Source: Verrucomicrobiia bacterium | Lineage (GTDB): Bacteria; Verrucomicrobiota; Verrucomicrobiia; Limisphaerales; JADLHS01 | Direction of reading: 5' to 3' | NCBI GenBank assembly: GCA_011525685.1 | Contig: WYBW01000032.1 | Span: forward strand, 1-64,000 | Length of the DNA: 64,000 nucleotides | Part shown: one piece after another, positions 1 to 64,000 of the stretch | Position numbering within the stretch: position 1 is the stretch's first letter | Layout: the number at the start of each line of letters is the position of its first letter | Made by a program: the position numbers and the translations under genes | The notes under the pieces: model-generated | The model's database searches: none | Told to the model about the DNA's origin: nothing | What the model saw: the letters and a program-made list of their open reading frames with translations, nothing else

Positions 1-59
1 CTGGCGTTGAGGTTGATGACCGTCAGAAAGTCCGGCTGGGCTTGAGGTTTTCCGCGCAT
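1..59 (-). CDS. Probable transposase N-terminus, cut by window edge
   Basis: An open frame runs leftwards off the window from an ATG at 59. The visible 19 residues begin MRGKPQAQPDFLTVIN. This hydrophilic start looks to me like the first residues of DDE transposases common in Verrucomicrobiota and other bacteria, but no catalytic residue is in view. The gene would be transcribed away from queE. The following 60-130 stretch has the look of an IS end, which supports the reading. It could also be an unrelated small protein. Confidence 0.4.
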   Translation of the reverse strand, partial: MRGKPQAQPDFLTVINLNA

Positions 60-130
60 GGATTTCAGACGCAAGTCAATGCGGCCTGTTCAAATTTGCG
101 TGAGACTATTTCAACAACCTGCTAGAGTCG
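60..130. mobile_element. Possible insertion-sequence terminus upstream of queE
   Basis: The stretch between the leftward frame at 59 and the queE start holds no gene. On the reverse strand 107-123 reads AGCAGGTTGTTGAAATA, which resembles the ends of several IS families that carry a CTGTTGAAA-type motif. If this is an IS end, queE is either transcribed from the element or its own promoter has been displaced. The partner end lies outside the window, so target duplication cannot be checked. Confidence 0.28.
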
Positions 131-135
131 GGCGG

Positions 136-879
136 ATGTCCGATTCGCTGGTCGTCAACGAAATCTATCTGAGTTTGCAGGGCGAAAGCACCTTTGCCGG
201 CCTGCCCTGCGTGTTCGTGCGGCTGACCGGCTGCAACCTGCGCTGCTCGTATTGTGACACGGCCTATGCCTTCAACGTTGGCAGAAAAATGGCGCTGGAA
301 GAGGTGCGGGCGGAGGTCTGGCGGCTGGCAAAGCCCTATGCAAATCCGAAACTCGATATCCGAAATCCAAGTCTTCCCTTGGTGGAACTCACTGGCGGCG
401 AGCCGTTGCTCCAGAAGAACTCCCGACCGCTCATGACCTCGCTCTGCGAGGAGGGCTTTACCGTGCTCCTCGAGACGAGCGGAGCGCTGGACATTTCGCC
501 GGTGGATTCGCGGGTGCGGCGGATCATGGATTTGAAATGCCCCAGCAGCGGCGAGGTCGGGCGTAATCGCTGGGAGAACCTGGCGCAACTCAAGGCCACC
601 GATGAAATCAAGTTTGTCGTCGGCACGGTGGAGGATTACGAGTGGGTCAAAGACCAGATTGCGCAACGCTGTCTCGCGAGCCTCTGCCCGCTGTTGATCT
701 CCTGGGTTCACCCTCTGACGGCGGAACAACAGGACCGCTCACTGAAGAAGATTCCCGCCGGCCAGAAGCCGATTTCGCGCCGGGAGCTGGCCGAGCGGAT
801 CATCGCCGATGCGTTGCCGGTTCGGTTTCAGGCGCAACTTCACAAGCTCATTTGGCCGCCGGAGCAGAGAGGGGTTTGA
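136..879 (+). CDS. queE: 7-carboxy-7-deazaguanine synthase (radical SAM)
   Basis: QueE converts 6-carboxytetrahydropterin to 7-carboxy-7-deazaguanine in the cytoplasm, the ring-contraction step of queuosine and 7-deazaguanine synthesis. The 247-residue protein opens MSDSLVVNEIYLSLQGES, typical of the family. It has the radical-SAM cluster C33-x3-C37-x2-C40 inside TGCNLRCSYCDTAYAF, followed by a glycine-rich LTGGEPLLQ segment. The ATG at 136 was chosen because it gives the usual family length; an upstream in-frame ATG at 58 would add 26 residues lying in the putative IS end. The preceding-step enzyme, queD, is in the same window at 16766, so the two are not in one operon. Family assignment is firm. 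Confidence 0.93.
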   Translation: MSDSLVVNEIYLSLQGESTFAGLPCVFVRLTGCNLRCSYCDTAYAFNVGRKMALEEVRAEVWRLAKPYANPKLDIRNPSLPLVELTGGEPLLQKNSRPLMTSLCEEGFTVLLETSGALDISPVDSRVRRIMDLKCPSSGEVGRNRWENLAQLKATDEIKFVVGTVEDYEWVKDQIAQRCLASLCPLLISWVHPLTAEQQDRSLKKIPAGQKPISRRELAERIIADALPVRFQAQLHKLIWPPEQRGV

Positions 880-1035
880 ACCAGGAATGTATGGAATCTT
901 TACGGCACGAAACCGCGGACTTCGATTTCAATGTCAGGTCATACCTTGGAGCAAGGTGCTCACTTTGCACTTCAACAACATGACGCGGCTGCGCACAAAA
1001 GCGGCAGAAGTTTCCGCGAACCTTGCCCGCCTGTG

Positions 1036-1064
1036 TCCCTCTCCCGCATGGAGAGGGAGAATCG
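1036..1064. repeat. CTCTCCC palindrome (intergenic)
   Basis: The gap between queE and the aminotransferase carries CCCTCTCCCGCATGGAGAGG, an imperfect hairpin of the same family as those at 2697-2861, 56824-56966 and 60313-60472. It is most likely a dispersed repeat. The rest of the gap shows no gene. Confidence 0.6.
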
Positions 1065-1152
1065 CAGCCCGGGCCGGCTCAGTTCACCATACTCTCTCAA
1101 TCGGGCGTCTGGCCCGAGGAGTTGTTAAATCTCAATCGGGGATTACGGCCGC

Positions 1153-2541
1153 ATGACTACACTTCGGACGCTTGATTTGTTGCGCGCCTACGAATCGCGC
1201 AATGTCACGTTCATCGAGCCGGACGGTTCGTGGCCCATCGTCTGGAAACGCGCGAAGGGTGTGAACGTGTGGGATGCGAACGGCAGAAAATACCTGGACC
1301 TCACGGCGGCGTTCGGTGTGGCAGCGGCGGGTCACGCGAATCCGCGCGTCGTGCGGGCGGGGCAACGCCAGATGGGCCAACTGCTTCACGCGATGGGCGA
1401 CGTGCATCCACACGCGCTCAAGGCCGAACTGGCGTGGGAGTTGAGCCGCATCACGTTCGAGCGCTGGACGCGAAAACCGTCCAGAGTCCAGAGTTCAATG
1501 TCCACAGTCCGGATCGGCAAGACCCTCTTCTGCAACTCCGGTTTCGAGGCCGTGGAAGCGGCGCTCAAGACGGCCATGCTCGCGACCGGAAAGCCGGGAG
1601 TGATCGCCTTCGAAGGCGCTTATCATGGCCTCGGTTACGGCGCGCTCAATGCCACGCATCGCGGGCATTTTCGCGGGCCTTTTCGCTCTCAGCTTGGCGA
1701 GTTTGGCCATTTTGTGCCGTTTCCGCGCGTGGGACAGGCGTCGCGCCTGTCTCCAATGGAGAAAGAGAAGTTCAGAGACAGGCGCGACGCCTGTCCCACG
1801 GTTGAGGCCGTCGAAGCCCGCGTCCGCGCTTTGGTTCGCTCACGGCGAATCGGAGCGATTCTGGCCGAGCCAGTTCAAGGCCGCGGCGGCATCAACATTC
1901 CGCCTCCAGAGTTCTTGCCGATGCTCCGCAAGTTGTGCGACGAGCACGGCACGCTTCTGATCCTGGACGAAGTTTACACGGGCTTTGGCCGCACGGGAAA
2001 ATGGTTCGCCTGCGAGCACAGCGGGGTGGTGCCGGACATCATCTGTCTCGGCAAGGCGCTGACCGGGGGTTTTCCACTCTCCACCTGTGTGGGACGCGCG
2101 GACGTGATGGACGCGGCCTGGCCTGCCTCTTCGGGTGAAGCCATCCACACGAGCACGTTTCTCGGCCATCCCGTCGGGTGCGCGATGGCCCTGGCGCAAA
2201 TCTCGGAAGTCCGGCGGCGGAAACTTTGCGAGCAGAGTGCGCGACTCGGGCGACAACTTTTGGAACAATTGAGCACGCTCCGCTCGCCACGCCTCCCGCT
2301 TCATGCACGGGGTCTGGGCTTGATGGCTGGTCTGGAGTTGCGCCGGTCCGACGGCTCGCCGGCGACGCACGAGACCCTGCGCGTCATCAAAACGATGCTC
2401 CGCCGCGGCTTCATCCTGTTGCCGGAAGGCGAACACGGCAACGTCATCAGCTTTACCCCGCCGCTGACGATCAGTGCAACGCAATTGGCTGACACAGTGA
2501 GCGAACTACGGAAGGCATTGAACGCAGATGAACACGGTTGA
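1153..2541 (+). CDS. Class III PLP-dependent aminotransferase
   Basis: This 462-residue protein belongs to the ornithine/4-aminobutyrate/acetylornithine class of aminotransferases. It shows the DANGRKYLDLTAAFGVAAAGH start of the large domain, FCNSGFEAVEAALK for cofactor binding, ILDEVYTGFGRTG with the PLP-ring aspartate, and CLGKALTGGFPLS with Schiff-base lysine K301. The substrate cannot be read from sequence and no pathway neighbour points to one. Residues 193-217 (VGQASRLSP to DACPT) are encoded by a palindromic repeat at 1729-1799 and are not part of the family fold. A second odd stretch near residues 117-125 (KPSRVQSSMST) is encoded by a short CAGAGTCCAGAGT-like direct repeat. The gene stands alone after a 273-nt gap. 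Confidence 0.88.
   Translation: MTTLRTLDLLRAYESRNVTFIEPDGSWPIVWKRAKGVNVWDANGRKYLDLTAAFGVAAAGHANPRVVRAGQRQMGQLLHAMGDVHPHALKAELAWELSRITFERWTRKPSRVQSSMSTVRIGKTLFCNSGFEAVEAALKTAMLATGKPGVIAFEGAYHGLGYGALNATHRGHFRGPFRSQLGEFGHFVPFPRVGQASRLSPMEKEKFRDRRDACPTVEAVEARVRALVRSRRIGAILAEPVQGRGGINIPPPEFLPMLRKLCDEHGTLLILDEVYTGFGRTGKWFACEHSGVVPDIICLGKALTGGFPLSTCVGRADVMDAAWPASSGEAIHTSTFLGHPVGCAMALAQISEVRRRKLCEQSARLGRQLLEQLSTLRSPRLPLHARGLGLMAGLELRRSDGSPATHETLRVIKTMLRRGFILLPEGEHGNVISFTPPLTISATQLADTVSELRKALNADEHG
1729..1799. repeat. In-frame palindromic element inside aminotransferase gene
   Basis: Two perfect 25-nt inverted arms, 1729-1753 and 1775-1799, flank a 21-nt loop. Each arm is itself nearly palindromic around GACAGGCG/CGCCTGTC. 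The element is read in frame and encodes VGQASRLSP, a loop peptide MEKEKFRD and RRDACPT. It lies between GHFVPFPR and VEAVEARVR, a surface-like junction of the fold. The same family occurs in ksgA (3223), purD (29995) and purL (53499, 54240). Confidence 0.92.
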
Positions 2542-2964
2542 AACTTGCGCGACCGGCGTAACCAACGTGGAAACTTGTCACCACTCAGAATGTGTTCTCC
2601 GACGCGTTTGCTCACGACTGGAGGGAAACAAAGTCATGGGGACAACCCGCTCTGCTGGCAGCGATGTGCAATGCGGACTTGAGGTATGCTGGCACGACTC
2701 TCCCTCACCCTTGATCCCTCTCCCGCTGGGAGAGGGAGACGGCAATCGTGCCGCGCCTGATTGGCGGAGAACCACTTTGCCACCGCCGACTCACAACCCT
2801 CCAAACGTCAGCAGACCGTTCTTCCTCTCCCGGCGGGAGAGGGCCGGGGTGAGGGGGAGCACGTGGAAACGGGCTTTTCTCCCGTTCAAGCTGAGACGAG
2901 CCTTTCTCTCATGGCCTGTCCTTTTCTCCCTTTCTCGCCCATCCACAGTCTCAACGTTTTTTTG
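2542..2964. other. Intergenic region with palindromic repeats
   Basis: This 423-nt gap before ksgA has no gene I can support. Two oppositely oriented copies of the CCTCTCCC..GGGAGAGG repeat lie at 2697-2740 and 2822-2861, each carrying a CCCTCACC/GGTGAGGG flank on its outer side. The two together look like one inverted-repeat element of about 165 nt. A seven-T run at 2957-2963 abuts the ksgA start. Confidence 0.6.
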
Positions 2965-3864
2965 ATGAAACTTTCCGAGATGCGCGAGTGGCTGGCAGTT
3001 CGGGGGATTCAATTGACGAAATCCCTCGGGCAGAATTTTCTTCACGACGGCAACCAGCTCCGGCGCATTGTCGAGGCGGCGGAGTTGACAATGCGCGATC
3101 AGGTGTTGGAAATCGGTCCCGGGCTGGGCCCGCTCACCGAGTTGCTGCTGGCGGAGGCCGGCCAGGTTCTGGCGATCGAGAAGGATGCCAGATTGATGGA
3201 AGTGTTGCGGGAACGGTTGGTCGTGGGACAGGCGTCGCGCCTGTCTCCATTTTCAAAAACGTCGGAGACAGGCGCGAAGCCTGTCCTACGCCTGGTTCAC
3301 GAAGACGCGTTGCAGTTCCTGCGCCGTGAGTCGCAAGATTGGAGCGACTGGAAGCTGGTGGCGAACCTGCCGTACTCCGTGGCCTCGCCGATTCTGGTGG
3401 AACTGGCCCAGTCCCCCAACCGACCGGAACGCCTGGTGGTGACTTTGCAATTGGAGGTCGCCAAACGACTCCTGGCCGGGCCGGGCGAAAAGGACTACGG
3501 CGTGCTCACGTTGCTGATGCAACTCGATTACGAGCCGCGCGGATGGTTCAAGATTCCGGCAAGCTGCTTCTTTCCCGCGCCGGACGTGGATTCGGCGTGC
3601 GTGATTCTGGTTCGGCGGGCAAAAGCGTTGCTGCCGGAGACGCAGCGGGAGAGCTTTGTCAGAATTGTGAAGCGCGCCTTTTCGCAGCGCCGGAAGATGA
3701 TGCTGAAATTGCTCAAAGCCGACTGGCCGGACAAAGCCCTGGAGACCGCGTTCAGTCAAAGCGGCCTGCGGGCCCAAACCCGGGCCGAGGCGGTCGGGCT
3801 GGAGGGGTTTGTGCAACTTACGCAACAGCTTTCCCGGCCGGCCCGAGCGATTGATCGCCCATGA
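2965..3864 (+). CDS. ksgA: 16S rRNA dimethyladenosine transferase
   Basis: KsgA (RsmA) dimethylates two adjacent adenosines in helix 45 of 16S rRNA during small-subunit assembly. The 299-residue product has [12 protein letters not shown] at its start, the SAM-binding [12 protein letters not shown] (47-58), the acidic ribose contact E72, and the catalytic NLPYS (134-138). The ATG at 2965 gives the normal N-terminus [20 protein letters not shown]. Residues 87-109 are an insertion ([18 protein letters not shown]) encoded by the palindrome at 3223-3289, placed between the acidic ribose contact and the HEDAL motif that normally follow closely. The stop codon overlaps the exonuclease start by 4 nt, and a Nudix gene follows likewise, so the three are probably one transcript. 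Confidence 0.95.
3223..3289. repeat. In-frame palindromic element inside ksgA
   Basis: Arms 3223-3247 and 3265-3289 match the aminotransferase element, with two mismatches in the right arm. The loop is 17 nt, not 21. Because of the different loop length the right arm is read in another frame here, giving ETGAKPVLR instead of RRDACPT, while the whole insertion stays open. Confidence 0.9.
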
Positions 3865-4424
3865 TCGAAATCTATGTCAGCACGGATGTGGAAGCGGACG
3901 GACCGATTCCGGGGCCTCACTCGATGTTGAGCTTCGGCTCGGCGGCTTATCGCGCGGACAAGACCCTGGTGAGCACCTTCACTCGCAACCTCGAGACCTT
4001 GCCGGGAGCGGCCGGCGCGCCGGACACGATGGCATGGTGGCGGACTCAACCGGAGGCCTGGGCAAAATGCCGCGAGCATCCCGTTTCCCCGGAGCTTGCC
4101 ATGCGGCATTACCTGTCGTGGCTCAAGGAATTGCCGGGGAAACCCGTGTTTGTCGGTTACCCGGCGGCCTACGACTTTCTGTTCGTTTACTGGTATCTCA
4201 TTCGCTTCACGGGGGAGAGTCCATTTACCCACTCGGCGCTCGACATCAAGACCTACGCGATGGCTCTGCTGCGAACCGGTTATCGTCACGTGACCAAGGC
4301 CCACCTGCCGAAGCGCTGGTTCGATCGTCTGCCGCACACGCATTGCGCGCTGGACGACGCGGTCGAGCAGGGCGCGCTCTTCTGCAACATGCTCGCCGAG
4401 AATCTCCATACGACCCGCCGATGA
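3861..4424 (+). CDS. DEDDh 3'-5' exonuclease-like protein
   Basis: The 187-residue product is a small single-domain member of the RNase H-like exonucleases, closest in appearance to the Rv2179c-type 3'-5' exoribonucleases. The metal-binding residues of the DEDDh set are visible: D9 and E11 in STDVEADG, D105 in AAYDFLF, and H161 with D166 in HCALDDA. It would trim nucleic acid 3' ends in the cytoplasm. The substrate is unknown, but overlap with ksgA (4 nt) and with the Nudix gene (4 nt) suggests RNA-related housekeeping. Confidence 0.78.
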
Positions 4425-4924
4425 ACGAGGAAATCTTTGACGTCGTCAACGAGCAGGATGAAGTGATTGACCGCCGAGCGCGCGGCGAGGTGCATCGGCT
4501 GGGGCTGAGGCATCGCGCGACGCACGTGCTGGTGTTCAACGCGCGCGGCGAGGTGTTCCTCCAAAAGCGCTCCCTGAAGAAGGATCGCCAGCCCGGCGTG
4601 TGGGATTCCTCAGCCTCCGGACACCTGGACTCGGGCGAGGGTTACGATGACTGCGCCGTGCGCGAGTTGGGCGAGGAAATCGGCCTGAAGGTCTCGCAAC
4701 CCCCACAGCGCCTTTTCAAGATTGAGGCCTGCGAAGAAACGGACCAGGAGTTCGTGTGGGTTTATCGTTGCCAGCACGACGGACCGTTCACGCTGCACCC
4801 GGAGGAGATTGACGAAGGCGGCTGGTTCACGCCCGCCGAAGTCACCCGCTGGATGAAGGACCGGCCCCAGGATTTCGCGAGCGCGCTGCTGCTGATCTGG
4901 CGGCGATTGAACACCGCAATTTGA
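4421..4924 (+). CDS. Nudix hydrolase
   Basis: The 167-residue protein carries a complete Nudix box from G67 to G88 ([22 protein letters not shown]) with the metal-binding glutamates E82, E85 and E86. The start [36 protein letters not shown] is the pattern seen in YfcD-like and isopentenyl-diphosphate-isomerase-like Nudix proteins. The true substrate is not predictable. The ATG at 4421 overlaps the exonuclease stop, which decides the start. It is the last gene of the ksgA transcript. Confidence 0.88.
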
Positions 4925-5005
4925 GTCCGCGCGAACGCGTAGGTGCGTCTCAATTTCTTCCGCCCTGTCCTGCCTGCACGTGGCCGCGCGGCAGGGCTGG
5001 ACGCC

Positions 5006-5033
5006 GGAGGGGCGGCTGGTATGCCGCCCCTCC
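5006..5033. terminator. Strong hairpin between convergent genes
   Basis: GGAGGGGCGGC (5006-5016) and its exact complement (5023-5033) enclose a 6-nt loop. The hairpin sits in the 161-nt gap between the convergent Nudix and von Willebrand-A genes, where a bidirectional terminator would act. No U-tract follows on either side, so it could equally be another dispersed palindrome. Confidence 0.4.
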
Positions 5034-5085
5034 CACGAACCGGCGGAAACGCAAAATCCGGGATGCGCCCCAGGGGTGTCGGAAA

Positions 5086-6216
5086 TCATTTTCCGTACTG
5101 AATTCCCTTCGTGGCGGCCTGCGCGCGGATGGCTTGGGCGACTTTCTCATCGAAGGAATCCGCCTTGCCACTGGCAGCCAGGCGCTGGCGCTCCCGCTCG
5201 AGGTATTCGTCACGCTGGCGGCTCACCTTCAAAATCTGCGCCTGCAAGTCGGCGCGTTCCTTTTGCTCTTTCTCGATTCGGGCCTTGAGTTCGGCGTCGC
5301 TGAGTTTCTGCCAGTCGGCCGGCAATTGTTCCCGCTTGAGGTCCGCGAGCTTGAGCCTGCCGCTGGCGAGGGAATCGAGCAGTTCGCCTTCGCCCTGCAC
5401 CGCCACGCCGTAGCGCGCGTTGAACGCCAGCCGGTCCGCGGACACGGACGCGGGCGCGGCCTCGGCGGCGACCTGCTTGGCGGCCAGCGAAGCACGGACA
5501 GTGGGCGAGCCGTAAGCGACGAGGGTCGCGCCCATCTTTCGGTTCAACTCCGCCAGTTCCGCATCCATCGGGGTGGCGATGGCGGCCATGTTGCCGGTTT
5601 GGGCGATGGCCGCGTAGCTGCCTTCCGAGAGTTTCGCGATCTCCCGCCAGATGGGCGTTGTTTGCGCAATGCTGCCGCACTGGACGGTGTTGATGATCAA
5701 ATCCTTCTTCACCGCATCCTGGCAGATTCCCGGATACTGGGGCGCGTTCGGGTAATCCATGTGCGGCGGAGCGTCGCCGACGAGGAAGATGATTTTCAAC
5801 ACGCCGCGGTCCTTGCTCCAGTCCATCTTGTGAACGGCCTCATACAGCGCCTCGTTCACGGATTCCGGAGTGTCGCCGCCACCGGCCGCGCTGAACCCGC
5901 GGAGGTTGGCGTAAACCGCGTCAATGTCGCTGGTCAGGCCGTACGACCGCACGACGTATTCATCGCCCCGATCGCGATAGGCTACCAGCCCCATGCGGAT
6001 TTCCGGCGTGGGTTTGGCCGCGACCATTTCGTTGGCGATGGACCAGATTTTTTGCTTCGCGCCTTCGATCAGGCCGGACATCGAGCCGGTGGTGTCGAGG
6101 ACGAAACAGACTTCGATGCGTGGTTTGGCGGGCTTCTCGGCCTTTTCCGCGGCTGGCGATTCAAGGGCAAGGGAGAGAACCGCGACGGTGAACAGGAGGT
6201 TGGTCAGCATTTTCAT
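5086..6216 (-). CDS. Secreted von Willebrand factor A domain protein
   Basis: This 376-residue protein has an N-terminal signal peptide (MKMLTNLLFTVAVLSLALESPAAE) and a VWA domain from about residue 33 to 240. The metal-dependent adhesion site is recognisable as D41-TTGSMS, with GGGDTPESVNEAL as the second loop and FLVGDAPPHMDY as the third. A charged, coiled-coil-like tail rich in E, K, R and Q (about 290-360) follows. VWA proteins bind protein partners through a metal ion; this one probably acts in the periplasm or at the surface. The ATG at 6216 was preferred over one 30 nt upstream because it begins the signal peptide. No partner gene is adjacent. Confidence 0.8.
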   Translation of the reverse strand: MKMLTNLLFTVAVLSLALESPAAEKAEKPAKPRIEVCFVLDTTGSMSGLIEGAKQKIWSIANEMVAAKPTPEIRMGLVAYRDRGDEYVVRSYGLTSDIDAVYANLRGFSAAGGGDTPESVNEALYEAVHKMDWSKDRGVLKIIFLVGDAPPHMDYPNAPQYPGICQDAVKKDLIINTVQCGSIAQTTPIWREIAKLSEGSYAAIAQTGNMAAIATPMDAELAELNRKMGATLVAYGSPTVRASLAAKQVAAEAAPASVSADRLAFNARYGVAVQGEGELLDSLASGRLKLADLKREQLPADWQKLSDAELKARIEKEQKERADLQAQILKVSRQRDEYLERERQRLAASGKADSFDEKVAQAIRAQAATKGIQYGK

Positions 6217-6492
6217 GGCGATACGAGATGTTGATTGATGATGCACACGAGCGTTGGACGGGAGGCCGCTGGAAATGCTCCGGTTCTGTTGAATTTGGAA
6301 GGCTCCTTCTCGACGTTGAGCGACACTGACTATCGTCAGCTACTTTCGCGCGACCCATCAGAGCCATTGTCTGCCGCGAAAATTTCTTCAGCGAAACAGG
6401 TCATGCCGCCTCCTTTTGCCCTTTTCCCCCTTGCACCCAGACAGGCGGGTTGCGCCGTTCCACCATCAACAACCGTCCGCAGCCAAGCGACT

Positions 6493-7485
6493 TCACGGCT
6501 TCAGCACAATCTTGCCCGCCAGCGCTCCGGATTGGTGGATGGTGCTCTCTTCCTGCAAGCGATGCGCGGCGACCGTTTCCGCCAGCGGCAGCACGCGGTC
6601 AATCCGCGCGTTCAGGCGGCCTTCTGACAGCCAGCGATTGAGGTCGGCGGCCGCGGCGCGTTGCGCTTCGGCGGAAGCGTTGAACATCGCGAACCCGAAC
6701 AGCGAGCAATCCTTGACGTAGAACGGACCCACGGGAAAGGCCGGCCGCGCCTCCCGTCCGGCCATGACCACCATCCGACCGCGCATCGCCAGCCGGGGAA
6801 TGGCGCGCTCGAAATCCGGCTCGCGCCGTGTCTCCCACCACACGTTGACACCGTCCGGGGCGAACGTCTGAAGCGCCGCATCCACGTCCTGCGACTTGTA
6901 ATTGATGACCAGGTCCGCGCCCAGGCTGCGGCACAATTCAACCTTCCGTTCATCGCCGGCAGTGGTGGCGACACGCGCACCGCAAAGTTTGGCCATCTGG
7001 ATGACCGCCGACCCGACTCCGCCGCTGCCGCCGTTGACAAACAGCGTTTCCCCCGCCTGCAACCTGGCATCGCGGAACAGTCCCAGGTGGGCCGTGATGC
7101 CCACCAGCGACAGGGCCACGACCTCTTCATCCGCCACGTTCGCCGGTGTGGAGTGCAGCCAACACTCGTCCACCGCCGCGAACTCGGAGAATGTTCCCGG
7201 CCGGCCGGCGAAACCCTGGTTGGTGGCCCAGACGCGGTCGCCGGGCTTGAAGCGTGTCACCTGGTCGCCCACTTCGACGACCCGGCCCGCCAGGTCGCGC
7301 CCGAGGATGAACGGAAAGGTCAGGTTTGCCGGAATCATTCCACTGCGGACGTAGGTATCAATCGGGTTCACATCCACGGCGAGCACTTGGATGAGGCATT
7401 CGGTCGGCCCGGGACGAGGTTTCGGCAACTCGCCGTAGAGGATGACCTCCGGTGGTCCGGTGCGGGTGATGTAGGCGGCTTTCAT
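6493..7485 (-). CDS. NADPH:quinone reductase-like MDR protein
   Basis: The 330-residue protein is a zinc-free medium-chain dehydrogenase/reductase of the quinone oxidoreductase (zeta-crystallin) group. It begins MKAAYITRTGPPEVI, has LGRDLAGRVVEVG in the catalytic domain and NGGSGGVGSAVIQMAK (151-166) in the NADPH-binding Rossmann fold. The zinc-ligand cysteines of alcohol dehydrogenases are absent. It would reduce quinones or enones in the cytoplasm. The ATG at 7485 matches the usual start; a longer frame to 7572 reads through non-homologous sequence. It is monocistronic. Confidence 0.87.
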   Translation of the reverse strand: MKAAYITRTGPPEVILYGELPKPRPGPTECLIQVLAVDVNPIDTYVRSGMIPANLTFPFILGRDLAGRVVEVGDQVTRFKPGDRVWATNQGFAGRPGTFSEFAAVDECWLHSTPANVADEEVVALSLVGITAHLGLFRDARLQAGETLFVNGGSGGVGSAVIQMAKLCGARVATTAGDERKVELCRSLGADLVINYKSQDVDAALQTFAPDGVNVWWETRREPDFERAIPRLAMRGRMVVMAGREARPAFPVGPFYVKDCSLFGFAMFNASAEAQRAAAADLNRWLSEGRLNARIDRVLPLAETVAAHRLQEESTIHQSGALAGKIVLKP

Positions 7486-8005
7486 GGGTCGTAGTGTTGC
7501 GCTGCGGTCAATGTAGCGGAAGTCACACGCCAGACGACGCAAAAATGGTGCTTGGTTCAGGGAAATGAGCATCCTGGGCGGTGAGTGGCTTTGCCCCTCT
7601 CATGGGGCTGGACTTGGCGCACGGCAACGGTCTTTGGGTCTCACTCCGTTTGCGTGCCGGACCGGGGCAGCGCCAAGCCGCGCCCAGTTCCATGCGGTGA
7701 CTCTCGGTTTCTGGCACGTAGTGGTGGTCGCGCTGCAACCACACCGCCCGAGTTCAGCGGACGGAAGTGACGCACGCGCGTGGGCCGTTTGCACCGCTGG
7801 ACGCGGCGGTACTCGTCGCAGCGCGACGAGTTCCACCACGGCTTTCCCATTGACCCTGCATGAGTGTGAGATGCGCCCGCTACCCGTCATACGGCCGTTG
7901 GCGGGCTTTTCCAAGCTTGCTTAATGTAGTCGCGGGGGATACCGATAGCCTCCGGCGGTCAGCAGTGGCGCGGCACACACACATTCAACAACGGAGCAAC
8001 CAGCC
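7486..8005. other. Intergenic region without a supported gene
   Basis: This 520-nt stretch separates the quinone reductase from the GYF_2 genes. Short open frames exist on both strands but none resembles a protein. A 9-bp hairpin (ACTCGTCGC, loop AGC, complement) is at 7811-7831 and may be another dispersed palindrome. The promoter for the rightward operon should lie in the last 100 nt, but no clear -35/-10 pair stands out. Confidence 0.5.
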
Positions 8006-8860
8006 ATGTATAAGATCATTGGCGCCGACGGCAAGGAATACGGTCCGGTGTCCGCGGAGCAACTTCGGCAATGGCTCAAGGAAGGACGGGTCAATGCGCA
8101 GACTCAGATTTTAAGCGAGGGCGCGACCCAGTGGCAGCCGTTGAATGCGCTGCCGGATTTTGCGACCGAATTCTCACCACCAGCCATGCCACCCGCGGCT
8201 TCGCCGGGCGGCGGGGCCAAGACAAGCGGAATGGCGATCACCTCACTGGTGCTGGGAATTCTGGGCTTGTTCAGTTGCGGTATCACGGCCTTGGTGGGCT
8301 TGATCCTGGGCATCGTGGCGCTGGTCAAGATTCGGAACAGTCAGGGCCGCCTCTCCGGAAATGGACTGGCCATCGCCGGGATCGTCGTTTCCGGAGTTTT
8401 CCTGCTCCTGTTGCCGGTCTATGTGGCCATGCTGTTGCCCGCGCTCAGCAAAGCGAAGGAGCGGGCGCAGACCTTGGCTTGCGTCAACAACGTGAAACAA
8501 CTGAGTCTGGCCGCGCAGTTGTATGCCAGCGACAGCGGCGAGCGATTTCCGTCCGCCTCCAACTGGTGCGACGCGCTCCAGCCTTATGTCGCGTCGCCGG
8601 GCCCATTCCAATGCGCCGCGGACCGCAGTGTGCGCTGCGCGTTTGCCTACAACCGAACCCTCGACGGTTTGAAGCAGGACGAAATCAATCCGCGGACGGT
8701 GCTGTTCTTCGAGAGCGCGGCCGGTTGGAACGCGGCGGGTGGGCCGGAAATGTTCCAAGCACACAGACATTCCCGATCGCGAATCGTGGTTGGCTTTGCC
8801 GACGGATCGGTGCAGCAGGTGCGGCGCGAGGAGTTGGAAGCCTTGCGCTGGGCGCCGTAG
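8006..8860 (+). CDS. GYF_2 / DUF4190 membrane protein with pseudopilin-like C-terminus
   Basis: The 284-residue protein has three parts. Residues 1-50 form a GYF_2 domain (MYKIIGADGKEYGPVS..LRQWLKEGRVNAQT..W.PL). Residues about 73-150 hold three hydrophobic segments with the SLVLGILGLFSCG and LAIAGIVVSG pattern of DUF4190. The rest starts YVAMLLPALSKAKERAQTLACVNNVKQLSLAAQLYASD, which is the post-helix segment of Verrucomicrobia/Planctomycete pseudopilins, and ends with H..SRIVVGFADGSV, like their C-terminal motif. The pilin methylation motif is absent: a multi-span anchor has replaced it. The next gene is a shorter paralogue lacking the pilin part. Function unknown; an envelope scaffold is plausible. 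Confidence 0.75.
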   Translation: MYKIIGADGKEYGPVSAEQLRQWLKEGRVNAQTQILSEGATQWQPLNALPDFATEFSPPAMPPAASPGGGAKTSGMAITSLVLGILGLFSCGITALVGLILGIVALVKIRNSQGRLSGNGLAIAGIVVSGVFLLLLPVYVAMLLPALSKAKERAQTLACVNNVKQLSLAAQLYASDSGERFPSASNWCDALQPYVASPGPFQCAADRSVRCAFAYNRTLDGLKQDEINPRTVLFFESAAGWNAAGGPEMFQAHRHSRSRIVVGFADGSVQQVRREELEALRWAP

Positions 8861-8886
8861 GGCACACGCAACACGGAGCTTGAGGC

Positions 8887-9381
8887 ATGTATCGTATCAT
8901 CGGAGCCGACCAGCGCGAATACGGCCCGGTCAGCGTCGAGCAGTTGCGGCTCTGGCTGGCGGAAGGGCGGGTGAACGCGCAAACGCTGGTGCTGACGAGC
9001 GGCAGCGGGGATTGGCGGCCGCTGGGAAGCCTGCCGGAATTCGCCTTGCCTCCTGGTCCCCAACCGATTCCGGCCCCGCGATGGCATCCGCCGCAACCGA
9101 CCCTGCGAACAAGTCCGCTGGCCATGGCCGGCATGATCCTGGGGTTGATTTCCGTCACCTGTGGTCTGTGTTGCTGCTATGGCGCCCCGTTCAACGTGCT
9201 GGGCCTCATTTTTTCGCTGGTGGGGTTGTCGCAGATCAATGGCAGCCCCGGCGTTTACACTGGCAAGGGCTTGGCCATGGCGGGGTTGATCACGTCGTTG
9301 CTCAGTCTGGCGCTGGCCGGGCTGGCCATGCTCATGGGTCTGGCCGTAGGCTGGGCGGACTTGATGCGTAACTTGAGATGA
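8887..9381 (+). CDS. GYF_2 / DUF4190 membrane protein
   Basis: This 164-residue paralogue of the preceding protein has the same GYF_2 start (MYRIIGADQREYGPVSVEQLRLWLAEGRVNAQT) joined through a proline-rich linker to three membrane segments of DUF4190 type. The second segment contains a cysteine cluster (CGLCCCYG). It starts 26 nt after the previous gene and overlaps the DUF2752 gene by 4 nt, so all three are co-transcribed. Its role is unknown; GYF-type domains bind proline-rich peptides in eukaryotes, and a similar role here is only a guess. Confidence 0.78.
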   Translation: MYRIIGADQREYGPVSVEQLRLWLAEGRVNAQTLVLTSGSGDWRPLGSLPEFALPPGPQPIPAPRWHPPQPTLRTSPLAMAGMILGLISVTCGLCCCYGAPFNVLGLIFSLVGLSQINGSPGVYTGKGLAMAGLITSLLSLALAGLAMLMGLAVGWADLMRNLR

Positions 9382-9818
9382 TTCTGATGCAACCGGCGAA
9401 CGAAAACCTCAAACGGCCGAGGACCGCAGCCTGGATGATCGGGGTGAGCGTGGCCATGGCGACCCTCGCCGCCCTCCTGCTGTTCCTCTTCGACCCGGCC
9501 CGCAGTCCGATCTATCCGGTGTGCCACTTTCACCAATGGACGGGCTGGCACTGCCCGGGATGCGGTTCGCTGCGGGCCTTGCACCACCTCACTCATGGTG
9601 AACTGGCGACCGCCTTCAAGAGCAATCCTCTATTGATCGCGGCGCTCCCGCTGCTGGGGCTGTGGGTTCTCTGGCGGTGGTTTCGGCGGCGCGACCAGTC
9701 TTCGTTGTTCCCCTCCCTGTTCAACGGGGTCACGCCTTGGATCGTTCTGGCCGTGATCGTGCTGTTTGGCATTCTCCGCAACGTGCCCCATCCGGCCTTT
9801 GTTTGGATGTCGCCATAA
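9378..9818 (+). CDS. DUF2752 family membrane protein
   Basis: The 146-residue protein has three hydrophobic segments and the family signature CHFHQWTGWHCPGCGSLRALHHLTHG, with the CPGCG motif just after a first-span exit. This is the pattern of DUF2752, a small membrane family of unknown function often found beside GYF/DUF4190-type genes. The ATG at 9378 overlaps the preceding stop; an alternative ATG at 9387 would shorten it by three residues. It is the last gene of the three-gene envelope operon. Confidence 0.82.
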   Translation: MILMQPANENLKRPRTAAWMIGVSVAMATLAALLLFLFDPARSPIYPVCHFHQWTGWHCPGCGSLRALHHLTHGELATAFKSNPLLIAALPLLGLWVLWRWFRRRDQSSLFPSLFNGVTPWIVLAVIVLFGILRNVPHPAFVWMSP

Positions 9819-9960
9819 GCGGGCGCTTCCCCCAGCATGAGTTATTCGAGGGATGACGTGGCTGCGGTTCAAGACGTAGGGCTGATTTGCGGTTCAGGGT
9901 AAGAACCTTTTGCCCAGTCCCCGCCTCGACAAGCGCCCCGGCTCTGCTTAGCTTTTCGGC

Positions 9961-10260
9961 ATGGCGGAAACCATTACCTTGCCCGACGTCGAGCGCGAGG
10001 AGCAGACTGGATCAAAGTCCGGCCTGGAGCCGGCCTGGCTGGTGATTTGTTGGAACGACCCCGTCAATCTCATGACCTACGTCACGCACGTGTTCCAGGT
10101 GGTGTTTGGCTGGAACCGGCAGAAGGCGGAATTTCACATGTTGCAGGTTCACCGGCAGGGCAAGAGCCTGCTGGCCCGCACCACGCTGGAGCAGGCCGAG
10201 CACTACGTGCATCAGCTCCAGAAATACACCCTGCATGCCACCATGGAGCGCGAATCGTGA
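9961..10260 (+). CDS. clpS: ATP-dependent Clp protease adaptor
   Basis: ClpS binds N-degron substrates and hands them to the ClpA/ClpC unfoldase for degradation by ClpP in the cytoplasm. The 99-residue protein has the core LVICWNDPVNLMTYVTHVFQVVFGW, where the N-x-P-V-N segment forms the N-degron pocket, and a C-terminal KSLLARTTLEQAEHYVHQLQKY that completes the fold. It heads a three-gene unit with DUF2017 (4-nt overlap) and aat, whose product makes the very N-degrons ClpS recognises. Confidence 0.93.
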   Translation: MAETITLPDVEREEQTGSKSGLEPAWLVICWNDPVNLMTYVTHVFQVVFGWNRQKAEFHMLQVHRQGKSLLARTTLEQAEHYVHQLQKYTLHATMERES

Positions 10261-10739
10261 AACTCATCCGCTCAGACGCCCGCGGTTTCGTGTTCCATTT
10301 CAGCAAACGTGAAAAGCAGTTGTTGCTGCAAACGCTGCAACTGTATCCGCTCGTGCCCGCCGCCCATCATCGCCTGGCCCGCTCGGCGGAATCGCCGGAG
10401 GAACTCGAACGTCAGCGGCTGTTGGAGGAGGCGCTGGCGGAGCACCGCCGGGAGAACCGCCGCCAGGTCCAGGCCTTCCTCGAGGAACCGCGCCGGTTTG
10501 TGGAAGTCGAATCCGGTTTTCAACTCGCCTTGAGTGCGCCCCAGGTCGAATGGCTGTTGCAGGTGCTCAACGACATCCGGGTGGGCAGTTGGCTCGCGCT
10601 GGGTGAACCCGAACCGGGGGAAGAGCCCCAGCCCGACCGGCACAACGCGCATTGCCTGCTGGCGCTGGAGGTCTGCGGCCTGGTCGAGTCGGTGCTGCTG
10701 GCGGCGTTGGGCGTCCAGGAATCGCCTCGCTGGCGTTAG
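10257..10739 (+). CDS. DUF2017 family protein, ClpS-linked
   Basis: This 160-residue protein starts with GTG at 10257, overlapping the clpS stop by 4 nt. It is helical and charged, with no membrane segment and no catalytic motif I can name. Its layout (MKLIRSDARGFVFHFSKREKQLL at the start, WLLQVLNDIRVGSWLALG in the second half) fits DUF2017, a family that in Actinobacteria also lies directly after clpS. Being locked between clpS and aat argues for a part in N-degron proteolysis, but that is inference from position. Confidence 0.72.
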   Translation: MKLIRSDARGFVFHFSKREKQLLLQTLQLYPLVPAAHHRLARSAESPEELERQRLLEEALAEHRRENRRQVQAFLEEPRRFVEVESGFQLALSAPQVEWLLQVLNDIRVGSWLALGEPEPGEEPQPDRHNAHCLLALEVCGLVESVLLAALGVQESPRWR

Positions 10740-10766
10740 CGCCCGGCTTCCGACGCCCTACGGCGT

Positions 10767-11441
10767 ATGCTCTCCGACATCCCCAACTCGCTGTTGCTGG
10801 ATGCGCGTCTGCGCTTTCCCGATCCGCGCCGCGCGAGTGCCGACGGCCTGGTGGCCATTGGCGGCGACCTCTCCGTGCCGCGTCTCTTGCTGGCGTATCG
10901 CAGCGGGATCTTTCCCTGGACGGTGCATCCCATCACCTGGTGGTCACCCGATCCGAGGGCCATATTCGAACTCGACCAGTTTCACACGCCGCGCAGTCTG
11001 CAGAGGTTTCTGCGCAAGTGTCCGTTTGAGGTCACGGAGAACCGGGCGTTCCGCGGGGTCATGGAGGGTTGCGCCGAACCCGCCCCGGGTCGCGAACAGA
11101 GTTGGGTAACTCCGGAATTCCTCGAGGCCTACACCCGTCTGCACGAGCAGGGCCACGCCCACAGCGTCGAGTGCTGGCGCGCGGGTGAACTCGTCGGCGG
11201 CATCTATGGCGTAAGCGTCGGGGGATTGTTTGCCGGCGAGTCCATGTTTCACCGCGCCAGCAATGCCTCGAAGGTCGCCCTTTGCCATCTGGTCCATCAC
11301 CTGCGCGCGCGCGGATTCGCGCTGTTCGACATCCAGATGGTCACTCCCGCCACCCTGCGGCTGGGCGCCATCGAGATTTCACGTTCGGAATACTTGCGGC
11401 GACTTCGCCGCGCGGTGGATTTGCCATGTTCTTTCCGTTAA
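10767..11441 (+). CDS. aat: Leucyl/phenylalanyl-tRNA-protein transferase
   Basis: Aat transfers Leu or Phe from aminoacyl-tRNA to proteins with N-terminal Lys or Arg, creating a bacterial N-degron. The 224-residue product has the family landmarks: FPDPRRASADGLVAIGGDLSVPRLLLAYRSGIFPW, WWSPDPRAIF, and SVGGLFAGESMFHRASNASKVAL. It follows DUF2017 after 27 nt. With clpS two genes upstream, the writer and the reader of the leucine N-degron pathway are in one operon, which makes the function of this locus unusually clear. Confidence 0.94.
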   Translation: MLSDIPNSLLLDARLRFPDPRRASADGLVAIGGDLSVPRLLLAYRSGIFPWTVHPITWWSPDPRAIFELDQFHTPRSLQRFLRKCPFEVTENRAFRGVMEGCAEPAPGREQSWVTPEFLEAYTRLHEQGHAHSVECWRAGELVGGIYGVSVGGLFAGESMFHRASNASKVALCHLVHHLRARGFALFDIQMVTPATLRLGAIEISRSEYLRRLRRAVDLPCSFR

Positions 11442-11506
11442 TCGGCATTGCGCGGCCGTAAGTCACCGCGTTTGACAAGCTCTGAACCGCAGCCAATACT
11501 CCCGGC

Positions 11507-12040
11507 ATGAAGACCCGCGCATTTGCCATCCTGGTCAGTTTGGTGTTAACGGCCGTTGCCAGTTCCGCGCAGGACGCACCCGCCCGTCCCAAGGTGGGCG
11601 ACAAGGCCCCGGCCGTCGCCGGCAAAAATGAAAAAGGCCAGACGTGGAAGCTCGAGCAAGCCATCGGCCAGAAGGCCGTGCTGCTGTATTTCTATCCCAA
11701 GGACGACACCCCCGGCTGCACGAAACAGGCCTGCGGCCTCCGGGACAACATGGCGGACCTGCAAAAGCACGGCGTCGAGGTTGTGGGCGTGAGTTTCGAC
11801 AACGAGGAGAGCCATCGAAAGTTCATCGAGAAGCATGGCCTGAACTTTTCGCTGCTGGCGGACACCGACGGCAAGATCGCCGATGCCTACGGTGTGCGGA
11901 CCGCAGGAAAGAACGTCGCCCGCCGCGTCAGTTTCCTCATCGGCAGGGACGGCCGGATCGCGCATGTCACCGACTCGCCACAAGCGGACGTTCACTTGAG
12001 TGAGATGAAGGAGGCGGTGGAGAAGTTGAGGAAGGGATGA
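11507..12040 (+). CDS. Secreted peroxiredoxin of the BCP/PrxQ type
   Basis: The 177-residue protein has a signal peptide (MKTRAFAILVSLVLTAVASSAQ) and an AhpC/TSA domain. DDTPGCTKQACGLRD carries peroxidatic C71 and resolving C76 in the CX4C spacing typical of BCP/PrxQ. It would reduce hydroperoxides in the periplasm, which is less common than the cytoplasmic form of this family. It lies 65 nt downstream of aat with no functional link. Confidence 0.88.
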   Translation: MKTRAFAILVSLVLTAVASSAQDAPARPKVGDKAPAVAGKNEKGQTWKLEQAIGQKAVLLYFYPKDDTPGCTKQACGLRDNMADLQKHGVEVVGVSFDNEESHRKFIEKHGLNFSLLADTDGKIADAYGVRTAGKNVARRVSFLIGRDGRIAHVTDSPQADVHLSEMKEAVEKLRKG

Positions 12041-12068
12041 GGGTCGCCTTGCTCACACGCCCTGGCTG

Positions 12069-12461
12069 GTGTTTAATGCTTCTGTGAGCGTATTCAAGGT
12101 CAACGTCACCGCTTGCAACCCCAAGCGGGAGGAATTCATGACGCCGCCGCTGGAGGCGTTGGTGGATACAGGGTCGGAATTGACGTGGCTGCCGGCTGAT
12201 GCGCTCTCCAAGATTGGGATCAGCCCGCGCAGGAAGCGGATGTTTCACACCGCAACCAAGCAGGCCATCGAGCGCGATGTCGGTTATGCGATTCTGCGGG
12301 CCGAGGGCTATGAGACGAATGATGAGGTGGTTTTCGCCCAGCCGGGCGACATGACTCTGCTGGGGGTGCGGACGCTCGAAGGCTTCGGAGTGATGGTGGA
12401 CAACATCGCCCACCGGTTCGTCGCCACCACCACGCTGGCTGCCGGCTCGAATCCAAAATAG
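12069..12461 (+). CDS. Retropepsin-like aspartic protease domain protein
   Basis: The 130-residue protein has one aspartic-protease half-site, ALVDTGSELTWLPADAL, followed by an ILRAEGYETNDEVVFA strand pair and LLGVRTLEGFGVMVD, the order seen in bacterial clan AA (retropepsin-like) proteins that act as dimers. No signal peptide is visible. The gene begins with GTG, either at 12069 or at 12084. Substrates unknown. Confidence 0.68.
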   Translation: MFNASVSVFKVNVTACNPKREEFMTPPLEALVDTGSELTWLPADALSKIGISPRRKRMFHTATKQAIERDVGYAILRAEGYETNDEVVFAQPGDMTLLGVRTLEGFGVMVDNIAHRFVATTTLAAGSNPK

Positions 12462-12530
12462 CGAACAGATTTCCATACCGAATCCAGGCTGTCGCGGAAA
12501 ACCAGCCTGACGTCACCGAAACAAAACCGC

Positions 12531-13853
12531 ATGACATCCGAGCTTTCACATTTCGCCGCGCGCCTGCGAACCCTCATCGCGGACCGTGACTGGTCCCCGG
12601 TCGCAGCCCCTCAACGCGGAAGCGATGGTTCAAATCTCCTGGGCGTTTTTCCGGTTCAGTTTCCAGCGACGGGGGATGATCCGCACTCCGACGCTCCCTT
12701 CAACTCGCTGGCGCTCGAACTGTTCGCCTTGCACTTTGAACACAACGCCGCCTGCCGGAAATTCTCTGAGGCTCGTGGCGTCACACCGCGATTGGTTTCC
12801 CACTGGTCACAGATTCCCGCCGTGCCCGCCGCCGCGTTCAAGGAACTGGACTTGACGTGTCTGCCGCCGGCGCGGCGCGCCCGCGTCTTCCATTCCAGCG
12901 GCACGACGAAGCACCGCCCCGGCCGGCACTTTCACAACGAGGAATCCCTGGGCGTCTATGAAGCGTCACTCTGGTCGTGGTTCAAGCCGCACGTGCTGTC
13001 CGATTTGCGGTCCACCGCTGCCGACTGGGAACCGGCCCTGCTTGTGCCACCGCCGGAGCAAGCGCCGCACTCGTCGCTGGTTCACATGTTTGAAACGGTG
13101 CGACGCGAGGTGGGAGCGCCGCCGACCGCCTTCCTCGGTTCAATGGCGAACGATGGTTCGTGGTCGGTGAATCTCGAGGCAGCGCACCGGCTGCTTCAGG
13201 ACGCCTGCCACGAAGCACGCCCGCTGGTCTTGCTCGGCGCAGCGTTCTCCTTCGTGCATCTGCTGGATTATCTGGCAGGACACGGCGCGCGGCTGCAACT
13301 GCCAGCCGGCTCGCGCGTCATGGAAACCGGCGGCTACAAAGGTCGCTCGCGCAGTTTGCCCAAGGCCGAACTGCACCGGCTCATCACCGAGCGGCTCGGC
13401 ATTCCGTCGTCGCGCATCGTTTGCGAATACGGCATGAGCGAATTGAGTTCGCAGGCTTATGACCGGTTGGTCGGACCAGCGGGGGATTCTCCTCCTCACC
13501 CCGAACCGCCGGTTTGTAACGCCGACTTTCGAGTCGGCGCGTGCGCCGGTTGGAAAACCGGCGTTACGGACAGGCGGTGCCTGGCAGGCGCAACATCGTC
13601 CGAGTCTCCTGATCCGGACAACCGACGCTTCCACTTTCCGCCCTGGGCTCGTGTTCAAGTCATCTCGCCCGAGACCGGCGGCGAAGTTGCCGAAGGTGAA
13701 ACCGGTTTGATTCGTGTGTTCGATTTGGCGAACGTGTTTTCCGTCATGGCCATTCAAACGGAAGACCTGGGCATCCGCCGCGGAGACGGCTTCGAGTTGA
13801 TCGGGCGCGCCGAACTGAGCGAGCCGCGCGGCTGTTCCTTGATGGCGGTATGA
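12531..13853 (+). CDS. LuxE-like acyl-protein synthetase / adenylate-forming protein
   Basis: The 440-residue protein resembles the LuxE acyl-protein synthetase family, which activates a fatty acid with ATP and passes it to a reductase. Visible motifs are the ATP-binding FHSSGTTKHRPG (about 120-131) and CEYGMSELSSQAYD (about 298-311), and the C-terminal FDLANVFSVMAIQTEDLGIRRGDGFELIGR that places the catalytic Asp/Arg loop. Residues 329-346 come from a palindromic repeat (13516-13567) read in frame. An MFS gene starts 4 nt after the stop and a LuxC-like reductase follows, so activation and reduction of an acyl group appear coupled. No luciferase gene is present. Confidence 0.78.
   Translation: MTSELSHFAARLRTLIADRDWSPVAAPQRGSDGSNLLGVFPVQFPATGDDPHSDAPFNSLALELFALHFEHNAACRKFSEARGVTPRLVSHWSQIPAVPAAAFKELDLTCLPPARRARVFHSSGTTKHRPGRHFHNEESLGVYEASLWSWFKPHVLSDLRSTAADWEPALLVPPPEQAPHSSLVHMFETVRREVGAPPTAFLGSMANDGSWSVNLEAAHRLLQDACHEARPLVLLGAAFSFVHLLDYLAGHGARLQLPAGSRVMETGGYKGRSRSLPKAELHRLITERLGIPSSRIVCEYGMSELSSQAYDRLVGPAGDSPPHPEPPVCNADFRVGACAGWKTGVTDRRCLAGATSSESPDPDNRRFHFPPWARVQVISPETGGEVAEGETGLIRVFDLANVFSVMAIQTEDLGIRRGDGFELIGRAELSEPRGCSLMAV
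13516..13567. repeat. In-frame palindromic element inside luxE-like gene
   Basis: GTAACGCCGACTTTCGAGTC at 13516 and GGAAAACCGGCGTTAC ending at 13567 form a 52-nt element with terminal GTAACGCC/GGCGTTAC arms. It is read in frame as VTNADFRVG-like residues (VCNADFRVGACAGWKTGV). Its layout is that of the intergenic 133-bp GTAGCGC elements at 16540 and 60828: a terminal inverted repeat, an ACTTTC/ACTTCC block, and a GGAAA block. Confidence 0.8.
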
Positions 13854-13857
13854 AGCC

Positions 13858-15117
13858 ATGAGCGCCGATGCCCGACACCGGACCCGCACGCTCTGGCTCG
13901 TGGGAACGCTGCACGCCTTCACGCACGTGTATCACGTCGCGTTGCTGCCGCTTTACCTCCTGATCCAGCGCGATTTTGGGTTTGAGAGCGTGGGCCAGGC
14001 AACCGCCCTCGTCACGGTCATGATGGTGGCGTATTTCCTCCCGAGTTATCCGCTCGGCGTGCTGGCGGATCGCATGAGCCGGAAAAAACTGCTGGGATGG
14101 GGACTGGCGATCAACGGGCTGGGTTTTGTGGCGCTCTCGTTCTCGCCGAACTACACCTGCGCGCTGCTCTCGGTGATCTTGGCGGGTGTGGGCGGCAGTT
14201 TTTTTCATCCCGCCGCGACGGCCATGGTGGCCCGGCTGTTTCCAGTCAAGACAGGAAAGGCCCTTGGACTGGTGGGGGTGGGGGCGAGTGTCGGCTTTTT
14301 CGCCGGACCGCTGTTCAGCGGCTGGCGCGCGGCGTCGCTGGAGCCTTCCTGGGGTGCGGCCGCCTGGCGGGAGCCGGTGCTGGAACTGGGCCTGCTTGGC
14401 ATGGTAGCGGCCGGACTGTTTGCCTGGTTCGCCGAGGAAGAAAAACCCTCCGCGCCCGCCGAGTCGCGCGCGCGGATGAGTGTGCGAATTTTCCCGACCA
14501 CGGCCCTGTGGTTCTGGTTTGTGGCGGCGGCGTTCCTGTTCAGCCTGCGCGACTTTGCGGGTGCCAGCATGGGCACGCTGAGTTCGTTGTTTCTGCAAAA
14601 GGCCCAGGGTTACGACACGAAACTCGCCGGGCTGGCCCTGAGCGTCTTGTTCATCGCCAGTGTCATCAGCAACCCGCTGTTCGGCCACTTGAGCGACCGC
14701 GGACGCAAACGCTGGATCGTGTTCGTCACCACGGCGGCGGCGGCGCTCATGATGACGTTTCCGCATCTGGACGCCCGCTGGCTCGTGCCGTGCCTCGCGA
14801 CATACGGGTTCTTCTTTATGTCCAACTATCCCATGGTCGAGGCGGAACTCATGCAATCGGTGCCGGATGCCGTGCGCGGCCGGGTCTTTGGCCTGTTCAT
14901 CACGCTGGGCGGTCTGGTGGGCAACCTGTCGCATTGGGTCGCCGGCGCGCAGGTGAAACGGATGGGCGAAGCGGCACAGACTACCACCAGTTATTTCTGG
15001 CTCTACAACGCGTTGGCGGTGCTGGCCCTGGTGTCGCTGGCCGGGCTGGCGTGCCTGCACGCGATCCGCAAGCGGGAACATCTGGCCGGCGGAGAATCCG
15101 CGGAATCCGCATCGTGA
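13858..15117 (+). CDS. MFS transporter, FSR-like
   Basis: The 419-residue protein has about twelve membrane segments and the MFS loop signature LADRMSRKKLLGWG after the second span. The start HAFTHVYHVALLPLYLLIQRDFG and the segment GGSFFHPAATAMVARLFPVKTGKALGLVGVGASVGFFAGP resemble the fosmidomycin-resistance (FSR) branch, which contains efflux pumps. It sits 4 nt after the luxE-like gene and 1 nt before the luxC-like gene, so it probably moves the substrate or product of that pathway across the inner membrane. Confidence 0.85.
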   Translation: MSADARHRTRTLWLVGTLHAFTHVYHVALLPLYLLIQRDFGFESVGQATALVTVMMVAYFLPSYPLGVLADRMSRKKLLGWGLAINGLGFVALSFSPNYTCALLSVILAGVGGSFFHPAATAMVARLFPVKTGKALGLVGVGASVGFFAGPLFSGWRAASLEPSWGAAAWREPVLELGLLGMVAAGLFAWFAEEEKPSAPAESRARMSVRIFPTTALWFWFVAAAFLFSLRDFAGASMGTLSSLFLQKAQGYDTKLAGLALSVLFIASVISNPLFGHLSDRGRKRWIVFVTTAAAALMMTFPHLDARWLVPCLATYGFFFMSNYPMVEAELMQSVPDAVRGRVFGLFITLGGLVGNLSHWVAGAQVKRMGEAAQTTTSYFWLYNALAVLALVSLAGLACLHAIRKREHLAGGESAESAS

Positions 15118-15118
15118 A

Positions 15119-16483
15119 ATGAACCTGCCAAATTATTTCCTCGCCGACCTGCCGCCGGAAGCCACGCTTTCGCCCGCGCTGCTCGGCGAGGCGTGCCTGA
15201 CGCTCAAGCGCAATCGGGAGCAATACCTGGCGGCGCGTTCGACGGATCAACTCGTGAGAATCCTGTGCGAAGTCGCCCGGGAGTGGTTGCGGGCGGAAAG
15301 CCCGTTTCGCCGGCTGGCTCTGACTGAAGGGCCGGCCATGACCGGTTTTCCCCGAACCACGCTGGAAAGGGGCCTCAACCATTTCTTCCAGCAATTCACC
15401 CGGGAGAACTTTCACGCCTTGCTCGCGCAGGACCTTGGCGACCCGCGTTGCCTGGATGGATTATGTCCTTCGGCAAATGAAGCCGGGTGCTCCCGGTCGG
15501 CGATGGCGGTCGGGCCGGAGTTTCTGGTTCACGTCACCGCGGGCAACCTGCCAAACCCGACGCTGATGAGCATGACGCTCGGTTTGTTGACGCGTTCAGC
15601 GCAGTTCGTGAAGTGTGCCAGTGGCGCGTCCTTCCTGCCGCGGCTGTTTGCGCACTCGATTTACGATGCCGACCGCAAGCTCGGCGCGTGCCTCGAACTC
15701 GCCGAGTGGCGGGGCGGCCAGGCCGCGCTGGAAGAAGTGCTCTTCGCCGAAGCCGATTGCATAACCGGCACGGGCAGCGATGAGACACTCGCGGCCATTC
15801 GAGCCAGGCTGCCGCTCAATACGCGTTTCCTCGGCTACGGTCACCGCGTGAGCTTCGGCTTTGTGGCAGGCGAGGTTCTGAGAGATGGGAGCTCAAGAAA
15901 GGTCGTGGAGGCGGCCGCCGAGGATGTGGTGGCGTGGAATCAACTGGGCTGCCTCTCGCCGCATGTGATTTATGTGCAGTCGGGCGGGGTGGTGTCGCCG
16001 GAGCAATTCGCGGAATCGCTGGCCGAGGAACTGGAAAAACGCGAAGCCGCCGAACCGCGCGGTGAACTGTCCGTGGCCTCCGGCGCCACCATCGCGGCCC
16101 GCCGGGGCATTTACGAAGTGCGAGCCGCTCATTCACCGGAAACGCGGCTCTGGCAGAGCAAAGGTTCGACGGCGTGGACGGTGGTTTTCGAAGCCGACCC
16201 GCGCTTTCAGGCCTCCTGCCTTCACCGATTTGTGTACGTCAAGCCGGCGAAGGACCTGACGGAAGTCCTGCACAATGCCGATGCGGTGCGCGGCAAGATT
16301 TCGACCGTGGGGTTGGCGGCGGCGGAGGACAAGGCGGCTGAACTGGCCAGGCAACTGGCGCGCTGGGGCGTGACGCGGGTGTGCCCGTTGGGCCGGATGC
16401 AGAACCCGCCGCTGACCTGGCGGCATGACGGTCGGCCGAGTCTGGGTGATTTGGTAACGTGGATGGATTGGGAAAAGAGTTGA
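15119..16483 (+). CDS. LuxC-like acyl-CoA/acyl-protein reductase
   Basis: The 454-residue protein is of the LuxC acyl reductase family, aldehyde-dehydrogenase relatives that reduce an enzyme-bound acyl thioester with NADPH to the aldehyde. The probable catalytic cysteine is C278 in VVAWNQLGCLSPHVIYV, followed by the conserved QSGG loop. HVTAGNLPNPTLMSMTLGLL forms the nucleotide fold. With the luxE-like gene two positions upstream it would complete a fatty-acid reductase. luxA, luxB, luxD and an aldehyde user are not in the window, so light production is not implied. Confidence 0.82.
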   Translation: MNLPNYFLADLPPEATLSPALLGEACLTLKRNREQYLAARSTDQLVRILCEVAREWLRAESPFRRLALTEGPAMTGFPRTTLERGLNHFFQQFTRENFHALLAQDLGDPRCLDGLCPSANEAGCSRSAMAVGPEFLVHVTAGNLPNPTLMSMTLGLLTRSAQFVKCASGASFLPRLFAHSIYDADRKLGACLELAEWRGGQAALEEVLFAEADCITGTGSDETLAAIRARLPLNTRFLGYGHRVSFGFVAGEVLRDGSSRKVVEAAAEDVVAWNQLGCLSPHVIYVQSGGVVSPEQFAESLAEELEKREAAEPRGELSVASGATIAARRGIYEVRAAHSPETRLWQSKGSTAWTVVFEADPRFQASCLHRFVYVKPAKDLTEVLHNADAVRGKISTVGLAAAEDKAAELARQLARWGVTRVCPLGRMQNPPLTWRHDGRPSLGDLVTWMDWEKS

Positions 16484-16539
16484 ACCACCGATGAACGCGG
16501 ATTCACACACCAGGCTCGGGACACGGATTTCACACCACG

Positions 16540-16672
16540 GTAGCGCGGACTTCCAGTCTGCCGTATCGCAGGGCTTCCAGGCTGCGTCGCGCTCGACCCG
16601 GCGGACGCACGCCGTTTCCGAGGGTCTGCCGTTTGGAAACCGGCGACACAGCAGGCTGGAAACCCGCGCTAC
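16540..16672. repeat. 133-bp palindromic element, copy 1
   Basis: The element begins GTAGCGCGGACTTCCAGTCT and ends GGCTGGAAACCCGCGCTAC, giving GTAGCGC/GCGCTAC terminal arms with internal sub-palindromes. A second copy with the same length and order lies at 60828-60960. It encodes nothing and looks like a non-autonomous mobile element. It fills half of the 282-nt gap upstream of queD. Confidence 0.82.
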
Positions 16673-16765
16673 GAAGTCCTGCCATTGCGCCGCGCACGAC
16701 CCGGTGAGAAGTGCCCTGGATAGGACGATCCGCATTCGCTCGTATCCGTTCTTGATCAAGAGACA

Positions 16766-17128
16766 ATGAAAATTGAGTTGCGTAAGACCTATCAGTTCGA
16801 GGCGGCGCATCTGCTGCCGCGTTTGCCGAAGTCGCACAAGTGCCGGCGTCTGCACGGCCACAGTTTCAAGGTGGAGATCGTCGTGGCCGGTGACTGTGAT
16901 CCCAAGCTGGGCTGGCTCATGGATTACGCCGAGATTTCGCGGCGCTTCCGGCCGATCTGGAAGAAACTCGATCACCGGTATCTCAACGAGATTCCCGGGC
17001 TGAAGAATCCGACGAGTGAAGAAATCGCCGTGTGGATTTGGAAGAAGCTGAAGCCCAAGCTGCCGCTGCTGGCCGAGGTCGTGGTGGCGGAAACCTGCAC
17101 GGCGCGGGCGGTTTACCGGGGTGGATAG
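16766..17128 (+). CDS. queD: 6-carboxytetrahydropterin synthase
   Basis: QueD turns 7,8-dihydroneopterin triphosphate into 6-carboxytetrahydropterin, the substrate of QueE (136-879). The 120-residue protein matches the family along its length: zinc ligands H15, H30 and H32 in FEAAHLLPRLPKSHKCRRLHGHSF, catalytic C26, LDHRYLNEIPGLKNPTSE and the C-terminal VAETCTARAVYRG. The gene stands alone after a repeat-filled gap, so queuosine genes are scattered in this genome. Confidence 0.94.
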   Translation: MKIELRKTYQFEAAHLLPRLPKSHKCRRLHGHSFKVEIVVAGDCDPKLGWLMDYAEISRRFRPIWKKLDHRYLNEIPGLKNPTSEEIAVWIWKKLKPKLPLLAEVVVAETCTARAVYRGG

Positions 17129-17147
17129 TTCCCGGTCGCCACGGCGC

Positions 17148-17885
17148 TCACCAATACCCGTAGTAGAGCAGGTAAGACGAGGCGTAGCGCCTCTTCATCT
17201 GTTTGAGCGTGTGCCAGCGCGCCGAGCCGTCGAGGAACCCCACGTTGCCGCCCGCCGCCCCCACTTTCGACGAATCGCTCCAGGTGGCGTTCAGGGCACG
17301 GGTGAAGGTGGCTCCATTCTGCAAAAACGGTCCGCCCTTGGTGTGGGGCGCCATCAGCAGCACGTCGCCCCAATGATTCGCGTCGGCCATGATGAAATTC
17401 GTTCCCGGCTCGGTGATCTTGCGCGGCGAGTGCCAGTATTCGGCGGCCAGACGCGACCAGAGCTGGCTCGGGGCATCGCCCAGGTAGTTGTAACCCACCA
17501 GGTAGCCCCACATGCCGTTGTAACGCGGCTGCGTCCCAAAGGTGAAGTTCGGGCAGTCCATGATGTTGAAATTGCCCGTGTAGTTGATCAGGTTCGTGTA
17601 ACTGATGCTGTTGATCCGGATGGAATGCCAGTTGTCATTGTTGTCCCGACCGCTGGGCACGAGGTCCTGGTGATCGTGGCCGTACATGTGAACCGAAAGA
17701 ATGGCCTGCCGGATGTTGCTCACGCAGGCAATGCGTTTGCTCTTTTCCTTGGCGGTGGCCAGGGCCGGCAGCAGCATCGCCGCCAGGATGGCGATGATGG
17801 CAATGACGACCAGTAGTTCGATGAGTGTGAACGCCGCGGTGCGCGGTCCCGGATCGTGCTCGTATGAACAATCAAGCGAACGCAT
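17148..17885 (-). CDS. Type II secretion-like pseudopilin with H-X9-DG-type tail
   Basis: The 245-residue protein begins [27 protein letters not shown], a short positive leader before a prepilin-peptidase site (A-F with E at +5) and a single hydrophobic helix ending [25 protein letters not shown]. This is the common pseudopilin-like class of Verrucomicrobiota and Planctomycetes. The C-terminus [16 protein letters not shown] is the tail motif of that class. The ATG at 17885 was chosen because it gives a normal leader; the open frame extends 585 nt further but is non-homologous. It is presumably secreted or assembled at the envelope; its exact role is not known. Confidence 0.85.
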
Positions 17886-18130
17886 AATTGGTTGACAATG
17901 CCACGACACTATTCCCTGACGCTTGGGAATCCGCAATTCCAAAGCTGGACGGGGAATTTGACCAACAGACACATTGGCGAACTTCGGCCCGCTAAACTGA
18001 TCGTTCACTGTCTTCTGTGCAACCGGGTATGCGAAATCCGAGGGCCGAAGCTCGAATCCCGAAAGAATCTCGAAACCCGAAACCAAGACCGCAAATCGTC
18101 TCCGCGCAAACTCGGCGGCTCGCGGTCCGG
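17886..18130. other. Intergenic gap with GAAACCCGAAA-type repeat
   Basis: The 245-nt gap between two leftward genes carries CGAATCCCGAAAGAATCTCG and neighbouring CGAAACCCGAAACC words near 18050-18090. The same vocabulary recurs at 60775-60805 and 62475-62520, so it is a dispersed repeat. Nothing coding is visible. Confidence 0.5.
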
Positions 18131-19138
18131 TTACCAGGTCGAGTCGAAAAGCAAATCGCCCCGGCCGGAAGTTCCGCGACCAGCCGGCGTTCCGCCGTCG
18201 TCCTTTCGATCCGGCCCGATGCTGTAAAGCAGCCAGTTTGTTCCTTGAGATCGGTAAGCCAGCGGTTGACTGCCGAACGGGTCCTGGGGAACACGTTCGA
18301 GATATTGCGGGACCAGTTCCGCCAACTGCCTGGGTGGAGCACCGTGCTCGGCGGCGTAACAACGCACCGCCAATTCGGCTTCCAACAGGCGCACCCGCGA
18401 CACCGCCCGGTGATGTTTGGATTCCGCCCCTTGGATGGATTGGCGCGCCTGCCACCACAGCGGCAGCCACGCCAGGGGATTGGGAACTTTACGAAGCTCA
18501 TGACGCATGAAGATTCTCTCCGCCCTCCGGACCTCCTGCCAGGTCACGCTGTCCTGATCAAGTTTGTTCAACTCGGCAATGATCGGTTTCAATTGATCGC
18601 AATCCAACTGAGGCACGAGCTTCGCGAGCGGAACGCCACCGATGGCCGAGCAGGCAATTCCCACCAGCCGGTTGATGACAAAACCATTCTGGCTGACTTC
18701 GTTGCCGAAACGCATCGCATCGAGATAACTCCGGGCGGCATCCTCCAGCCGCCCGTCCAGTTCGGCAAGCCGGCCTTCCGCCGCCAGCAATTGAGCGATT
18801 TGCTTTTGCACCATGAGATCGCGGCTGGCATTGGCGAAGTTGGACAAATAGCTTTGAATGGGCAACCCACACTCCTTTCCCAAACCTGCCCGGATTAAAG
18901 TCAGCGCCTTTGCGTTTTCGACAACCAGTTCCCTCAGGTCGTCGTGACTCATTTCCCTGAAGTCACCGATCTGGCCGGACAGCAGACCGCCTGCCTGCAC
19001 AAAATCATCGTAGCCGTTGGGATTCGGCAATGGCGGCAGGGGCGGGGCGCGACGCGAAGTGGAAATGATCAATGCTGTGAACCCCACGGTGAAGACGACA
19101 GCCAGCCCCAGCAATGTCATTCGCAGCTTCTTCCTCAT
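18131..19138 (-). CDS. Membrane-anchored protein of unknown function
   Basis: I do not recognise this 335-residue protein. It has an N-terminal signal anchor ([25 protein letters not shown]) followed by a proline-rich linker and a largely helical body with leucine/alanine repeats (about 85-190) that could be TPR-like. The C-terminus, [35 protein letters not shown], resembles the tail of secretion-type pseudopilins and related planctomycete/verrucomicrobial proteins, where it surrounds a metal-binding Asp-rich loop. It lies between the pseudopilin and a cupin on the same strand. Confidence 0.7.
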
Positions 19139-19153
19139 GGAGCAACCCGATGC

Positions 19154-19501
19154 TTAGTCAAACCACTCGTCCGCCTCGTCAAACGCCGGGATGGGGATGT
19201 TCACGATTTTGAGTTTACCGATGGCACGATGGCGGCAACCGGGTTTGATGAAAATCGAGGTCATCGGTTTCACCGGGAATAGTTTCCCGTCAAGTTCCAT
19301 CTGCCCTTCGCCTTCGAGCACGAGGTAAATCTCGGTCATCCGCTTGTGGTAATGCGTGCGCGAATCCTCCTGGATGTCCACGACGTGCAACGTGGCAGTC
19401 TGGTTGTCCGGGGCGGCAAAGGCGCGTTTGGCGAAACCGCAAGGGCAGCGCACCGGCGGAATCGCGTCGAGGTCGGCGATCATGTAGTTGGCCATAGTCA
19501 A
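19154..19501 (-). CDS. Cupin domain protein
   Basis: The 115-residue protein is a single beta-barrel cupin. SRTHYHKRMTEIYLVLEGEGQMELDG is the first cupin motif with metal-binding histidines and glutamate, and PGCRHRAIG supplies the final histidine. Such small cupins can be isomerases, sensors or dioxygenase-like; none can be chosen here. A start at 19495 (second ATG) is equally possible. It is 15 nt upstream of the unknown membrane-anchored gene on the same strand. Confidence 0.82.
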   Translation of the reverse strand: MTMANYMIADLDAIPPVRCPCGFAKRAFAAPDNQTATLHVVDIQEDSRTHYHKRMTEIYLVLEGEGQMELDGKLFPVKPMTSIFIKPGCRHRAIGKLKIVNIPIPAFDEADEWFD

Positions 19502-19951
19502 AGCGGGTTGAAGTCGCCTCGATCAAAGCACGCCGCGGCCCGATTGGCGAGCCTTTCAGTCTTGGAGCAAGGCGACAGCGTAGGACAGGCGTCACGCCTG
19601 TCCCCATCTTCGAGGGGCAATCCACTCCAACCAGGTTTCGCCGCAACCTGGCCCGAACAGTTCACACTCGGTGCGCGTGCTTTCATTAGCACCGGGCTTC
19701 AGTCCGGTGGAAGCGCGCGAGATGGAAATGAGCCGTTTCAACGGCTTTTCAGGCGCTGTGTAAGCCGCTGAAGCGGCTGCAACTCGTCGTCGCCTCGGCT
19801 CAACTGGGCTGAAGCCCGGTGCTAATGAAACATCCAGGCCAGGACCAATCCACGCCTCAGGGCGAAGACTTGAAGTCAGAGACAGGCGCGACGCCTGTCC
19901 TTCGAGCTTCGCGCTCGCTTCGCATCGCGGTGACGTTCAAACTGGGCGCCC
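19502..19951. repeat. Nested palindromic repeats in a 450-nt gap
   Basis: Three nested or adjacent repeat families fill this gap. An outer pair of GACAGGCG-type half-elements lies at 19580-19604 and 19878-19902. Inside is a perfect 22-nt inverted repeat, TTTCATTAGCACCGGGCTTC.. at 19681-19702 and its complement at 19809-19830. Between these, GCCGTTTCAACGGC and GCCGCTGAAGCGGC hairpins occur. No gene is visible. The arrangement looks like one repeat family inserted inside another. Confidence 0.75.
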
Positions 19952-20989
19952 ATGCGCTTTGCTCGCTGTCTCAAGTTTTTTCTGGTCGCCGCCATTGCCG
20001 CGGCATTGATGATGGCGTGTACTTCGACGCGGTCGGTCGCCGGGTGGCAACGCTTCGAGTTCAAACAGCCCCGCATGGGCACGCTGTTCACCATCACGCT
20101 GTTTGCGCCGGACGAGACCCAGGCTCGCCAGGCCTCCGAGGCCGCGTTCGCCAAGATTGCCGCGCTCGAAAGAATGATGACGGACTACGATCCCGAGAGC
20201 GAACTGATGCGGCTTTCTCAGAAACCGGTGGGCCAGCCGGTGCGTGTGAGCGACGAACTGTTTGAGGTTTTGAAGAAAAGCCAGCGCCTGGCTGAACTGA
20301 CGGAGGGCGCTTTCGATGTCACCGTCGGACCGGTCGTCCGCTTGTGGCGGCGCGCGCGGCGGACGGAGACATTGCCGTCGCCGGAACTGCTGGCCAAGGC
20401 CCGGGGCGCGGTGGGTTACCGCAAGCTCAGACTCGATGCAGTCGCGCAGACCGTGACACTCACCGTGCCCAACATGCAACTCGATCTCGGAGGGATCGCC
20501 AAAGGTTACGCGGCCGACAAGGCACTGGAGGTCTTGAAACAACACGGCCTGCCGCGCGCGCTGGTCGTGGCCAGTGGGGACATCGCGATTGGCGATCCGC
20601 CGCCGGGCCAGCGCGGCTGGCGCATTGGCGTCGGAGGGCTGGAAGTCGGCCCCGCCGGGCTGGCCAAGAACCTTCGGCTTCGCAACGCCGCCGTTTCCAC
20701 CTCGGGCGACACCGAGCAATTCATCGAGATCGAAGGGGTGCGTTACTCTCACATTGTTGATCCGCGCACGGGACTTGGCCTGACCGAGCGATTGCAGGTC
20801 ACCGTCATCGCCCGGCACGCGGCGGACACGGACAGCTTCGCCACCGCGGTCAGCATTTTGGGTGCGAAGCGCGGACTAACCCTGGTGGAATCACAACCAG
20901 GGATGGCGGCCTTGATTTTGCGAAAGGACGGGAACAGGACCGAGATGTTCGAGTCGCGGAGATTCAAACGGATTCCGCTGGCCGACTGA
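19952..20989 (+). CDS. apbE: FAD:protein FMN transferase (lipoprotein)
   Basis: ApbE attaches FMN to threonine residues of secreted or membrane proteins such as Na+-translocating NADH:quinone reductase and RnfG. The 345-residue product is a lipoprotein: the hydrophobic leader ends LMMAC with the lipid-modified cysteine. The domain starts QPRMGTLFTITLFAP, contains MMTDYDPESELMRL and the flavin-binding LDLGGIAKGYAADKA, and ends with YSHIVDPRTG and HAADTDSFATAVSILG, which carries the Mg-binding Asp/Thr. No target flavoprotein gene is adjacent. Confidence 0.93.
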   Translation: MRFARCLKFFLVAAIAAALMMACTSTRSVAGWQRFEFKQPRMGTLFTITLFAPDETQARQASEAAFAKIAALERMMTDYDPESELMRLSQKPVGQPVRVSDELFEVLKKSQRLAELTEGAFDVTVGPVVRLWRRARRTETLPSPELLAKARGAVGYRKLRLDAVAQTVTLTVPNMQLDLGGIAKGYAADKALEVLKQHGLPRALVVASGDIAIGDPPPGQRGWRIGVGGLEVGPAGLAKNLRLRNAAVSTSGDTEQFIEIEGVRYSHIVDPRTGLGLTERLQVTVIARHAADTDSFATAVSILGAKRGLTLVESQPGMAALILRKDGNRTEMFESRRFKRIPLAD

Positions 20990-21140
20990 AGATGGCCGGT
21001 GAATCAGTGGGAAAGTTGGCCGGTGGGAGTCTCCTCATGCCACTCACTTCCCCACTCTCCCACCTGCTCACTTTCAAAGACTTTCCGGGTTTCCGCCGAT
21101 AAACTTGCCCCTTGCCTGCAAACCTCCATACTCCCGCGCG
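20990..21140. other. Gap with GTGGG/CCCAC-rich low-complexity repeat
   Basis: The gap holds GTGGGA/GGTGGGAG words followed by CCACTC/TCCCCACTCTCCCACC words, making a weak inverted repeat over about 21005-21070. A similar G-rich then C-rich block is found inside purL at 52441-52530, where it is translated. This one is non-coding. Confidence 0.45.
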
Positions 21141-21842
21141 ATGAAAATTTCTGTGGTGGGCATTCCGGGCATTGCCCTGGGCAAACACAACCTCAAAGAT
21201 CCGCGTCTGGATCAGGCGGACAAGCTGGTCGAGGCCAAGAAGAAGACCTACGCCCAGGTGGAGGTGGTGGGTGAAGACGCCACGCTGGAGGCCGATTCCA
21301 TCGTGGTATCGCGCGAGCGGCTGCCTGACGTAATCCTCAACGACCTGGAATTTGTGGAAACGCGTCTCGGGCGCGAGCCCTCCGCCGCCGAAAAGGCCGC
21401 CTTGGAGAAGATCCGCGCCGCGCTCGAAAGTGAGCGCACCGTTTTTCAAGCGGGTTTGAGCGCCGAGGAATTGCAGGCGGTCACGGCGCACAATTTCCAC
21501 ACGAACAAACCGGTCACCGTCGCGGAGGCCGCGGATTTGGAGAATCTCGACGCGTTGATGGTGCGCGCGTTTGCGGAAGCCGGTTACATCAGTTTCCTCA
21601 CCGTGGGCGGGAAGGAAAACCGCGCCTGGCCGATCCGCAAAGGCACAACCGCCTGGGAAGCCGGCGGCACGATCCACTCGGACATTCAAAAGGGATTCAT
21701 TCGCGCCGAGATCATCAGCTTTGCCGACTTCATCGCGGCGGGCGGTGAAACGGAAGCCAAGCGCGCGGGCAAGCTCCGCCTCGAGATGAAGCCCTACGTG
21801 ATGCAGGATTACGACCTGGTGAATTTCCGGTTCAACAAGTAA
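21141..21842 (+). CDS. YchF-like protein lacking the GTPase domain
   Basis: The C-terminal 95 residues (YISFLTVGGKENRAWPIRKGT to VMQDYDLVNFRFNK) match the TGS domain of YchF/OLA1, the universally conserved ribosome-associated ATPase. The N-terminus is another matter: where YchF has a P-loop GxPNVGKST, this protein has MKISVVGIPGIALGKHNLKD, with no GKS/T, and the DxxG and NKxE motifs are missing. Residues about 25-150 resemble only the coiled-coil part. At 233 residues it is about 130 shorter than YchF. The frame is intact without stops, so it looks like a maintained paralogue. It cannot bind nucleotide in the usual way. Monocistronic. Confidence 0.82.
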   Translation: MKISVVGIPGIALGKHNLKDPRLDQADKLVEAKKKTYAQVEVVGEDATLEADSIVVSRERLPDVILNDLEFVETRLGREPSAAEKAALEKIRAALESERTVFQAGLSAEELQAVTAHNFHTNKPVTVAEAADLENLDALMVRAFAEAGYISFLTVGGKENRAWPIRKGTTAWEAGGTIHSDIQKGFIRAEIISFADFIAAGGETEAKRAGKLRLEMKPYVMQDYDLVNFRFNK

Positions 21843-22172
21843 CGCCTTCGCGTCGCCTCCCTCCGTCCGGCATGGGACTTGGTCCGGCGATGTCCCGGCG
21901 GGTTTCGCGTTGCGGGTGCCGGCACTGCCTCATCGTTCCGTACACACCTGTCCTCAAGGCGTGTAGCCGGGAAAACCCGCGACAACCGCTGTTTTTCAGT
22001 GGACTCCGATTTCAGAGCCGTAGATTTGAGTCTTTGCCGTTTCCGGCAGTGTCCGGGTTTGAGGCGTTCTTCCTTGGCACTCAACCTGCAAAAGCACTGG
22101 GCGGTGTTGAGACATGCTGTGACCTGAAACTGAAAAGGAACTTTCGATCTGCCACGCCTGTGGTGAGGCTCC
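21843..22172. other. Intergenic region, nothing recognised
   Basis: This 330-nt gap separates the YchF-like gene from a secreted protein gene on the same strand. It contains no coding frame or repeat family that I can match to the others in the window. Confidence 0.4.
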
Positions 22173-23861
22173 ATGAACCCGACCTTTTATACCGCTTCCA
22201 AACAAACCCCAGGTGAGCGACCTGGCTGCTCCAGACCGTTCGCATTTGTGAGTCTGACAATGGGGTTGATCCTGAACCTGGCGATTTCCGCCGGCGCCAA
22301 TCCCTACGCCACGAACATCCGCTTCGCCGGCAGCGTGCCCGGCAGTTCCGCGAATGCCACGGTGTATGTGCCCTGCGAACTGGCTTATGTGAGCTACATC
22401 TTGAACGAACCGGCGAACGCGGGGGTGACGATCGAGTTCCTTTCCGAGACCACGGTGGTGCGTACGATGCACATCGCGGCGGGCCAGCCCGGAACATTAC
22501 GCGGTGACAATACGGTGATCTGGGACGTCAAGAATGACCTGGAGGACTTTGTGCCGCTGGGGCTTTATCGCGTGCGCATCACCGCTCGTTCCCACGGTTA
22601 TGCCGATTGGACGCAGATCAGCGACGACTACCAGCCGGGCAGCTACGTCTGGCAGCCACGGGGGATCGCGGTGAATCGCAACCCCAGCAGCCCGTTTTAC
22701 GGCCGGGTGTTCGTCGGCAACGGCCAACTGGGTCCGTATCCGGAGTATGAAGCCGGCGACCGCCTGGGCGTGCTCAAACTCAATGCCGATGGCAGCCCTG
22801 CGGAAGAAGGAATGTTTGCCGACGGCGGATGGTCCTGGTCGGAAACCGGCAACAGCCCGTGGAAGATCGAAGTTGCCGAGGACGACCTGGTTTACATCAA
22901 CGACTGGGGCGACCACGGTTTGTTGTTGCGGTTCGATCAACTCGTTTCCAGCGCTTCGCGGGCGGTGGTGCTCGGCAGTGGCAACCGGCCCAACGGCGGA
23001 GCGGCGAATTTGAGCGGCCCGTTCCTGAGCGGCATCGGGACGAATCTGACCATCTGGATGGCTGACGCGAATCATCCGGACGGCGCGGGCATCCGGGCCT
23101 GGAAAGTGAACGGCGACGGCAAACCCGCCGCAGATGACCCGGGACTGGCCGCCGTCAAGGCCGGCACCAATTCCCACCTGAATCAGGCTCCCTTCGATGT
23201 GACCTTGGACCGCAGCAACCGGATCTACACGATTCAATTCAGTGACGCGCCGGGTGACCCCGCACCCCGCGTGCTGCGATTTCCCGCTTACGACGGTACT
23301 GTCCTGACGAATGCCGACTGGCGGGTTGGCAGTTTTGACGATCAACTTACCGGAGCGTCCGGCATTGCGGTGGACCCCACCGGGACTTACGTGGCGGTGG
23401 CCTTCACGGGCATGGGAGAAGGCTTTGGTCGCACCGGAGGCGGCGTGCGGGTGTTTCGCACCGCGGATGGAACACTCGTGCGGACGCTGACGCCGGCCTC
23501 GTACCACGATCACACTGACGTGGCTTGGGACAACGCCGGGAACTTGTACGTCTGCGACAACTGGAGCCAGGTCTGGCGCGTGTATTCGCCGCCAGGACCG
23601 AATCAGACCACCACGGTTTCCGTCCCCACGCTGGAGGCCGGCGAACCTCCGATTGCGGCGCTGCTCAAGGTGGTGGCTTACACCAACGCCCAGTTCCACT
23701 TCACGTTGCGGGGCCGTACCAACATCAACTACGTGATCCAAGGTTCGGGTGACCTGCGGTCCTGGGTGCCGGTGCTCACCAACCGCGACGATTGCGCCAC
23801 GCGCCTGATTGTGGTGGACGCGCCGCAACGGTGGCAATTCTACCGCGCGCTGGCTCCTTGA
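22173..23861 (+). CDS. Secreted beta-propeller-like protein
   Basis: The 562-residue protein has a signal segment after a polar start (SLTMGLILNLAISAGANP). Residues about 45-135 include GDNTVIWDVKNDLEDFVPLGLYRVRITA, the shape of a FlgD-like Ig domain. The body has repeated blade-like strings (WQPRGIAVNRNPSSPFYGRVFVGN, NSPWKIEVAEDDLVYINDWGDHG, GASGIAVDPTGTYVAVAF, HTDVAWDNAGNLYVCDNW) as in NHL/six-bladed propellers. The last 80 residues (FHFTLRGRTNINYVIQGSGDLRSWVPVLTN) are a small beta domain frequent at the end of verrucomicrobial exoproteins. Function unknown; probably surface binding. Confidence 0.72.
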   Translation: MNPTFYTASKQTPGERPGCSRPFAFVSLTMGLILNLAISAGANPYATNIRFAGSVPGSSANATVYVPCELAYVSYILNEPANAGVTIEFLSETTVVRTMHIAAGQPGTLRGDNTVIWDVKNDLEDFVPLGLYRVRITARSHGYADWTQISDDYQPGSYVWQPRGIAVNRNPSSPFYGRVFVGNGQLGPYPEYEAGDRLGVLKLNADGSPAEEGMFADGGWSWSETGNSPWKIEVAEDDLVYINDWGDHGLLLRFDQLVSSASRAVVLGSGNRPNGGAANLSGPFLSGIGTNLTIWMADANHPDGAGIRAWKVNGDGKPAADDPGLAAVKAGTNSHLNQAPFDVTLDRSNRIYTIQFSDAPGDPAPRVLRFPAYDGTVLTNADWRVGSFDDQLTGASGIAVDPTGTYVAVAFTGMGEGFGRTGGGVRVFRTADGTLVRTLTPASYHDHTDVAWDNAGNLYVCDNWSQVWRVYSPPGPNQTTTVSVPTLEAGEPPIAALLKVVAYTNAQFHFTLRGRTNINYVIQGSGDLRSWVPVLTNRDDCATRLIVVDAPQRWQFYRALAP

Positions 23862-24005
23862 GCCATTGACCCTGCCGCGCCGTCCGCCGCCCGCTCCCCG
23901 CTGGACGCCTCGTTGGTCAACGTGCCCCTGCAGGCAAGACCGCGCCCGCCGGCCGGAGCCGCCATCGCTTCGGTGGACATGGGGCACCAGGGAACTGAAA
24001 AGCCG

Positions 24006-24029
24006 ACAGCCGGGACCGTGGTCCCGGCT
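24006..24029 (+). terminator. Probable intrinsic terminator
   Basis: CAGCCGGGACC and its complement form an 11-bp stem with a tiny loop at 24006-24029, followed by GTTTGGGGTTTGGTT. It is 145 nt downstream of the propeller gene and just beyond the end of the convergent small gene at 24071, so it could serve both strands. The T-run is imperfect. Confidence 0.45.
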
Positions 24030-24070
24030 GGTTTGGGGTTTGGTTCAGTTGGTTCAGGGAAGTGTCGCGG

Positions 24071-24397
24071 TCAACGGCGATAGCCGTAGCCGACGCGGTA
24101 ATGGCTGGGATGCTTGGAGGGGCTTTTCCCATGCCCGTAATACTTGTGCGAATATCCGTGCCGATACCGGGGCGGCGGCGGAGGCGCGCAAGGCACCACC
24201 ACGCGCGCCGGCGGGCAAACCGCCGGGGCCACCACCACGGGCGGCGCATAGACCGGTGGCGCATACACCGGCACCGGATGGCGAATCACAACTGGTTGAG
24301 GAAACGGAACGCCGAAACTGACGCTCACGCTCACTCCCGCCTGGGAGACGGTCGCCGCTCCCACGATTATCGCTCCGACCATGAGTAGTTTTTTCAT
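24071..24397 (-). CDS. Small secreted Pro/Val- and His/Tyr/Gly-rich protein
   Basis: The 108-residue protein has a clear signal peptide (MKKLLMVGAIIVGAATVSQA). The mature part is low-complexity: VYAPPVYAPPVVV-type proline/valine repeats, then a basic His/Tyr/Gly-rich tail (YRHGYSHKYYGHGKSP). Proteins of this make-up are common as short envelope proteins in Verrucomicrobiota and other Gram-negatives; function is unknown. The ATG at 24397 begins the signal peptide; upstream frame is non-homologous. Confidence 0.72.
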   Translation of the reverse strand: MKKLLMVGAIIVGAATVSQAGVSVSVSFGVPFPQPVVIRHPVPVYAPPVYAPPVVVAPAVCPPARVVVPCAPPPPPRYRHGYSHKYYGHGKSPSKHPSHYRVGYGYRR

Positions 24398-24582
24398 ACG
24401 TGCATGAGACGAAGGCGGCCCGCTACTCTTCGGAATTCCAAAATCTTTTTGCACTTTTTGTTTTGAATAACCCGCACGCGGCAACGTCCATGCGCGGCCG
24501 CCCGGCGGCCGAAGTCAGGATTGAAGAAGGTTGCGGCGACGGCAAAGGAGTCACCGTCATGGACACCGATCGCGATTGTCGT

Positions 24583-27120
24583 TCACGGTTTGGCCTCACC
24601 CAAAAGCCGGCGCGCCTCGGCCACCGACAATTTCTTGACCGGCAGCTCGAAGCCCAGCGTGTCGCCATTCGGGGTGAAGCCACCGCCATCCACGTCCACG
24701 AAAATCGGATTGTGGTAGGCGCACGGTTTGATCCGGGCCTGCGTGCTGGTGCCGAATCCGATGGAAAGATCGTGCTGCTCGCCGATGGCGACCACGATCA
24801 AGTGGGCATCCTCGCTCAGGTCCACGGACAGCGTGCGGTCGAATTTCATCACGCCGTTGCCGAACCACGCGGGATGCGACTCGCGCGTGAAGTTGAGATC
24901 CTTTCGCTGACGCCCATTCACCAGGATTTGCACCCGGTCAATGTCAATCCAGTCGGTGCATTGCACTTTCACCTTCAATATGACGCCGCCCGGCGATCGC
25001 GTGGTGCCGCCTGGCAGCGTGCCGTCCCCGGTTTGCACCTGCAGAAATGGGCCGCTGGTCAGATAGGAGCGGCCCGCCTTGGCGTGTCGGCTGTTCTCGC
25101 GCCAGTCAATTTCCACTGGCCGGTCGGACCTGCTTGGCAGATACATCCGCCAACTGCCCACGCCGTTGCCATAAACCGAATGGGCGTCGTTCACCGCCAT
25201 GGCCGCGTAGCGATGGCCGCGGTTGAGCATTTGCAGCCAGATGAACTCGCGGATGTAGAACACACTCTCCCGCCCGGCGCTGTCCTGCGTGATGCGAAAC
25301 GGCCGGCCCGCCAGAATCTCCCCGTCGCGATAGTTCTGCGTCTCGATGCCGTCAATGAGTTGCGCCAGGCCCAGGAAACCGCCGTCCACCTGCCCGTCTC
25401 CGTTGCGATCAATGAAGTTATGCACCATGTCCGGGTGGTTGATTTGAATCCAGCGGTCCGGCTCGGCACCCTGCCAGTCACGGAGGGTGATGGCGCTGAT
25501 GCGCGGATCGGGATTCCACACCGGCGCGCCGTTGTCTTGCGTGAACAGCTCGGGGAGGAACGGGAACGAGTTCAAGTGCGGCCCGCTCCCGGTCAACTCA
25601 ATGCCCGGCACGGTCTGCATCTCTTCCGACAACCCCAGTTTCTCGATGTGTGGCCGCCAGTCGTACAGCCGGTTGTGCTCGGTGGTGGGCGCAAACTCGA
25701 TGTGCTCGGCGGCCAGATTGATGATGCGATCGTCCGTACCGCAGGTGTTGTCGCCGCTCGGCGTGGAGTGGTTGTGATAATCGGCGCTGACCCAACCCGT
25801 GGTGTCCACGAGACGTTTCAGCGTGCCGGCAAAAGAAATTGTTTCCTCGGGTTTCAGCTCGATCGTGCGCCGAAGGTGGCTGTATTCGATGCCGCGGGTA
25901 ACGGTGACTTCGTATTGGCCGGGCGGCAGCGCCACGCGGAACTGCCCTTTCTCGGAATGATACTGATCCACGCAACCATGCGCGCGGTTGTGCGGTCCAA
26001 GATTGGGCGAAGGCGTCCCTTCGACGCCGCGAAACTGGACCTTGCAGGGAATCGTCTTGCCGGTGTCATCGCGAATGTCGAAGTTCACCGCCGCCGCCAG
26101 GGCCATCGTTGCCTCAATGGATACGTCCTCCCCGGCCTTGACCGTTAAGGAATTCCTGACCGCGGCGCGGCCGAGGTCCGAGAAGCTCAGTTCGTATTCG
26201 CCGGGAGGCAGTTGAAAGGAGTAATGCCCTTGAGCATCGGGATAGGCGGCGGGATTCGTGCGGCTTGGGGAGGCGAGCGACTGGACCGCGATCTCCGCGG
26301 TGGCAATCGGCTCACCGTTGCGGTCCAGCACCCGGCCGGACACCCTTCCCACCGGCCCACGCAATGCAGCCACAAATCCGATGGCTTCCGCCGGCGAGTG
26401 ACCCACCGCGAGGAATCGCGTGAAGGACAAAGTCTGGCCGGGTTTCAGTTCCAGTGACCTTGCCTGCGAACTTTCCCGCACTTCACCCACCAATCCGTAG
26501 GCGTAACCGGCCTTGTCACCCGGGTTGACGGCGTCGGCCCAGACAATGCCGTGGGCGCTGCCGGTGCGCAGGAACGTCGTCCAGCGATCCTCCGGACTTA
26601 CCGATTGCGAGCTGACGCCCTCATTTCTAAACGTGGTGGTTATTTCGATGCCCTGCCAGTCATCCCGCAGCCGATATTCGTGTCGCTTGAAGACGCCCTT
26701 GTTGTTGGGCGCGGTCAGGACGGTCTCGATTACCGCTTCACCGTCCGAGCCGTCCTTGGCGACGCGCACCCACGAAACGAACCCGCGCTGACCGGCGGGC
26801 GCAAAGACGGTGATTTGATCATTGTTCGCGCCGCGCAGGGTGAGGTCATAGAGACAGCCCGGCGTGATGCCATCCAGCCCGTAGAAGGTGCTCATGTTGG
26901 CCCGGCGCAACGGCAGGTTACCCGAAATCACGGCCTCGACCTTGTTGTTGCGCAGGACGAAATCACCGATGATGCCATCGGCCTCCTTGCCACGCGGCAA
27001 TTGGTCCTTCTGCTCTCGCCCGACCTCGAACGCCTCCGGCGCAGTCAGGGCGGTGGTGGACAGTAGTGCCAGACAGGCAAAGGTGCGGACGACGATGTGT
27101 ACCGGGTTCGGGTTTAACAT
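24583..27120 (-). CDS. CehA/McbA-family metallohydrolase, secreted
   Basis: This 845-residue protein has a signal peptide, then a beta-rich N-terminal half, two carboxypeptidase-regulatory-like Ig domains (GRVSGRVLDRNGEPIATAEIAV from about 258, and VNFDIRDDTGKTIPCKV from about 349), and a PHP-like metal-dependent hydrolase domain from about 455. The last shows VSADYHNHSTPSGDN with the H-x-H site and IEFAPTTEHNRLYDW with a further His, the layout of CehA/McbA hydrolases (named from a carbamate/carbaryl hydrolase). The true substrate is unknown; the secreted multi-domain form suggests extracellular phosphoester or carbamate-like substrates. Confidence 0.78.
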   Translation of the reverse strand: MLNPNPVHIVVRTFACLALLSTTALTAPEAFEVGREQKDQLPRGKEADGIIGDFVLRNNKVEAVISGNLPLRRANMSTFYGLDGITPGCLYDLTLRGANNDQITVFAPAGQRGFVSWVRVAKDGSDGEAVIETVLTAPNNKGVFKRHEYRLRDDWQGIEITTTFRNEGVSSQSVSPEDRWTTFLRTGSAHGIVWADAVNPGDKAGYAYGLVGEVRESSQARSLELKPGQTLSFTRFLAVGHSPAEAIGFVAALRGPVGRVSGRVLDRNGEPIATAEIAVQSLASPSRTNPAAYPDAQGHYSFQLPPGEYELSFSDLGRAAVRNSLTVKAGEDVSIEATMALAAAVNFDIRDDTGKTIPCKVQFRGVEGTPSPNLGPHNRAHGCVDQYHSEKGQFRVALPPGQYEVTVTRGIEYSHLRRTIELKPEETISFAGTLKRLVDTTGWVSADYHNHSTPSGDNTCGTDDRIINLAAEHIEFAPTTEHNRLYDWRPHIEKLGLSEEMQTVPGIELTGSGPHLNSFPFLPELFTQDNGAPVWNPDPRISAITLRDWQGAEPDRWIQINHPDMVHNFIDRNGDGQVDGGFLGLAQLIDGIETQNYRDGEILAGRPFRITQDSAGRESVFYIREFIWLQMLNRGHRYAAMAVNDAHSVYGNGVGSWRMYLPSRSDRPVEIDWRENSRHAKAGRSYLTSGPFLQVQTGDGTLPGGTTRSPGGVILKVKVQCTDWIDIDRVQILVNGRQRKDLNFTRESHPAWFGNGVMKFDRTLSVDLSEDAHLIVVAIGEQHDLSIGFGTSTQARIKPCAYHNPIFVDVDGGGFTPNGDTLGFELPVKKLSVAEARRLLGEAKP

Positions 27121-27223
27121 GCCCCGAGGCTACGTGATTTCGCGAAGCCGGGGCAAGCTGCGGAGCGGGTGACTTTTCAAACGGCAATCGGCGGCCCGGA
27201 CTCTGTCTCCATGGCCCTCCACG

Positions 27224-28474
27224 TCACTTGGAATCCAACTGAAGCCTCACGTCCATCTTCATGGACATCGTCTGCTTCTGAGCGCCCAGACTCATGGCCA
27301 TGTCCGCCTCCGACTTGGTGTCCATGCTGGCCCGGGACGGAAAGAGTTGCGCGAGATTGATCGTGGAGGTGCCCGTGCCTGACCCGGTCATTTTGACGAG
27401 GTCCATCTTCAGGTTCGGCATGGCCGGGTTTGTAATCTTCTGATTGGCCGCCTGCTGCGTTACGGTGCTCTTGATCGTCAGCGTGTCGCCTTCGACTGCG
27501 GCCAGTTGATAAGTCGCCGTTTGCGTGATCGTCATGCCCTGTGATTTGAGAGGCAACTTGACTTCCCAGCGCGCGCCCGGTCCCACGGGCTCGTCGGGAA
27601 ATCCGACGGCGAAGGTGGAGAACGCGTCGTTCATCTGTTGCATGGCCTGGCGTGTCTGCGGATCGGAGCCGACCGGCATTTTCAACTCGGCGTTCCGGCC
27701 CAGCCCGCGCGGGGAGATGGTGCCCGTGCCGGCCAGGCCCTCGAGGCTGTCAAAAGAGGCCTTGATGGCGTCCGCCATCTGCGGCAGGGCGTCCGCGTCC
27801 TCGGCCAGGCTGGCTTTGCCCAGGGTGGTTTCAAACGTGATGTCGCCATTGGCCGCCACCTCCTTGACCGCCACCGCCAGGTCAAGTTTGATGGCCGGCA
27901 TCTTCACGGACTGCGGCGGCATGCCGGCGAGTTCCATGTCCATCGCCAGTTTCATGGTCATGTTCAACGACTGCTGATCGCCGGGTTTGGCTTGGAGGCG
28001 CAACGGCCGGCGCGGTTCGGCCCCGGCCTCGAGCAACTTGACCTGCACTCCCGCGGGCAAAGCGGCGGAACTGCCGGCTCTTCCTTCCGCGGCCGCTGTT
28101 TCGGTTCCCTCCGCCACCGGCGGCGGTTTGGAAAGGGCCTCAATTCTGTCAGCCACATACTTGAGGCGGAAGGCAACGACCTTGGGATTCCAAACGGGAT
28201 GATTCTTCCGGAAGTTCTGCAGCAGCCGATGGGCTTCCTGGTACTTGGTCCTGGCCGCCGGGTCGTTGCCGTTGGTCTTCAACGTATCAGCCTGGTCTAT
28301 TACCGACATGATCTTGATGAACTGGAGGTCCGGATCCTCCAACGAGGCCTGGAGCGAAGGGGCCGTCAGCAACACCAGCGCCAGCAAACCGCCCAGCCAC
28401 CTCGGCAGGGCCGACGTGGGTTTGCGCCAAACATCTCCGATGCTCTGTGAGGGGCTGAAACCGATCTTGCTCAT
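27224..28474 (-). CDS. Secreted protein of unknown function (DUF6263-like)
   Basis: The 416-residue protein has a basic N-terminus and a hydrophobic signal segment (LPRWLGGLLALVLLTAPSLQA). Residues about 50-115 look TPR-like (DQADTLKTNGNDPAARTKYQEAHRLLQNF). The remainder is a beta-rich domain with alternating methionine/polar strands (QSLNMTMKLAMDMELAGMP, QKQTMSMKMDVRLQL), reminiscent of DUF6263-type periplasmic proteins. I do not know the function. The ATG at 28474 begins the signal peptide; the open frame extends to 28891 but is not protein-like. It lies 103 nt before the CehA-like gene on the same strand. Confidence 0.65.
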   Translation of the reverse strand: MSKIGFSPSQSIGDVWRKPTSALPRWLGGLLALVLLTAPSLQASLEDPDLQFIKIMSVIDQADTLKTNGNDPAARTKYQEAHRLLQNFRKNHPVWNPKVVAFRLKYVADRIEALSKPPPVAEGTETAAAEGRAGSSAALPAGVQVKLLEAGAEPRRPLRLQAKPGDQQSLNMTMKLAMDMELAGMPPQSVKMPAIKLDLAVAVKEVAANGDITFETTLGKASLAEDADALPQMADAIKASFDSLEGLAGTGTISPRGLGRNAELKMPVGSDPQTRQAMQQMNDAFSTFAVGFPDEPVGPGARWEVKLPLKSQGMTITQTATYQLAAVEGDTLTIKSTVTQQAANQKITNPAMPNLKMDLVKMTGSGTGTSTINLAQLFPSRASMDTKSEADMAMSLGAQKQTMSMKMDVRLQLDSK

Positions 28475-28841
28475 GCGCCGCAATCTAAAGCGGGGTCGCC
28501 ATGCGTCAACTGAAAAGGCGCTGCACAACGCCCGTCGGAGATGCCGGGGACAACGTGAGAAATCTCTGGCATGCCGCCGTGAAATCGCAAGAATTCCAGG
28601 CTCGGCACTTCTTGTCAGACGGGCGCTCATTGATTCTTTTTCCGATCGGTGAGAAGCATCGGTGTAATTCCTGGGCATCCCACCCGGCGCGGTGACCGCC
28701 GTCTTCGCGGAGGGGTCATACGACCGGCCGCACATCCTCCAGATGCTGAAACCAAAACCGCTCCACAGTGTTGCGCCATAAGGCAAACGCTTGCTCGCAC
28801 CACTCTGGCGGTGCCGGCGCGGACGGCGGGTGTCGCTGACG
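28475..28841. other. Gap after purD with a gene-fragment-like stretch
   Basis: The 367-nt gap has no complete gene. Directly after the purD stop the same frame stays open for 41 codons (down to 28716) and would encode PPEWCEQAFALWRNTVERFW and HLEDVRPVV, which looks more protein-like than chance but has no start codon. It may be the remnant of a lost gene or of a longer PurD tail. Nothing else is recognised. Confidence 0.35.
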
Positions 28842-30179
28842 CTACCGCAGCGCCTTGGCCGCAATGTCGCGCCGGAAATGCGCTCCCTCAAAATGAATTT
28901 TCTCCACGGCCGCGTAGGCAGCGGTCCGGGCAGATGGAAGATCCTTGCCCAGCGCGGTCACGCCGAGGACGCGGCCGCCGCTCGTGACGACTTGACCGTC
29001 CTTCAGTGCTGTCCCCGCGTGGAACACCTTCGTACCCGGCAACGCGTTCGCGGCATCGAGTCCGGCAATGACCTTTCCTTTGGGGTAACTGCCCGGATAA
29101 CCGCCGCTGGCCAGCACCACACACACGCTGGCCTTGGGATTCCATTTCAATTCGTGCCGATCCAGCGTGCCGTTCACGCTTGCCTCCAGTAATTCGACAA
29201 GATCGTTTTCCAGTCGCGTGAGATAAACCTGCGTTTCCGGGTCGCCGAAGCGCGCGTTGAACTCCAGAACCTTCGGACCGTCCTTCGTCAGCATGATGCC
29301 TGGATACAGGATGCCGCGATAATCAATGCCTTCCGCCTGACACCCGCGCATGAAGGGTTCAAGAATCTGCTGGGCGGCGTCGGCGAGCTGCGCATCCGAT
29401 AGAAACGGTGTGGGTGAATACGTGCCCATGCCGCCAGTGTTGAGGCCTCGGTCGCCGTCGAGCGCGCGCTTGTGGTCCTGCGACGTGGGGAAGAACTTCG
29501 CGGTCCGGCCATCGCACAGGGCGTGCAATGAAACCTCGATGCCCTCCAGAAATTCCTGGATCACCACCCGCGCACCCGCGGCGCCGAAGGCCTTGCCGAC
29601 CATGATTTCGTCCACTGCCTTCTCAGCCTCGGCTTGGGTTCCGCAAATCAAAACCCCTTTGCCCAGTGCCAGACCGTCGGCCTTCACGACGCACTTGCCG
29701 AGTGATGCGGCGAACTTCTTCGCGGCAACCACGTCATCGAAAATCCCGGCGGCGGCGGTCGGGATGCCGTATTTCTCCATGAACCGTTGCGAGAAGACCT
29801 TGGAGGATTCAAACTGAGCCGCCTTCTGGTTTGGCCCCCAAATCCGCAACCCGTGCTTCTGAAACAAATCCACGATCCCAAGCGCAAGCGGATTGTCCGG
29901 CCCGACAACGGTGAGGTCAGGCTGCTTCTCCCGCGCAAAGGCAAGCAGGTTCGGCAAGTCTTCCGCAGCGAGATTGACACATTCCACCAGATGAGTGGGA
30001 CAGGCATCCTGCCTGTCCGCGGGCGACCCATCAGACAGGCTGGACGCCTGTCCCACCAGCTCCTGCGCGATGCCGGCGTTACCCGGCGCGCACCACATCC
30101 GGGTGACGTGTGGTGACTGCGCCAGTTTCCAAACCAGCGCGTGTTCGCGGCCGCCGGAGCCGATGACCAGAAGTTTCAT
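28842..30179 (-). CDS. purD: Phosphoribosylamine-glycine ligase
   Basis: PurD joins glycine to 5-phosphoribosylamine with ATP, the second step of purine synthesis. The 445-residue product shows [30 protein letters not shown], the ATP-grasp segments [14 protein letters not shown] and [39 protein letters not shown], and the metal ligands in [16 protein letters not shown]. Residues 42-62 ([16 protein letters not shown]) are an insertion encoded by a decayed palindrome at 29995-30056, between the first two N-domain motifs. The downstream step enzyme purL is at 52014. Its start overlaps the end of the pseudopilin gene by 4 nt. Confidence 0.94.
29995..30056. repeat. In-frame palindromic element inside purD (decayed)
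   Basis: GTGGGACAGGCATCCTGCCT at 29995 and GGACGCCTGTCCCAC ending at 30056 are the arms of the same family as in the aminotransferase. The arms have diverged and the element is shorter (62 nt). It is read on the minus strand as [21 protein letters not shown]. Confidence 0.85.
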
Positions 30180-30934
30180 CGGTCAATGTTCCGGCGCACC
30201 CAGGCGGCGTGCAGGTCGAGGTAGAGCTGGTTGCGCCCGCGATTGTGCGCCGACCAACCGGCCGCCGGCGGAACGCTATCGCCGACGCTCCATTGGTCCT
30301 TGTAATCCGCCCACCACGGTTTCTCGAAGAAGGGGCTCATCATCCATTCCTCGTCGGCGAGGCTGGCCTTGCGCGCGAGGGCGACACTCTCGGGCGTCCG
30401 GCCGCGAAGATAACGGGCGGCCTCCGGATTCAGTTCGGCCAGTTTGTCGCTGATGTAATTGGCCCAGCCGCGTTCCGGCGCGTTCGTTCCGTTCTCCCGC
30501 CAGGGGCCAAGGAAATGGGATTGCCATTGATTGGAGAGGGCGACGGGCACCGGCGGACTGACCCAGATGCGCACGTTTGGCGCGTAAACGTGCAGCAACG
30601 GCATGAACGAGCCCATCGAGTTGTAGCGCTTGCCGGTGGAATCCACCGGCGGCGTGAGCTGCAGATCGGAGTCCGGCACGTGCGGCATCTTCCCCGAGTT
30701 GTCCTGAAGATACATGGCCGTGGCGAGACCAATCTGATGGAGGTTCGACAGACAGGAAGTGCGCTGGGCGTGTTGCTTGGCCCGGGCAAGGGCGGGTAGC
30801 AGCATCGCCGCGAGGACGCCAATGATGGCGATTACCACCAGCAATTCAATCAGGGTAAACGCCCGCCAACGGAAGATCAGAAAAGACGAACGGTCAGCCG
30901 TGAATGATGGATTGTTGACTGGCGGTTTGCTCAT
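30176..30934 (-). CDS. Type II secretion-like pseudopilin
   Basis: The 252-residue protein has the leader [32 protein letters not shown] with a prepilin-peptidase site before F and E at +5, then a hydrophobic helix ending [25 protein letters not shown]. The tail reads [15 protein letters not shown], a relative of the usual H-X9-DG motif. It is the second member of this class in the window after 17148. The ATG at 30934 gives the expected short leader. The gene ends 4 nt inside purD, an odd pairing that suggests chance rather than shared function. Confidence 0.83.
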
Positions 30935-31513
30935 CGCGACTTCAGATTCGGCGAGGAGCATTGCGACCAGCGGGGCCGCTGTCAAACCGCTTTGGCGGGA
31001 GGCGACTCCAATGATACCATCCTGACACAGACCCCGAACCCCGCCGGCCCGGGGCGAAGCGTTTATGCCGCTTCCGCAAGCTCAAGGCCCAATCTTTTCG
31101 CGCAAGTCCGCTCGCGCGTTGAAGCGACCTGAAGTTCGCGCTCCGGTTCATGGGGAGACTCCTTTCCCGTCGTCGGGCATGCATCCGATCCATGAACCGA
31201 ATCCCCTCACCCGGCGGAACGTCACCCTCTCCCACAGCGGTGGGGCGGGCGGGGGGGCGAGCGGTTCATGCAAAGTCTCCACGCGGCTGAAATCGCGCGT
31301 TGCGACCATGAACCGCTCCTTCCAACGCGAGAGCGTCTTGGACTGCTGCGGCCCTCTGCCGCTTTGGAGGGTGGACCGGCGGGCGAGAGCGGCAGAGGGC
31401 TGCCGCACTCCAAGACCTTGCGGAGTCCCGAGCGGTTCATGGATAGGAGAAAGTGTCCGCAGGCCCAGCGCGGGGTTTGCCGCTCCGTCCACGAATTGGT
31501 TCTGGCAACTGGT
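30935..31513. repeat. Repeat-filled gap with GGTTCATG words
   Basis: This 579-nt gap has no gene. The word GGTTCATG or its complement CATGAACC occurs five times (near 31146, 31192, 31265, 31308, 31435). An inner inverted repeat pairs GTCTTGGACTGCTGCGGCCC at 31335 with GGGCTGCCGCACTCCAAGAC ending at 31416. A CACCCTCTCCCAC block occurs near 31227. The segment looks like a composite of several repeat families bounded by GGTTCATG. Confidence 0.7.
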
Positions 31514-32485
31514 CTAATCCGGATAACCGTCCGGATGCGCTTTGTGCCATGCCCAGGCCGTGGTGACAATGTCTTCGAGTTTCGGATATTTCGGTGTCCA
31601 ACCCAGTTCGCGCCGCGCCTTTTCCGCGGCGGCCACCAGCCTGGGCGGATCACCGGGGCGGCGCGGTTGTTCGACGACGGGGACTCGCTTGCCGGAAACT
31701 TTTTCGCAAGCGGCGATGACTTCACGGACCGAGTAGCCGTCGCCGTTGCCGAGGTTGTAGAAGCCCTGCGTGCCGGGCGCGAGGCCCAGCATGTGCGCTT
31801 GCGCGAGGTCGGCAATGTGGATGTAGTCCCGGATGCAAGTGCCGTCGGGCGTCGGATAATCCGTGCCGAAAATCTCCGCGTGCGGTTTCTGGTCGAGCGC
31901 GACCTTCAGCACGTTCGGGATGAGGTGGGTCTCGATGCGGTGATGCTCGCCGTACTTCCCGCTCGCGCCGGCGGCGTTGAAATAGCGGAAGGCGACAAAC
32001 TCCAGCCCGTGAATCCGCTGGTACCAGGTCAGCATCTTCTCAAACATGAGCTTGGACTCTCCGTAAGGATTGATCGGGCGCTGCGGCAGGTCTTCCGTCA
32101 TCGGCACGCGATCCGGCGGGCCGTAGGTGGCGCAAGTGGAGCTGAACACAAATTTCTTCACGCCACATTCCACCGCGGCGTCGAGCAGGTTCAATCCGGA
32201 GGCGACGTTGTTGCGGAAATACTTGCCCGGATTGGCCATGGACTCGCCCACCAGCGCGTTGGCGGCGAAGTGCATCACGGCTTCCGCTTTGGACTTTTGC
32301 AGGACCTGCTTCACGCTGGCGGCGTCGCTGAGGCTGTTCTGCACAAACTTCGCCCGCGGGTCCACGGCGGAACGATGGCCCTCCGAGAGATTATCATAGA
32401 CGGTGACTTGGTGACCGGCATTGAGCAGTTCCTCGACGCAAATCGAGCCGATGTAACCCGCGCCGCCGGTGACAAAAACGTTCAT
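31514..32485 (-). CDS. galE: UDP-glucose 4-epimerase
   Basis: GalE interconverts UDP-glucose and UDP-galactose in the cytoplasm for sugar metabolism and cell-surface glycans. The 323-residue protein has MNVFVTGGAGYIGSICVEELL for NAD binding, VYDNLSEGHRSAV, catalytic SSTCATYG and NPYGESK (Tyr-x3-Lys), and RYFNAAGASGKYGEHH, HLIPNV, and CIRDYIHIADLAQAH, all typical of GalE. The ATG at 32485 fits the family start. It is monocistronic and divergent from the deoxyhypusine-synthase-like gene. Confidence 0.94.
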   Translation of the reverse strand: MNVFVTGGAGYIGSICVEELLNAGHQVTVYDNLSEGHRSAVDPRAKFVQNSLSDAASVKQVLQKSKAEAVMHFAANALVGESMANPGKYFRNNVASGLNLLDAAVECGVKKFVFSSTCATYGPPDRVPMTEDLPQRPINPYGESKLMFEKMLTWYQRIHGLEFVAFRYFNAAGASGKYGEHHRIETHLIPNVLKVALDQKPHAEIFGTDYPTPDGTCIRDYIHIADLAQAHMLGLAPGTQGFYNLGNGDGYSVREVIAACEKVSGKRVPVVEQPRRPGDPPRLVAAAEKARRELGWTPKYPKLEDIVTTAWAWHKAHPDGYPD

Positions 32486-32625
32486 GTGCCAGACAGTAAG
32501 TGGAAGCGACGACAGGCTCAACGCGGGAATTCTCCCGCTGGAAACCGCCGGGATTTCATCAATTAGGGATTGGCAAGCGGGCGCAGGTTCGTATCGTAGG
32601 CGGACAACTTTTTCAGAATTGAATT

Positions 32626-33837
32626 ATGGCCAGAACCGAACGCACCCACATCCGCAATCGCGAGGACCTTTCCGACATGCCCGAGTGGTTGAAACAGAAA
32701 CGTTGTCCCCACAAAAAGAAGTACATGGCGGGCAAGCGCATTCAGCCGAAGAACCTGACCGGCCGGGAGAAGCTCACCTACATCGTGGACGAAGTGTTTC
32801 TGGCCTACAACTCCGCGCGCCTCAAGGAGGCCTGCCAGCTTTTCGCGGAGAAGATGCTCGCGCCGGATGTCACCATCGGCATGAGCGTCTCGGGCGCGCT
32901 CACGCCCGCCGGACTGGGGTGTTCGTCCATCATCCCGCTCATCAAGGCCGGGTTTGTGGACTGGATCGTCTCGACGGGCGCGAATCTTTATCACGATTTG
33001 CATTTCGCGCTGAACTACCCGGTCCACGCGGGCAGCTTCAAATTCGACGACACCGACCTGCGCGACAACGACCTGGTCCGCATCTACGACGTGGTAATTC
33101 CTTACTCCGATGGCTTGATGGCGACGGACGACTTGCTGCGGGAAATATTCATGCGACCGGAGTTTCAAAAGGAAATGGGTACGGCGGAACTGCACCATCT
33201 CATCGGGCGCTATGCCGCCGAATGGGAACGCAAGAACGGGCTGAAAGACGTCTCGGTGATGGCCGCCGCCTATCGTGCGGGCGTGCCCTGCTACACGTCC
33301 TCGCCCGGGGATTCCACCATCGGCATGAACGTGGCCGGCGTCGAGTTGCGCGGCAGCAAGCTCCGGATCAACCCCTCCATTGATGTGAACGAAACCACGG
33401 CGTTCGTGCTCGCGGCCAAGCGCGCGGGCGGTCGCAGCGGCGTGGTGCTGTGGGGCGGCGGAAGCCCGAAGAATTTCATGCTCCAGACCGAGCCGCAGAT
33501 CCAGGAAGTGCTGCGCATCAAGGAATTTGGACAGGACTTTTTCATCCAGGTCACCGATGCGCGGCCCGACACCGGCGGGCTTTCCGGCGCGACGCCCAGC
33601 GAGGCGGTCAGTTGGGGCAAGGTGGATCCCACCAAGCTGCCCGATGCGGTCGTTTGCTACACGGACACGACCATCGCCATGCCGATTCTCACGCACTACG
33701 CGCTCGCCAAGCACAAGCCCCGCAAGCTCAAACGCCTCTACGACCAGCGCGAGAAGATGATCAAGGCCCTGACCCGCGAATACTTCACGCACAACCAGGT
33801 GAAGATGATTGATGGCAGTGATCCGGTCTTGCGCTGA
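32626..33837 (+). CDS. Deoxyhypusine synthase-like protein
   Basis: The 403-residue protein is a clear member of the deoxyhypusine synthase family, which in eukaryotes and archaea transfers a butylamine group from spermidine to eIF5A. Bacterial members are known to make homospermidine or act in polyamine metabolism. Visible motifs include [30 protein letters not shown], and [15 protein letters not shown], where K282 occupies the position of the reactive lysine in the human enzyme (in GVVKHH). [11 protein letters not shown] follows as expected. Since Bacteria lack eIF5A, a polyamine role is inferred. No polyamine gene is adjacent. Confidence 0.88.
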
Positions 33838-33869
33838 GTCGGCTGGAGTCCGCCACGGCGAGCTGCATT

Positions 33870-33922
33870 GCTGGCGAGACTTGCCAGCGGCCAATTCCTC
33901 AACCGCCCTCCCGGCGGGCGGT
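33870..33922. terminator. Two small hairpins between convergent genes
   Basis: GCTGGC/GCCAGC (33870-33888) and ACCGCCC/GGGCGGT (33902-33922) lie in the 84-nt gap between the deoxyhypusine-synthase-like gene and the leftward GT81 gene. They are in the right place for a bidirectional terminator, but neither has a T-run. Confidence 0.3.
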
Positions 33923-35136
33923 CAGGCTTCGTTGTCCCGGCGCACCACTTCGTTCAACTCGTCAAAAAAGTTGGGCAACGCCGATTGCACGCGGTTCCAG
34001 TTCGGAATGAGCGGAGACCACAGCGGGTCCTCCAAGTAAGCCTCGGCCGCGGTCCGAATGCTCCGGACAAACGTGGTCACGGCCGTTTCTTCGTCATGAC
34101 GCGGGTACTTGAGTCCATTAAGGATCGCATCGGCAGCATAGAAACGCAGGGTGTCCTCCGCCTGCCGCATATAGGCGCTGAGCAGCGTGCTGAACGTGCC
34201 CGAATCGAGTTTGATGCCTTCGGCCGCCATGCGGCGGAAGAAGGATTTGCTGATGTCTATGGCCATCTTGTTCAGGCCTTTCTCGCGGTCGCGCGGGGAA
34301 AGCTCCTGGTGCTTGTGCTCGTAGTTGTCGCACAGCTCGCTCTGGCAGATGGCGCGGGGGGCGCTGTTGCGGATGACTTCCGCCAACATGCCGACCTCCA
34401 GCGCCCAGTCATGCGGAATGCGCACGCGGCGAACCAGGTCCACGTCCATGGAAAACTCGCCCGCCAGCGGGTAGCGGAAAGTGTCCATATAGACCAGATA
34501 CTGATGCTGCCCGAACATGCTCTTGAGCGCGCGCAGCATCGGCGTGACCAGCAGGCGCATCACGCGGCCATTGAGTTTGTCCGTGGCGCGCGCGTAATAG
34601 CCCTTGCAGAAATCGAAGCCCAGCGCCGGATGCGCCACCGGATAGCACAGTCGCGCGAGCAATTCGCGATTGTAGGTGACGATGTCGCAATCATGCACGG
34701 CCACCATGCGCGCCTGCTCGCTGGCCAGCACGTAGCCGAAGCAAATCCAGACGTTGCGTCCCTTGCCACCCGTGCCGGCACTGAGCTCGGCATCGTCGAG
34801 CTGTTTGAACAATTCCTGCATGCGCGGGCCGTCGTTCCACAGCAGCATGGGCCGCTGGGGGAGTTGCTGGAAGAAGCGCCGGGCCTTCTTCCATTCCCGC
34901 ACCCGGGTGGCCCCGTCTATGCCCACCACGATTTGTTTGATGTAGGTGACGCCCTTGAGCTCGCGGGCAATCCGGTTGAGCGCGGGCGTGCCCAGCTCGC
35001 GGATGTGGCACGGCAACACCAGCGCCATGGGGGTTTCCTCCGAAAAACGCTCCAGCTCCCGTTCCAATCGCTCCAGGCCCGGCGGTCCCAGACGGTGCAG
35101 CGTGGCAATGGCTCCGGTTTGGAAAAAGTCTGACAT
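33922..35136 (-). CDS. gpgS: Glucosyl-3-phosphoglycerate synthase-like GT81
   Basis: The 404-residue protein resembles bacterial GpgS, which adds glucose from NDP-glucose to 3-phosphoglycerate, giving glucosyl-3-phosphoglycerate for the compatible solute glucosylglycerate. It opens MSDFFQTGAIATLHRLG, has PMALVLPCHIRELGTPAL, a VHDCDIVTYNRELLARL site with D149-C-D151 as the metal-binding DxD-like motif, FCKGYYAR, and DTFRYPLAGEFSMDVDLVRRVRIPHDWALEVG. The ATG at 35136 fits these. It is divergent, by 174 nt, from a GT4 gene followed by a HAD gene. The GT81 assignment is from recall of the family; related sugar-phosphoglycerate synthases are the alternative. Confidence 0.8.
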   Translation of the reverse strand: MSDFFQTGAIATLHRLGPPGLERLERELERFSEETPMALVLPCHIRELGTPALNRIARELKGVTYIKQIVVGIDGATRVREWKKARRFFQQLPQRPMLLWNDGPRMQELFKQLDDAELSAGTGGKGRNVWICFGYVLASEQARMVAVHDCDIVTYNRELLARLCYPVAHPALGFDFCKGYYARATDKLNGRVMRLLVTPMLRALKSMFGQHQYLVYMDTFRYPLAGEFSMDVDLVRRVRIPHDWALEVGMLAEVIRNSAPRAICQSELCDNYEHKHQELSPRDREKGLNKMAIDISKSFFRRMAAEGIKLDSGTFSTLLSAYMRQAEDTLRFYAADAILNGLKYPRHDEETAVTTFVRSIRTAAEAYLEDPLWSPLIPNWNRVQSALPNFFDELNEVVRRDNEA

Positions 35137-35310
35137 GCAGCCGGCAGTATGCCTCAACCTTGCGCGGCACGACAACCCTAACCAGCGAATTCGTGAAAAA
35201 AATTTTGCCTCCGACTGCGTCACATTTCCGCGTCGTCATCAGCCGGAATGCAAACGGGAAGCCGACTCCGCGTTTGACCGCGCCCGCCGATCATTGAACA
35301 ATGCGCCACG

Positions 35311-36885
35311 TTGAAGCTGGTCATCGTCCACTATCATTATCGCCCCGGCGGCATCCGGCGCGTCATCGAGCTGGCGGCACCGCACATCCTCCGGGCGTTC
35401 GGCGACAGCCTGACCGAGCTGCTCCTGACCGGGGGCGAAGCGCCGGATCGGAAATGGCGTGAAGACTTTCAAGCGGCCTGCGCGCCCGCCACCGTCGGCT
35501 ATTTCATCGAGCCGGCCTTTGGCTATTTCTCCGAGCAGCGCCGTGCGCCGGCGAAATTGCGCGAAAGCCTCCGGCGGGGTTTGGAGCGGCTGCTCGACGG
35601 AGCGCGAGCGGAGGACACCCTCGTTTGGGCGCACAACCTGGGCCTGGCCCGGAATCTTCTGTTGACCGGGGAACTCACCCGTGCCTGCGAGGAGCGGCGA
35701 GTGCCGTTGCTGGCGCATCATCACGACTGGTGGTTCGACAACCGCTGGCAACGTTGGCCCGAAGCGCGGCGCGCCGGCTTCGACACGTTGAATCAAATCG
35801 CCCGGGTCGTCTTCGGTTCGCCCCGCGTGCGTCACCTCACCATCAATCACGCCGACAACGCCATCCTGAAACGGCATCAGCGCGGTCGGACGCACTGGCT
35901 GCCGAATCTGGCCGAGCCGGCGCCACCGCCGCCCGCCCAGCGCGCCGCTTACGCCCGGGAATGGCTGCGCCACCGACTCGATCACGGCGCGCCCGTGTGG
36001 CTGCTGCCCTGCCGGTTGCTGCGGCGAAAAAACGTGGCCGAGGCGTTGCTCCTGACGCGCTGGTTGCGCTCCCACGCCTGGCTGGTCACCACCGGCGGTG
36101 TCAGTTCGGCGGATGAACGGGCCTACTTCGAGAAACTGGACGCCGCGGCGCGCGCGCATCATTGGCGTCTGCGCCTGGGAGTGCTGACGGGCGACGAAAC
36201 CCGCAAGCCTTCGGTGGGAGAGCTGCTGGCGGCCAGCGAAGCCGTGATGCTCACGTCCATTCAGGAAGGCTTCGGTTTGCCGTATCTCGAGGCCACCGCA
36301 GCGCGACGGCCGCTCCTGGCGCGCTCGCTGCCCAACATCGCGCCCGATCTGAAGAAGTTCGGATTCCGCTTTCCTCAATACTACCAGGATATTCTCGTGA
36401 ACACGGAGTTGTTCGACTGGAACGCGGAACGCGCGCGCCAGCGGCGCCTGTTCCGCGCGTGGCTTCAGGGTCTGCCGGCGGCGGCCCGCAAGCTGGCTGG
36501 CGAACCCCAACTCCTGTCCTCGGCGGGCCAGCCCGGGGCCGTGCCGTTCAGCCGGCTGACACTCACGGCACAAATCGAGGTGCTGGCCCGGCCGACCGGC
36601 GTCTCCTGGGAAGCCTGCGCGCCGCTCAATCCCTTCCTGAAACCGTGGCGGGAGCGGGCCGAGTCCGGGCGATTGGGAGTGGCAGCGTGGCCGGAACGGG
36701 CGGCGGCCTGGTTGAGCGGCGAACATTACGGCCGGAGCTTCCTCCACGCTTACGAGGAATCCGCCGTCGCGACCAACGGCCACCGTCGCCTGGCCGCGGT
36801 TGCGCAACACTGCCAGACCGATTTCATCCGGCACAAACTCCAGCCCGAGTTTCTTTATCCACTGCTGTGGGGGTGCGATTCATGA
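35311..36885 (+). CDS. GT4-type glycosyltransferase
   Basis: The 524-residue protein starts at a TTG codon (MKLVIVHYHYRPGGIRRVIELAAPHI), an N-terminus typical of GT-B glycosyltransferases. A Rossmann-like second half carries VWLLPCRLLRRKNVAEALLL and MLTSIQEGFGLPYLEATAARRPLLA, the acceptor/nucleotide-sugar E-x7-E region of family GT4. The last 150 residues have no motif I recognise. The donor and acceptor are unknown. It overlaps the HAD gene by 4 nt and is divergent from the GT81 gene, so it may act on the same product. Confidence 0.8.
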   Translation: MKLVIVHYHYRPGGIRRVIELAAPHILRAFGDSLTELLLTGGEAPDRKWREDFQAACAPATVGYFIEPAFGYFSEQRRAPAKLRESLRRGLERLLDGARAEDTLVWAHNLGLARNLLLTGELTRACEERRVPLLAHHHDWWFDNRWQRWPEARRAGFDTLNQIARVVFGSPRVRHLTINHADNAILKRHQRGRTHWLPNLAEPAPPPPAQRAAYAREWLRHRLDHGAPVWLLPCRLLRRKNVAEALLLTRWLRSHAWLVTTGGVSSADERAYFEKLDAAARAHHWRLRLGVLTGDETRKPSVGELLAASEAVMLTSIQEGFGLPYLEATAARRPLLARSLPNIAPDLKKFGFRFPQYYQDILVNTELFDWNAERARQRRLFRAWLQGLPAAARKLAGEPQLLSSAGQPGAVPFSRLTLTAQIEVLARPTGVSWEACAPLNPFLKPWRERAESGRLGVAAWPERAAAWLSGEHYGRSFLHAYEESAVATNGHRRLAAVAQHCQTDFIRHKLQPEFLYPLLWGCDS

Positions 36886-37610
36886 AGGTGCGCGCGGCCA
36901 TTTTTGACATTTACAACACGCTGCTGGAAATCGGCCCGCCGCCGTCGGACGCCGAAGCCAGATGGGTTGAACTTTGCCGAAGCGCGCTCGCGGGCAAGCC
37001 GGCTCTTGACCTGAAAACATTCGCGGCCGCGTGTGACGCGGTGATCGCGCGCGAACATGCCAAGGCACGCGAGGCGGGCATTCCGCATCCGGAAGTTTTC
37101 TGGCCGGCGGTGGTGTGTGAAGCCCTGCCGGAACTGTCGCGGCTGCCGCGGACGAAACTCGAGCTCTTCCTGATCGAACACGCGGCCCTGCAACGCAGCG
37201 TCCGGCTGATGCCCGGCGTGGCCGAAGTGTTGCGTGCGTTGTTGCGCGAAAGGATTCGGGCCGGTCTGGTTTCCAACTCGCAACCCTACACACTCGCGGA
37301 ACTCGACCAGGCGCTTGGCGGCGCTGGATTGAACCGCACGATGTTCCTGCCTGAACTGACCTTCCTGTCCTTCGAGGCGGGCTTCAGCAAACCGGATCCG
37401 CACGTGTTCCGGTGGCTGACGGCGCGGTTGCGCGGTTGCGGCAGCACGCCGGGCGAGGCGCTGATCGTCGGCGACCGGCTCGACAACGACCTCGAGCCCG
37501 CGCACGCGCAGGGCTTTCAAACCTGGCATTTGACGGCCGTTCCCTCCGCCTGGCGGGCGAGCGGCGATTGGGGACGGCTGTTCGATCACCTGTTCAACGG
37601 CCCACGGTGA
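36882..37610 (+). CDS. HAD-superfamily hydrolase, DxYxT type
   Basis: The 242-residue protein has the HAD fold: IFDIYNTLLE with nucleophile D9, LVSNSQPYT for motif II, FSKPDPHVF for the lysine, and IVGDRLDNDLEPAHAQG for the acidic motif IV. In motif I the residue two after the nucleophile is Y11, not Asp. Phosphatases normally have Asp there as acid/base; Tyr is the pattern of 2-haloacid-dehalogenase-like members. Co-transcription with GT4 next to gpgS suggests a glucosyl-3-phosphoglycerate phosphatase role, but Y11 weakens that. It overlaps the GT4 stop by 4 nt and the convergent exchanger gene by 17 nt. Confidence 0.78.
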   Translation: MKVRAAIFDIYNTLLEIGPPPSDAEARWVELCRSALAGKPALDLKTFAAACDAVIAREHAKAREAGIPHPEVFWPAVVCEALPELSRLPRTKLELFLIEHAALQRSVRLMPGVAEVLRALLRERIRAGLVSNSQPYTLAELDQALGGAGLNRTMFLPELTFLSFEAGFSKPDPHVFRWLTARLRGCGSTPGEALIVGDRLDNDLEPAHAQGFQTWHLTAVPSAWRASGDWGRLFDHLFNGPR

Positions 37611-38583
37611 GGGTCAGCACGATCAGCACCTTGATGTAGATGACATAAGTGACCAGCAACATCACCCCCTCGCGCCGGGTCACGCGCCGGTCCGTCAACA
37701 GCATCCACAGCAGCAAACCCATCACGGCCAGCATGGCGGGAAAGTTGAAGAGCTGCGTGAGGCGGTCCATTTTCACGTCCTGAATCACGGCGGCGGCACC
37801 CACGATCAGGGTGAGATTCGCGATGTTGGCCCCCAGCACGTTGCCCACGGCCAGATCGGACACGGCTTTGCGCGACGAGGTGATGGCCGTCACGAGTTCG
37901 GGCAGGGAGGTGCCCACGGCGATGACCGTCAAACCAATGATCATCGGCGAGATGCCCAGCCGGCCCGCGACCCCGACCGCGCCGTCCACCAGCCATTTGC
38001 TGCCCAGCACCACCACCGCCGCGCCCGCGGCGAACTGGACAGCGGTGCCGGGCCGGCTTTGCAACCATGCCCAGCGGGTCGCCGCAACTTCCTTTTCGAT
38101 GGCGGTGGCTTCGACGAGGTCCGCCGGCTTGCGGTTGCGATAATGCTGCCAGAAGTCCCAGGCAAAGTATCCCACCCCGCAAACCAGCAGCAGCGCGCCC
38201 TGCCAGCGGGTCAACGTCAGGTCCAGGGTCAGCACCAGCAGCACGGCGCCGCAAACGAACATGGCAATCAACGGCGTGCGCAACACACCCGCATGAACGT
38301 CCACATGCTTGATGGCCGCCGTGACCCCGAGGATCAGACCGATGTTGCAGATGCACGAACCGACGGCGTTGCCCACCGCCAGGCCGGATTGCCCCTTCAG
38401 GCCCGACATGATGGAGACCACCATCTCCGGCGAGGTGGTGGCCAGGCTGACCAACGTCGAGCCGATCACCACGCGCGGCATCCGGAGGAACTCCGCCACG
38501 CGCACCGCGGCGGCGACGAACCATTCCCCTCCCTTGACGATCAGCACCAGTCCGATGAGCAGCCAGAGGATTTCCAGGAACAT
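37594..38583 (-). CDS. Ca2+/Na+ antiporter of the YrbG type
   Basis: The 329-residue membrane protein has about ten hydrophobic segments with two alpha-repeats, VIGSTLVSLATTSPEMVVSI and IIGLTVIAVGTSLPELVTAI, the ion-site sequences of the CaCA family. GNAVGSCICNIGLILG and GNVLGANIANLTLIVG are the paired second alpha-motifs. It exchanges sodium (or protons) for calcium across the inner membrane. Its end overlaps the convergent HAD gene by 17 nt. The upstream antiporter gene begins 73 nt away on the same strand. Confidence 0.9.
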   Translation of the reverse strand: MFLEILWLLIGLVLIVKGGEWFVAAAVRVAEFLRMPRVVIGSTLVSLATTSPEMVVSIMSGLKGQSGLAVGNAVGSCICNIGLILGVTAAIKHVDVHAGVLRTPLIAMFVCGAVLLVLTLDLTLTRWQGALLLVCGVGYFAWDFWQHYRNRKPADLVEATAIEKEVAATRWAWLQSRPGTAVQFAAGAAVVVLGSKWLVDGAVGVAGRLGISPMIIGLTVIAVGTSLPELVTAITSSRKAVSDLAVGNVLGANIANLTLIVGAAAVIQDVKMDRLTQLFNFPAMLAVMGLLLWMLLTDRRVTRREGVMLLVTYVIYIKVLIVLTLTVGR

Positions 38584-38655
38584 GGAGCCATTCTGCCTGC
38601 GGCCGCTTGCCGGTCAATCTCTGGCACGAATCGGCGCAACCGGATGGGCCGAGGT

Positions 38656-40986
38656 TCAAGCTGGCGGCGACTGGGGTTCCGGCGGCACTTCCGTCGCGGG
38701 CGGCAACATCGCGGCGGCAAATTCCTTGATCTGCGCATGAGTGCCCAGCACCAGCAGTTCGTCTCCGGCCGAAATCCGGTCGTCGCCGTGCGGCGACAGG
38801 TTGACGCCCTGCGGATTGCGGATGCCGCCGATCTGCACGCCAAACCGCCGGATCAGGTCCAGTTCCACCAGGGTCTTTCCCGCCAGCGGACTCTCGGGCG
38901 GAAGGAACATGCTCTCCATCGTCAACTCGTCAAAATCCGCCAGCGTCTGCGCGGTGGCGGCCACGGCGCCCAGCTCGCGCGTGGCCCGGGCGAGTTGTCC
39001 GGCGCTGCCCAGCAGCAGGAGTTTGTCCTGCGGATACAGTACGGTGTCGGCGCTGGGATTCACAATGCCGAAGCCCTGCCGGTCAATGCCGATGATCGAA
39101 CATCCGAACCGGCGGCGCACCGCCAGTTGGCCGAGGGTCTTGCCCGTATGCGCCGAGTCGCTGGGCAGCGTGATTTCGTCAATGTCGAGATTCCAATCCC
39201 CCGACTGTCCGGGCAGCACGACGGACCAGGCCGAGGTGGAAGTGGCATGACTGGCGCGCTGGAATTGCTCCAGGAGTTCGATCTCCAGCCGGCTGTGCAG
39301 ATGCACGAATCTTCGCCAAAACACCACGCCCACGACCACCAGCACGACGGCGACCGCGCCCGCCACGCCGAGCAACGACCAACCGCTGGGCAATAACGCC
39401 AGCAGCCAGACACCGATGGCCACCAGCGCCACCCCGCGCAACGCCGCCTCGAGCAAGGGTCGCAAGCGACTCTGTCGTGGCGCACCCATGGTCGCGGCTT
39501 CGGCGAGAAACATGGCCAGGGCGGAGATGTTGCGCCAGATGGCGATCAACGGCGCAAGCAGCAAGAGACCGAACAGACTCCAGAACAAAAAGGGCAGGCC
39601 GCGCGGAAACAACCAGTCCCGGCCCAGCAGGGCGTCGAGCTTCTCGTAAACCGTTCCGACCACCAACAGCAGGGCGGATACAAAGAGAATATGCAGGCCG
39701 ATCTGGAGCAGGCGGCTGCCGGTCAACCGCCACAGAAAACTCGCGCTCTGCCGGCTGCGCAACCGCGCCAACCAGGCGTGATAAAAACCCACCCACTTCG
39801 ACACGAACGGCGGCGCGCAGTTGACCAGACGCAGACTGAGGCCCTCCGCGCGCCTCGTCAGCACCGGCGCCGCCAGCGACGTCAGCAACGAGGCCCCGAC
39901 TGCGACCGGATAGGCGGCCTGCGGCAGGGCACCGCTTTCCACGCCGAGTTGCGCAATGATGAAGCTAAATTCTCCCAGCGGCGTCAGGGACAACCCGGCG
40001 CGCAGCGCGTCGCGGCTGGTGTTCCCAACCACGATGAACCCCAGCGCGCATGCCACCGGCCTCAAGAATAGCGCCAGCAACGTCACCCCGACCACCAGCG
40101 GCCAGGCATCCGCCAGCACCCGGAAATCCACCAGCATCCCCACGGCAACAAAGAACACGGCGCCGAAGGTCTGGTCCAGTCCGGCGAACACGCGCTCGAT
40201 GTCATCCTTGTATCGTGTGCTGCCCACGATCGCGCCAAAGATGAAAGCGCCCAACGCCAGCGAGTAGCCGACCCGCACCGCCAGCCAGGCCAGCGAAAGC
40301 AACAGCCCGCAAACCAGCAGCGTCCGGATTTCCGTCTGGACACTCTGGCTGAGTCGCGCCAGCAGCTTGGGCACGATGAGCAGCGAGAGCAACGCGATGA
40401 ACACGACGAACGCCGCCAGCGTGCCCAGAGTGGGCAGCAACGGCGGCGGTGTGTCTCCGCCGAATTGCAGCAACGAGGTCAGCAGCGTGAGCATGATGAT
40501 GGCGACCACGTCCTCCAGCACGGTCATGCCGAGCGCCAGTTGACCCGGCCGCTCATGGGTGAGGTTCAGTTCCTCGAGCACCTTGCTGATGATCGCCGAG
40601 CTGGACACCATCAGCATCGCGGCCAGGAACAGGCTGGCGGTGTTGCTCCAACCCAGCGCCAGGCCGAAAAGCCGGCCGCCGTTCAGCACCAGCACCGCGC
40701 CAATCACCGTGGCCAGAATGACCGACAGGCCGAGCCGCTTCAGCCGGCTCAAGCTGAGATTCAGGCCGATGGAAAAGATGAGGAAGACCAGACCGAGCTG
40801 CGCCAGCGTCTGCACCCGGTCGAGGTCCGCCACCAGGGCAAAGGGCGGCGTGTTGGGGCCGATGATGGCGCCCGCCACGAGGTAGCCGACCACGGCCGAA
40901 AGCCCCAGCCGCCGGCACAGCCAGGCGGCGGCACCGGCGATGACCAGCACGACCGCCAGATCACGAATGAGGAGGATCCCGGACAC
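38656..40986 (-). CDS. CPA2 cation:proton antiporter with two RCK_C domains
   Basis: The 776-residue protein starts with a KefB-like antiporter domain of about twelve membrane segments, including VVGYLVAGAIIGPNTPP, SIGLNLSLSRLKRLG and LGMTVLEDVVAIIMLT. A second membrane block of about four segments (residues 420-560) is followed by two TrkA-C (RCK_C) domains, WNLDIDEITLPSDSAHTGKTLGQLAVRRRFGCSIIGIDR and LTMESMFLPPESPLAGKTLVELDLIRRFGVQIGGI. RCK_C domains bind regulatory ligands. The nucleotide-binding TrkA-N domain of KefB/KefC is missing. Potassium or sodium efflux is likely. Confidence 0.87.
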   Translation of the reverse strand: MSGILLIRDLAVVLVIAGAAAWLCRRLGLSAVVGYLVAGAIIGPNTPPFALVADLDRVQTLAQLGLVFLIFSIGLNLSLSRLKRLGLSVILATVIGAVLVLNGGRLFGLALGWSNTASLFLAAMLMVSSSAIISKVLEELNLTHERPGQLALGMTVLEDVVAIIMLTLLTSLLQFGGDTPPPLLPTLGTLAAFVVFIALLSLLIVPKLLARLSQSVQTEIRTLLVCGLLLSLAWLAVRVGYSLALGAFIFGAIVGSTRYKDDIERVFAGLDQTFGAVFFVAVGMLVDFRVLADAWPLVVGVTLLALFLRPVACALGFIVVGNTSRDALRAGLSLTPLGEFSFIIAQLGVESGALPQAAYPVAVGASLLTSLAAPVLTRRAEGLSLRLVNCAPPFVSKWVGFYHAWLARLRSRQSASFLWRLTGSRLLQIGLHILFVSALLLVVGTVYEKLDALLGRDWLFPRGLPFLFWSLFGLLLLAPLIAIWRNISALAMFLAEAATMGAPRQSRLRPLLEAALRGVALVAIGVWLLALLPSGWSLLGVAGAVAVVLVVVGVVFWRRFVHLHSRLEIELLEQFQRASHATSTSAWSVVLPGQSGDWNLDIDEITLPSDSAHTGKTLGQLAVRRRFGCSIIGIDRQGFGIVNPSADTVLYPQDKLLLLGSAGQLARATRELGAVAATAQTLADFDELTMESMFLPPESPLAGKTLVELDLIRRFGVQIGGIRNPQGVNLSPHGDDRISAGDELLVLGTHAQIKEFAAAMLPPATEVPPEPQSPPA

Positions 40987-41082
40987 GCAGTCCTATTTAG
41001 CGAGTTTGGTTTCCGAAAGCACCAAGAACCTCGCGGCGGTAAAAAAACTTTTGCTCGCGCGCGGCGGTACGGCCACCGTGAA

Positions 41083-42747
41083 TCAACGGGTGGTCCACCA
41101 AGTGTCAAACGGATCAAGGGTACGGGGAGCAAAGCCCTCCCGTTCCGGCGATACCTTCACCGGCTGGCCGCTCACGTTGTGCAGGCAGAGCACGCGGTCG
41201 CCGCCATCGGCGCTTTCGCGCAGCACGGCAAACACACGAGCGTCGAGTTCCAGCACCCGCTGCGGCGAGGCCGGGGCGAACGCCCGATGCGCGGCGCGCG
41301 TGGCCAGCAGTTCCCGGCAACCACGAAAAACCCGGGAGCGCAACGAGCCGGGCGCGGCCAGTTCCCGTTCAAGCGTGGCGCGGTCGAGTTTCTGGCGATT
41401 GATCCGGCGCTTGATGCCGCTGGACTCGGCCCCGGCGCGGTCGCCGCGTGAGCCAAACAGGGAATGAAAGTAAATCCCCGGGACGCCCTGCAGCGAGAGC
41501 AGGATGGCCTGGGCCGTCAGGAATTTTTTCGCGGCCAGTTCATCCGGTTCGCCGGCGGACGGATTCGAGAGAGCGTCGAGGTAATTGATGTTCATCTCGT
41601 ACGGCACTTGTGAACCATCCGGCAGGTTCTTGTACGAGATGAAGCCGCCGTGCGCCTGCACGCGTTCGAGGATCCCGGCGATCGCTTCGTCGCTCAGAAT
41701 CCCGCGGGCGGGGTTGACCCCGATGCCGTCGTGCGACGCCAGGAAATTGAACCACGTCACCCGGTCGGAAGGCAGTGTGAGCGACTGCGCCCAGCGGGTG
41801 AGAGGGGTGGCGTCGCCGGTTTGCAGCGCGTGAAGCGTGAGCGGCGGCAATGAGAAGTTATAGACGAGCTGGGCCTCGTTGGTGCCGTCGCCAAAGTAAG
41901 AGATGTTGTCGCGATGCGGGACGTTGGTTTCGGTGATCAGTTGCACGTGCGGCGCGACCTCATCCAGGACGGCGCGCATCAATTGGATGACCGCGTGGGT
42001 TTGCGGCAGGTGGATGCAGGGCGTGCCGAGCTCCTTCCAAAGATAGGCGATGGCGTCCAACCGGATGAAGCGCGCGCCCTGTTGCACGTAAAACAGCAGG
42101 GCCTCGAGCGCGGCCAGCAGCACCGCCGGGTTCTTGAAGTTCAAATCCACCTGGTCGGCGCTGAATGTCGTCCAGACGCGCCTGCTCCCGCCCGCCGCCG
42201 GAAAATCCGTGAGCAGCGGCAGGGTGCGCGGACGGACGACTTGCGAGAGGTCCGGGTCGCCCTCCACCGTGACGAAGAAATCGGCGAACTGCGGATCGCC
42301 CGCGAGGAATTTCTGAAACCATTCCCCTTGTGCCGACATGTGATTGAACACGGCATCGAACATCAGGTCGAAGTGCGGACGAAACCGGGCGAGGTCGTTC
42401 CACATCCCAAACGCCGGGTCCACCGCGAAAAAATCCTTCACTGCGAACCCATCGTCCGAGGACCAGGGATAAAATGGCAGGAGATGGATGCCACTGATCA
42501 CGCCGCGCAGATGCTCCGCGGCGAAGTCCGCCAAGGTTTGCAGAGGAGACTGACCCGGCGCGCGCACCTGGTCGGCGTAAGTGATCAGGAGCGCGTCGGC
42601 AGGCAAGAAGGGCCGCGCCGCGAGATTGGGCCGCGCCGTGAGCCGGGCGCGGTGTTGCTCCAGCAGAGCCACGAGCTGCGGCAGAACTGTGGCGCTGGCG
42701 GCAGTCCCGTACAGGAATTCAAGGTGGTTACGGAGGGAGTCGTTCAT
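41083..42747 (-). CDS. GH13_18 phosphorylase, probably glucosylglycerate phosphorylase
   Basis: This 554-residue protein is of the sucrose-phosphorylase subfamily GH13_18, which cleaves alpha-glucosides with phosphate to glucose 1-phosphate. The catalytic residues are clear: nucleophile D231 (FIRLDAIAYLWKELG), acid/base E273 (LITETNVPHRDN) and transition-state D340 (LASHDGIGV). Members of this subfamily act on sucrose, glucosylglycerol or glucosylglycerate. The presence of a gpgS-like gene about 6 kb away supports glucosylglycerate, but the specificity-determining loops were not compared. It is monocistronic, divergent from the yqjD-like operon. Confidence 0.82.
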   Translation of the reverse strand: MNDSLRNHLEFLYGTAASATVLPQLVALLEQHRARLTARPNLAARPFLPADALLITYADQVRAPGQSPLQTLADFAAEHLRGVISGIHLLPFYPWSSDDGFAVKDFFAVDPAFGMWNDLARFRPHFDLMFDAVFNHMSAQGEWFQKFLAGDPQFADFFVTVEGDPDLSQVVRPRTLPLLTDFPAAGGSRRVWTTFSADQVDLNFKNPAVLLAALEALLFYVQQGARFIRLDAIAYLWKELGTPCIHLPQTHAVIQLMRAVLDEVAPHVQLITETNVPHRDNISYFGDGTNEAQLVYNFSLPPLTLHALQTGDATPLTRWAQSLTLPSDRVTWFNFLASHDGIGVNPARGILSDEAIAGILERVQAHGGFISYKNLPDGSQVPYEMNINYLDALSNPSAGEPDELAAKKFLTAQAILLSLQGVPGIYFHSLFGSRGDRAGAESSGIKRRINRQKLDRATLERELAAPGSLRSRVFRGCRELLATRAAHRAFAPASPQRVLELDARVFAVLRESADGGDRVLCLHNVSGQPVKVSPEREGFAPRTLDPFDTWWTTR

Positions 42748-42930
42748 GCGTGATCCAGTTTGACCGCGGCGGTCCTGGCAAACAACGCGCCGTTTTGGTC
42801 TGCTATGAATTCTATCCGATGGGCATTGAATTTTGCCAGCGGGTTTCGCACTCTTGCGTTACTTTAATGCGGTGGTGGTCTCAAACCAAACAGACCGCCC
42901 CGTTCAAACGTGGAAGCGAAAGGACAGACT

Positions 42931-43236
42931 ATGGCAAACGAAGCGAACATGGAAAAAGTCATGACCGACTTGAAAGTGCTGACCCGCGACGCGGAAGCGT
43001 TGATGCACGCGACCGCCGGCCAGGCGGGTGAGAAGGTGAGCGAGAAGATGACCGAACTGCGGCAGAAGTTGTCGGCCGCGCTGGATTCCGCCAAGGCCAC
43101 GTGCCAGCGGCTCGAAGAGAAGGCCGTCGCGGGGGCCAAGGCCGCCGACAAGACGATCCGCGAGCACCCTTATGAATCCATCGGTGCGGCGTTCGCCGTC
43201 GGCGTGTTGATTGGCGTGCTGGTGGGACGCCGTTAG
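42931..43236 (+). CDS. YqjD/ElaB-type membrane-anchored protein
   Basis: The 101-residue protein resembles YqjD/ElaB (DUF883): a helical, alanine- and lysine-rich body (EKVMTDLKVLTRDAEALMHATAG) and a C-terminal single membrane span with PYESIGAAFAVGVLIGVLVGRR. In E. coli these inner-membrane proteins are induced under stress and bind ribosomes. An AGGACA ribosome-binding site precedes the ATG at 42931. It heads an operon with a yqjE-like gene 3 nt downstream. Confidence 0.85.
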   Translation: MANEANMEKVMTDLKVLTRDAEALMHATAGQAGEKVSEKMTELRQKLSAALDSAKATCQRLEEKAVAGAKAADKTIREHPYESIGAAFAVGVLIGVLVGRR

Positions 43237-43239
43237 GCC

Positions 43240-43626
43240 ATGGACCAAACCCCGCAGGAGTCCGGGGGGTTGCTGGCCACGGGGAAGCGCATCCTGGGGA
43301 CGGTGTACAGCCTGGCGGAGACGCGGCTGGAGTTGTTCCTCCTGGAGTTGCAGGAGGAGCGCATCCGATTGTTCGACGCGCTGCTGTTGGTGGGCTTGTG
43401 CCTCGTCTGCTCGTTGATGGCGCTGGTGTTGTTGACGGTCACCGTCGTCATGGTGTGCGGCGAGAATTATCGCCTGCCGGCGTTGGTGCTGCTCACGCTG
43501 GCCTACGCGAGCGGCGCGGGGTGGTCGGCTTGGAAACTGCGCCGGCGGTTGCAGCAGTGGCAGTCCTTCGCCGCCACTTTGGAACAGTTCAGGAAGGATC
43601 AGTCATGCTTGGAGAAGCCGAACTAG
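43240..43626 (+). CDS. YqjE-like phage-holin-III-fold membrane protein
   Basis: The 128-residue protein has two adjacent hydrophobic segments (ALLLVGLCLVCSLMALVLLTVTVVMV and LPALVLLTLAYASGAGWSAW) after the characteristic LAETRLELFLLELQEERIRLFDAL. This matches the family named putative actinobacterial holin-X (PF07332), which includes YqjE; despite the name it is a chromosomal membrane protein. It lies between the YqjD-like gene and a third small gene. Confidence 0.82.
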   Translation: MDQTPQESGGLLATGKRILGTVYSLAETRLELFLLELQEERIRLFDALLLVGLCLVCSLMALVLLTVTVVMVCGENYRLPALVLLTLAYASGAGWSAWKLRRRLQQWQSFAATLEQFRKDQSCLEKPN

Positions 43627-43910
43627 AGACGCTGCGCCTGCGCAAGGAGTTGCTGGTTCTCAAGAGCGACACCGCGCGTCTGCGGCTTCTCTCCGAGTTG
43701 CAGCGCGCCCGCAAACCCGAGCACTGGTTGAATGAAGCGAGCCAGGCGGCCCGCCGCCATCCGGTATTGACGGCGGGATTGGGTGTGGGGCTGGGCGTCA
43801 TGGCTCTGCAATCGCTGCGCCACCCGGTGGCCACCCTCGGCTGGCTGGGCCGGTTGGGCGGCCTTGGCTCGACCGTTTTGTCGGCCTGGAAACTGTTCAA
43901 CAAGAAGTGA
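43605..43910 (+). CDS. Small membrane-associated protein at the yqjK position
   Basis: The 101-residue protein starts at 43605, overlapping YqjE by 22 nt, with an AGGAAGG site 10 nt before it. It has a charged N-half (ETLRLRKELLVLKSDTARLRLL) and a hydrophobic glycine-rich stretch (HPVLTAGLGVGLGVMALQSL). The position is that of yqjK in the enterobacterial yqjDEK operon, but the sequence itself is weakly conserved. Function is unknown. Confidence 0.65.
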   Translation: MLGEAELETLRLRKELLVLKSDTARLRLLSELQRARKPEHWLNEASQAARRHPVLTAGLGVGLGVMALQSLRHPVATLGWLGRLGGLGSTVLSAWKLFNKK

Positions 43911-44082
43911 TCCGCACCGGTGCCGGGAGCGCATCGCCTCGGCCCGGAAATGGGGTGAAGGGCAAACGCTGTCGCCTGCCGTCCTCCCCCGGCTCCATCG
44001 CATTCTTCAGCGATCGTTCGCGCGGGCCGGCAACATGTGGCGAGATGATTGCCTGATATTCCGGAGATGATTAACCCCGGTT

Positions 44083-45393
44083 TCAGGCCAGCCACCGCAA
44101 GGTGAGAGCGCCGAGTCCCAGGAAAAAGAAGAACCCCGCCACATCGGTGATGGTCGTGACAAAGATGCTCGAGGCCAGGGCGGGATCCACTTTGCAGGCC
44201 TTCAGCCCGTAGGGCACCAACACGCCGGACAAGCCGGCCGCCGCCAGGTTCAGCAGCATGGCACAGCCAATGATCAGTCCCAGCCATGGGTCACCTTTCC
44301 AGGCAAATCCCGCGAAGCCGACGATCACACCGATGATCAATCCATTCATGACGCCCACTGTCACCTCCTTGACCAGGGCGCGCCGGCCGTCGCCCGGCGA
44401 AAGCTCACCCAGGGCCAGGTCGCGGATGATCACCGTCAGGGTCTGAGCGCCGGCGTTGCCGCCCATGCCGGCGACGATGGGCATGAAGACCGCCAGGAGC
44501 GTCCAGCGGGCGATGGTATCCTCGAACAGGCCGACCACCGAGGCCGCGCCGAACGCCGTGACAAGATTGACGCAGAGCCAGGGTACGCGGCGCTTGACGG
44601 ATCGCGGCCAGGGTGTCAGGGCGCGTTCCTCACCGGAAAGACCCACCATCAGTTGCATGTCCTCGGTGGCCTCGCGACGCGCGATGGCCAGCGCGTCGCT
44701 GGCCTTGACCACCCCAATGAGCCGGTCCTCGTCGTCCAGCACGGGCAAGCCGAGGTAGTGATATCGCTCGAATTGCCGCGCGGCCTGTTCCTGGTCGTCG
44801 GTCGCGCGCAGGAACTTCACGTCGCGATTCATGATCTCGCCAATGCGCCGCTCGGCCCGGCGAAACACCAGATCGCGCAATGACACAATTCCCACCAGGC
44901 GCTCCTGTTCATCGGTCACGTAGAGATAGGCGACGTCCTCGCGCCGCTCCTGCTCGGCCCGGGCGCGGAGCAGTTCCCGCGCGGCTTCCACGGTCATTTG
45001 GTCGCGCAACGCGATGAAGCGATTGTCCATGATGCCGCCGGCGGTGTCCTCGGGATGGCGGAGCAGCGATTTGAATTCCGCGGCACGCTCCGGCGGAAGG
45101 GCCGTCAGCACCTCCCGTCGCCGGCGGGCGGGCAGGTGCTGCAACAGGTCCACCGCGTCGTCAGGCGGCAGTTGTTGAAACAGACGCGCCAGTTGGGCGA
45201 TGGAGAAATCCGCCAGCAGCTCGGGCAGTTTTTCCCGTTCAACTTCGGCCAACGCGGCGGCGGCGGTGACATCTGGCAACTGGTGGAGCAACGCGCCGGC
45301 CTCGGCGTGCGGCAGCCGTTGCAGCCGGTCGGCCACGTCTGCGGGATGAAGTTTCGCCAGTTCGTCGAGGGCGGGGATTGGTGCGTTGGGCAT
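44083..45393 (-). CDS. mgtE: MgtE magnesium transporter
   Basis: MgtE is a Mg2+-gated channel-type transporter of the inner membrane. The 436-residue protein has the N-domain (LHPADVADRLQRLPHAEAGALLHQL and LARLFQQLPPDDAVDLLQHLP), two CBS domains (about 140-265, with YVTDEQERLVGIVSLRDLV and LDDEDRLIGVVKASDAL), and five C-terminal membrane segments containing MPIVAGMGGNAGAQTLTVIIR, where the pore and Mg-binding Asp lie. Length and order are normal. Monocistronic. Confidence 0.94.
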   Translation of the reverse strand: MPNAPIPALDELAKLHPADVADRLQRLPHAEAGALLHQLPDVTAAAALAEVEREKLPELLADFSIAQLARLFQQLPPDDAVDLLQHLPARRRREVLTALPPERAAEFKSLLRHPEDTAGGIMDNRFIALRDQMTVEAARELLRARAEQERREDVAYLYVTDEQERLVGIVSLRDLVFRRAERRIGEIMNRDVKFLRATDDQEQAARQFERYHYLGLPVLDDEDRLIGVVKASDALAIARREATEDMQLMVGLSGEERALTPWPRSVKRRVPWLCVNLVTAFGAASVVGLFEDTIARWTLLAVFMPIVAGMGGNAGAQTLTVIIRDLALGELSPGDGRRALVKEVTVGVMNGLIIGVIVGFAGFAWKGDPWLGLIIGCAMLLNLAAAGLSGVLVPYGLKACKVDPALASSIFVTTITDVAGFFFFLGLGALTLRWLA

Positions 45394-45591
45394 AAAATTC
45401 CAGTAGCTGACAAATTGTCCTGCCGCGCGAGCAGGTCCGTTCTATACGCGGTGCTACGATAAACCGGCGCCGCTCCAGAACAAGCCGCCCGTGTGCGCCG
45501 AGTTCCGGCCCACGCTCTGGCCGTCATTTTCCGAGGTGACGCTTGCGGAAATGCCGCGCGGCAGTAAGTTAGCCATGAAACGGAGACCCTT

Positions 45592-45885
45592 ATGGCAAAA
45601 AAAATTGGCAACCACGCAACCGGCAGGAAAAAGAAACAAACCTTCTCGTTCACCGCGCCGACCGCGATGAGCGTGCAACTGGTGGGTGGCTTCACCCACT
45701 GGCAGGAGCGCCCCATCCAGATGCACAAGGGCGCCAATGGCGTCTGGACCACCACCGTCGAACTCGAACCGGGGACGCATCATTACCGGTTCCTGGTGGA
45801 CGGCCAATGGCGCGACGACCCGGAGTGCGCGCTGCACGTGCCGAATCCCTTTGGCAGCCAGGATTCGGTCCGGCAGGTTGCGTAA
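45592..45885 (+). CDS. Stand-alone AMPK-type glycogen-binding (CBM48) domain
   Basis: The 97-residue protein consists of a basic N-terminus (MAKKIGNHATGRKKKQ) and one CBM48/AMPK1-type carbohydrate-binding module: TAMSVQLVGGFTHWQERPIQM, TTTVELEPGTHHYRFLVDGQWRDDP, with the conserved tryptophan and YRFLVDG strand. No catalytic domain is attached. It would bind alpha-glucans in the cytoplasm, possibly as a targeting subunit, but a partner is not evident. Confidence 0.82.
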   Translation: MAKKIGNHATGRKKKQTFSFTAPTAMSVQLVGGFTHWQERPIQMHKGANGVWTTTVELEPGTHHYRFLVDGQWRDDPECALHVPNPFGSQDSVRQVA

Positions 45886-46204
45886 ACTCAGATCCTGAAC
45901 TCCTGACCCTCCGCGTCGCCGTGATCGCGAACGGGTCGTGACCGCGGAACGCCCCGCGCGCCGCCAGCAGTCCGTTGCGCGGGTGACTTTTCCAGCAGGC
46001 ACGGATCATCCCAACCTTCGGCAGTTCAGGACGGCTTGGTGGCGAGAACTTCCCCTGTGGCATACGAAACGCTGAAATTCGCCAGGCCGGTCCACGGTTC
46101 CCGGCGGCACGTCGGGCAATATCAGTTCGACTCGTCGGCGTGTCTGACAATCATCCAAAGGTGTGTGAGTCCGAAGCACCTCAGGTGAGGATGAACAGGC
46201 TTTT
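45886..46204. other. Intergenic region, nothing recognised
   Basis: This 319-nt gap separates the glycogen-binding-domain gene from the response regulator on the same strand. No coding frame of note and no repeat family seen elsewhere in the window is present. Confidence 0.4.
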
Positions 46205-46717
46205 ATGGCGATCGTCTTAAAACTCGAAAAAGCGGCGAAACAGGCCGTCCGCCCTCCCGCGCTACCGCGCATGGAGAAGTCCCCCTTTCAGCCCGAGGCC
46301 GAGGGCACGCCGGTGGAGATCGTGGGCGGCAATCGCAGCATCCTTGTCGTGGACGACAATGTGGTCGTCTTAAAAGCCTTCGAACTGAAGCTCAAGGCCA
46401 GCGGCTTTGCGGTGACCACCACCTCCAACGCCGCCACCGTGGCCAGCACGGCCGAAACCGCCCGGGCCGAACTGATCATTCTGGACATCAATTTTCCGTC
46501 CGGCAGCGGACCGGATTGGAGCGGGTTCACCGTCATCCAGTGGTTGCGCCGGTTCCCGGAACTGGCGGTCATTCCCGTCATCCTGATCAGTGGCGAAGAT
46601 TCCGAGGCGCATCGCGAAAAAGCCCGGGCCGAGGGCGTCGTGGCCTTTTTCCCAAAACCGGTGAACTGCGCGGAACTCCTCGCGGTGATGCTTCGCACGC
46701 TGGGCATCCGGCAGTGA
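46205..46717 (+). CDS. Stand-alone response regulator receiver
   Basis: The 170-residue protein has an unstructured N-terminal stretch of about 42 residues, then a REC domain. SILVVDDNVVVLKAFELKL carries the acidic pair D50-D51, LIILDINFPSGSG carries phosphoacceptor D94, and VVAFFPKPVN the conserved lysine. No output domain is present, so it probably acts by protein contact. No histidine kinase gene is adjacent. Confidence 0.88.
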   Translation: MAIVLKLEKAAKQAVRPPALPRMEKSPFQPEAEGTPVEIVGGNRSILVVDDNVVVLKAFELKLKASGFAVTTTSNAATVASTAETARAELIILDINFPSGSGPDWSGFTVIQWLRRFPELAVIPVILISGEDSEAHREKARAEGVVAFFPKPVNCAELLAVMLRTLGIRQ

Positions 46718-47090
46718 CCGGCGGCGCCGCCGCTGCTGGAGTCACTAACGTGGCGGCTTCAGTGCGATGCGTGGAGACGTAAGTCACACACATTCCAACC
46801 CATCCATTGTCCTGCTTGCGCAATGTCGCACCACTTTGGAGGCTTGGGCGAACCGGATAAGCTCAGAGTACGAGTCCGGAATGTAAGTGGCGCTTTGGTC
46901 TGCATGGTCGGCTTTCCCGTCACGACTCGACGCAACGCCCGCGCCGGCAGGCGGTCAATCGCGGAGGTTGTCCTGTCGGAGGTTGTCCGGGCGGCAATCT
47001 CGGAAGGTCGGGCTTGTCAAGCGTCGGGGCGCGCGACTACCGTAGGCTGGCCGCCGTCGCCAGCGATGCGCGCTCGAGTCGGCCGCCGCG
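46718..47090. other. Intergenic region with a small direct repeat
   Basis: This 373-nt gap upstream of the rhomboid gene shows no coding frame. A CGGAGGTTGTCC repeat occurs twice at about 46962-46987. Nothing else is recognised. Confidence 0.4.
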
Positions 47091-47984
47091 ATGAGAAGCA
47101 TTGGAAATCTTCCCAACGAACAGCAGGCCCGCCTGTTTGGCGATTATCTGCTGGCGCAGGGCATTCAAAACCAGGTCGAGGCCGATACGGACCATTCCTG
47201 GCTGGTCTGGGTGGCGGATGACGATCACCTGCCGCAAGCCCGCGAGTTTCTCGAGCGGTTCCGCGGCGACCCGGCGTCGCCGGAATTCGCGCACAAGGCC
47301 GCCGAGGCGGAACAAGTCAGGTCGGAGGAAAAGGAATCCGAGGCCGCGTGGCGGCGGAAGGTGCGGGGCCGCCGCTCCGTGTTTCCGGGAAGCAGCGCGT
47401 TTGGCGCGGGGCCGTTGACTTTCACACTGGTGTGCGCCTGCGGGGTGGTCGCCGCGCTCTCGAAGCTGGGTGACAACACGGACGCCATCCGCGGGCTGTT
47501 CATCAGTTACCTCATGCCCGCCGGGGGCTGGTTTGTGGAGGTGCGCGCGGGGGAGGTCTGGCGGTTGTTCACGCCGATGCTCATCCACTTTGGCGTGGCG
47601 CACCTCCTGTTCAACCTGCTGTGGCTGTTCCGGCTGGGGAGCATGATTGAAAGCTTTGGCGGCGCGGGTCGGTTCGCATTGCTGACGCTGGGCATCGCGG
47701 GCCTGTCAAACGTGGCCCAGTATCTTTACGCGGGGCCGGGTTTCGGGGGCATGTCGGGCGTGAACTACGGCCTGTTCGGCTACATCTGGATGCGCGGGAG
47801 ATATGATCCCGCATCGGGACTGTATCTGACGCCGCAGGACAAAATGCTGATGCTGGTCTGGTTTGTGATTTGTTTTACGGGAGCGGTTGGCCCCATTGCC
47901 AACACCGCCCATGCCGCGGGCTTGATCGTGGGCGCGGTCTGGGGGCGCGTGTCCGCCTATCTGGCGCTGCGGAATCCGAAGTGA
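47091..47984 (+). CDS. Rhomboid intramembrane serine protease, GlpG-like
   Basis: The 297-residue protein has a cytoplasmic N-domain similar to GlpG's (MRSIGNLPNEQQARLFGDYLLAQGIQNQVE..WLVWVADDDHLPQAREFLERF), a linker, then six membrane segments. H171-LLF-N175 is the rhomboid oxyanion pair, GFGGMSGVNYGLFGY has the catalytic S222, and NTAHAAGLIVGAVWG has H274. It cleaves transmembrane substrates within the inner membrane. Length is close to GlpG. Monocistronic. Confidence 0.93.
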   Translation: MRSIGNLPNEQQARLFGDYLLAQGIQNQVEADTDHSWLVWVADDDHLPQAREFLERFRGDPASPEFAHKAAEAEQVRSEEKESEAAWRRKVRGRRSVFPGSSAFGAGPLTFTLVCACGVVAALSKLGDNTDAIRGLFISYLMPAGGWFVEVRAGEVWRLFTPMLIHFGVAHLLFNLLWLFRLGSMIESFGGAGRFALLTLGIAGLSNVAQYLYAGPGFGGMSGVNYGLFGYIWMRGRYDPASGLYLTPQDKMLMLVWFVICFTGAVGPIANTAHAAGLIVGAVWGRVSAYLALRNPK

Positions 47985-48021
47985 GCGGGCGGGCGGCTGA
48001 TTCGCAAACGGCCGGGAGGCA

Positions 48022-48585
48022 TCAATTCCAGGACAGGTCCTCGGGCAACTGGGCGCGGAGTTTGTTGCGCCATCCGCCTTTGCGCCGCAGCACAGTTTGC
48101 CAGAGTTGTTCGGGTAAAGTGTCGAAGATCAATTCGAGCGTGGCCGGGAAGGTCAGCCAGGCTTTCCGCTTCAGTTCGTCCTCCAACTGGCCGCCGCTCC
48201 AGCCGGCATAGCCGGCGAACATCTTGATCTTCTTGGTCGGGGAAAAGGACTCGCCGATGTCCACCAACGAGTCGAGCGAATGACCCAGGCTGAGGTTGGG
48301 CAGGACGTTCGCGTCCGGGATGAAGCTGTCCGAGTGCAGGAAACTCAACGCGGTGGGTTGCACCGGGCCGCCGAGGTGCAGCGGACAGTCCTTGAGGGTG
48401 TCGGGCAGATCGGCCACGACCATCTCGCCCACCTTGTTGCCGGTGACGCGATTGAGCACCAGCCCGAACGCGCCATCGGCATCGTGCTGGCAGATCAACA
48501 CCACCGTCCGCTGGAAGAAGGAGCCTTGCAGTTGCCCGCTATCCAGCAGGAAGTGGCCTTTAAGAAATTTCGACTTTTCAGCCAT
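48022..48585 (-). CDS. yqgE: YqgE/AlgH family protein
   Basis: The 187-residue protein belongs to UPF0301 (YqgE/AlgH). Recognisable are FLKGHFLLDSGQLQGSFFQRTVVLICQHDADGAFGLVLNRVTG and GGPVQPTALSFLHSD, followed by FAGYAGWSGGQLEDELKRKAWLTFPA. Its function is not settled. The ATG at 48585 fits the family; upstream sequence to 48753 is not homologous. Its start is divergent to a small lipoprotein gene. Confidence 0.9.
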   Translation of the reverse strand: MAEKSKFLKGHFLLDSGQLQGSFFQRTVVLICQHDADGAFGLVLNRVTGNKVGEMVVADLPDTLKDCPLHLGGPVQPTALSFLHSDSFIPDANVLPNLSLGHSLDSLVDIGESFSPTKKIKMFAGYAGWSGGQLEDELKRKAWLTFPATLELIFDTLPEQLWQTVLRRKGGWRNKLRAQLPEDLSWN

Positions 48586-48746
48586 AACCGGATGACCGGA
48601 TGCCCCGAATGTGCCGCAAGCCCTTCGCTTAAACAAGCACGGGGCTGTGACCCAGCCCTGCCCCCGCAAGGCGAGCCCATTTGTGGCCTTGTCTCCGGAT
48701 GCATTACGCGCCTTGCCGCGGGCACAATCTCGATTAAGTTTCCGGC

Positions 48747-48866
48747 ATGTCAAAACTATGCCTCATGTTGTTGCTCGTGGCGGCGCTGGTGATTGGCGCG
48801 GGATGCAAATCGTCCTCCGGCAGTCGCGAGTACATCCCCGGCAAGGGCTGGGTGCCGAACGATTGA
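48747..48866 (+). CDS. 39-residue lipoprotein
   Basis: An ATG at 48747 opens a 39-codon frame: a hydrophobic leader (MSKLCLMLLLVAALVIGAGC) ending in the lipobox IGAGC, then a 19-residue mature tail, KSSSGSREYIPGKGWVPND. This is a complete, very small lipoprotein. Similar tails ending in IPGKGW(V)P.D seem familiar from small verrucomicrobial lipoproteins. It lies between yqgE and the DA1-like gene, in its own orientation. Function unknown. Confidence 0.72.
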   Translation: MSKLCLMLLLVAALVIGAGCKSSSGSREYIPGKGWVPND

Positions 48867-48887
48867 AGAGACCGGAAACCGGCAAGA

Positions 48888-50003
48888 CTACTCGTCGGGC
48901 AGAAACAGTTCCCGTTGTTCGCCCGTCCCTTCGATCCGGATCAGGACCGAGTTGGTTCGGATCTCGAGACAACGGACCACCAGGTTGGTGCCGGCCAGTT
49001 GCAGGCGAACCAGGTCGCGCACCGCGAACGTGCGGTCGTTGATGATGGCCAACCGGCGGCCGGCCGGGCCGGAGATGCCTTTGAGCGTGAGTTGGTCCGG
49101 GAGCGGCGCCGGCGGGAGGTTCACGGGGTGAAAAGGTCGCGCGATTGCCGCGGGCGTCGCTTTCACGCGCACCGAGCGCACGCCATCCGGATCCTCGGCA
49201 TCAAGTCGGGGCGCAGTGCCAGTCTTGACCCACTCGAGGAGCGTGTTGAATCCATGCCGCTCGTCCGCCGCCAGGAAAGCGTTGAGCTGGCCGCGGGTGT
49301 ATGGGCTGTTCTTGATCACCTGCCGCTCAAACGTTGCTCCCTGTTGCTCCATCCATTGATACGCGATCAATTCGCAGAAAGCTTCAACCGCCTCCGGCGC
49401 CAGTGTGGCTTTTCGCTCCGGGGACAGATTTTCGGCCAGCCAGGCGTGGGCGAACTCATGCGCGGCCACCGCTTCGAGGCGGCGACGGCTGAGGGCGCTC
49501 AAGACGCTGATGGTGTGGACATACACTCCTTCGCCCACTTCGTGACTGCCGGTCGCACCGAAGATGTCGTTGCAAACGCGCCCGTAGCCCGGCGATTTGA
49601 ACAGGCTCTCCAAGGTGAAGCGATCCACGATGTTGATCACGACGTTCGTTTCGGGGAACGAGAGGAAGCGCGAATATAAACGATCGAGATGGTCACGGGT
49701 GTCCAGGCAGACCTTGCGAGCCTCTTCGCTGTCTTGAATGGCCTCGTTCGCGTCGCGGGGGCAAAGCCATCGTCCGTCCGTCAGTTTGGTGGCGACGGGC
49801 CGGACCGGCAGGCTGCAGGCAAAGCAGCGGGATTCGAGGTCCGCGCACACGCTGCACACCTCCACCTCGCCGCCACGGGCCTTGTCTTCCACAAGGAGAT
49901 GCTTGCCCTCCACAGGCTTTTCACACACGCGGCACTTGGGCGTTTGTGCCAGCCCGGCCATCGCCCCGAATACCACCAGGGCCGCTGTGAGGACTGCCTT
50001 CAT
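48888..50003 (-). CDS. DA1-like secreted metallopeptidase with LIM-like zinc ribbon
   Basis: The 371-residue protein has a signal peptide (MKAVLTAALVVFGAMAGLAQ), then paired zinc-binding cysteines of LIM-like spacing (C24-x2-C27, C50-x2-C53, C60-x2-C63, C81). The catalytic domain has AAHEFAHAWLAENLSPERKATLAPEAVEAFCELIAYQWM, with H182, E183, H186 and a downstream glutamate. This order and the HExxHAWL..L.PE..E..C...AY.W pattern match DA1, a ubiquitin-activated peptidase of plants. Here the secretion signal and absence of ubiquitin-binding parts imply another trigger. The C-terminus carries VRLQLAGTNLVVRCLEIRTNSVLIRI, a small beta domain. Confidence 0.8.
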   Translation of the reverse strand: MKAVLTAALVVFGAMAGLAQTPKCRVCEKPVEGKHLLVEDKARGGEVEVCSVCADLESRCFACSLPVRPVATKLTDGRWLCPRDANEAIQDSEEARKVCLDTRDHLDRLYSRFLSFPETNVVINIVDRFTLESLFKSPGYGRVCNDIFGATGSHEVGEGVYVHTISVLSALSRRRLEAVAAHEFAHAWLAENLSPERKATLAPEAVEAFCELIAYQWMEQQGATFERQVIKNSPYTRGQLNAFLAADERHGFNTLLEWVKTGTAPRLDAEDPDGVRSVRVKATPAAIARPFHPVNLPPAPLPDQLTLKGISGPAGRRLAIINDRTFAVRDLVRLQLAGTNLVVRCLEIRTNSVLIRIEGTGEQRELFLPDE

Positions 50004-50021
50004 GGCGCGCGGAAGCGCGGG

Positions 50022-51860
50022 TCAACTGAGCGACTTGACCGCCTTCACAATCGCCGCCGCGTCAATGCCGTATCGCGCCAACAATTCGTCCGGCTTGCCG
50101 GACCGCGGTAATTCACGAACGGCCAGCTTGTGAACTCTGATCCCTTCACTGCTCAGTTCGCCCGCCACCGCGTCTCCCAGCCCTCCCTCCGCGTAGTGGT
50201 CCTCGACCGTGATGATGGTGTGATTGGTTTTCTGCGCAGCGGCTTTGATGACATCTTTACCCAGCGGCTTCACGCTGTAGGCATCAACGACAGTAATCCC
50301 GATGCCCTCGCTCTTGAGCGTCTCAGCCGCCTTCAACGCCTCGTGCAACGTCACCCCGGCCGCAACCACCGTTACCTTGTCGCCCGAGTTTTGTCGCAAC
50401 ACTTTCGCGCCGCCGACCGGGAATTGTTCATCGTTCCCGTAGATCACCGGCGTCTTGGGCCGCGAGGTGCGCAGAAAGTGGATGCCCCTGTTGGCGGCCA
50501 TTTGCTCGACCAATTTCTCCGTGCTGACGGCGTCGCTGGGATACAGCACGACGCTGCCGGCAATGGCCCGCATCATCGCCAGGTCTTCCAGCGCCATTTG
50601 CGATGGACCGTCTTCGCCGATGCTGACGCCGACGTGCGAACCGGCCAGTTTGAGGTTGGCCATGGAAATGCCCGCCACGCGAATCTGGTCATAACCGCGC
50701 GCCAGGAAGCAGGCGAAGGTGGAAGCGAACGGCACCTTGCCGCGCGCGCCAAGGCCGGTGGCCACTCCCACCATGTTTTGCTCGGCGATGAAACATTCGG
50801 TGAAGCGATCCGGGAATTTCTTGAAAAACTTTTCGGCGAAGGTGGAATTCTTGGTGTCGCCATCCATGGCCACCACGCGGGAGTCGGTTTCCCCGATGCG
50901 AGCGATGGCGTTGCCATAAGCCTCGCGCGTCGCCACGGAATCGCCGGGCTTGTAGGTCAGTGGCGGATAACCCGCTGGTGGCTCGGTCGTCGGGGCTGGA
51001 AGCTGGTTGGGTGCGGGAATCGCCACCCCGCTGGCCGGCTTGGCGCTCGGCTGCAATTCGGCGATGGCCTTGGCCGCTTCCTCCTGATTCAAAGGCTTGC
51101 CGTGCCAGCCGTCCTTGTCCTGCAAGAAGGACACGCCCGCGCCCTTGTAGGTCTTGGCCAGGATCACGAGCGGTTGGTCGTTCAACCCAACGCCGCTGAG
51201 CACTTCCAGCAATTCTTCGATGTCATGGCCGTCCACGTCTTCCACGCGCCAGCCAAAGGCCTCAAAGCGTTTGCGATAAACCCCCAGTTCATGACCGAAC
51301 GCCGTGGCCTGGCTTTGACCCAGGCGATTGACGTCCACCATTGCGATCAAGTTGTTGAGCTTGCAGACGCCGGCCAATGAGGCGGCCTCCCATACGGCGC
51401 CCTCGGCGATCTCGCCGTCGCCCAATAACACGTAGGTGTTGTAATCCAGTTGGTCGAGCCGGGCGGCCAGTGCCATGCCCACCCCCACGCTCAAGCCCTG
51501 GCCGAGCGACCCGGTGGCCACGTCCACGAACGGCAGCCGCGGTGTGGGGTGCCCTTCGAGGTCCGAATCAATCCGGCGCAGTCTCAACAAGTCTTCGGCC
51601 GGGAACAGGCCCGCCTCGGCCCAGGCCGCGTAGAGCAGCGGCGCGGCGTGACCCTTGGAAAGCACGAAACGGTCGTTGTTATGATAGCGCGGGTTTTTCG
51701 CGTCGTAGCGCATGTGCCCGAAAAACAGTGTGGCCACCGCGTCGGCCGCCGAGCAGCAGGAGGTCGGATGCCCGCTGCCCGCCGCCGTGGTCGCCGCAAT
51801 CGAATGAATGCGCAACTGGTTGGCGATTCCCTTCAAAAGTTCAATGTCAGTTTCAATCAT
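50022..51860 (-). CDS. tkt: Transketolase
   Basis: Transketolase moves two-carbon units between sugar phosphates in the pentose-phosphate and Calvin pathways using thiamine diphosphate. The 612-residue product is of the shorter, animal-like form: [36 protein letters not shown] for ThDP-Mg binding, [13 protein letters not shown], then in the pyrimidine domain [31 protein letters not shown] with the catalytic Glu. Residues about 270-300 form a proline-rich interdomain linker. It is divergent from purL, with 153 nt between. Confidence 0.92.
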
Positions 51861-52013
51861 GGAGCGGTCAATCTAGGCGAGCACACGACAAAGGCCAAGG
51901 AGGAAAATACGCTGAAAACGGTGCTCCAAACCGGCCGATATCGCATTTGCTTGTTTCACCTCCCGGGAGCGATCATCCTGTCTTCGGCTCTTGCAATTCG
52001 ACACTTTTACCGA

Positions 52014-54551
52014 ATGACCGAACCCGCCATCACTCCCGAGTTGGTTGCCAAACACAACCTCACGCCCGAGGAATACGCCCACGCCGTGGAAATCCTCGGC
52101 CGCACGCCAACCTATACCGAGCTGGGCATCTTCTCCGTGATGTGGAGCGAGCATTGCAGCTATAAAAACACGCGCCCGCTGCTCAAAACCTTCCCCACCA
52201 AGTCGCCCAAGATCCTCGTGGGCGCGGGCGAGGAAAACGCCGGCATCATTGACATCGGCGACGGCCTTGCCATCGCGTTCAAGATCGAGTCGCACAATCA
52301 TCCCAGCGCGGTCGAGCCGTTCCAGGGCGCGGCCACGGGCGTCGGCGGCATCGTGCGCGACATCTTCACGATGGGCGCGAGGCCGGTGTGCGCGGTGAAC
52401 TCGTTGCGGTTCGGGCCGATCACCGCGAAAGGAATCGTGAGTGGGTCAGTGGGTGAGTCGGTAAGTGAGGAAGCCAATGCGACCGACTCCCCCTCACCCC
52501 CTCACCCCCTCACCCCCTTACCCGGGGCGAACGGCGTGACACAGGAAATCCTCAATAATCGCCGTCTCTTCGCCGGTGTGGTCGCCGGCATCGCGCATTA
52601 CGGCAATTGCTTCGGCATCCCGACCATCGCGGGCGAGGTGTATTTCGACAAGACGTATCAAGGCAATCCGCTGGTGAACGCCTTCTGCCTCGGCGTGCTG
52701 CGCCACGAACAGATCACCCGCGGCGCGGCCAAGGGCGTGGGCAACCCCGTGTTTTACGTCGGCCCGGCGACGGGTCGCGACGGTCTCGCGGGCGCGGCAT
52801 TTGCGTCGCAGGATTTGACCGAGGAATCCGCCGAGCAACAACGTGGCGCGGTGCAGGTTGGCGATCCGTTCATGGAAAAACTCGTGTGCGAAGCGTGCCT
52901 CGAACTGCTTGCCACCGGCGCGGTCGCCGGCATGCAGGACATGGGCGCGGCGGGTTTGACCTGTTCCACCTGTGAAACGGCGTCCCGCGCCGGCACCGGC
53001 ATCGAGATCGAGCTGGATAAAGTCCCGCAACGCGCGCCGAACATGAGCAGCTATGAGATCATGCTTTCGGAATCGCAGGAGCGCATGCTCATTGTCGTTC
53101 ACAAGGGCCGCGAGGAGGAGGTGAAGAAGATTTTCGACAAATGGGATTTGCCGTGGTCGGAAATCGGCGTGGTGACGGACACGGGCCGCATGGTGGTGAA
53201 ACACGGCGGCAAGGTGGTGGCGGACATTCCCGCGAAGAAGATTGCGGATGAGTCGCCGGTGTATCAGCGGGAGGCGGTCGAACCGGCTTATATCAAAGAA
53301 GTGCGGGCTTTCAGGTTGGACGGAGTGCCCGACACGTCAGACCCGACCGCCGTGCTAAAGAGACTTCTCGCCTGGCCAAGCATCGCCTCCAAGAACTGGG
53401 TCTATCGTCAGTACGATCATCAAGTGCGCGCGGGCTCGGTGGTGTTGCCCGGCAGCGACGCGGCGGTCATCCGCATCAAGAGCGATTCATTGCCCATCGT
53501 AGGACAGCCGTCGCGCCTGTCTCAAACTTCGAATGAAAGAGATATAGATGGAGACCGGCGCGACGCCTGTCCGACGAAACTCCTCGCCATGACCGTGGAC
53601 TGCAATGGCAGTTACGTTTATCTCGATCCTTACGAAGGCGCGAAAGCCGCCGTGGCCGAGGCCTGTCGCAACCTTGCCTGCTCCGGCGCGATTCCGCTGG
53701 GCGCGACGGACAACCTGAACATGCCCAGCCCGCTCAGGCCCGAATTGTTCTGGCAGATCAAGGAATCCGTGCGCGGTCTCGCGGAAGGTTGCAAGGCGTT
53801 CAACGCGCCCGTCACCGGCGGCAATTGCTCGCTCTACAATCAAAGCCCCGCCGGGCCGATTGACCCGACGCCCACGATTTCCGTCGTCGGCCTCATCGAG
53901 AAACCCGAGCACGTCACCACGCAATGGTTCAAGGACGAAGGCGACGCCATCATTTTGCTGGGTGAACCCGTGGAAGGCACGCCGTTGCAGGGCCTCGGCG
54001 GCAGCGCGTATTTGCAGGTCATTCACGGGATCAAGAACGGCTCACCGCCGCGCTGCGACCTCGAAGTCGCCAGGACGCTGCACACCACGCTCCTCGGCCT
54101 GATCCAATCCGGCCTCGTGAAGAGCGCGCACGATTGCAGCGAAGGCGGCCTTGCCGTCGCGCTCGCGGAGAGTTGCATCAGCCAGCTCATCGCCCGCGAC
54201 ACGCCAAAATGGATTGGCGCGACGGTGGATTTGTCCGCCGTAGAACAGGCGTCGCGCCTGTCTCAAACTGAAAAAGATGTAGAATTAGATGGAGACAGGC
54301 GCGACGCCTGTCCCACAAGATTGGACGCCCTGCTCTTCGGCGAAGCGCAATCGCGCGTCGTCATCAGTTGCAGACCGCTCGATGCCGTGAAAGTCGTCGA
54401 ACGCGCCAAACTCATGGGCGTGCCTGCGATGCAGATCGGCAAAGTCGGCGGTGACAAGCTGGCGGTGAAGACCGCCGGCGGCGAATTCTCCGCCCCGCTC
54501 ACCGAATTGCACGACGCCTGGTGGAACAGCATCGCCCGTGCAATGGCGTGA
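52014..54551 (+). CDS. purL: Phosphoribosylformylglycinamidine synthase, small-type PurL
   Basis: PurL, with PurS and PurQ, makes formylglycinamidine ribonucleotide in purine synthesis. The 845-residue product is of the small type but about 100 residues longer than usual. Motifs: [63 protein letters not shown]-like [19 protein letters not shown] and NCSLYNQ. Three insertions account for the extra length: residues about 143-172 (a Gly/Ser then Pro/Thr low-complexity block), 496-521 and 743-768 (palindromic repeat peptides [14 protein letters not shown] and [14 protein letters not shown]). The ATG at 52014 fits the family start; the frame is open further upstream without homology. purS and purQ are not in the window. 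Confidence 0.93.
52441..52530. repeat. Low-complexity in-frame insertion in purL
   Basis: A GTGGGTCAGTGGGTGAGTCG block is followed by repeated CACCCCCT units, forming a weak G-rich/C-rich inverted repeat. It is translated as [20 protein letters not shown] then [11 protein letters not shown]-like residues. It lies between FGPITAKG and [11 protein letters not shown], where normal PurL has a short loop. A related non-coding block is at 21005-21070. Confidence 0.75.
53499..53575. repeat. In-frame palindromic element 1 in purL
   Basis: Arms 53499-53523 and 53551-53575 flank a 27-nt loop. It encodes [20 protein letters not shown] and then RDACPT. Same arms as the ksgA and aminotransferase elements with a few changes. 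Confidence 0.9.
54240..54316. repeat. In-frame palindromic element 2 in purL
   Basis: Arms 54240-54264 and 54292-54316 flank a 27-nt loop. The length (77 nt) and loop ending (..TAGATG) match purL element 1, so these two are a sub-family or one is copied from the other. It encodes [20 protein letters not shown] then RDACPT. Confidence 0.9.
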
Positions 54552-54628
54552 GCTTCGCCTTGTCACTTCACGAAAAACCGCGCTGCCCAAAGTTGCCAAA
54601 GCGGTCTTTGGGGCAGCGGGCGGTAGCT

Positions 54629-56125
54629 TCAGAAAGTGAACACCGCTTGGATGTAGAACCAGTTGGCGTCCTGTGATCCGATGGCGGAAAGCGAGTCTTT
54701 GATGTAATCGCCGCGGAAGAAATGGCCGTAGCCGGCTTCAAGCTGCGCATAGCGCGTGATGGCGTAACTGGCAATAACGTCCACTTCGAAGCCCAGGAAC
54801 GAATCATAGCCGGGATTGACGCCGTAATTGTTCCCGGCGGTGGATGCGGTACCGCCGCGTGGTGCGCCACCCGCGTTGTAGAAGTTGTCGCTGGTGTCGG
54901 CGAGCCAGAAGGCGTGGCCCTCAAGATTGAGCGTCAGTTTGGGATGCGGCTTCAGCGTGCAGAGCGCGCGCACGTCGTGAAGGTTTTGCAGCGAGAGAAA
55001 ATCCATGTAGCCATAAAACTTGTGGTTCGTGGGAAAGAGGTTTTCAAACGTGCCGTGGTCGCCATCAGCCGGGTCATCGTCCCCTGAGCCGTAGCTGTAC
55101 TCCACACCGAGTCGCGGTTTGCTCCAGGTGTCCTTGAAGGTATAACCGCCGCCCGCCACTGCCATCCAAGCGCTATGATCGAGGCGCGGCGTGCCAGGCA
55201 GCCGGCGATCCTCGAAGTTGCCAAGTTGGTAGGCGGATTCGACCAGATAGTCCCAGTTGCCGAGTTCGGCCGGTTTGGACTTGAGGCGGAAACCGAACGT
55301 GTAGATGTCGCGGGCGCTGGGCTGGGGCGCTTGCGGGCTGCGTCCGGCGGAGATGGCCTCGCTGTCGGCGTTACGGGAGAAGAAGTACACTTCGAGCAGA
55401 TGCTTCGGGACCTGGGTGAAATTCGCATAGACGCCGGAGAACCAGTCGTGGTCATTGTCCACGTTGAACCGGTCGTCCTCGGGAATGACGACGCAACCGG
55501 TGAAGAGGTCCACGCCGAACCAGTCGTGTTGCCAGCGCACCTTGGCGGTGTCGAACACCCGGCCGATGTTGTTCCAGGCGAAGGCGCCCACGAGCCGCTC
55601 ATCGCCGTAGCTGAGTTCCTGGCGGCCGATCTTGGCCGTGAGCGGGAATTCCGCGGGATTGCCCAGCGTGAAATAGGCCTGGTGCAGGTCCACGGTGTCA
55701 GACTCGGGGCCTTTGCCCTTGCGGTTCTCGGTGCCGGTCGGGGTGGGGCTGGCAAAGTAAGCCCAGCGCTCGTCGCTTTGCGCGAAGCTGCTGCGACCCT
55801 CCACCAGGGCGCTCCACCAGGTGTCGCGGTAGCCGACGCGATAGCGGAGACGTTCGGTCCAGTAGTCGTTGCTGACGTCCACGCCGTCATCGCGGAAATC
55901 AATCGAGCCGGGCGTGCCGGCGATGCCGGCGCCATCCTTCACTTCATAACGGGCGCGCACCGAGCCGCCGAAGTCCCAGTTGGTCAACGCCGGCTGTTGC
56001 TTGCGGAGGGCATCATTCAGCAAACCGGCGCTGGCGGCGGGCTTGGCCGGCGCGGGCGACTGCGCGTTCAACTGGAGTGAAAGGATGCTGCAGAGAAGCA
56101 GCCCAAGACAGGTTCTTCCGTTCAT
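54629..56125 (-). CDS. Alginate-export-type outer-membrane porin
   Basis: The 498-residue protein has a signal peptide (MNGRTCLGLLLCSILSLQLNAQ) and alternating beta strands ending WFYIQAVFTF, the C-terminal phenylalanine of an outer-membrane barrel. VDLHQAYFTLGNPAEFPLTAKIGRQELSYGDERLVGAFAWNNIGRVFD is the region matched by AlgE-type (alginate export, PF13372) porins. Being the last gene in a leftward nitrate-reduction cluster, it may admit nitrate or release nitrite; this is inference. Confidence 0.8.
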   Translation of the reverse strand: MNGRTCLGLLLCSILSLQLNAQSPAPAKPAASAGLLNDALRKQQPALTNWDFGGSVRARYEVKDGAGIAGTPGSIDFRDDGVDVSNDYWTERLRYRVGYRDTWWSALVEGRSSFAQSDERWAYFASPTPTGTENRKGKGPESDTVDLHQAYFTLGNPAEFPLTAKIGRQELSYGDERLVGAFAWNNIGRVFDTAKVRWQHDWFGVDLFTGCVVIPEDDRFNVDNDHDWFSGVYANFTQVPKHLLEVYFFSRNADSEAISAGRSPQAPQPSARDIYTFGFRLKSKPAELGNWDYLVESAYQLGNFEDRRLPGTPRLDHSAWMAVAGGGYTFKDTWSKPRLGVEYSYGSGDDDPADGDHGTFENLFPTNHKFYGYMDFLSLQNLHDVRALCTLKPHPKLTLNLEGHAFWLADTSDNFYNAGGAPRGGTASTAGNNYGVNPGYDSFLGFEVDVIASYAITRYAQLEAGYGHFFRGDYIKDSLSAIGSQDANWFYIQAVFTF

Positions 56126-56146
56126 GTTGGTGTTGGATGAGTTGGT

Positions 56147-56683
56147 TTATCCGGCCTCCGACGCATTTTGTCCGCAACACGCTTGCGCGGGAGGTTGGGC
56201 AAATCGCGCTTCGGCGCCCAGTTCATCGGACAGGGCGCAGAGTTGTTGATAATACTCCTCCTCCAACAGGCCCAACAGCGTGGCGCCGTAGGCGAGGCAG
56301 TGGTCGTCGGTGATGATGTCGCCGTAATTGAGGAGCGGGATCATGTAGGCGACGGCCAAGGGGAGAAGATCGGGACGTTCGCGCAGGAGGGGTCGCAGGT
56401 AAAGCACGCGACCGTCCTGCTCGGGGTTGCGCCAGTCAATGTCGGGTTGCGCGAACTGATGCATGGCCATCTCGCCGAACTCGAAGACGAGCCGGACGGG
56501 ATGGCGGAGGCAGTCGGGATCGTGCAGGAGCGCGTCGAGTTTGTCGGCGGTCAGCGGGCCGTGCTTCTGGTGCGCGACGATGGCCTGGGCCACGAGATGT
56601 TCGCGCAGGCTTTGCTGGCCGAGTTGCTCGAGTTCGGCGGAACTGAGTTTTCGCAGTTCAGCGGCGTGAGTGCTGGTCGTCAT
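56147..56683 (-). CDS. Unknown protein in the nitrate-reductase cluster
   Basis: I do not recognise this 178-residue protein. It starts MTTSTHAAELRKLSSAELEQLGQQSLREHLVAQ, is helical and acidic, has no signal peptide, and ends ARFAQPPAQACCGQNASEAG with a CC pair near the C-terminus. It lies between the NapB-like and porin genes, 21 nt from the latter, on the same strand. It might be a cytoplasmic assembly factor like NapD or NarJ-type chaperones, but it shows no motif of those. A start at 56731 is possible but less likely. Confidence 0.6.
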   Translation of the reverse strand: MTTSTHAAELRKLSSAELEQLGQQSLREHLVAQAIVAHQKHGPLTADKLDALLHDPDCLRHPVRLVFEFGEMAMHQFAQPDIDWRNPEQDGRVLYLRPLLRERPDLLPLAVAYMIPLLNYGDIITDDHCLAYGATLLGLLEEEYYQQLCALSDELGAEARFAQPPAQACCGQNASEAG

Positions 56684-57021
56684 GCGTTCATCAATCTCCA
56701 GACTGTTTGCATCTTGGGCGCTCGCCTTCACCCCACCGCACTGGCTGGCTTTTCCCCATCAAATCCCTGCTTGGCTGGCTTCCCAAACAAACAGGTTTGC
56801 CAATGACACTTATATGGACGGCAATGCTCCCTCTCCCAGCGGGAGAGGGCCGGGGTGAGGGAGAGCACAATGAAATGGTGGTGACTCCAGTCAACGCAAA
56901 GGTTGCCTGCGATCCAAACCGTTCTCCCTCACCCTTTATCCCTCTCCCGCTGGGAGAGGGAAAACGCGGGCGGATGGCCTCCGAAATCTCCGCCGTTCTT
57001 GCGCGATGTCGTGTCACTGCA
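56684..57021. repeat. Repeat-filled gap inside the nap cluster
   Basis: Two copies of the CTCTCCC..GGGAGAG palindrome, 56824-56865 and 56925-56966, lie in opposite orientation, each with a GGTGAGGG/CCCTCACC flank facing inward. This mirrors the pair at 2697-2861. No gene is visible. Confidence 0.65.
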
Positions 57022-57801
57022 TCACAACTCTCCTTTCAATTCCTCCCACGGCAGCGGGCGGTCGTAGTTCTTGCTCGCATCCGGAACGTGGCATTGCTGG
57101 CACTGGCTGCGCCAGGGATGCGGGGTGGCGATGCGCTGTTTGCCGGTGGGGCCGTGACAGGAAAGGCAGTTGTCGCGCATGAAGGTTTTGTGCGGGATGC
57201 TCGGCGGCGCGAGGGGATGGGCGCGCGTCCCTTTGCCCGGAAAGTCCAGCCCCAGAAAATCGCTGGCGCGAAACAGGCCAACGGTCTTGTCCGAACCGTT
57301 GACGTGGCATTGCTGGCATTGCGAGAACTCCGCATGCGGCACGGGCGCGATAGCCTGCTGGCGTTTCTCGATGCGCGTTTCGCGGGCGTGACATTCGAGG
57401 CAGTAACGACCGTCGCGGTCGCCGGCAAAGGTGTGGGGCATCACCGGCGGCGCGCCGAGAAACGCGCGATCGGCGGTGATGTTCGTGCCCAGGACGTCCG
57501 GGCGAATGGGTTGGGCGAAGGAACGCGGCTGGGTGTAAACCTGAACGGTGCTCCGGGTCGTGATGGGGGAATCGGCAGCGAGCAACAATGACGCAAGGCC
57601 GGCCATGGCAAGCAACAACGCAAAGGCGCAAAGGCGCAAAGGCGCAAGGCGACGGCGCGGGGCTGTGTCTGAAAGACCAGCCGCAGCGATTGCGGGTCTG
57701 GGGGCAATCCCAGCATCACCGGGAGTGCTGCGGCGGGTGCTGCGCACCCAGCGGCGCTCCATGACGATGGCGCGAATACGCTTTATCGCACGGCTGCTCA
57801 T
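57022..57801 (-). CDS. Four-heme NapB-like cytochrome c
   Basis: NapB is the electron-transfer subunit of periplasmic nitrate reductase and normally binds two hemes. This 259-residue protein has four CxxCH sites: 134-138, 162-166, 212-216 and 234-238. It appears to be two NapB-like units in tandem: APPVMPHTF..CLECH..PHAEFSQCQQCHV and APPSIPHKTF..CLSCH..PHPWRSQCQQCHVP. The start at 57801 overlaps the napA stop by 4 nt. A long basic leader precedes a signal sequence (about 55-75) whose codons derive from an 8-nt tandem repeat at 57620-57650. The segment after the fourth heme (NYDRPLPWEELKGEL) is short. Confidence 0.85.
   Translation of the reverse strand: MSSRAIKRIRAIVMERRWVRSTRRSTPGDAGIAPRPAIAAAGLSDTAPRRRLAPLRLCAFALLLAMAGLASLLLAADSPITTRSTVQVYTQPRSFAQPIRPDVLGTNITADRAFLGAPPVMPHTFAGDRDGRYCLECHARETRIEKRQQAIAPVPHAEFSQCQQCHVNGSDKTVGLFRASDFLGLDFPGKGTRAHPLAPPSIPHKTFMRDNCLSCHGPTGKQRIATPHPWRSQCQQCHVPDASKNYDRPLPWEELKGEL
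57620..57650. repeat. 8-nt tandem repeat in NapB signal region
   Basis: Three complete GCAAAGGC units and one unit shortened by a base are tandem at 57620-57650 on the plus strand. On the coding strand they encode LAPLRLCAFAL inside the signal sequence. The unit length is not a multiple of three, so a change in copy number would shift the frame. Confidence 0.8.
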
Positions 57802-60155
57802 ACTTTCGCAATGCTCACCGCGCATTTCTTGTAGTCCGGCTCCTTGGACAACGGGCAATGCGCCTCGAGCGTGACCAGGTTGATCAATGATTCCTCGGCA
57901 AAGAAGGGCACAAACACCGAGCCGCGATTCGGAATCGAGCGGCCATTGATCCACGCGGGCAAGGTGAGTTCGCCGCGGCGCGAGGTGATCTTCACGCGGT
58001 CGCCGGTGGAGATGTTCAGCCGGGCGGCGTCCTCGGGATTCAGCTCGACGAACGCCCGGGGCATGGCGCGGTGCAACTGCGGCACGCGACGGGTCATCGT
58101 GCCGGTGTGCCAGTGTTCGAGCACGCGACCGGTGCAAAGCCAGAAGGGATACTTGTTGTCGGGCACTTCGGGCGGCGCTTCGTAGGGTCGTGCCCATACC
58201 AGCGCCTTGTGATCCTTGAGTTTGCCCCAGTAGAAATCCACGCCACGCCCCGGTTCGACGAATGGGTCTTCGCCCTCGACAAAACGGCGTGGGGTTTCGC
58301 GCCAGACGCCGGTGGCCTGGTCCTTCACGACGGGCCAGCGCAGGCCGCGTGTCTTCACGAGTTCGTCATAGGGCGCGAGCGAGTACTTCTTCATCAGCGT
58401 GAATGGCTGGTATTCGGCGTAAAGCAACTGATCGGCGTTGGTCTGTTTGAACACCTCCCATTTCCACAGTTCGATGGGTTTGCCGCTCGCGTCCTTATAG
58501 GTGAACAAGAACTCGCCGTCCTTGTTCTTCATGCCGGGATGGCCGAGTTCAAACAACTTGCGCGCAACCGCGATGACCTGCCAGACATCGTCGCGCGCCT
58601 GGCCGGGCGGTTCGATCATCTTGAACCATTGCTGCGTGCGACGTTCGCTGTTGCCGAAGATGCCGTTCTTCTCGACCCACATGGCCGAGGGCAACACGAC
58701 CGTGGCCTGGTCGGTGGTGGCGGTGGGATAAACATCGGAGACGACGAGGAAACGCTCGCGCAGTTTGCTGGTCAGGCCGGTGAGATTGGGCATGGACTGC
58801 GCGGGATTCGTAACCTGCACCCAGCAACCGGTCATCTCGCCTTTCTGGAGCGCCTCGAACAGCGAAACGGCGTGGTGGCCCGGCTTCGGGTTGATGCGAC
58901 CGGCGGGGAGGTTCCAGAGTTCCTCACATTCCTTGCGATGTTGCTCGTTCGCGACGATTCGTCCGCCGGGAAGCGCATGACCAAGCGTGCCGACTTCGCG
59001 ACACGTGCCGCACGCGCTCGGCTGACCGGTGAGCGAAAAGGCCGTGCTGCCGGGTTTGGCAAATTTGCCGCTCAGGAAATGGACGTTATAGACCAGGTTG
59101 TTGATCCACGTGCCGCGCGTGTGCTGATTCATGCCCATGCACCAGAGCGAAACAATCTTGCGTTTCGGGTCGGCGAAGCGATCGGCAAGCAACTGCAATT
59201 GCGCGGGGCGCACGCCGGCCACCTTCTGCACGAATTCGGGCGTGTAGGTTTCGAGCCATTTGGCGTATTCCTCAAAGGTCATGGCTTCACCCTCGGCATC
59301 GCCGCCCTTGCGGAAGTTGCAGTGTTTCGTCACCCAATCCTTGTCGTATTTGCCCGACTTGATCAGCAGGTGGCAGATGCCGTTGGCGATGGCAAGGTCG
59401 CCCTGCGGCGTGAACGCGATGTAATGGTCCGCCTCCTCGGTGCTGCGCGTCCGGCGCGTGCCCAGGTCAATCACCTCGACCTTCTGCCCTTTGGCGCGGC
59501 GATCAATGATGCGCGACCAGAGGACCGGATGCATTTCGGCGGGATTGTTGCCCCAGAGGATGATCGTGTCCGCGAGATCGAAATCGTCGTAGCAACCGCT
59601 GGGTTCGTCCACACCGTAGGTGGTGGTCATGCCGACGACGGCGCTGGCCATGCAGAGACGGGCGTTGGGGTCCACGTGATTGTTGCCGAGGCCGCCCTTC
59701 ATGAACTTCATGACGGTGAACCCTTCGATTACGGTCCATTGACCCGAACCGTAGAAGCCGAAGGTGGCCGGGCGGGCAAGAATCTCCCTGGCAATGGCCT
59801 CGATGGCTTCGTCCCAGGAAACGGGTTCGAGTTTGCCGTTCTTGCGCAGGAGGGGCGTGGTGAGGCGGTCCTTGCCGTAGAGCGCCACGCCGGCATGATA
59901 GCCTTTGACGCAGAGCAGGCCGCGGTTCACCGGATTCTCCAGGTCGCCCTGCACGGCGACGACGCGGCCGTCCTTGACGCCGACCATCACGCCGCAACCC
60001 GTGCCGCAGAAGCGGCAGGGCGCCTTATGCCAGACCAGGCCGTCCATGCCTTCGGCGGGCGCGGCGAGCAGGCTGCGCGGCAGCGAACCGGCGAGCACGC
60101 TCGAAGCGAACGCCAACGCGGCTTGTTTCAGGAAATCACGACGGTTGGTTTGCAT
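57798..60155 (-). CDS. napA: Periplasmic nitrate reductase catalytic subunit
   Basis: NapA reduces nitrate to nitrite with a bis-molybdopterin cofactor. The 785-residue precursor has a Tat signal (NRRDFLKQAALAFA), the [4Fe-4S] motif C47-x2-C50-x3-C54 and C82, and the molybdenum ligand C168 in NARLCMASAVVG. The cofactor-binding blocks WGNNPAEMHPVLWSRI and YVHFLSG-like NVHFLSGKFAKPGST follow, and the C-terminal domain ends SIPNRGSVFVPFFAEESLINLVT as in NapA. Start at 60155 begins the Tat signal. It overlaps napB by 4 nt; napD lies upstream beyond a repeat-filled 330-nt gap. Confidence 0.95.
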   Translation of the reverse strand: MQTNRRDFLKQAALAFASSVLAGSLPRSLLAAPAEGMDGLVWHKAPCRFCGTGCGVMVGVKDGRVVAVQGDLENPVNRGLLCVKGYHAGVALYGKDRLTTPLLRKNGKLEPVSWDEAIEAIAREILARPATFGFYGSGQWTVIEGFTVMKFMKGGLGNNHVDPNARLCMASAVVGMTTTYGVDEPSGCYDDFDLADTIILWGNNPAEMHPVLWSRIIDRRAKGQKVEVIDLGTRRTRSTEEADHYIAFTPQGDLAIANGICHLLIKSGKYDKDWVTKHCNFRKGGDAEGEAMTFEEYAKWLETYTPEFVQKVAGVRPAQLQLLADRFADPKRKIVSLWCMGMNQHTRGTWINNLVYNVHFLSGKFAKPGSTAFSLTGQPSACGTCREVGTLGHALPGGRIVANEQHRKECEELWNLPAGRINPKPGHHAVSLFEALQKGEMTGCWVQVTNPAQSMPNLTGLTSKLRERFLVVSDVYPTATTDQATVVLPSAMWVEKNGIFGNSERRTQQWFKMIEPPGQARDDVWQVIAVARKLFELGHPGMKNKDGEFLFTYKDASGKPIELWKWEVFKQTNADQLLYAEYQPFTLMKKYSLAPYDELVKTRGLRWPVVKDQATGVWRETPRRFVEGEDPFVEPGRGVDFYWGKLKDHKALVWARPYEAPPEVPDNKYPFWLCTGRVLEHWHTGTMTRRVPQLHRAMPRAFVELNPEDAARLNISTGDRVKITSRRGELTLPAWINGRSIPNRGSVFVPFFAEESLINLVTLEAHCPLSKEPDYKKCAVSIAKV

Positions 60156-60485
60156 AGGCGAACGAAGGGTGATTACGAAAGAGTTGGAAATGTTTGGTGC
60201 GGCGAGTGTGGGTGATAACGCGTCCGTGTGTTGGCTTTTTGTTGCCAAACCGAGGTGCTGAAAATGACGGCGGGGACGATGGAAGGAACCCAACTTCATC
60301 AAACAGGTTCTGGGACTCTCCCTCACCCCGGCCCTCTCGCGCTGGGAGAGGGGGAATCATCCGCCGCCGACTTGAGATGTCGGGTGACGGGCGCAGCCGG
60401 CAGTTGATCCGCCAATCTGAAACCGAACGATAGCCGTTCCCTCTCCTGGGGGAGAGGGTCAGGGTGAGGGCGAGACTGGTAATTC
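60156..60485. repeat. Repeat-filled gap between napD and napA
   Basis: This 330-nt gap carries two oppositely oriented CTCTCGC/CTCTCCT..GGGAGAGG palindromes at about 60313-60354 and 60436-60472, each with a CCCTCACCC or GGGTGAGGG flank. It is the same pair design as at 2697 and 56824. No gene is visible. Confidence 0.65.
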
Positions 60486-60758
60486 TCATGACGTGCGGAA
60501 GCTGTCTGGCAGCGGCGTAGTTTCATCCGCCACGTCTTCGAAGTTGTGGTAAACGAGCACGGCGGATTTCACGCCGGGCAGTTGCTGCAATTGCGCGCCC
60601 AGTTCCTCCGCGGCGCGGGTGGTGGGCGTGTCCGCCACGACGGGAATGCCGGCGGCCATCGGTTCACCTGGCTCAACGCCGGGCAACGCGCGCAGTCGGT
60701 CCTGCACGGCGGGTTGATCCACCGGCGCGCAGCGAATGACGTAGGAGGAGATGGGCAT
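60486..60758 (-). CDS. napD: NapD chaperone for NapA
   Basis: NapD binds the Tat signal of NapA and delays export until the molybdenum cofactor is in place. The 90-residue protein has the ferredoxin-like fold pattern MPISSYVIRCAPVDQPAVQDRLRALPGVEP and LPGVKSAVLVYHNFED of the family. The ATG at 60758 was chosen because it begins the conserved SSYVI segment; the open frame to 60881 is mostly the 133-bp repeat. Upstream napC and napGH are not in view. Confidence 0.85.
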   Translation of the reverse strand: MPISSYVIRCAPVDQPAVQDRLRALPGVEPGEPMAAGIPVVADTPTTRAAEELGAQLQQLPGVKSAVLVYHNFEDVADETTPLPDSFRTS

Positions 60759-60827
60759 GTGGGTTAAATTCGAAATCCAAAGTCGCGAAACCCGAAAGCA
60801 GGCCGAGGGTGGAAATCCGAGTCCGGT

Positions 60828-60960
60828 GTAGCGCAGACTTCCAGTCTGCCGTATCGCGGATTTCCAATCCGCAAACGCCACATGCTCCGCGGGTCGCCGG
60901 AACTTTCCACGCCTTGCCGACTGGAAGTCGGCGGTACAGCAGGTTGGAAACCTGCGCTAC
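60828..60960. repeat. 133-bp palindromic element, copy 2
   Basis: It begins GTAGCGCAGACTTCCAGTCT and ends GGTTGGAAACCTGCGCTAC, the same length and internal order as copy 1 at 16540-16672. It lies between the napD and octaheme cytochrome genes. Confidence 0.82.
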
Positions 60961-61016
60961 GGTAGGCGCAGCGGGCGCCTTCGGCTCTCCAGTTACGAGC
61001 TTCGGTCTTCATCCGC

Positions 61017-62459
61017 TCACTTGGCGTAACGTTTCTGGAATTCCTTGAGTTGTTGCTCGCGGCGGGCCCTCTCCTCGGGGTCCATCTTGCCGAGATACCA
61101 CTTGTGATTGTCGTGGTTCAGCGTGTCTTCGATAAGTTTGTTCAGCGCCTCCGCGTGTTTCTTCTTTGCCGCGTCGGTCGAGTTGATGTTCTTCTCCACC
61201 AGTTCCTGAAGCTCGGGAATGTATTTCGAGTAGAAGTGCTTGGCGACTTCGTAGGTGCCGTGCCAGTGCGTGTAATCCGGCCCCATCATCGAAGCGCCAT
61301 GACGCGCGCGGCGGCCTTCGTGATGCCAGATTTCATACCAGGTGAAGTCCACCTTGTTGGCGAATTGCGGCCGCGGCAACAGCGGCTTGGCGGCCTGATA
61401 CAGTGCCAGACCCGGCTCGGCGAACTTGCCGTGGTAAAGGTCAATCAACGCGTCATATTGTTGGTAGAACGCGCCGACGTAGTTCGCGTTGTGACAGTTG
61501 ATGCAGACGTTCTGCATGTTGGCGCGGCGTTTCTCCCAAGGGATGTTCGCGCCGGGCAGACCGAGCTTGGCGTCGCTGACTTCGGGGCGGATGGAAAGCT
61601 CGGGACGGTTGTTCCAGGAGATGCGCATGCCGACGTCGTGCGTGACAGGTTGATCCTTGGTGGCGCTCATGTGGCAGGTGGCGCAGGTGGGCGCGGCGCT
61701 GTAATCCTCACCGACGATCCACTTGGGATTGTCGAGGTTCATCTTCGCGATGTTCGCGTAGTAGGCGATGCCGTGTTTGGATTCGTTGTAGATTTCGATC
61801 TGCGGATGGTCCGGGCCCATGTGGCATTTGCCGCAGGTGTCGGGCGTGCGCGCCTGGGCCGCACTGAAGGAGTGGCGCGAATGGCAGGCGGTGCAGGCGC
61901 CCTCGCTGCCGTCGGGATTGATGCGGCCGATGCCGGTGTTGGGCCAGGTGGCGGGATCGAGCCGTCCGGTGGGCAGCACCTTTACCTCCGAGCCGTGGCA
62001 TTGCCAGCAACCATTCACCGCCGCGGCGCTGACGCCGTGCGGGAAGGCGGTGGTTTTGAAGCCGCGATTGCCCTCGACCACCTCGGCCAGGGTGTTGTCG
62101 AGCGAACCAAGGATGCGCGCACCCTTCGAGTGATGGGAGTCGTTGAACTCCTGCACCTCGCGTTCGTGGCACCGGGCGCAGTCCTTCGGCGACGCGATGG
62201 TGGCAATGAACTGGCCGTAATGTTCGTAGGCGTCGCTGTCGGTCTGGTTGGCCATGTGGCACTCGTAACAACCGACATTGGCGCGGAAGTGTTTCGACGA
62301 GCCCCATTGTTCGTAAATCGCCTGGCTTTCCTTCTTGTGACAGGCCACACAGGCGGCGCTTTGCGGGGACATTTCCTTGAGGGTGAAGCCGGCGTGCGCC
62401 AGCGGCGCGACCAGCAGGGCGGCAACCAGCGGTGCGAGTTTGGTGATGGTTGTATTCAT
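61017..62459 (-). CDS. Octaheme HAO-family cytochrome c
   Basis: The 480-residue precursor has a signal peptide (MNTTITKLAPLVAALLVAPLAHA) and eight CxxCH sites at 37-41, 64-68, 94-98, 151-155, 189-193, 209-213, 259-263 and 319-323, the number and rough spacing of hydroxylamine oxidoreductase (HAO) and its reductive relatives. TWYEIWHHEGRRARHGASMMGPDYTHWHGTYEVAKHFYSKYIPEL follows the last heme as in HAO. Family members either oxidise hydroxylamine or reduce nitrite/hydroxylamine. Being in one strand-wise cluster with NrfCD-like and Nap genes favours the reductive direction. Tyr 396 could be the residue that cross-links heme 4 in oxidising enzymes; this needs an alignment. Confidence 0.86.
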   Translation of the reverse strand: MNTTITKLAPLVAALLVAPLAHAGFTLKEMSPQSAACVACHKKESQAIYEQWGSSKHFRANVGCYECHMANQTDSDAYEHYGQFIATIASPKDCARCHEREVQEFNDSHHSKGARILGSLDNTLAEVVEGNRGFKTTAFPHGVSAAAVNGCWQCHGSEVKVLPTGRLDPATWPNTGIGRINPDGSEGACTACHSRHSFSAAQARTPDTCGKCHMGPDHPQIEIYNESKHGIAYYANIAKMNLDNPKWIVGEDYSAAPTCATCHMSATKDQPVTHDVGMRISWNNRPELSIRPEVSDAKLGLPGANIPWEKRRANMQNVCINCHNANYVGAFYQQYDALIDLYHGKFAEPGLALYQAAKPLLPRPQFANKVDFTWYEIWHHEGRRARHGASMMGPDYTHWHGTYEVAKHFYSKYIPELQELVEKNINSTDAAKKKHAEALNKLIEDTLNHDNHKWYLGKMDPEERARREQQLKEFQKRYAK

Positions 62460-62605
62460 AAGCGTTGTCCTTTCAAAAATCCGAATGCCGAAACCCGAAG
62501 CCCGAAAGCAGTCCGAGGGCTGAGATCCGGATTCGAGCGACGTGCGTCGGGCTCGGAGTTCAGATTTCAGATTTATTTCGGAATTTGTCATTCGGGCCTC
62601 GGATT
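62460..62605. other. Gap with GAAACCCGAAG-type repeat
   Basis: The gap carries GCCGAAACCCGAAGCCCGAA at about 62489-62508 and A/T-rich GGATTTCAATTTATTT near the end. It matches the vocabulary at 18050-18090 and 60775-60805. No gene is visible; any promoter for the HAO-like gene is not distinct. Confidence 0.5.
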
Positions 62606-63832
62606 TCAATTTATTTGGGCTGCCAGTTCAGGCCTGTCACGCAACGAACCGTTCATGATGGGAATCGCCACGTGCAGCATCCACGAGAACATCAACAGCC
62701 CGAACGCCCAGATGCCGAGACACACCAGGGTTTCGTTCAATGTGGGCAGGTATTCCACAATCTGCCCCAGCGGCGACGGCACGAAGCCCGGAATGATCAA
62801 CCCCATGCCCTTCTCGATCCAGATGCCGACGAAGCAGGTGATGCACGCGACGTTGAGCCAGAGAATCCGCCGGCTCGCGGGCGTGATGAGCAGGGTAAGG
62901 CCAATGACATCCAGGACAATGGCCGTCCAGATCCACGGCACAAGGCCGCTGTAACCGTGCAGGCCAAAATACAAATAATGCGCGGCGGCGGCGTGCTGCG
63001 TGGGGGAGTAAAACTCGGTGAACAACTCGCAGGCCAGCAGGAACATGTTGATGATCATCGCCACGGTCATGATCATGCGCAGCGTGAAGATGGGCTGGTC
63101 GCCGATGAAGTAGTTCGTCACGCGCCGGATGATTTGGAACGTGAGAATCATCAACGCCGGCCCGGCCACGAAGGCGGAGGCCAGAAAGCGCGAGGGCACG
63201 AGCGGGTGATGCCAGTAGCTGCGGCCCGCAAGGCCAACGTATAGAAACGCTGTGACCGTGTGAATGCTGACCGCCCACGCAATCGAGAGGAACACGAACG
63301 GGATGTAGAACTTCTTCGTCGGCTTCTGGTGCCGGTAGCGGCAGTAAAGCAGGTAGCCGGCGATGTGCAGGTTCAGCAGCAGGTAACCGTTCAGCACGAT
63401 CACGTCCCACGACAGAATCGAGCCGGGAAAGTTGAAGATGCCGAAGGGCGGGATCATGTGATGGAAACGATCGGGCCGCCCGAGGTCCACGGTGACGAAC
63501 AGCAGGCACATGACAATGACGGCGATGGCCAACAGTTCCCCGAACAGCACGACCTCGTGCATGTGCTCCTTCTTGTAGATGTAGGCCGGGATGACGAGCA
63601 TCACCGCCGCCGCCGCCACGCCGACGAGGAAGGTGAAGTTCGCGATGTAAGCGCCCCAACTCACCTGGTTGGTCATGCCGGTCGTTTGCAGGCCATCCAC
63701 AAACTGTCGCGCCCAGGCGTGCAATCCGATGAGGGCCACGACCGTCAGCACCGACATCCAGGCGTAGAATTTCCAACTCCCCTGAAACGAAAGCCGCCAG
63801 ACGCGGAACAGAAATGTCAGGTAGTCTCTCAT
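62606..63832 (-). CDS. NrfD/DsrP-type quinol-interacting membrane protein
   Basis: The 408-residue protein has about ten membrane segments and the NrfD-family features WGAYIANFTFLVGVAAAAVML in an early span and LFVTVDLGRPDRFHHMIPPFG, where a quinol site is expected. HTVTAFLYVGLAGRSYWHHPLVPSRFLASAFVAGPA is close to DsrP and alternative-complex-III-type NrfD proteins. It would pass electrons from menaquinol to the Fe-S partner. Its start overlaps the Fe-S gene's stop by 4 nt. The downstream HAO-like cytochrome is the probable acceptor. Confidence 0.87.
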   Translation of the reverse strand: MRDYLTFLFRVWRLSFQGSWKFYAWMSVLTVVALIGLHAWARQFVDGLQTTGMTNQVSWGAYIANFTFLVGVAAAAVMLVIPAYIYKKEHMHEVVLFGELLAIAVIVMCLLFVTVDLGRPDRFHHMIPPFGIFNFPGSILSWDVIVLNGYLLLNLHIAGYLLYCRYRHQKPTKKFYIPFVFLSIAWAVSIHTVTAFLYVGLAGRSYWHHPLVPSRFLASAFVAGPALMILTFQIIRRVTNYFIGDQPIFTLRMIMTVAMIINMFLLACELFTEFYSPTQHAAAAHYLYFGLHGYSGLVPWIWTAIVLDVIGLTLLITPASRRILWLNVACITCFVGIWIEKGMGLIIPGFVPSPLGQIVEYLPTLNETLVCLGIWAFGLLMFSWMLHVAIPIMNGSLRDRPELAAQIN

Positions 63833-64000
63833 TTGTCGAAGAAGTAGTAGAAGCGCGGTTGCGTGCCGACGTCTTCCTTGAGGATGTAAACCCGCTTGTT
63901 CTTCAGGATGTAGTTAATCTCGCTGTCCGGATCGAGCAGGTTGCCGAAGACGCGCGCACCCGTCGGGCAGACTTCGAGGCAGGCGGGATATTTGCCGTCG
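63829..64000 (-). CDS. NrfC-like 4Fe-4S protein, partial at window edge
   Basis: Only the last 56 codons are in the window. They read PACLEVCPTGARVFGNLLDP and later YILKNKRVYILKEDVGTQPRFYYFFDK. C-x3-CPTGAR is the end of a ferredoxin cluster motif, and the tail is that of NrfC/DsrO/HmcB-type proteins. It overlaps the NrfD-like start by 4 nt. The rest of the protein, including other clusters and a Tat signal if any, lies outside. Confidence 0.8.
   Translation of the reverse strand, partial: DGKYPACLEVCPTGARVFGNLLDPDSEINYILKNKRVYILKEDVGTQPRFYYFFDK

Follow-up and report, generated by a model that had tools for sequence, protein, structure and literature searches.

A YchF reading frame without a nucleotide site

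YchF is a ribosome-associated ATPase that is near-universal across life. One gene in the window (the whole 64,000-nucleotide stretch of Verrucomicrobiia contig WYBW01000032.1 analyzed here) raises the question of whether a YchF can persist, and do a job, once the part that binds nucleotide has gone. We found no earlier description of a YchF lacking its G domain in the open-access literature. The first-pass annotation had described the gene as a paralogue with a clean 233-codon frame, a well-kept C-terminal TGS domain, a P-loop altered to GIPGIALGKHNL and an otherwise missing G domain. The features discussed below are as follows.

21105..21132, + strand: promoter-like pair TTGCCC (21105-21110) and CATACT (21127-21132) with a 16-base spacer, 8 bases before the ATG; consensus match only
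21141..21842, + strand: short, G-domain-less YchF gene, 233 aa plus stop; start backed by family alignment
21141..21311, + strand: G-domain stub, residues 1-57, lacking the P-loop and both switches (alignments and AlphaFold)
21312..21428, + strand: hairpin of two helices, counterpart of the helical (coiled-coil) domain of YchF, residues 58-96 (alignment, AlphaFold and profile)
21585..21839, + strand: TGS domain (PF06071), residues 149-233, from the Pfam match given below

The frame is indeed clean, opening with ATG and running 233 codons without an internal stop. Starting at an upstream TTG (21105) would lengthen the frame by 12 codons, but relatives align instead at the ATG (21141). The TGS domain is likewise as well kept as had been claimed, with PF06071 (YchF-GTPase_C) matching residues 150-232 at 109.4 bits (E 9e-32; cut-off 27) and 25 of the 32 YchF-invariant TGS positions retained. 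A complete canonical ychF, which the annotation proposed looking for in the same genome, lies on another contig of the assembly (G000:C20) as a 373-aa ORF with NVGKST and DIAG that scores 460.6 bits. The gene upstream of the short form (window 19952-20989) looks by eye like an ApbE-type FAD:protein FMN transferase lipoprotein.

Four blocks are missing from the G domain

Alignment against canonical YchF defined the deletion as four absent blocks. The first removes the P-loop, helix 1 and switch I (~27 residues); the second removes switch II, just past the Walker-B strand; the third spans Arg105 to Asp124, with His114 within it; and the fourth runs from the NxxE motif through to the start of the TGS domain. 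The G1 motif GxxxxGK[ST] is found in 0/87 short members versus 33/33 canonical YchF proteins, and the switch II segment DxAG...GEGLGN is deleted in the short-form alignments. Among Verrucomicrobiae short forms, switch II positions 72-94 are conserved at or near 0, the exception being L76 (0.4), and conservation is 0.0 at H114, N207 and E210, meaning that the catalytic histidine and NxxE are gone. Overall, the short form keeps 3/68 YchF-invariant positions in the G domain and 5/10 in the helical domain, next to the TGS count given above.

The annotated P-loop, GIPGIALGKHNL, turned out to be something else, because its GK aligns immediately ahead of the YchF PDxRL and the true P-loop is deleted. 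A mutated yet working P-loop is ruled out, since this GK sits after the deleted P-loop and is unconserved, varying to GR, GT and GQ. The claim that the rest of the G domain is missing held for the nucleotide motifs, but a stub is left, comprising beta-1, strands at ~34-57 and the strand at 125-128. The residues GKHNxKDPRLDQ within the stub are type-specific and highly conserved, and are absent from YchF. The N-terminal profile of the short form matches canonical YchF only across approximately residues 61-129.

An AlphaFold2 model built with 52 members (pLDDT 95.9, pTM 0.88) predicts a YchF fold: a small alpha/beta stub of the G domain, lacking a nucleotide site, with the helical hairpin and the TGS domain attached to it. 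In this model, the stub strands fall at residues 2-6, 14-17, 34-36, 39-43 and 53-57, and the hairpin helices, which align to the YchF helical domain, at residues 58-76 and 82-96. The top ranks in both Foldseek and VIA-align were all YchF/OLA1 structures; 1jal aligned to 233/233 residues of the model with a Z of 21.2, and 8kie, in which YchF sits on the 50S subunit, gave a Z of 19.9. The short form thus resembles the YchF/OLA1 ATPases (TIGR00092; 1jal, 2ohf, 5ee0, 8kie) in its helical hairpin, TGS domain, fold, element order and descent, but it lacks all nucleotide-binding motifs, is ~130 residues shorter and scores 122.4 bits against the YchF equivalog TIGR00092, below the curated cut-off of 279.2. 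Stand-alone TGS proteins and the TGS domains of RelA/SpoT, ThrRS and DRG/Rbg1 share the beta-grasp TGS fold (3hvz, Z 8.7; RelA, ~7) but have neither the YchF helical hairpin nor the G-domain stub, and the short-form TGS matches only YchF-type TGS in sequence.

Short forms are widespread and under purifying selection

The short form is well conserved across many bacteria, and one phylum usually has it in place of YchF. Relatives at 57-90% full-length identity occur in ~50 Verrucomicrobiota assemblies and two from Omnitrophota. Of 384 genomes drawn from the window's class, 25 have the short form and are set apart by a clean E gap (1e-42 to 1e-9), while a draw from the Omnitrophota phylum (that of genome G398) yielded it in 61/193 genomes. 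A divergent short form, here called type B, was found in 13/197 genomes of another Verrucomicrobiota class. The type B model (pLDDT 94.8) has the same structural matches as the window protein; type B keeps only 16/32 TGS invariants and, given that reduced number, may do something else.

Dozens of members from independent assemblies are intact at 229-235 aa with no stops inside the matches. Between relatives, dN/dS is ~0.05-0.16 over the whole gene and ~0.04-0.24 over the first 50 codons, which lie within the stub. A pseudogene or assembly artefact is rejected on these observations, and the gene is neither unique to this assembly nor decaying with frameshifts in its relatives, either of which the first-pass annotation had named as grounds for dropping the idea. 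IMG/VR matches covered only the C-terminal portion of the query and never the stub by which the short form is recognized. One contig titled Bacteroidales (L098, JAEEKL010000091.1) carries a short form near-identical to those of rumen Verrucomicrobia L093 and L095, and is probably misbinned.

Probable replacement of, or coexistence with, long YchF

Genomes carrying the short form differ in whether they also keep a long YchF. Among the 193 Omnitrophota genomes, 60 have the short form only, 1 has both, 111 have the long form only and 21 have neither. When 62 Omnitrophota-phylum carriers were searched with TIGR00092, long YchF was absent from 61; the sole Omnitrophota-phylum genome found with both (G826; L221 and L222) pairs a type-B-like short form with an eroded long YchF. 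The same search found no long YchF in the 13 type-B genomes, and a genome of the same family (f61) without type B, G229, has canonical YchF. Rumen Verrucomicrobia G400-G403 have the short form only. In the window's class, on the other hand, the short form and a complete YchF occur together in 25/29 tested carriers, the window's genome included. One genome, G539, holds two canonical YchF genes plus a short form. Incompleteness of metagenome-assembled genomes could hide single cases of long YchF, but not the overall pattern of absence, and the best reading is that the short form has replaced YchF in Omnitrophota.

Apart from the short form itself, TIGR00092 gave substantial matches in short-only genomes only to GTPases of ~320-380 aa. 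Seven of these, in seven genomes, were read from the DNA: five show a glycine-rich Obg N-terminus and two are frames cut at the fetched edge. No separate G domain of the YchF type came to light among them, and a separate G-domain gene was rejected on this sample.

Phylogeny suggests transfer into Verrucomicrobiae

A tree of 67 rows was built from the columns of the helical and TGS domains. A single branch with support of 100/99 separates every short form from the long forms. The Verrucomicrobiae short forms make up a clade (100/100) placed among Omnitrophota, and a single clade of all Omnitrophota short forms was rejected (p 3e-8). The full-length YchF encoded in the window's genome, by comparison, groups in the clade of its own family. 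The simplest reading of these sequences is that the Verrucomicrobiae short form was transferred from an Omnitrophota-like donor, although the direction rests on diversity, because an AU test did not reject holding the nearest core Omnitrophota rows together (p 0.25) and so does not force Verrucomicrobiae inside them.

Genomic neighbourhood and upstream layout

In Omnitrophota, the short form sits in the order kamA - EF-G - short form - purH - folC - mnmE - folE, with gene names checked on one locus (L196). Across the sampled loci, purH is next downstream in 20/20 and folC follows in 19/20. The Omnitrophota locus L215 has canonical ychF within the same ddl-ddl-kamA ... purH-folC neighbourhood, and another, L210, has an eroded YchF directly ahead of folC-mnmE; this shared setting fits erosion in place. 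No conserved neighbours were found in Verrucomicrobiae, where no family occurs in more than 7/51 loci, and no conserved operon was found around type B.

The promoter-like pair listed above lies close to the start codon, and similar layouts recur in the family. A TTGAC-like box, a TA-rich hexamer 14-18 bases further on and a start codon 5-9 bases after that were found in 19/52 relatives versus 8/259 background ORFs (13/259 if any start is allowed), although the members share ancestry and are hence not independent. This suggests that the short-form mRNA may be leaderless or near-leaderless. The layout is seen upstream of L051, L055, L060, L061, L063, L078, L081 and L094, and is far commoner there than at neighbouring ORFs. 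In E. coli, leaderless mRNAs are translated more when YchF is lost (PMC8138138), so an autoregulatory link through a leaderless short-form message is conceivable.

What the short form may do

We favor the reading, at a probability of roughly 60%, that the gene encodes an NTP-independent YchF, which in Omnitrophota replaces the enzyme in the same job and in Verrucomicrobiae is found beside the native YchF. It rests on the sequence and its deletions, on the predicted fold, on evidence of purifying selection, and on the finding that in Omnitrophota the short form and long YchF exclude each other at one and the same place in the operon. Precise internal deletions would have taken several parts from the G domain of an ancestral YchF, namely the P-loop, switches I and II, the segment with the catalytic histidine and the half that recognizes the base, with a small beta-sheet stub retained to hold the helical hairpin and TGS domain. 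In YchF, the helical domain and the TGS domain together make a positively charged cleft, and the protein binds ribosomes (PMC8779481); the short form would retain this RNA-sized cleft. We infer that its target is still the translation machinery and that it would bind RNA or the ribosome constitutively, with no switching by ATP. It would do the job of YchF alone in Omnitrophota, and in Verrucomicrobiae, most likely having come from an Omnitrophota-like donor, it would work alongside the native protein.

Several observations run against this reading. The Verrucomicrobiae carriers lack conserved neighbours, the AU test leaves their placement inside the nearest Omnitrophota rows unforced, and type B, as noted, keeps only half of the TGS invariants. 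In addition, the reported ribosome cross-links of E. coli YchF come from N20 in the ATPase domain, which they place as the main 30S contact (PMC8138138); this domain is missing in the short form, and the site on the ribosome may therefore differ. A ribosomal function of the short form is thus a prediction.

A different task altogether is unlikely. The helical-TGS unit may have been kept as a scaffold for something other than the ribosome, for example as a partner of EF-G, of purine/folate metabolism or of MnmE in tRNA modification, with YchF loss in the same genomes then coincidental or permissive. The conserved Omnitrophota operon with purH, folC, mnmE and folE would fit such a role, as would the strong conservation of stub residues that YchF does not have and the keeping of YchF by most Verrucomicrobiae carriers. 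In Omnitrophota, however, the short form and long YchF almost never occur together, and L215 has canonical YchF within that operon setting; both observations point to the same job.

That the short form competes with full-length YchF at the ribosome, as first proposed, or regulates it as a dominant negative, we consider quite improbable. The frequent coexistence with complete YchF in the window's class and the retention of most YchF-invariant TGS residues speak for it, but YchF is absent from most carriers in Omnitrophota and among type B, and the reported 30S contacts in E. coli fall in the lost domain (PMC8138138). Competition as a general role is not supported, given the absence of YchF from those 61/62 Omnitrophota-phylum carriers, the 13 type-B genomes and the four rumen-type Verrucomicrobia; in Verrucomicrobiae, where both proteins usually coexist, it may occur. 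A decaying ychF copy or an assembly artefact is very improbable, as the frame disruption in L084 and perhaps L094, and the ending of L098 at a contig edge, are set against the dozens of intact members and their low dN/dS. The chance of a two-part YchF that draws its G domain from a separate gene is negligible, as no point in its support was found and five of the seven other GTPases read from short-only genomes show the Obg N-terminus, the remaining two being cut frames.

More tentatively, the NTP-independent reading could be carried further. Many Omnitrophota and one further Verrucomicrobiota class may run YchF function nucleotide-free, in which case the core task would be helical-TGS binding, and Verrucomicrobiae may have received their version by transfer and express it from leaderless mRNA, the message class that YchF reportedly regulates in E. 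coli. The role of YchF ATP hydrolysis is unknown (PMC8779481). A conserved natural YchF without its ATPase, whether it replaces or coexists with the enzyme, separates binding from switching; nature may already have run the experiment of a YchF without fuel, and the question is open to a complementation test.

Eroded long forms

Partial stages in the loss of a GTPase domain are rarely visible, and the eroded long forms of Omnitrophota and other Verrucomicrobiota classes represent them. These proteins ('MID') resemble the short form in having lost or changed switch II and in having the same TGS domain, and one (L210) adjoins the same folC-mnmE genes. Unlike the short form, they retain full length (340-357 aa), the P-loop lysine and the positions of His114 and NxxE, and they may still bind nucleotide. 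Their P-loops read GK[KR]T in the Verrucomicrobiota classes and, with DxAG absent, GKTT, GKST or GKKT in Omnitrophota.

In other Verrucomicrobiota classes, long YchF paralogues (L025, L026, L030, L037, L046, L110, L113 and L115) have a P-loop of the form GK[KR]T and no DxAG. In the six genomes checked, such a paralogue is the only YchF-type protein, and these are possibly nucleotide-binding but altered ATPases. Omnitrophota hold a graded series of YchF proteins of ~346-357 aa (L209, L211, L212, L213, L216, L219 and L222), in which switch II reads VDMQF, VDIPG, VDLGY or ELLPK and the P-loops are GKTT, GKKT, GKST or GKKK.
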